From positions 1 to 20,444 of the IMG/VR virus record IMGVR_UViG_3300025127_000372: 20,444 nt of DNA. One strand, written 5' to 3'. Under the pieces are notes generated by a model, which made no database searches, had not been told where the DNA came from, and worked only from the letters and a program-made list of their open reading frames with translations. This DNA comes from a virus. Positions 1-20,444 of the stretch are shown here, piece after piece. Both the position numbers and the translations under genes were made by a program. Within the stretch, counting starts at the first letter, position 1, and each line of letters begins with the position of its first letter.

Positions 1-1572
1 TACATTTTTTTCTGGATTCCATTCTTTGTTACGAGATTCCCACTTATCAAATCTACAAAACCTGTCCTCTAACGTAAATATATTTTTGTTTTCATCTGCA
101 AAACTTTGTAGACCATTTGAAAGCTCTCTCACAAAAGGGACTTTGTTATGGTATTGATCAAATAATTCTTTTGCTTCGTCTTTATCTAACTCTAAAGACT
201 TAGCTAATTTTGTTTTACCCATGCCATAAAACAGGCCTAAATTAATAGTTTTAGCCTGTTTTCTTGTTATGTCTGCCATTTTAGCTACTATGTCATGAAA
301 GTCAGTATCAGGATTTTTGTTATATTCTTCTGCCATTTTATCTGCACCATAAAAATTATTCTTTAATGCATAGTGCACAACTAGACGTGGCTCTTGTTGA
401 GAATAGTCAAAGCTAGCCCATTTGTGGTCCTCTTCTGGTAAAAATAATTCTCTTATTTTATTACCTTGTTCAGTTCTAGCTGGTATCTGTTGTAAGTTAG
501 GATTAGACATACTAAATCTACCTGTAACCGTGCCACCCGTATCAGATCGTATTTGATTTATGTCTGCATGAATTCTGCCTTTGTGTACAAATTTTAAAAT
601 ACTGGTCACAAAAGTGTTGTGTAGTTTATCAAGTTGTCTAGCTTTTGCAATTAATTTTAAATATTTATTAGGGTGTGATTCTAAATAAGATTTTGTTATA
701 CTAGCTCGCCCTGTTTTAGGTGTAATTTTATAATCTGTTATTTTTTGTTGATCTAACAAAGGTTTTATCGAATCTGACGCCCAGATATCTACACTTACAT
801 TTGTTTCTTTTTTTATTATTTTTAATATTTCTTTTTGTTCATCTTTTAATCTTTTACCTAATGTTTTAGTTTTATCTTCATCAACTCTAACGCCTTTAAA
901 TCTCATCTCCACAAGGCACGGAAATAATCTTGTTTCCAAATCAAATATGTTTTCTAAACTTTTTTGTTTTTTAGACTCAGTGTTTATTGGTTTTTTTATT
1001 ATTTTTTTAAATATGTTCCAAAGTCTTAAAGTTAAACTAACGTCTTGCTCTGCATATTCTTTTACTAATTCATAAGGTAGTAAGTGCATATTAGACATTG
1101 GGTCTGATACACCATGTTCTTCTAACGCTTTGTCTTTTAGATCATACTTGTATTTAGAATCATTTAGATAATCTTTTGCCAGAGAATCTAAACTATATCT
1201 GTTTCTATTTTCATCTATTACAGACGCTGCAATCATCGTATCATATATTGGTCCTTTCAACATCATACCAGTAACAGCTCTTATCCAACATACGTCGTAC
1301 ATTGCATTGTGAAATACTTTTGCAACATTTTCATTCTGAAATATTTTTTTATTTAAACTTTTCCAAACTCGTTTACCATCGTGGTTACGTCCTTTGTGAG
1401 CTATTGGAAAATAAAACTTTTCATTATTGTAGGCTATTGCAATACCGCAAACTTTACCTTTACCTATAATGGACCCTGATCCGTGAGTCTTGAGGTCTGG
1501 ATCGTGTGTCTCTAAGTCGACGGCAACAACGTCACCGTTTTTTATTTCAACTTCATACAACTCAGGTATCAC
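1..1572 (-). CDS. polA: Family A DNA polymerase with 3'-5' exonuclease domain (C-terminus outside window)
   Basis: Replicative phage DNA polymerase; 524 residues are visible and the gene runs off the left edge before motif C. I translated it by hand. N-terminal proofreading exonuclease: D19-L20-E21 (motif I), N89 and D93 in FHNAMYD (II), Y173 and D177 in YAEQD (III). Polymerase domain: TGRFSMSNPNLQQIP at 350-364, motif A DYSQQEPRL with D389, motif B RKQAKTINLGLFYG at 437-450 with R437, K441, Y449 and G450. The position matching E. coli Phe762 is Leu445. There is no 5'-3' exonuclease domain, as is usual for phage PolA. The start is GTG, chosen because it overlaps the upstream stop as GTGA and lies about 7 bases after an AAAGGGA ribosome site; no in-frame ATG fits better. 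Last gene seen of the replication operon. Confidence 0.96.
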   Translation of the reverse strand, partial: MIPELYEVEIKNGDVVAVDLETHDPDLKTHGSGSIIGKGKVCGIAIAYNNEKFYFPIAHKGRNHDGKRVWKSLNKKIFQNENVAKVFHNAMYDVCWIRAVTGMMLKGPIYDTMIAASVIDENRNRYSLDSLAKDYLNDSKYKYDLKDKALEEHGVSDPMSNMHLLPYELVKEYAEQDVSLTLRLWNIFKKIIKKPINTESKKQKSLENIFDLETRLFPCLVEMRFKGVRVDEDKTKTLGKRLKDEQKEILKIIKKETNVSVDIWASDSIKPLLDQQKITDYKITPKTGRASITKSYLESHPNKYLKLIAKARQLDKLHNTFVTSILKFVHKGRIHADINQIRSDTGGTVTGRFSMSNPNLQQIPARTEQGNKIRELFLPEEDHKWASFDYSQQEPRLVVHYALKNNFYGADKMAEEYNKNPDTDFHDIVAKMADITRKQAKTINLGLFYGMGKTKLAKSLELDKDEAKELFDQYHNKVPFVRELSNGLQSFADENKNIFTLEDRFCRFDKWESRNKEWNPEKNV

Positions 1573-1808
1573 TTATAGTCCCTTTCTATGATCATTTGTA
1601 TAAAATGTATTGCTTTCAATAAATCTTCCTTACCATTTTTGTCTTGATGACGTATGATGTATTTTATAGCACAACCTTCAGGATATAACAACTTATTCTC
1701 AATTACAAACTTACTTGGCTGTATGACATACTTTGTATAATGTGATCCTCCAATTTGTGTATCGTATGGATTTAAAGGCTTAGATTTGTTCTGCTTTTTA
1801 TTAGCCAT
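1569..1808 (-). CDS. DUF3310 protein (T7 gp1.7-like, putative nucleotide kinase family)
   Basis: A 79-aa protein of the DUF3310 family. The signature is clear: IGGSHYTKYVIQPSKFVIEN at residues 19-38, then AIKYIIRHQDKNGKEDLLKA. In T7 the family member gp1.7 is a nucleoside monophosphate kinase that affects sensitivity to dideoxythymidine; whether this protein has that activity is inferred from family only. The start is fixed by a very strong Shine-Dalgarno (AAAGGAGG, 5 bases before the ATG), which lies inside the end of the helicase gene, so the two genes overlap by 37 bases. Its stop overlaps the polymerase GTG. Placement between helicase and polymerase fits a role in nucleotide supply for replication. 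Confidence 0.88.
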   Translation of the reverse strand: MANKKQNKSKPLNPYDTQIGGSHYTKYVIQPSKFVIENKLLYPEGCAIKYIIRHQDKNGKEDLLKAIHFIQMIIERDYK

Positions 1809-3421
1809 AGTGCCTCCTTTGATCTAGAGCATGCAACAAACTTCATTCTTTTTTTTACAAAAGATTCTTCTGCTCTTGTTAGTGTTAAATCTAATACTAC
1901 GTTAGAAAATTCTTTACCTTTAATTGTATGTATATTTTCTAAAAATACTCTTTTGTCTTCTAGGTCTCTGTTATTAGTTACTATCTTACGTATGTAATTT
2001 TTCATTTGTAATGATTCTAATTTATTTATCATTTGATAATCTGTTACATTTTTTAAACCAGGTAATACAAAATTATTTTTTATTAACCAATCTAAATCAT
2101 AACTACTATTTGTAACGTCATCTAAATTTTTATTATGCCCTAGATATTCTGGTCGTATGCTTTTTAAAATAGTTTTAATTTTAGTTAAAGATACACTATT
2201 GCCTTTTGTTAAATTTATAAATTCTCTGTGATTTTTTATTTCATTTGTTGGATATTTAAATTTTATTTTATTTCTTTGATCTTTTGGAACTTGCACAGGC
2301 ATACCTACTTTCATCAAGTATAATATCATTTCTCTAGGTTCATTTCCTCTGTAAGTAAAAACAAAATCTTGTTTTGTATTTACCAATTTATTTTCCAATT
2401 CATCTGCAAGAGGGTCTTGTTCTAGATTAGATAACTCATGCATTTCTCCTTCAACCACATTACCCTGTTTATCTTCTAAGGGTCTCCACTCTCTAGAGTA
2501 TCCATAATGGTCCCACACATCTTTTATTATGTCCTTACAGTATTTATTTATGACAAGAGGGCACCTATACCCTTGTTTTAATTCTATTTCTGGATTTGCA
2601 AATTCTTTGTGAAAACTATCAGGATCAGCGCCTGCAAATTCAAATATAGATTGGTCCGGGTCACCCGCTTTGTAGAAGTAGTCTACATTTTTTGACATGA
2701 TTAACTCTGCTTTTCTTTGTATAACGCTAGAGTCTTGTGCTTCATCTACTATTAATACTTTTATTCTTTTACATAATCTTTCAGACTCTTCTTGATTCTC
2801 ACAAAAAAGGTCTATCATATCTTGAAAGTCTAATATCTTTGATGTTCTTTGGTTTATTTTTGAATCACTTTTAAATGATAGGTAATTTTTTTCTAATAAT
2901 AAAAGCTCTTCTATTGAATACTTGTAATCTCTTCTTTCATCAAAACTAAGTTCTCTGTAATAATCTAATAATTTTTTACCATTGTCTCTTGCAAAACTTA
3001 CGAACTTAAAAAATGGATGACTTTTAAATAAATGTTGGACGTTGTAGAATGTAATGTTTGATGTGTATTTATTAAACATAGGCCATATTAAAATTAAATT
3101 TTCATAGTCTTCCATCAAAAATGATTTACCTTTTACTCTGTCCTTGCAAAACTTATGTATGGTGCTAACGTTTTCTTTAAATGTTTCTTTAGATTGTAGT
3201 ATTAGAGACCTGATAGATCTTTTTGTTTTATCCTGATACTTTAAAATCATTTCAGCAGATTGTATTTGATTACGTATATGATCCGCTGCTGTGTTTGTAT
3301 GAGATATTACCATTATTTCTGTAGGCGAATATTTTCTTAAACTTAAATTATCATATAGTATTTCAACTAATCTAGTTGTTTTACCTGTCCCTGGAGGTCC
3401 TGCTATTCTAATTTTTTTCAT
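1772..3421 (-). CDS. UvrD/Rep-like superfamily 1 DNA helicase
   Basis: A 549-aa SF1A helicase expected to unwind DNA during phage replication. Motifs in order: Walker A GPPGTGKT (8-15), motif Ia SHTNTAADHI (40-49), Ib TIHKFC (87-92), Walker B LIVDEAQD (223-230), motif III GDPDQSIFEF (253-262), motif IV GYRCP (284-288), motif V-like NIHTIKGKEF (496-505) and motif VI VACSRSKEAL (529-538). It is shorter than bacterial UvrD/PcrA (about 720 aa), so the 1B/2B subdomains are reduced, as in phage SF1 helicases. The start overlaps the primase stop by 14 bases and has AGGG 5 bases upstream. It sits between primase and polymerase, so it probably serves the fork rather than repair. Specificity and direction cannot be read from sequence alone. 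Confidence 0.93.
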   Translation of the reverse strand: MKKIRIAGPPGTGKTTRLVEILYDNLSLRKYSPTEIMVISHTNTAADHIRNQIQSAEMILKYQDKTKRSIRSLILQSKETFKENVSTIHKFCKDRVKGKSFLMEDYENLILIWPMFNKYTSNITFYNVQHLFKSHPFFKFVSFARDNGKKLLDYYRELSFDERRDYKYSIEELLLLEKNYLSFKSDSKINQRTSKILDFQDMIDLFCENQEESERLCKRIKVLIVDEAQDSSVIQRKAELIMSKNVDYFYKAGDPDQSIFEFAGADPDSFHKEFANPEIELKQGYRCPLVINKYCKDIIKDVWDHYGYSREWRPLEDKQGNVVEGEMHELSNLEQDPLADELENKLVNTKQDFVFTYRGNEPREMILYLMKVGMPVQVPKDQRNKIKFKYPTNEIKNHREFINLTKGNSVSLTKIKTILKSIRPEYLGHNKNLDDVTNSSYDLDWLIKNNFVLPGLKNVTDYQMINKLESLQMKNYIRKIVTNNRDLEDKRVFLENIHTIKGKEFSNVVLDLTLTRAEESFVKKRMKFVACSRSKEALWLIKSRTNLSL

Positions 3422-5054
3422 CGTGCCCTATCTTTTTTGCATCATCACCCAAGACTTTGTATTGTTCTGGATCAGATGTTATCCTCCATGTTACACAAGA
3501 AACGTCTTTATCTAATCCTTTATCAAATACTGTGCCTCTAATTTTTCGTGCGCCCAACACTTCTTTTAATTTCATAATAACTTCAGCAGGTTTACTATTG
3601 TCCTTTTGTGATTTTAAATAACGAAAGAACCTATCTAATTTAAAATCTAGTTCTTTGTTTTCTTGATTTGCATAACATGTTCCTAATAGAAGATGCTCCT
3701 TATCAAAGCTAACTGTGTTTTGATTTACAAAACCATAAAATGTTGTAATAAATTCATAGTCATCACTTGCCTCTTTTTCAGCTTTTTCAAATATTCTTTT
3801 GTCTAATCTTGCATACTGCATCTCTACAAACTCTTTTGGTTTTTTTTCTAATACTGTTATGTGTGGAAAGTGCCCTGCGTCCGCTAATTTATTAATATAC
3901 TTTTCTTTATTTATTATTTCAGAGCCAGACATCTTAACCCTAACTCTACGATAACCCTCGCCATCGTTGCTTTTAACATCTAGACTTTCATAATACACAG
4001 GAGGTTTGCTACAAAACTCTACGATCTGACCAAGTGCTTCTTCAACTTTTTTAATTTCTTCTGCTTTTCCTGGAGCAATACCACACATATGTCTTACACA
4101 CGCAGAGGGGTCACACCATTTTTTTATGTTTGGTTTTTTGCAAGAGTAGTTATAGTTTCTGTCTGCACTTTTAAATATTGTTTTTTCTATCTCATGTTCA
4201 GCCAGAGGATCTTCTAAAAATTCTTTATTAAAATTTTTTAATAATGTTTTCTCATCCATTTTACTGTATGCATCAATTTTAGTTATGCCTTTTTCTACAG
4301 CTTTTTTACTCCATACCATCATATGTAATAAAAATTCATTTCTGTTTACAGATGGAATTTTTCCATTTTCTTTTAGACAATTTTTTACACAAGGTATAAA
4401 AAAGTCCTCTATAGTTTTTTGTTTTGGTTTTTTTTCTTTTTGTACTTCTTCTACTAAATATTGTGTAAGATCTGTTTGAACATACTTGTCATGCATTTCA
4501 AAAAATTCATCTACTGACGCCGAAGAAAAGTCATCTTTGTATGCAAACGTACTACCTTCCTCATGATTATAATATGGCATGTTTAACCAAGAGCCAAAAT
4601 CTCCTTCACTTATCTTTGTTTGTAATGGATATATCCTATCTAGTATGTCTCCTAAACCAAGTTTAGCTGCAAATTTTTTCATCACTAGTTGAACCTCTTC
4701 TGCAGAAGAAAAATCTTTCATAAACATATATACATGTGCCCTACCACTTTTTGATCTGAACACTATTAATGGTAAATCTAATTTTCTAATTCTTTCTAAT
4801 AAATCTTGATAGTCGTAATTATTATCGTCAATATCAATGGCTCCCCATTTACAAGTGCCATCATCTTTGAGCGGAAATATACCTAAGTTGGGTCCCACAC
4901 CTTGTAAATGATTTTCCCAAAGTTCTTTGGTTACAGGTTTTTTAGTTACCCAAGGTCGGCCCTCTACTTTTAAAGATATTCTGTTATTTTCTTTTTTAAA
5001 TTGACCGTATGCTCGCTCTAAACCTTCGAATATTTTAATAAATTTATCTATCAT
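3408..5054 (-). CDS. Archaeo-eukaryotic-type primase (TOTE/AEP-like) with Cys-rich PriL-like middle domain
   Basis: A 548-aa primase, probably making primers for the phage polymerase. The catalytic AEP part covers about 50-165: WGAIDIDD gives the metal-binding D74 and D76, SKSGRAHVYMF gives the S-x-H site with H107, and DRIYPLQTKISEGDFGSWLNMP (139-160) resembles motif III of TOTE-type primases. A helical second part (215-326) carries C222, C226, C305, C314, C319 and C324 in a spacing that recalls the 4Fe-4S domain of the eukaryotic/archaeal primase large subunit; that match is my inference. The C-terminal 200 residues I do not recognise. The ATG at 5054 has no Shine-Dalgarno: the upstream bases are pyrimidine-rich, following a GC-rich hairpin. 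No better in-frame start exists before a TAG upstream. The stop overlaps the helicase gene. Confidence 0.85.
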   Translation of the reverse strand: MIDKFIKIFEGLERAYGQFKKENNRISLKVEGRPWVTKKPVTKELWENHLQGVGPNLGIFPLKDDGTCKWGAIDIDDNNYDYQDLLERIRKLDLPLIVFRSKSGRAHVYMFMKDFSSAEEVQLVMKKFAAKLGLGDILDRIYPLQTKISEGDFGSWLNMPYYNHEEGSTFAYKDDFSSASVDEFFEMHDKYVQTDLTQYLVEEVQKEKKPKQKTIEDFFIPCVKNCLKENGKIPSVNRNEFLLHMMVWSKKAVEKGITKIDAYSKMDEKTLLKNFNKEFLEDPLAEHEIEKTIFKSADRNYNYSCKKPNIKKWCDPSACVRHMCGIAPGKAEEIKKVEEALGQIVEFCSKPPVYYESLDVKSNDGEGYRRVRVKMSGSEIINKEKYINKLADAGHFPHITVLEKKPKEFVEMQYARLDKRIFEKAEKEASDDYEFITTFYGFVNQNTVSFDKEHLLLGTCYANQENKELDFKLDRFFRYLKSQKDNSKPAEVIMKLKEVLGARKIRGTVFDKGLDKDVSCVTWRITSDPEQYKVLGDDAKKIGHDEKN

Positions 5055-5064
5055 AATAAGTGAA

Positions 5065-5098
5065 AGTGGGCGCTTCCCCTCTCGCTTCGGCGCCCACT
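5065..5098 (-). promoter_or_regulatory. GC-rich hairpin just upstream of the primase gene
   Basis: Perfect 9-bp inverted repeat AGTGGGCGC (5065-5073) and GCGCCCACT (5090-5098) with a 16-base loop, in the only real gap (54 bases) of the replication operon. In the transcript the loop holds a purine-rich GAGAGGGGA. The stem ends 10 bases before the primase ATG. It is not followed by a T-run on either strand, so it is not a standard intrinsic terminator. It could be an attenuator, an RNA processing or stabilising site, or a translational control element. Confidence 0.7.
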
Positions 5099-5108
5099 AC
5101 CTAGGATA

Positions 5109-5861
5109 TTATAAATCTACTGAAGCTTTTTTAACTTCTTGATTCTCTGGTTGTGCTTGCACCTCACCTTTACCTATACGCTCAGCAAATTCCTTTGCCA
5201 TGTTATAGATACCGGCGTCTTTAACCGGACCAACTTTGGCTACATCCCAACCAAACCATGTTCCTTTGTCGTTAGACATTTGAACAGGTTTTAACGTGTA
5301 AATGTGACTATATGTTGGCGGTGTAAATAAACCATTCTTACCCTGCATTTTAATACCCATCATCATTGAGTTCCATTTTCTGCTAACTTTTAATTGTGTA
5401 GCTTTCATAGAAACCAACGCTGTAGTTGGTGTATTACCAGTTTGTATAACAAAATGGTTTGCAGTGTTTTCAAGATAATTACCGTTTGGTAATCTATCCT
5501 TGTATGATTTGTCACGAGTTGTTTGACTAATGATGTCACTATCTGCCTCGTGAATAGCAACAGGAGCGCCAGTGCTGGCACCTCTGTCTTGCCACTCTAC
5601 ATACTGTCTTTTATAAAAAACAGGAATGACTTGCACCTCATCAAACAGTTCGTTTGTTACTGAGTTAATTATCTTGCCAGGTTCTGCCCCCTTGACATAT
5701 TTTCCATGAGTTTTATTTACCTCTGGAGATAATTGCCCCAAAACTTTTAGGAAGGGTAACGCAAGATCGTCTTGCGAAATGTTCTGAGAGCCCTTGTTTG
5801 CATCAGCTTCAAATAAGTTTGTCGCTAATGCTCCTTCTTTCTTCGTTGCTACTTGGTTCAT
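5109..5861 (-). CDS. Conserved phage protein, possible ssDNA-binding protein
   Basis: A 250-aa soluble protein. After a disordered N-terminus it reads LPFLKVLGQLSPEV (36-49), then KYVKGAEPGKIINSVTNELF and QVIPVFYKRQYVEW, a pattern I associate with a family of phage replication-module proteins sometimes labelled ssDNA-binding. There are many aromatic and basic residues in the middle (KVSRKWNSMM, IYTLKPVQ), consistent with an OB-like nucleic-acid binder, but I cannot show the fold. The C-terminus (QPENQEVKKASVDL) looks flexible yet is not the strongly acidic tail typical of SSBs. Good Shine-Dalgarno (AAGGA) before the ATG. It begins two bases after the stop of the upstream gene and precedes the hairpin and primase. 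The function is inferred mainly from context. Confidence 0.62.
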   Translation of the reverse strand: MNQVATKKEGALATNLFEADANKGSQNISQDDLALPFLKVLGQLSPEVNKTHGKYVKGAEPGKIINSVTNELFDEVQVIPVFYKRQYVEWQDRGASTGAPVAIHEADSDIISQTTRDKSYKDRLPNGNYLENTANHFVIQTGNTPTTALVSMKATQLKVSRKWNSMMMGIKMQGKNGLFTPPTYSHIYTLKPVQMSNDKGTWFGWDVAKVGPVKDAGIYNMAKEFAERIGKGEVQAQPENQEVKKASVDL

Positions 5862-5863
5862 GT

Positions 5864-6415
5864 TTATTTGTTCCTTTTTATTGTTGTTTTATTCTCTGAG
5901 AAAACCCCAAAGATTTCCGTTGGCATTTCTTTACCCGCCTCAATACGCTCACGGACTAGCGCTTTCAGAGTCATGGGCTCTACCTTCATCTTTTGTGTCG
6001 GTTGGAACCCTTGACCCTTCGCAAGTTCGGCATAATCAGCCGCCTTGTTATCTTCGTTGCGACCAAAGGATACGGATATCTCGTTTTTGATTATATCCCC
6101 TAGTCCATTCTCACGAAGCCAGTTAAACGCCGCTTCTTTATTTGCTTCCGTTATGGTTGCACGATACGACGTTGAAACTTTCAGATGTGATCCATCATGA
6201 AGTTTTAATTCTGCTAAACCCATTTCAGACATCATAGTTGGTATAATGTCACCAGAAACTTTTTGTATTTCTGATTTAGTATTTTTAATATTGTCCTCTT
6301 GTAGTTCGAGTCTTTTTTGTAGATCTTCTAGTTTCTCAACCTGATCTGCAAGAGACTGAATACCTTCTGTCCTCTTCATTGCATCTTGTTGGTCTTTTTC
6401 AAAATCAATTGTCAT
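5864..6415 (-). CDS. Conserved phage protein with N-terminal coiled coil (unknown function)
   Basis: A 183-aa protein. Residues 20-55 (LADQVEKLEDLQKRLELQED and onward) are charged and heptad-like, a likely coiled coil that could mediate oligomerisation. The middle (HLKVSTSYRATITEANKEAA) looks like a mixed alpha/beta domain. The C-terminal segment PMTLKALVRERIEAGKEMP followed by EIFGVF looks like a conserved end found in other phage replication-module proteins, but I cannot name the family. Strong Shine-Dalgarno (AAAGGAG). It overlaps the upstream gene by 11 bases and is followed two bases later by the possible SSB gene, so the two may work together. The part at 5941-6060 is about 50% G+C (61 of 120 by hand count), far above its surroundings. 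Confidence 0.75.
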   Translation of the reverse strand: MTIDFEKDQQDAMKRTEGIQSLADQVEKLEDLQKRLELQEDNIKNTKSEIQKVSGDIIPTMMSEMGLAELKLHDGSHLKVSTSYRATITEANKEAAFNWLRENGLGDIIKNEISVSFGRNEDNKAADYAELAKGQGFQPTQKMKVEPMTLKALVRERIEAGKEMPTEIFGVFSENKTTIKRNK

Positions 6416-6782
6416 CTATTTCTCCTTTCTCGTATAGATTAATTTCAATAGGATAATATTTTCTTTCTTGTTTATCCCACTTTAATAAATTGTATTTGCC
6501 GTTTGTAATATCAGATACAATAGAACATGCAACACCTATAAGTGCAGGATCACCAGTTAATAATAAATGATCTCCCTCTTTAAAATCTTTTAAACCTTGT
6601 CTTAATTTGTAAATTAAAGGACCTGGAGAAAAAATCATTTGAGAAAATTCTGGTAATAAAAATTTAAAATTGCCATATTTTTGTGCACCTATAATATTTA
6701 TTTTAGGATTACCTGCTTGTGTTCCAGCAATATGTTGTATTACATAAACTATTCTTTCTGACATTGACAAATCATATAACAT
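6405..6782 (-). CDS. Conserved small phage protein (unknown function)
   Basis: A 125-aa protein, first gene of the leftward replication operon. It has no enzyme motif I recognise. Notable stretches are INIIGAQKYGNFKFLLPEF, HLLLTGDPALIGVACSIVSD and KYNLLKWDKQERKYYPI; the last two have the regular look of a compact alpha/beta fold and recur, as I recall, in other marine phages. The start is uncertain. The ATG at 6782 has AAAGG directly touching it, which is too close for a normal ribosome site. The ATG at 6764 (residue 7, giving 119 aa starting MSERIVYVIQ) lies 8 bases after a candidate minus-strand -10 box and would be read from a nearly leaderless transcript. Its upstream region overlaps the promoter of the plus-strand SNF2 gene. 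Confidence 0.75.
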   Translation of the reverse strand: MLYDLSMSERIVYVIQHIAGTQAGNPKINIIGAQKYGNFKFLLPEFSQMIFSPGPLIYKLRQGLKDFKEGDHLLLTGDPALIGVACSIVSDITNGKYNLLKWDKQERKYYPIEINLYEKGEIDDN

Positions 6783-6792
6783 CCTTTATATA
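6764..6792 (+). promoter_or_regulatory. Sigma70-like promoter for the SNF2 helicase gene
   Basis: Perfect -35 TTGACA (6764-6769), 17-base spacer, -10 TATATA (6787-6792). The expected start of transcription is near 6799, only about 9 bases before the ATG at 6808, leaving a leader of AATAGAAAG or so with a weak AGAAAG ribosome site. It lies inside the 5' end of the divergent 125-aa gene. Confidence 0.6.
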
Positions 6793-6800
6793 TAAGTCAA
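6773..6800 (-). promoter_or_regulatory. Sigma70-like promoter for the leftward replication operon
   Basis: On the minus strand: -35 TTGACT (6800-6795), 16-base spacer, -10 TATATG (6778-6773). The -10 ends 8 bases before the internal ATG at 6764. It occupies the same DNA as the plus-strand promoter, with the boxes of the two interleaved, so RNA polymerase could not use both at once. The -10 match is 4 of 6, so this is weaker evidence than the plus-strand promoter. Confidence 0.42.
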
Positions 6801-6807
6801 TAGAAAG

Positions 6808-8238
6808 ATGAATTATAAATTTAAGTTAAGACCGTATAAGCATCAATTGACTGCTTTAGAAAAGTCATGGAATAGAGAAACCTACGCTTATTTTATGGAA
6901 ATGGGTACGGGTAAAACAAAAGTATTAATAGATAATATGTCCATGCTTTATGATAAAGGTAAGATAGATAGTGCTTTAATTATAGCACCAAAGGGTGTTG
7001 TAAAAACTTGGTATGAACAAGAGCTGCCTACACATTTACCAGACCACATAGAAAATGTGACTGTATTGTGGCAATCAAATATAACCAAAGGACAACAAGA
7101 AAAATTAGATAGTTTGTTTGAAATAGAAACTGCACTTCATATTTTAATTATGAATGTAGAGGCACTATCTACAGATAAAGGTGTGAAGTTTGCACAAAAA
7201 TTTTTAAACTCTCATAAAACATTAATGGCTATCGATGAATCTACTACTATTAAAACACCAACGGCAAAAAGAACTAAAAATATTATTGGCTTGGGTACAG
7301 CTTCTAAATACAGAAGAATTATGACAGGTTCGCCGGTTACAAAAAATCCACTAGATTTATACACACAGTGTGAATTTTTAGATCCATATTTATTAGATTC
7401 ATCATCTTATTATGCATTTAGAAACAGATACGCTGTCATGAGAACTATGCATGTTAGAGGCAGATCAATACAAGTTGTAGATTATTTTCAAAACATGGCC
7501 GAGCTGTCAGAAAAATTAAAAGGTTTTTCATACAGAGTTTTAAAAGAAGATTGTTTAGATTTACCTCCAAAAAATTTTATTAAAAGATACATAACATTAA
7601 CAAAAGATCAAAAAAAAGTTTACGAACAAATGAAGAAAGAAGCGCTATCAATTTTAAATGGTAAAGTATCTTCAACAATGACAGTTCTTACTCAACTAAT
7701 GAGACTGCATCAAATAACGTGCGGACATTTTACAGCTGATGATGGATCAACTCAAAATATAGATAGTAATAGAATAAAAGAACTTATGAATATATTAGAA
7801 GAGACGGAGGGCAAAGCTATAATATGGGCTAACTATCAAAAAGATATTTCACAAATTGTAGAGAATATAGAAAAAGAATATGGTCCGGGGTCCGTGGTTA
7901 GTTATTATGGACTCACGCCACAAGATGAAAGACAAGATAACATACGTAAATTTCAGTCCGACCCTAAGTGCCGATTTATGGTAGGAACGCCGTCTACGGG
8001 CGGCTACGGCATTACTTTGACGGCTGCAAACACCGTAATATACTATTCTAACGGATATGACCTAGAAAAGAGATTACAATCAGAAGACAGAGCACACAGG
8101 ATAGGACAGAAAAAAGCAGTGACTTATGTCGATCTGATTTGTGAGGAAACTGTTGACGAGAAGATTGTGAAGGCTTTAAGAGATAAAATAAATATTGCAT
8201 CTGAAGTTTTGGGTGAAGAGCTTAAAGACTGGATTTAA
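6808..8238 (+). CDS. SNF2-family DEAD-like helicase/ATPase
   Basis: A 476-aa superfamily 2 ATPase of the Swi2/Snf2 group, expected to translocate on double-stranded DNA. Motifs: Q-like YKHQLTALEK (10-19), Walker A MGTGKTK (32-38), Ia IIAPKGVVKTW (58-68), Walker B AIDEST (141-146, DEST in place of DEAH), III IMTGSP (171-176), IV/V MVGTPSTGGYGITLTAANTV, and VI RAHRIGQ (428-434), the hallmark of the family. The length is that of a bare helicase core without accessory domains, typical of phage versions. It is the only large gene on the plus strand, starts 25 bases from the divergent replication operon under its own promoter, and its TAA shares bases with the stop of the endolysin gene. Role in replication, recombination or host takeover is open. 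Confidence 0.94.
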   Translation: MNYKFKLRPYKHQLTALEKSWNRETYAYFMEMGTGKTKVLIDNMSMLYDKGKIDSALIIAPKGVVKTWYEQELPTHLPDHIENVTVLWQSNITKGQQEKLDSLFEIETALHILIMNVEALSTDKGVKFAQKFLNSHKTLMAIDESTTIKTPTAKRTKNIIGLGTASKYRRIMTGSPVTKNPLDLYTQCEFLDPYLLDSSSYYAFRNRYAVMRTMHVRGRSIQVVDYFQNMAELSEKLKGFSYRVLKEDCLDLPPKNFIKRYITLTKDQKKVYEQMKKEALSILNGKVSSTMTVLTQLMRLHQITCGHFTADDGSTQNIDSNRIKELMNILEETEGKAIIWANYQKDISQIVENIEKEYGPGSVVSYYGLTPQDERQDNIRKFQSDPKCRFMVGTPSTGGYGITLTAANTVIYYSNGYDLEKRLQSEDRAHRIGQKKAVTYVDLICEETVDEKIVKALRDKINIASEVLGEELKDWI

Positions 8239-8714
8239 ACAAATAAATCTTTTGCGTTACCTATAATAGGTTTGTATTTTGTTTTACCTTCTGATCTGAA
8301 TGCATGTAAAAAACTAGCTCGTGGTGTCCCTTCTGTATAACTACAATGTATCCATCCGCTGTTAGGTTCACCCGGAGTGTAAAACTCTAGAATTAGCTGA
8401 TCATATGGAAGTTCTTTTTTAATCCAATCAGCAAGATCACAGTTATCAACGCCCACAACTTCGAAGTCTGCGGCCTCAGCCTTGGCATGCTGCGAATTTA
8501 AACTGCTGCCTATAGCTACACACAACTCAGGGCTACGATAGCCCGATGTTATTTTTACCCTGCCGAAATGATCACGTACCGGCTGTAAAATTTTTTCACA
8601 CAGTGTTTTTAATTTTTCTATTTGTTCTGCGTTAGGATTATTATTAATACCTTTACGTATCGCCGTGTCTGATTTGATTAATTCTGCTAAAGTAAAATTA
8701 CGTGTAAGTTCCAT
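8235..8714 (-). CDS. M15-family peptidase endolysin (D-Ala-D-Ala or L-Ala-D-Glu type)
   Basis: A 159-aa zinc peptidase predicted to cut the peptide cross-links of host peptidoglycan at lysis. Zinc ligands fit the M15A pattern: H76 and D83 in SQHAKAEAADFE, H123 in WIHCSY, with catalytic-type E110 in QLILEF; SGYRSPELC (57-65) is the usual preceding motif. No signal peptide, so it would need a holin; a 58-aa membrane protein gene lies directly upstream. I chose the ATG at 8714 rather than an in-frame ATG at 8774, because 8714 overlaps the stop of that small gene as TAATG and because the extra 20 residues are just the small gene read in another frame. It ends tail to tail with the SNF2 gene, sharing TTAA. 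Confidence 0.9.
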   Translation of the reverse strand: MELTRNFTLAELIKSDTAIRKGINNNPNAEQIEKLKTLCEKILQPVRDHFGRVKITSGYRSPELCVAIGSSLNSQHAKAEAADFEVVGVDNCDLADWIKKELPYDQLILEFYTPGEPNSGWIHCSYTEGTPRASFLHAFRSEGKTKYKPIIGNAKDLFV

Positions 8715-8890
8715 TATCTTGCAATGTCCGTAAGTAAAGTTATAAGAACAGCTCCCATACCTCCTACTATCCAATATTCTAGTCTTTTGATTCGGTCCTT
8801 CATTTCTTTAATTTGTTCAAAAGTTTGCTTTTGCATTATTCTGCAAAGCTTTTCATGTGATTCAATTTTTTGTAATGCTGATTTTTTCAT
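8714..8890 (-). CDS. Small membrane protein, holin/XhlA-like
   Basis: A 58-aa protein, found by translating the gap between the 1313-aa gene and the endolysin. Residues 5-38 are charged and helical (KIESHEKLCRIMQKQTFEQI and onward), and 39-55 (YWIVGGMGAVLITLLTD) form one hydrophobic membrane segment. This layout, an amphipathic coil then a single C-terminal membrane helix, resembles the XhlA haemolysin/holin-accessory group; small size prevents certainty. Shine-Dalgarno AGAAGGA 8 bases before the ATG. The ATG overlaps the stop of the 1313-aa gene as TAATG, and its own stop overlaps the endolysin ATG in the same way, so membrane protein and endolysin are coupled as a lysis cassette. An overlapping 64-codon frame on the plus strand (8724-8918) is its shadow. 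Confidence 0.8.
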   Translation of the reverse strand: MKKSALQKIESHEKLCRIMQKQTFEQIKEMKDRIKRLEYWIVGGMGAVLITLLTDIAR

Positions 8891-11800
8891 TACGTCGTCC
8901 TTCTTAAATTTTGTCTAATTATTTTCTCGTCAGGAGATAGTACTGCCTCTTCTGTTGATGTCAATAACGTATTTGGATTAACATCTGTAGCTCTTTTTAC
9001 CGTTCCTACAGCTTCAGGCTGCGGTGTAGTTGGTAAAGTAGGGGCACCAATACCTGTGTCAGGTAAAAGGTAATCATTTAAATCTATATCAAAAGTGTCA
9101 TCTAAACTTAAAAATTGCATTTCTTTTTTCATTGCTTTTATTGTAGGTAAAACTAATTTATAAACATCAAAAGTTCCAAGATCTTTTGCTATTTCTTTAA
9201 ATCTATCTTTTATTTCAGCTGAAGGAAAATATGGTTCGTACTTACCTTTTCTTAAATTATTAAAAGTTAAAACTGATAACTGTCTATCTCTAAATTCTTT
9301 TCTTAATGAAGATGAAGATGTTCCTAATATTTCTGCTGCATTAATATTTTTAAACATTTCTTTTTGAACATTAAATCTTGCCTTATTGGATTCATAAAAT
9401 CTACTTATAATATCGTCTGCTTTTATTGGTCCACCCCTTAACAATCCAAAATAACCACCAGTAAACTCTCTTCGTGCATTTCTTATACCTGTTTGATATT
9501 CTGCAATTTTAAAACCCATGGCTTTTAGTGGATCTACTTTAATTGGTCTAAATCCAGCAAGACCAGATATTTGATCGCTAAGATCTAAAGTTTCTCCTGA
9601 TTTTGTCGGTCGTCCTGTTGCTGCTAATCCTATTCTAATATATTGTTTGTAAGATGGAGCTAATGCTTCCATTAAGTGTCTAAACTTAATTGCCATTCTA
9701 TCGCCAACGGGTGTTTGTTCAGTGTATAATATTCTACCGTCTCTAGTTCTACCGCCTCTTCCAGGTAATAATGGATATAAACTAATATCTGCGGATGCTT
9801 CAGTCCAAATAGATTCATCTATAAATGGCGCTGCTACTTCTGTTACAGCCTCTTCAACACCAGTTAAAAATCCTTTTAGTATTGTGTCACCATCTTTTGT
9901 AGATGATGCAATTTCATTAGCCATAGTTCTAAATGGTCTTGCAATTAAATCATAAGCATTGCTGTGACTAAAATCTATATATTTTAATTCACCTGTTTTT
10001 TCATCTCTAATAGGTATTAACGTAGAATTTCTAGACCAGTCAGGTACAAACTGACGTAACGCTTGTATTTCATCTTCAGTCACGTTGTATAATGCTTTTG
10101 TTCCTTCTACTAACATTGTTGGAAAAGCAGTTAGATAGAACGCCATGCCCGCCGCTCTTGTTGCACCTATTTTATATAATGGGTTATCATTTTTTACTAA
10201 TCTTCCTGTAGCTTTTTCTAAAACCCAAGGAGCTATATTGCTTCCTATTGTTTCTTTAGAGTGTTTTAATTCTTTAATTGCTTGGCCACCAATGTTTGTA
10301 GTTGTTCTAATCATCTCGGATGGAAACGACATGAAATTACCAACCGGTAATAATCTTGCAGTTCTTACAACATCACCAACAAAAGCATAGTTAGGAACTG
10401 TATTTTTAACTATATCAGCTGCTTCTTTTTTTAAATCGTCTACAGATTTTTTTATACCGGCAGTTCGGTAGGCCTCATCTCTTCTACTAAGTTCTACAAA
10501 ATAATTTGTAATTTTCCAAAAATCATCTTCAGCCACATATTTACCTTGTAAATAAGCTGGTATTTTTTTAAGTTTAGATAACAAGGGATTTACAATAGCA
10601 TCTACTTCTAATATTTTGTCTCCAAAACCAGTGTCTCTTAAAAGATTTTTTACATCTCCTATTTGAACTTGTGAGTTTACAACACCTAACTCTAATAATT
10701 CTCTGTATGCTTTTTCAAATTCTTTGTCATTAAATCTTGATCCTTGAAATGGATTAACCCCAGATATGCCCCAACCTTTTCTAAATGATTGTCCTAATAG
10801 TTTTGGATTTAAAAATCCTTCAAATAATATACCGTTTGCAGCAGCAAAACCCGCTGCACTTATTATGTTTCGTAAGTGTGTAGGTATTGAAAATACTGTT
10901 TTAGCTAATTGTGCTGTAGCTTTAGGAAACAATAATAAATTTCTATATAAAAAAGCTGTGCCTTTTTCTGCAGCAGTTGCACCTTCTCTTGTACCTCTTG
11001 CAGTTGAAACTAAAAAACCTTCAGTTATACCGTTTGCTCTTTTTAAAGCCTCTGCTATTGGTTTTGTTGTGAACATTGCACCTGCAGGATTGCTAATTCT
11101 ACCTGTTTTAAATTCTGCTAGACCAGCTAAAGCATTATCAACTTTTACAATTTCAACTTGTCTATTAGTAGCCGCTTCGGCAGCTTCCTTAGTTGACCAA
11201 AAAGATCCTTTTCCTCCTGCTGCTTGTGCAGCGTTGCTTGCTTCTAACATCTCTTTAAACATGGCACTCATTCTACTCATGCCAGATAACTCTGTTATAG
11301 CATTAAATATTCCATACCTTGGATCTTGAACTTCTCCTAGTAATTCTCTTAAAACTTTTGGTGGTATATCTGCATCTTTCATAATTTGTTTTGCAAAATC
11401 TTCACCTCTTACATCTGATATTGTTTTTTTAACGTAGTTTGGATCAGCTAGACCTCTTTTTGATTTTCTAGCTTTTACACCGTCTTCTAAAATTCTATCT
11501 ACAATATTTTTTGCGTCTTCATAATATTTAGTGCTATTAGGATCAAATGTTATATCTTTGTTTGCTTCTGCTATTTGTCTTCTAAAAAAATCTATTGACC
11601 TAATCATAGATTCATCAGTTGGTTTATACTTACGAAACACACCAAGAATTGGTTGTTGTTCAAAAATTTTGTACGTACTTTTTGTTAAAGTTTTTATTCT
11701 ATCTTGTAATATATCTTTTAATTCTTTAGAATTTAAATTACCCGTAGCTTCTATCAATCCGCCTATTTTAAGTCTTGACTCATCTATTGTATCTATAATA

Positions 11801-12831
11801 TTTTTTACAACTTTTTCATCTACGCCTTTTTTTGCAAGATCTTTTATAAAAGCGTCTGTTTTTTTAGGATCTGATAATTTAGTTAAATCACCATCAAATA
11901 ATAATTCATTTAATTCTTTATAAAATTTATCTTTTTCTTTAGTTGTTAAAGATCTATCTAAAACTTCTTGCATTTGAGGAAACGCTCTTGAAATACCTTT
12001 ATCTAATTGTTTAATAAGTTCTGTGGCCCTGTTTAAATCACCTGCCTTAAAACCCTCCATAACTTTTTGTGAAGCAAACAAAGATTTTGTTAAATCTCCT
12101 TCTGGAGTAAACGCAGTTACTATTTTACCTAAAAACCTGTCTAGTCTTGAATTACTATAAATAAGTTCCTGTCCTCTAGTTGCCATGGCTTTTGCTGATT
12201 TACCTACACCTGCAACAAAAGGTGTTAATAACAAGGATTCACTACCAAATTTAAATCTATTCATTAATTTTCTAGTAGCGTCTTCTCGACCACCTTCTAA
12301 TGCATATACATCTAATTGAGTTGGTCCTCTATCAAGTATGTCACCAAAACTACCTATTTCTTCAACGTCAGCAACAAACGCTTCTCCTGTTGCGCCTCCG
12401 ATAGCACCTACACCAAACTTTGCATAACCTGCTTTTTTATTTAATTCATCAGCTATTTGTCTTTGTTTTGTTAAATTTTTAGAACCAGCACTTACTAATT
12501 GACCTGCTTTTTTTGCATCAAAATATCTTTGCGTTAATCTACTAGCTAGTTTAAAACCTGCGGTTCCTGGTACACCTATTTGAACTAGTGTTTGCACGAG
12601 TCGACCCACACCATTTTGTTCAGCAACTTCTTCAAACGGATTTAATTTATCAAAAAACATTTCTACTGATGCAGCTGTATTTGTATCTAAACCCAGATCA
12701 ATTAACTCTGCACCTAATGAAAAAGCTCCCTCAACAACTTTAATACCTCCAGATGCTATACCTGCAAGACCTGCGGTATACCAGGATGCTTCGTTGTTTT
12801 GTTCTGCTGGGATGAGCGGTTGTAGTGCCAT
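8890..12831 (-). CDS. Giant internal virion / ejection-like protein (T7 gp16 size)
   Basis: A 1313-aa protein, probably a virion component. I see no catalytic motif, in particular no lytic transglycosylase domain at the N-terminus like that of T7 gp16. Residues 17-60 are rich in small hydrophobics (YTAGLAGIASGGIKVVEGAF) and could contact membrane. The bulk is helical and charged. Around 635-655 it reads FSIPTHLRNIISAAGFAAAN, around 828-842 VGNFMSFPSEMIRTT, and around 895-915 there is a hydrophobic stretch (AGMAFYLTAFPTMLVEG); these recur, as I recall, in large marine phage virion proteins. Length (T7 gp16 is 1318 aa) and position just before lysis genes suggest an ejection protein. It begins 8 bases after the 267-aa gene, with GGAG in the gap, and its stop overlaps the next gene as TAATG. 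Confidence 0.78.
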   Translation of the reverse strand: MALQPLIPAEQNNEASWYTAGLAGIASGGIKVVEGAFSLGAELIDLGLDTNTAASVEMFFDKLNPFEEVAEQNGVGRLVQTLVQIGVPGTAGFKLASRLTQRYFDAKKAGQLVSAGSKNLTKQRQIADELNKKAGYAKFGVGAIGGATGEAFVADVEEIGSFGDILDRGPTQLDVYALEGGREDATRKLMNRFKFGSESLLLTPFVAGVGKSAKAMATRGQELIYSNSRLDRFLGKIVTAFTPEGDLTKSLFASQKVMEGFKAGDLNRATELIKQLDKGISRAFPQMQEVLDRSLTTKEKDKFYKELNELLFDGDLTKLSDPKKTDAFIKDLAKKGVDEKVVKNIIDTIDESRLKIGGLIEATGNLNSKELKDILQDRIKTLTKSTYKIFEQQPILGVFRKYKPTDESMIRSIDFFRRQIAEANKDITFDPNSTKYYEDAKNIVDRILEDGVKARKSKRGLADPNYVKKTISDVRGEDFAKQIMKDADIPPKVLRELLGEVQDPRYGIFNAITELSGMSRMSAMFKEMLEASNAAQAAGGKGSFWSTKEAAEAATNRQVEIVKVDNALAGLAEFKTGRISNPAGAMFTTKPIAEALKRANGITEGFLVSTARGTREGATAAEKGTAFLYRNLLLFPKATAQLAKTVFSIPTHLRNIISAAGFAAANGILFEGFLNPKLLGQSFRKGWGISGVNPFQGSRFNDKEFEKAYRELLELGVVNSQVQIGDVKNLLRDTGFGDKILEVDAIVNPLLSKLKKIPAYLQGKYVAEDDFWKITNYFVELSRRDEAYRTAGIKKSVDDLKKEAADIVKNTVPNYAFVGDVVRTARLLPVGNFMSFPSEMIRTTTNIGGQAIKELKHSKETIGSNIAPWVLEKATGRLVKNDNPLYKIGATRAAGMAFYLTAFPTMLVEGTKALYNVTEDEIQALRQFVPDWSRNSTLIPIRDEKTGELKYIDFSHSNAYDLIARPFRTMANEIASSTKDGDTILKGFLTGVEEAVTEVAAPFIDESIWTEASADISLYPLLPGRGGRTRDGRILYTEQTPVGDRMAIKFRHLMEALAPSYKQYIRIGLAATGRPTKSGETLDLSDQISGLAGFRPIKVDPLKAMGFKIAEYQTGIRNARREFTGGYFGLLRGGPIKADDIISRFYESNKARFNVQKEMFKNINAAEILGTSSSSLRKEFRDRQLSVLTFNNLRKGKYEPYFPSAEIKDRFKEIAKDLGTFDVYKLVLPTIKAMKKEMQFLSLDDTFDIDLNDYLLPDTGIGAPTLPTTPQPEAVGTVKRATDVNPNTLLTSTEEAVLSPDEKIIRQNLRRTT

Positions 12832-12839
12832 TTACACTC

Positions 12840-13643
12840 CTATGCTATTGGATCGTCTATACTTAAACCAAAGTCAGATGGTGGTGATTTTTTTCCTTCT
12901 TCTCGTTCTTCGCCAATGCTTACATCAGGTAATTTTATTTCAGCTATTGTTTTAAATTCATCAAAGTAAACTTCACCATTTATTATTTGTATATATTTAT
13001 AATTATCATCAAAAGGGTCATATACAAACTTACCATTTAATTTACCCAATTGTTTTTTACCTAGTGATGAGTTTACTAAGTCTTTGTCTCTAACATCAAA
13101 AGTTAAAACACCACCATATCTAGGACCAGTAACTTGAGTTCTTAAATCATCAGCTAACGTTGTTTCAAATTTACCAGCTCTTTCTGCAACTAAAGGTGGT
13201 AAATCTGCTTCTATAAATGAACTAATAGAAAGGTTTAAAAGATCATCATCTGATTTCATAGATGCTATTTTTTCTCTAGATGCTATGTCTGCTTCTTGTA
13301 ATTCTTTTTTAAACTCTTGGCCTTTTTCTCTTTCACTCGTTATGAAAGCTCTTTCAGCTGCTGTTTTTGCTCTTTCCATTTGTCCTGCTTGTAAAACATT
13401 AAATGGATCTTTTGCAGCCGTTGCAGCTGTTTGAAATATATTACCTGTTGGTGGTGTAGATAAAAGATTTAAACCAAAGCTAGTTAAAAAACCAGGTAAA
13501 GTTCCAGGCATAAAATTACCCATAGCATATGGATTAGGTGTTCCATTTGCATATTGTGCTCTTGGTTTGTCTAATCCTGATGTGATACCAGTTCCTGCTG
13601 ATCCACCTATTCTAAACATTGGTCTTTTTAAAATTCTGTTCAT
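12840..13643 (-). CDS. Putative virion protein with RPMFRIGG N-terminus
   Basis: A 267-aa protein. The N-terminus MNRILKRPMFRIGGSAGTGI, followed by SGLDKPRAQYANG, is a pattern I associate with virion-module proteins of uncultured marine phages. Residues 60-80 are Gly/Ala/Thr rich, 85-130 are a charged helix (ERAKTAAERAFITSEREKGQ), and the C-terminal half (VTGPRYGGVLTFDVRDKDLV and KYIQIINGEVYFDEF) looks like beta-rich structure. No enzyme motif. It follows the Gln/Ala-rich 345-aa gene with a TAATG overlap and an AGGAT ribosome site, and precedes the giant protein, so it is probably part of the internal or ejection complex. Function unknown. Confidence 0.72.
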   Translation of the reverse strand: MNRILKRPMFRIGGSAGTGITSGLDKPRAQYANGTPNPYAMGNFMPGTLPGFLTSFGLNLLSTPPTGNIFQTAATAAKDPFNVLQAGQMERAKTAAERAFITSEREKGQEFKKELQEADIASREKIASMKSDDDLLNLSISSFIEADLPPLVAERAGKFETTLADDLRTQVTGPRYGGVLTFDVRDKDLVNSSLGKKQLGKLNGKFVYDPFDDNYKYIQIINGEVYFDEFKTIAEIKLPDVSIGEEREEGKKSPPSDFGLSIDDPIA

Positions 13644-14680
13644 TATCCTACCTTCGGTGAAAACGTAAAGTTTCCTGTTCCTGCAGATTTAATTCCTCCA
13701 TAAATACCTGCAAGTGTTGTACCAACTCCTAACGCAGTTTGTAAAGGCGTAGGATTAGGTATGTTTGTAGATGAGAACTGTGCAGGGTATCCACCCATAA
13801 TTCCTGTTACTTGTGATGCGTACCTATCTAATTGTTCTTGTGGTAAAAATGTTGCTTGTCTCGTTGCTTCTCTTTGTGCATCAAGAGTTGCTTGTTGTTG
13901 CGCCTGGTTCAGTGCGCCCAACTGACCTAAACGTGAAATATTTGTTCCTGCTATTTGTCCTGCTTGTGCTCCTAATTGAGCTTGAAATCCACCCAACCCT
14001 TCTTGTTGTGCAGCTAATGCACCTCTATTTGCAATATCTTGTTGTCTAGCTTGCATTGCTTGTCCGAATCCTTGTTGCAAGAGACCGGCTTGTAATAAAG
14101 CACGTTCTCTCGCAGCCCCTGTGCCAAACTCTGCGAGTTGCACTCCCGCTCGACCACTGCCGAGCGCACCCAAAGCTGCTTGTTGATCTCTGATCTGTTG
14201 TTCTTGTATTTGTTTATTACGGTCAAATTCTGCTAATGTTGCATCAATAACTTGTGTTTGAAAAGGAGACATAAATTGTTGCACTTGGGTCGTGGTTGGT
14301 GCTCCAAGTTGTACTCCACCTAGTGTTGTTGCTGCATCTGTTGCTGCTGTCTGTGCTTGAGTTAAAAACGGTTGAAATGCTGCAAGCCCTGTTGTTCCTG
14401 CTTGTGATTCTGCTATTGTTTGTGCTCTTTGTTGTAATGCATCTTGCGCTGCAACTTGTGGCGCAAGTCCAGCTAAACTTTGTTGTCTTATTTCAAACGC
14501 TCTAGCTGCATCTTGTCTGGCTTTAAAAGCATCTGCATCTTCACCTGGTCTTTGAGATATACCAGCTAAACCTGTGGTTACTACGGGTACGCCTGTTTGT
14601 GCTACTACCTGTGTTGCTAGATCTTTACCTAGATCTTCAACAAATTGTGCGGGTAATGTTCTTGTAGTTGTAACAGCCAT
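13643..14680 (-). CDS. Ala/Gln-rich internal virion-like protein
   Basis: A 345-aa protein dominated by Ala, Gln, Gly and Leu. The centre (about 125-260) is a long run of amphipathic helix with repeated Q (QEQQIRDQQAALGALGSGRA, QARQQDIANRGALAAQQEGL), followed by PTPLQTALGVGTTLAGIYGG near the C-terminus, which could be a membrane-active segment. LGALGSGRAG is a turn I recognise as recurring in phage proteins of this type, often placed with T7 gp14-like internal proteins; this is recall, not a search. There is no catalytic motif. It is joined to its neighbours by TAATG on both sides, with AGGAG upstream. The stretch at 14101-14160 is 63% G+C (38 of 60 by hand count), the highest I counted in the window. 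Confidence 0.75.
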   Translation of the reverse strand: MAVTTTRTLPAQFVEDLGKDLATQVVAQTGVPVVTTGLAGISQRPGEDADAFKARQDAARAFEIRQQSLAGLAPQVAAQDALQQRAQTIAESQAGTTGLAAFQPFLTQAQTAATDAATTLGGVQLGAPTTTQVQQFMSPFQTQVIDATLAEFDRNKQIQEQQIRDQQAALGALGSGRAGVQLAEFGTGAARERALLQAGLLQQGFGQAMQARQQDIANRGALAAQQEGLGGFQAQLGAQAGQIAGTNISRLGQLGALNQAQQQATLDAQREATRQATFLPQEQLDRYASQVTGIMGGYPAQFSSTNIPNPTPLQTALGVGTTLAGIYGGIKSAGTGNFTFSPKVG

Positions 14681-16881
14681 TATATAACTTCTCCTAGTCT
14701 TTGTGATGTTTGAAACATTTCTCTAGCGCCTTTTAATCCTTGCGATTCTTCAGATACGTCACCTCCGGATTCGAGGTTCTTCATCATGTTATACATAACT
14801 TCCGCCCCTTTGTCCACATCTCCATCGCCTGCATTTCTAACAGCATCAGCCGTAAATACAAACTCATTTTTTGATAATCTTGCAGGGACATCATCTGCCT
14901 TTTCCATACGTCCTATTGGCACAAAGCCACCTTCAGCTCTTAAATCCATTTCTTTACCACCCATGTCTAATAGTGGCATGGTTTTTTTAGCCACTGGTTC
15001 TTTTTCTATGTCTCCACCTTCAGCTGCAAATCTTCTAGGTGTATAAGAAAAAGGATCAGCTCTAATAGCCGCTATATCTATGCCTTCTCCTCTGTAAGTA
15101 TCCTCATCTTCATCTTCATCCTCTGGTTTTGGTGTCATTAAACCTGCTAACGCTGATGCTGCAAATATACCTGACATTGGTCCAAGTTTAGATAATGGTC
15201 CTACTCTTTCAAATAAATTTGGCCCCACTTGAGTTTTCATAAGACCTAAACTTCGTAAAGCAGAAGCTGGGCCGTAAGTGCCAAATAGACCTTTTGCTGC
15301 ACCACCAAAACTAGCTCTACCAAGTAAACCACCAAAACTAGTTCCGGGTATACCAAAACCAACAGCGCCTAATATTGCAGCTTTACCTACTGGTGACTTT
15401 GCAATTTTTTTAACTGTTCTTGTAACTTTCTTAACAAGTTTACCTAAACCATACATCTGTCTTGCAGATTCAAAATCATATTCACCGCCAACAACATTAC
15501 CACCTTTCGCGTAACTTGCTGCTGGTATTCCTATTGAAGGTCCCAATCCACTTTCTAGACGACTCATAGGATTTAAAGGTCTACCCATAAAAGTTCCCAA
15601 TTGATTAGTTGACATTGGTTCAACCTGAGCTAATGGTTGTTGCATGCCACCGTCACCTGAACCTAAACTAGATTCAGCTGACTCTAATCTTTGATTAATA
15701 TCTTGTAACATTTGTTCTGCAGAAGATACATTACCACTTAACTGATTTAGTCTAGGCATGATACCACCTTCTTGTGCACCTATTCTACCACCTTCATTAA
15801 ATAATCTGTATGCTTGTCTATTTTCAAATGGATTACCACCAACACTTGCGTAATAGTCTTCTTCTTCGACGGGTGCTGATGCTTGTGTTATAGGTATAAA
15901 AGGCTGTGCTCCTCCATCTCCTTCTTGTCTAAATTCATCTGGATATGAAGCTTTGTATTGATTAGGTGCAAATTCTTTCATTAATTCTTTTGTTGATGTT
16001 TTTGAAGGATCAATACTTTGTAACAAACCTATTTCTTTAGATAAAGACTGTAATTTTTCTTTCGTAACAGGTCCACCCATTTTTGGGCCTACTATGTTCG
16101 CTAAAGTTCCAAATGTACTAAACCCTTTTACTGGAGTAAAAAAATCTATTTGTCTTTTATCAGCTAAAACATCATCTATTGTTTTATCGCTATATAAATC
16201 AGTCATTCCTGTAATACTTGGAGCTTGATCAATTAAATCGTCAAATGTTTCAAGTGGATCATCATACGCTGGATTAATATTAAGTAACTCTAAACCAGCC
16301 GCTATTTTATTTTTTCTTTGGTTTATATATCTATCAATCGCTTTTTGTTTAGTTCCTATATTATAAAGATTCATTTTTTCTACAAAAGTTAAATCCTTTT
16401 GTTTGGCGTATCTGTCTCTAACACCTTTTGCTATTTGATTTGCTTCTTGTAAAGTTTTTAAATCATCTGTGCCTTTTATTCCAGCACCTGCGGATATAGC
16501 TCCTGCACGAAAACCTCTTGCCTGAGCGTCTGTCATACCTGCAACTCTTTCTCCTCTTTCTGCAGCACTTACATCCGCTCCAGAAAAACCTCCAACAGGA
16601 CCGTCTTTATCACCTGCACTATCTAACGACATAATGCCTTCTGGACCTTCGTTAGGTCCATCTTTCAAAGATCCATGTATATCTTCTTTTAATAGTAATT
16701 TTTTTTCAGCGTCTGTAATATAAGCTAACTCTGTTGCCGGTTTGTTAGGACCAGACTTCCATTTTATAGGTACATTAGAAACAGTTTCCTGTTCACCAAG
16801 ATAGTTTTTTACACCACCTTGCATAGCAACGTTACCGTCTTTTAACATCTGTCTAACTTGTTGTGCTCTTGTTATGGCCAT
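14680..16881 (-). CDS. Large virion protein with repeated xEGGx motifs (T7 gp15 size)
   Basis: A 733-aa multi-part protein. Residues 1-350 are mostly helical and charged. A low-complexity, glycine-rich, basic-then-hydrophobic part spans 478-585 (KLVKKVTRTVKKIAKSPVGK, then GAVGFGIPGTSFGGLLG), a candidate membrane-penetrating or DNA-contacting region, followed by an acidic patch PEDEDEDED (586-594). The C-terminus carries EKADDVPARLSKNEFVFTAD then AVRNAGDGDVDKGA (660-693), a module I recall from many phage virion proteins. Short GG motifs recur: NEGGRI 362, QEGGIM 370, AKGGNV 458, AEGGDI 620, AEGGFV 649, ESGGDV 704. No catalytic site seen. It starts 9 bases after the 59-aa gene and ends in TAATG. 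Length and position suggest an ejection-complex role like T7 gp15 (747 aa). Confidence 0.75.
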   Translation of the reverse strand: MAITRAQQVRQMLKDGNVAMQGGVKNYLGEQETVSNVPIKWKSGPNKPATELAYITDAEKKLLLKEDIHGSLKDGPNEGPEGIMSLDSAGDKDGPVGGFSGADVSAAERGERVAGMTDAQARGFRAGAISAGAGIKGTDDLKTLQEANQIAKGVRDRYAKQKDLTFVEKMNLYNIGTKQKAIDRYINQRKNKIAAGLELLNINPAYDDPLETFDDLIDQAPSITGMTDLYSDKTIDDVLADKRQIDFFTPVKGFSTFGTLANIVGPKMGGPVTKEKLQSLSKEIGLLQSIDPSKTSTKELMKEFAPNQYKASYPDEFRQEGDGGAQPFIPITQASAPVEEEDYYASVGGNPFENRQAYRLFNEGGRIGAQEGGIMPRLNQLSGNVSSAEQMLQDINQRLESAESSLGSGDGGMQQPLAQVEPMSTNQLGTFMGRPLNPMSRLESGLGPSIGIPAASYAKGGNVVGGEYDFESARQMYGLGKLVKKVTRTVKKIAKSPVGKAAILGAVGFGIPGTSFGGLLGRASFGGAAKGLFGTYGPASALRSLGLMKTQVGPNLFERVGPLSKLGPMSGIFAASALAGLMTPKPEDEDEDEDTYRGEGIDIAAIRADPFSYTPRRFAAEGGDIEKEPVAKKTMPLLDMGGKEMDLRAEGGFVPIGRMEKADDVPARLSKNEFVFTADAVRNAGDGDVDKGAEVMYNMMKNLESGGDVSEESQGLKGAREMFQTSQRLGEVI

Positions 16882-16890
16882 TTGTCTATC

Positions 16891-17070
16891 TTATTTTGTT
16901 TTAGAAAAAATATCAAGTTTTGGCATTAAAACTGTAACATCTTTTCTTATATCAGTTTCTGGAATATTCTTAGATTTCCACTCTTCATCACTCATATATT
17001 GCTCTCCAGTTTTAATATTTGTTATTTTCTCTATTATTTTATCTGGATATATTGTTGGTATATCTTTCAT
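16891..17070 (-). CDS. Small hypothetical protein in the virion block
   Basis: A 59-aa protein, read from the apparent gap before the 733-aa gene. It begins MKDIPTIYPDKIIEKITNIK, has YMSDEEWKSKNIPETDIRKD in the middle and ends VLMPKLDIFSKTK. It is hydrophilic, without a membrane segment or known motif. It is supported as a gene by a very strong ribosome site (AGGGAGG, 7 bases upstream), by the TAATG overlap with the preceding 112-aa gene, and by filling the space exactly: its TAA lies 9 bases before the next ATG. Position among tail and internal virion genes suggests a minor virion or assembly factor. Function unknown. A plus-strand frame here (16874-17077) is its shadow. Confidence 0.8.
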   Translation of the reverse strand: MKDIPTIYPDKIIEKITNIKTGEQYMSDEEWKSKNIPETDIRKDVTVLMPKLDIFSKTK

Positions 17071-17408
17071 TACGTAACCTCCCTTGGTTGAATTTCTAAT
17101 ATAGAAGCTATTACAAATAACTCATTTGCTTGAGCTGCCTGTACTTTTAATGACTCACCCTCTTCTATTATTAATGGATTTGTTAATAGTTCTAATGTTT
17201 CTTTAGATCCTACAGCTTTATCTTTGTATATGTTAAATATGGCTCCGCTAGCGTTTACTAAAGTTACAGTTAATGTAGTACCCGACCCAGCATCTTCCGT
17301 TGCTAATAATGATTTAACAATAGATGTTTTAGCTGTTGGCACAGTATACAAAGTTGTTAGGTCTGTTGTAGTTAAATCTACTTTTTTATTTATAAAACTA
17401 TTTGCCAT
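17070..17408 (-). CDS. Small beta-rich virion protein
   Basis: A 112-aa protein. The pattern KKVDLTTTDLTTLYTVPTAK, then TSIVKSLLATED, GTTLTVTLVNASGAIFNIYK and LIIEEGESLKVQAA, is one I recall from short phage virion proteins whose strands alternate as in a jelly roll; such proteins are often minor tail, fibre-adaptor or decoration components. It has no signal peptide and no membrane helix. The start overlaps the 54-aa gene stop as TAATG but has no Shine-Dalgarno (the upstream bases are CTTCTTTTTAAAT), so it probably depends on ribosomes finishing the gene before. The stop overlaps the next ATG the same way. Confidence 0.78.
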   Translation of the reverse strand: MANSFINKKVDLTTTDLTTLYTVPTAKTSIVKSLLATEDAGSGTTLTVTLVNASGAIFNIYKDKAVGSKETLELLTNPLIIEEGESLKVQAAQANELFVIASILEIQPREVT

Positions 17409-17572
17409 TAATTTAAAAAGAAGTTTTGAGCTTCTACCTCCTCTTTTAGTTCTTGTTGATATGTTGTATTTAATTTTACAATAACACCATCTAAGTCTCT
17501 AGTCTGTGCTTCGGCTACAGTATAGTCATATTCTACACTAGGTCTTGTTAATACTTGCACTATTTTTGCCAT
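17408..17572 (-). CDS. Very small hypothetical protein in the virion block
   Basis: A 54-aa protein read from the space between the 735-aa and 112-aa genes. Sequence starts MAKIVQVLTRPSVEYDYTVA, continues EAQTRDLDGVIVKLNTTYQQ and ends in an acidic, coiled-coil-like stretch ELKEEVEAQNFFLN. Ribosome site GGAAG about 7 bases before the ATG; the ATG overlaps the stop of the 735-aa gene as TAATG and its stop overlaps the next ATG as TAATG. These exact fits at both ends are the evidence that it is real. I do not recognise a family. Tail or head-tail accessory role is possible from position only. Confidence 0.78.
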   Translation of the reverse strand: MAKIVQVLTRPSVEYDYTVAEAQTRDLDGVIVKLNTTYQQELKEEVEAQNFFLN

Positions 17573-19779
17573 TATCTTCTTCCATCCGGTTGTATGTCTA
17601 ACCTAAAAGTTCCAAGTTTCCAACTTTGACTTACAGCTGTGTTTTCTATTTTAAGAGCTATCGCTCTGGCTCTTGCCCTAGTATCAACTTTTAGTGTGCT
17701 TGATGTTATATCAAATGGTCCTAAAGATGAACTTGCTTGTGAGTCATTTGGAAAATTTCTTAATTGTAATGTAACTCTTGTAGTCCCTGTTTGTGTTATA
17801 AAATCAGGAATAAATCTTCTTATCTTCATTAAAAATTCACCATCTCCTCTTATATCAGCCACGCCTGTTGACTGACCTGTGATTCCTCTTCTTTGACTTA
17901 TGTCAAAATCTCCTGATGATATATTAGATAGTATAGCAGTTATCGTTCCATTTCTATTTTGGTCTGTTCCAACTTCGTGTTCATAGTAAGCTGTTCTACC
18001 CTCAGTATTTCCAATAACATCAAAAGATGCATCATTACCAGCATCATAATCTAATGCATGTGGTTGACCAAATACTGCAGAATCTTTCCACATAGTTCTA
18101 TCTAAAGTGCCAACTGTCCATACTGGTCTTTGTGGAGATGAATCAAAATAATTATATGTAACACATTTATTAACTACATCTGATGTAGACGACGGGTAAA
18201 ACCAAATTACTTCACCAAATAAGTTATTTAGTCCTGCGGACACCATTTGGTTACCAGATAATAAATTTATATCATCATAAACAAAATCTTCAACTAAACA
18301 TGGTAAAGATTCTAGTCTACCAGCAAATCTAAAAAAACCATTTTCTGACATCCAATAAGCTGCACCATCAACTTCCACACATGCGTTCTGTCCAACTAAT
18401 CCACAGTTAGTTCCTACCTGTGAGAAAGCAAACGTAAACGGCGAGCCAACAAAACGTTGTGTAAATAATGCAGTATCTGTCCAAACATAAATAGCATCTC
18501 TACCTCTAATGGCTCCCATGATCCGTGATCCATCGGCCAGTCTTTGTGTACCAGCTGTATTAGTTGCTGTTGGTGTGTATGTATTAATATCTTCTTGGTC
18601 CGAGAATCTAATAAACATATCGTCTTGTGTCGTAACATCTCCAATAGTAGTTTCTGTTCCAAAAAATACTAAGTGACGATCTGGAGTAGACACAACCATG
18701 TGTCTTGATGCTGTTGGTGCACCTGTAATAATTGCAGCTCTTGTCGTAGTTGCATTACCTAAACTAGAGTCCCAAGAAAAAACAGCACTATCATGTATTA
18801 AACAAATAGCTTTATCACCAAAGTTATCTATAGACCACATACCAGGGTCTAATGCTAAACCTTCCGCTGTTTGTTGGTTCCAAGCTCCAAAGTCACTTGT
18901 GTTTGTTACAGTTGCTCCAGTTGAGTGTGAGGCCCTTGTCGTCCCTCTTACTGCTCTTGTAATACCTGTTAAATCATTACCTGAAACTCCTGTATATGAT
19001 ATTTCTTCAGTTCCTACTTTTATAAAATTTGTTCCGGTGTCTGGAAAACCAACTGTGCTTGTTAACGTTATTGAAGTCCCTGAGCTTCCAGTTCCAAATG
19101 CATCATTACCTAAAGCTCCATTTAATGTTGTGGTAATCGCATTTGATGCTTGTCCACCCCATGATCCAAGACCCCAGCCATATCCTTTTTCTTGAACCGG
19201 TGTGCCAACAGGATAATAGTGTTGCACTCTAATACCTCCAGACGTCGTAGCACCAGACCCAGACTCATTAGAAGGCATGGTTATTGTTAATGTTGCTGAT
19301 GTTGGAGTAGAAGCTACCATAAATTTTTTATCATCAAAATCAGAGGATCCAAAATTAGATCCAGTTATCGTAGAAAAATTATCTAATAAAATAATATCTC
19401 CTGTAGATATACCGTGTGAAGTGCTAAAAGTTATTGTAACTTCTGGTTGTCCATTGGTTGTGCTAAATGCACTTGTAAGAGTTGTTGTAGTTTTGATAGG
19501 GTGTATGTCATAAAATACACCACCTGAAAACGCATATAAAATACGATTAGTCCCTATTATAGCGTATCTTCTTGATTGACTGTTTATAAAATGATGAAGT
19601 CCTCTACCAGCACCAGTTAGCTCATTTTCATTCACGTTTCCTAGCTGATTCCAACCGCCTATTTTTTCAGGTATACCGTATCTAAATCTAACATTATCAC
19701 AGTCTATCCACTGCCCTTCGGCCCCTGTGGCTGTAATTTGTTTATTTATACCTGGTTGAAATCCTATTTTTTGCAACAT
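17572..19779 (-). CDS. Tail nozzle / stabilisation-like structural protein
   Basis: A 735-aa virion protein. The N-terminus GFQPGINKQITATGAEGQWI followed by DCDNVRFRYGIPEKIGGW is a pattern I associate with the tail-tube/nozzle or DNA-stabilisation proteins of podoviruses (T7 gp12, 794 aa; P22 gp10). The body is beta-rich with repeated WxxG-like turns, as expected for a propeller. Two inserted small beta domains are visible: 100-185 (TSHGISTGDIILLDNF, like the FCCH fold often inserted in phage proteins) and 233-297 (ITLTSTVGFPDTGTNFIKVG, then EEISYTGVSGNDLTGITRAV), which might bind sugars or other virion proteins. First gene of the late block, 36 bases or so after a candidate promoter, with AAGGA upstream of the ATG. 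Its stop overlaps the 54-aa gene as TAATG. Confidence 0.8.
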   Translation of the reverse strand: MLQKIGFQPGINKQITATGAEGQWIDCDNVRFRYGIPEKIGGWNQLGNVNENELTGAGRGLHHFINSQSRRYAIIGTNRILYAFSGGVFYDIHPIKTTTTLTSAFSTTNGQPEVTITFSTSHGISTGDIILLDNFSTITGSNFGSSDFDDKKFMVASTPTSATLTITMPSNESGSGATTSGGIRVQHYYPVGTPVQEKGYGWGLGSWGGQASNAITTTLNGALGNDAFGTGSSGTSITLTSTVGFPDTGTNFIKVGTEEISYTGVSGNDLTGITRAVRGTTRASHSTGATVTNTSDFGAWNQQTAEGLALDPGMWSIDNFGDKAICLIHDSAVFSWDSSLGNATTTRAAIITGAPTASRHMVVSTPDRHLVFFGTETTIGDVTTQDDMFIRFSDQEDINTYTPTATNTAGTQRLADGSRIMGAIRGRDAIYVWTDTALFTQRFVGSPFTFAFSQVGTNCGLVGQNACVEVDGAAYWMSENGFFRFAGRLESLPCLVEDFVYDDINLLSGNQMVSAGLNNLFGEVIWFYPSSTSDVVNKCVTYNYFDSSPQRPVWTVGTLDRTMWKDSAVFGQPHALDYDAGNDASFDVIGNTEGRTAYYEHEVGTDQNRNGTITAILSNISSGDFDISQRRGITGQSTGVADIRGDGEFLMKIRRFIPDFITQTGTTRVTLQLRNFPNDSQASSSLGPFDITSSTLKVDTRARARAIALKIENTAVSQSWKLGTFRLDIQPDGRR

Positions 19780-19821
19780 GCATCATTCCTTAACATACTT
19801 TTTATGGTTTAGGTAGACGGC

Positions 19822-19850
19822 AGTTTACTTGACTTTTAAACGTTTATCAA
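19822..19850 (-). promoter_or_regulatory. Sigma70-like promoter for the late virion/lysis operon
   Basis: On the minus strand: -35 TTGATA (19850-19845), 17-base spacer, -10 TAAACT (19827-19822). Transcription would start near 19815, giving a leader of about 36 bases with AAGGA before the ATG at 19779. It overlaps the opposite promoter; the palindrome TAAACGTTTA (19837-19846) lies between the two -35 boxes and could be an operator. Moderate matches (TTGATA 5 of 6, TAAACT 4 of 6). Confidence 0.45.
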
Positions 19851-19858
19851 TATATAAT
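19829..19858 (+). promoter_or_regulatory. Sigma70-like promoter for the 70-aa gene
   Basis: -35 TTGACT (19829-19834), 18-base spacer, -10 TATAAT (19853-19858), a perfect -10. Transcription should begin near 19865, that is 1-2 bases before the ATG at 19867, predicting a leaderless mRNA. Confidence 0.62.
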
Positions 19859-19866
19859 GATCAAAG

Positions 19867-20079
19867 ATGAAAGACGTAAAAGACGATATTATTAAAGATT
19901 TAGAGTTAAAATTAGACATGGCTGAACAAGTAAAAGAGTCAGAAGTTCAGTTTAACACTGATCTTAAAGATCGAATAGAGAAGCTAGAATTACATATTGA
20001 AACCTTGTTAAAGGTTAATGAATTCTTTAGACAAAAAGTATTAAAGTATAAAGCTATTGTTTCTAAGCTAACGAAATAA
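19867..20079 (+). CDS. Small coiled-coil protein
   Basis: A 70-aa, almost wholly helical and charged protein (MKDVKDDIIKDLELKLDMAE to KYKAIVSKLTK). Hydrophobic residues recur at heptad spacing through DLKDRIEKLELHIETLLKVN, so a dimeric coiled coil is likely. No membrane segment, no DNA-binding motif I can name. It has its own strong promoter whose expected start site touches the ATG. No Shine-Dalgarno is present, consistent with leaderless translation; the alternative ATG at 19915 (residue 17) has no better site. It overlaps the oxygenase gene tail to tail by 17 bases. Being alone on this strand with a strong promoter suggests early expression, perhaps a regulator or host-interaction factor; that is inference. 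Confidence 0.72.
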   Translation: MKDVKDDIIKDLELKLDMAEQVKESEVQFNTDLKDRIEKLELHIETLLKVNEFFRQKVLKYKAIVSKLTK

Positions 20080-20444
20080 AATTATAATATCCTGTAATTA
20101 AGTATCTATTTTTATTTTGAGGACAAGGTTGACCTCTGTGAGTATGAGTAAAATAAGGTGGGAATAAAACAGCTTTGCCAGCCTCCGATTGTATTGTTTC
20201 CCCACTATAAAATTCTGTGCCACAGTTATGATCACTTAAATAAAGTTGAAATACCATAACTCTTGTAGCATAATCACCACAATGCTCTGAATGCCATTTA
20301 TTAAAGTAGTCCCCAGATTTAAATTTTTTAAACCGTAAAGAAGTCATTGCCCATTTATCTTTTGTTAGATTTAATTCTGGATAATAAGAACAATATTTTT
20401 GCACCATACCCAAAGCCTCAGTAACAATTAATCTTTGAATTTTT
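20063..20444 (-). CDS. 2-oxoglutarate/Fe(II)-dependent oxygenase (N-terminus outside window)
   Basis: C-terminal 126 residues of a 2OG-Fe(II) dioxygenase, probably of the prolyl-hydroxylase-like type. Visible iron ligands: H and E in KWHSEHC (H-x-E in place of H-x-D) and a distal His in PPYFTHTHRG; the 2OG-binding Arg follows in KNRYLITGYY. FQLYLSDHNCGTEFY is the usual strand around the active site. The frame is open to the right edge with no stop, and the usual family length is near 200 aa, so the start is beyond 20444; a TTG at 20413 or ATG at 20407 would be unlikely starts inside it. Such enzymes are common in marine phages; the substrate (virion protein, DNA or a host metabolite) cannot be told. 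It ends inside the 3' end of the 70-aa gene. Confidence 0.88.
   Translation of the reverse strand, partial: KIQRLIVTEALGMVQKYCSYYPELNLTKDKWAMTSLRFKKFKSGDYFNKWHSEHCGDYATRVMVFQLYLSDHNCGTEFYSGETIQSEAGKAVLFPPYFTHTHRGQPCPQNKNRYLITGYYNFISLA

Follow-up and report, generated by a model that had tools for sequence, protein, structure and literature searches.

Can a phage make a primase in which a catalytic part and an Fe-S part, usually found on two subunits, are joined in one chain? The reason for the Fe-S cluster of the archaeal and eukaryotic primase is disputed, and a gene in a 20,444-nucleotide stretch of viral DNA (positions 1 to 20,444 of IMG/VR record IMGVR_UViG_3300025127_000372; hereafter the window) raises the question in a new setting. 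A first-pass annotation of the window proposed that the product of this gene fuses PriS-like and PriL-like parts, the latter with a six-cysteine cluster site.

The gene (3408..5054, minus strand) was defined by its open reading frame and translation; it encodes 548 residues and matches PHROG 21866 'primase' at 2.4e-60. The protein consists of an archaeo-eukaryotic primase (AEP) domain, a cysteine domain resembling both PriL-CTD and PriCT-1, and a C-terminal region, in that order. The AEP catalytic domain (residues 1-200; 4455..5054, minus strand) is as clear as had been claimed: D74, D76 and H107 are all in place, and Pfam AEP-TOTE matches with E=2.8e-17 (63.5 bits against a cut-off of 27). 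All conservation counts given here refer to an alignment of 57 non-redundant viral relatives, in which D74 and D76 of motif I (D-x-D) are invariant (57/57), as are K102, S103 and H107 of motif II. The motif III region (residues 132-145; window 4620-4660, minus strand) reads E-IFPKQ in the aligned relatives; in the window's subclade it is shifted by one residue and reads D139-R-IYP(L/M)Q. The description of this part as PriS-like needs correcting. Searched with the family profile, the nearest solved sequence to the AEP domain is the CRISPR-associated Prim-Pol (CAPP) of Marinitoga (3.8e-16), and the AlphaFold model of the window primase (mean pLDDT 86) matches CAPP structures by fold at 5.8e-12. 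As judged from these matches, the catalytic part is a TOTE/CAPP-type AEP and not PriS proper. At the other end of the protein, residues 341-548 (3411..4034, minus strand; delimited by the Pfam scan and AlphaFold secondary structure) matched no Pfam family in that scan. The model of this region ends in a helix-helix-strand-strand arrangement (residues 473-526) that looks winged-helix-like.

Which of the cysteines matter? The translation has ten (68, 222, 226, 305, 314, 319, 324, 348, 460 and 520), and the six singled out at first (C222, C226, C305, C314, C319 and C324) are where they were said to be, with their codons inside the interval noted. Only four of them are invariant, each in 57/57 relatives: C222 (codon 4389..4391), C305 (4140..4142), C314 (4113..4115) and C319 (4098..4100), all on the minus strand. 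C226 (4377-4379, minus strand; 8/57) and C324 (4083-4085, minus strand; 7/57) are restricted to the subclade that includes the window primase, plus its closest relative, which rules out a six-cysteine cluster site and leaves four candidate ligands. As a separate observation, the combination of C226, C324 and C460 (3675-3677, minus strand) is peculiar to that subclade (7-8/57), where the three possibly form an accessory metal or disulfide site, to judge from this pattern. The same four invariant cysteines are kept in aligned phage homologs down to 19-28% identity, among them the isolated phages HTVC023P, HTVC027P, DSL-LC04 and 023Pt_psg01, as well as Acinetobacter, Klebsiella, Providencia, Salmonella and Dinoroseobacter phages. 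In the main alignment the site reads (P)PC-x(68-84)-C-x8-C-x4-C. The first gap reaches 128 residues in the phage set, Nanhaivirus-type phages bear insertions, and HTVC023P has C-x10-C where the others have C-x8-C. In the window primase, 82 residues lie between C222 and C305 and the span holds four AlphaFold helices (221-230, 235-254, 268-279 and 286-296), in agreement with the 'about 80 helical residues' of the first-pass annotation.

The order of one cysteine, a long helical gap and three more is indeed that of PriL. For comparison, 23 archaeal PriL loci were gathered via Pfam PF04104, many of the archaeal loci being from metagenome-assembled genomes, and the alignment also included the human chain 5f0q. 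The archaeal PriL-CTD motif is PPC-x(60-77)-C-x8-C-x(3-7)-C (23 loci), so that the (P)PC...C-x8-C...C spacing is common to the phage domain and the archaeal loci. In yeast PriL the cluster ligands are C336, C417, C434 and C474; in archaeal PriL the C-terminal subdomain is reduced to a linker with the last two cysteines and one helix (PMC2852410), and the window primase has the same shape. Pfam found no PF04104 match in the primase or elsewhere in the window record, and the N-terminal PriS-binding domain of PriL is lacking. The window primase is accordingly not a PriL protein; what stands of the PriL-like claim is the CTD module alone (residues 214-346; 4017..4415, minus strand), defined by the invariant cysteines and by the profile link to archaeal PriL-CTD described below.

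When the phage domain was aligned directly with archaeal PriL-CTD (hhalign), the probability was 63% (P=7e-5) and the first three cysteines fell into the same columns. Profile P-values here and below are for single pairs, judged against shuffles and not taken from database searches. The score of 31.6 exceeded the maxima reached by shuffling the PriL columns (23.5) and by shuffles that kept the cysteines (26.2). With the cysteines masked it fell to 18.2, that is, most of the direct signal was gone. One reading of this loss is convergence, in which a PriCT-1 domain acquired its cysteines independently and resembles PriL-CTD by chance. Since the direct signal leans on the cysteines, intermediates were sought. 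A candidate counterpart of the essential PriL arginine, Arg238, was dropped because the profile alignments put the two residues in different columns.

The intermediates came from mobile elements. In a set of 349 genomes the phage-domain profile found primase-helicases of archaeal mobile elements, with E-values down to 1e-13, that have PPC...YVYGC-x8-C-x4-C after an AEP-like N-terminal part. These align with the phage domain at P=7e-19 (hhalign) and with PriL-CTD at P=2.8e-9, in the latter case with all four cysteines in register. The match to the phage domain is expected because the proteins were found with the phage profile; the independent part is their match to PriL. When the family was pooled, the comparison with PriL gave P=9e-8 and a score of 46.8 (21.7 with the cysteines masked), far above the maximum of 25.6 in 200 cysteine-keeping shuffles, which argues against chance likeness. 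The same cysteine motif is borne by Bacillus plasmid primases. For instance, a 372-residue primase of Bacillus paralicheniformis plasmid pBP1 (L246; 403-1521), whose gene adjoins one for a DnaB-like helicase, matches the phage HMM at 2e-9 and the PriL HMM at 1.2e-4; the same residues of this one protein are matched by two Pfam models, PriCT_1 at 5.8e-7 and, short of its cut-off, DNA_primase_lrg at 0.0012, which again counts against convergence. A plasmid of Halobaculum halophilum encodes a single chain of 396 residues (L249; 1456-2646), annotated as hypothetical, in which AEP-TOTE (3.5e-26) is followed by a PriL-CTD-like domain (1.2e-5). Other searches yielded less: the phage-domain HMM had two weak matches in 20 archaeal genomes, to unrelated genes or broken frames; the full-length family found only a short AEP piece in 151 archaeal genomes; and neither a plasmid search with one family member nor a scan of viral contigs with an archaeal primase (L220) gave a match. 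At the level of sequence profiles, these comparisons show that the phage domain is homologous to PriL-CTD through the archaeal and Bacillus mobile-element primases.

How does this bear on the likeness to PriCT-1, which is the named Pfam match and counts in favor of convergence? PF08708 (PriCT-1) scores 11.7 bits on the window primase, below its cut-off of 21.1, but at E<=1 it finds 10 of 17 members of the family, the best at 1.2e-6. PriCT-1 regions from pIT3, pORA1, Streptococcus phage 115, Rhizobium, Spartinivicinus plasmids and others were inspected and are without the four-cysteine set, so cysteine-free relatives do exist among those inspected. Kazlauskas et al., arguing independently from structure, had already proposed that PriCT-1, PriCT-2, PriX and the PriL Fe-S_N subdomain are homologs; it was with PriCT-2 that they aligned cysteines, two out of the four (PMC5862659). 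The first-pass annotation had set a PriCT-type helical domain against its own proposal. The domain is PriCT-1-like and resembles PriL-CTD as well, and in view of that published homology the two labels do not compete. The structural searches did not confirm the likeness to PriL-CTD. For modelling, the isolated domain was taken from a relative, L061, around which the alignment is densest; pLDDT was about 87-97 over the core of the model, and Foldseek found no match to it in the PDB, a result that convergence would accommodate. PDB sequence searches with the primase and with the domain profile gave no PriL or PriCT match, and a hit named 'archaeal/eukaryotic-type primase large subunit' at rank 32 of a viral structure library (3e-4) was given no weight. 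The (P)PC motif, the helix order and the x8 spacing are nonetheless common to the phage domain and PriL, and with the shuffle and bridge results they make convergence, in our judgment, very improbable.

What do the four cysteines bind? We consider it likely that the protein is a single-chain primase whose PriL-CTD-like module carries a [4Fe-4S] cluster and holds the first nucleotide, the latter two properties being those that we infer. The architecture itself is observed, as are the four invariant cysteines and their PriL-type spacing. A different answer, that the same domain binds zinc in a structural site that stabilizes its core, with no Fe-S cluster in this lineage, appears rather unlikely to us. 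Fe-S and zinc ligation look alike in sequence, the spacing of the last three cysteines (C-x8-C-x4-C) is as tight as that of many zinc sites, and zinc modules are common among AEP proteins (PMC5862659); yet the homologous PriL domain with the same spacing has a proven [4Fe-4S] cluster (PMC2852410), and PolpTN2, which has the same four cysteines, is brown when purified (PMC3973330).

If the four cysteines ligate a [4Fe-4S] cluster, it would fasten the helical core, at its end, to the short cysteine-rich tail, and its part would probably be structural rather than catalytic. Priming in Sulfolobus does not require the cluster, and the initiating nucleotide is held next to the active site of PriS both by PriL-CTD and by PriX, which stands in for it without Fe-S (PMC5700102); the C-terminal domain of CAPP has been modelled in the same nucleotide-holding role (PMC10345425). 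By homology with PriL-CTD and PriX, the phage domain most likely holds the initiating nucleotide as well, within one chain. The helical core would keep the triphosphate of the first nucleotide beside the AEP active site while the first dinucleotide forms, the neighboring SF1 helicase would provide the single-stranded template, and the primer may then be handed over to the family A polymerase of the phage.

The genes for these partners lie next to that for the primase, all on the minus strand. A UvrD-like SF1 helicase (1772..3421; UvrD-helicase 1e-27) overlaps the primase gene by 14 bases, a DUF3310 protein (1569..1808; DUF3310 1.9e-5) overlaps the helicase gene, and a family A DNA polymerase with a 3'-5' exonuclease domain (1..1572; DNA_pol_A 3.2e-49) is cut by the window edge. 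This order of primase, SF1 helicase, DUF3310 and PolA, with short overlaps, is also found in 023Pt_psg01, plus one small gene. Just upstream of the primase, three consecutive genes (5109-6782, minus strand) match families like gp34, gp33 and gp32 of phage Pam3, of unknown function. They are followed by a SNF2-type helicase gene on the plus strand (6808-8238), opposite to the replication operon, and by an ORF (8235-8774, minus strand) that by eye may encode an M15-type peptidase, endolysin-like. A 1313-residue protein (8890-12831, minus strand) had no PHROG match at E<=0.1, and an ORF cut by the other edge (20063-20443, minus strand) seems, again by eye, to resemble a 2-oxoglutarate/Fe(II) oxygenase.

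A PriCT-1 domain with four cysteines links PF08708 with PF04104, two families listed separately in databases. With this site complete in a 548-residue phage primase, and with related PriCT-1 domains that lack it, the contribution of the cluster could be studied in a compact natural setting. It is conceivable, if on balance doubtful, that a large family of bacterial-virus primases has a genuine PriL-type [4Fe-4S] initiation module on the catalytic chain itself and that the cysteine-bearing PriCT-1, which mobile elements of archaea and Bacillus also have, is the ancestral link to both cysteine-free PriCT-1 and cellular PriL-CTD. Were the cysteine-bearing form ancestral, the Fe-S cluster of primases would predate the cellular two-subunit primase or be independent of it.

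How, then, does the window primase compare with known systems? Closest are the phages of PHROG 21866 (HTVC023P, 023Pt_psg01, DSL-LC04, Acinetobacter and Klebsiella phages), whose proteins belong to the same family over their full length, keep the four cysteines, and are encoded near a helicase and often PolA too. They are annotated only as primase or hypothetical, and no mention of a PriL-type cysteine site was found in the literature on them. Archaeal and eukaryotic PriL-CTD (PF04104) has the (P)PC, the helical core, the C-x8-C and the fourth cysteine in register with the phage domain, but PriL is a separate subunit with an N-terminal domain that the window primase lacks. PriCT-1 (PF08708) has the same helical core after an AEP domain, and the G-x-RN and N/PL/E motifs are common to both; the PriCT-1 regions inspected differ in lacking the four cysteines, all of which the phage family keeps. 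PolpTN2 of Thermococcus nautili plasmid pTN2, likened here by description, joins an AEP and a four-cysteine PriL-like domain in a single chain (PMC3973330). Unlike the phage primase it has 923 residues, a divergent AEP, and an extra PriCT-1 beside the PriL-like domain (PMC5862659). CAPP, the nearest solved AEP domain, has a C-terminal PriCT with conserved cysteines (PMC8211822), also likened by description, that is proposed to act like Pri2/PriX (PMC10345425); its TPR, RT or helicase fusions and cas genes were not seen in the window primase or the scanned neighbors. Nor was a TOTE conflict-system context found: only the AEP domain model matches, and the scanned neighbors are replication genes. 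Fused AEP-PriL proteins are known from PolpTN2, N. equitans and, reportedly, a Bacillus provirus (PMC3973330). Cysteine conservation and profile links bear out the fusion seen by the first-pass annotation; it is not unprecedented, given PolpTN2 (PMC3973330) and CAPP with its cysteine-containing PriCT (PMC8211822). As far as we could find, what is new here is that the family of this ocean phage has the full PriL-type four-cysteine site in a single-chain primase.
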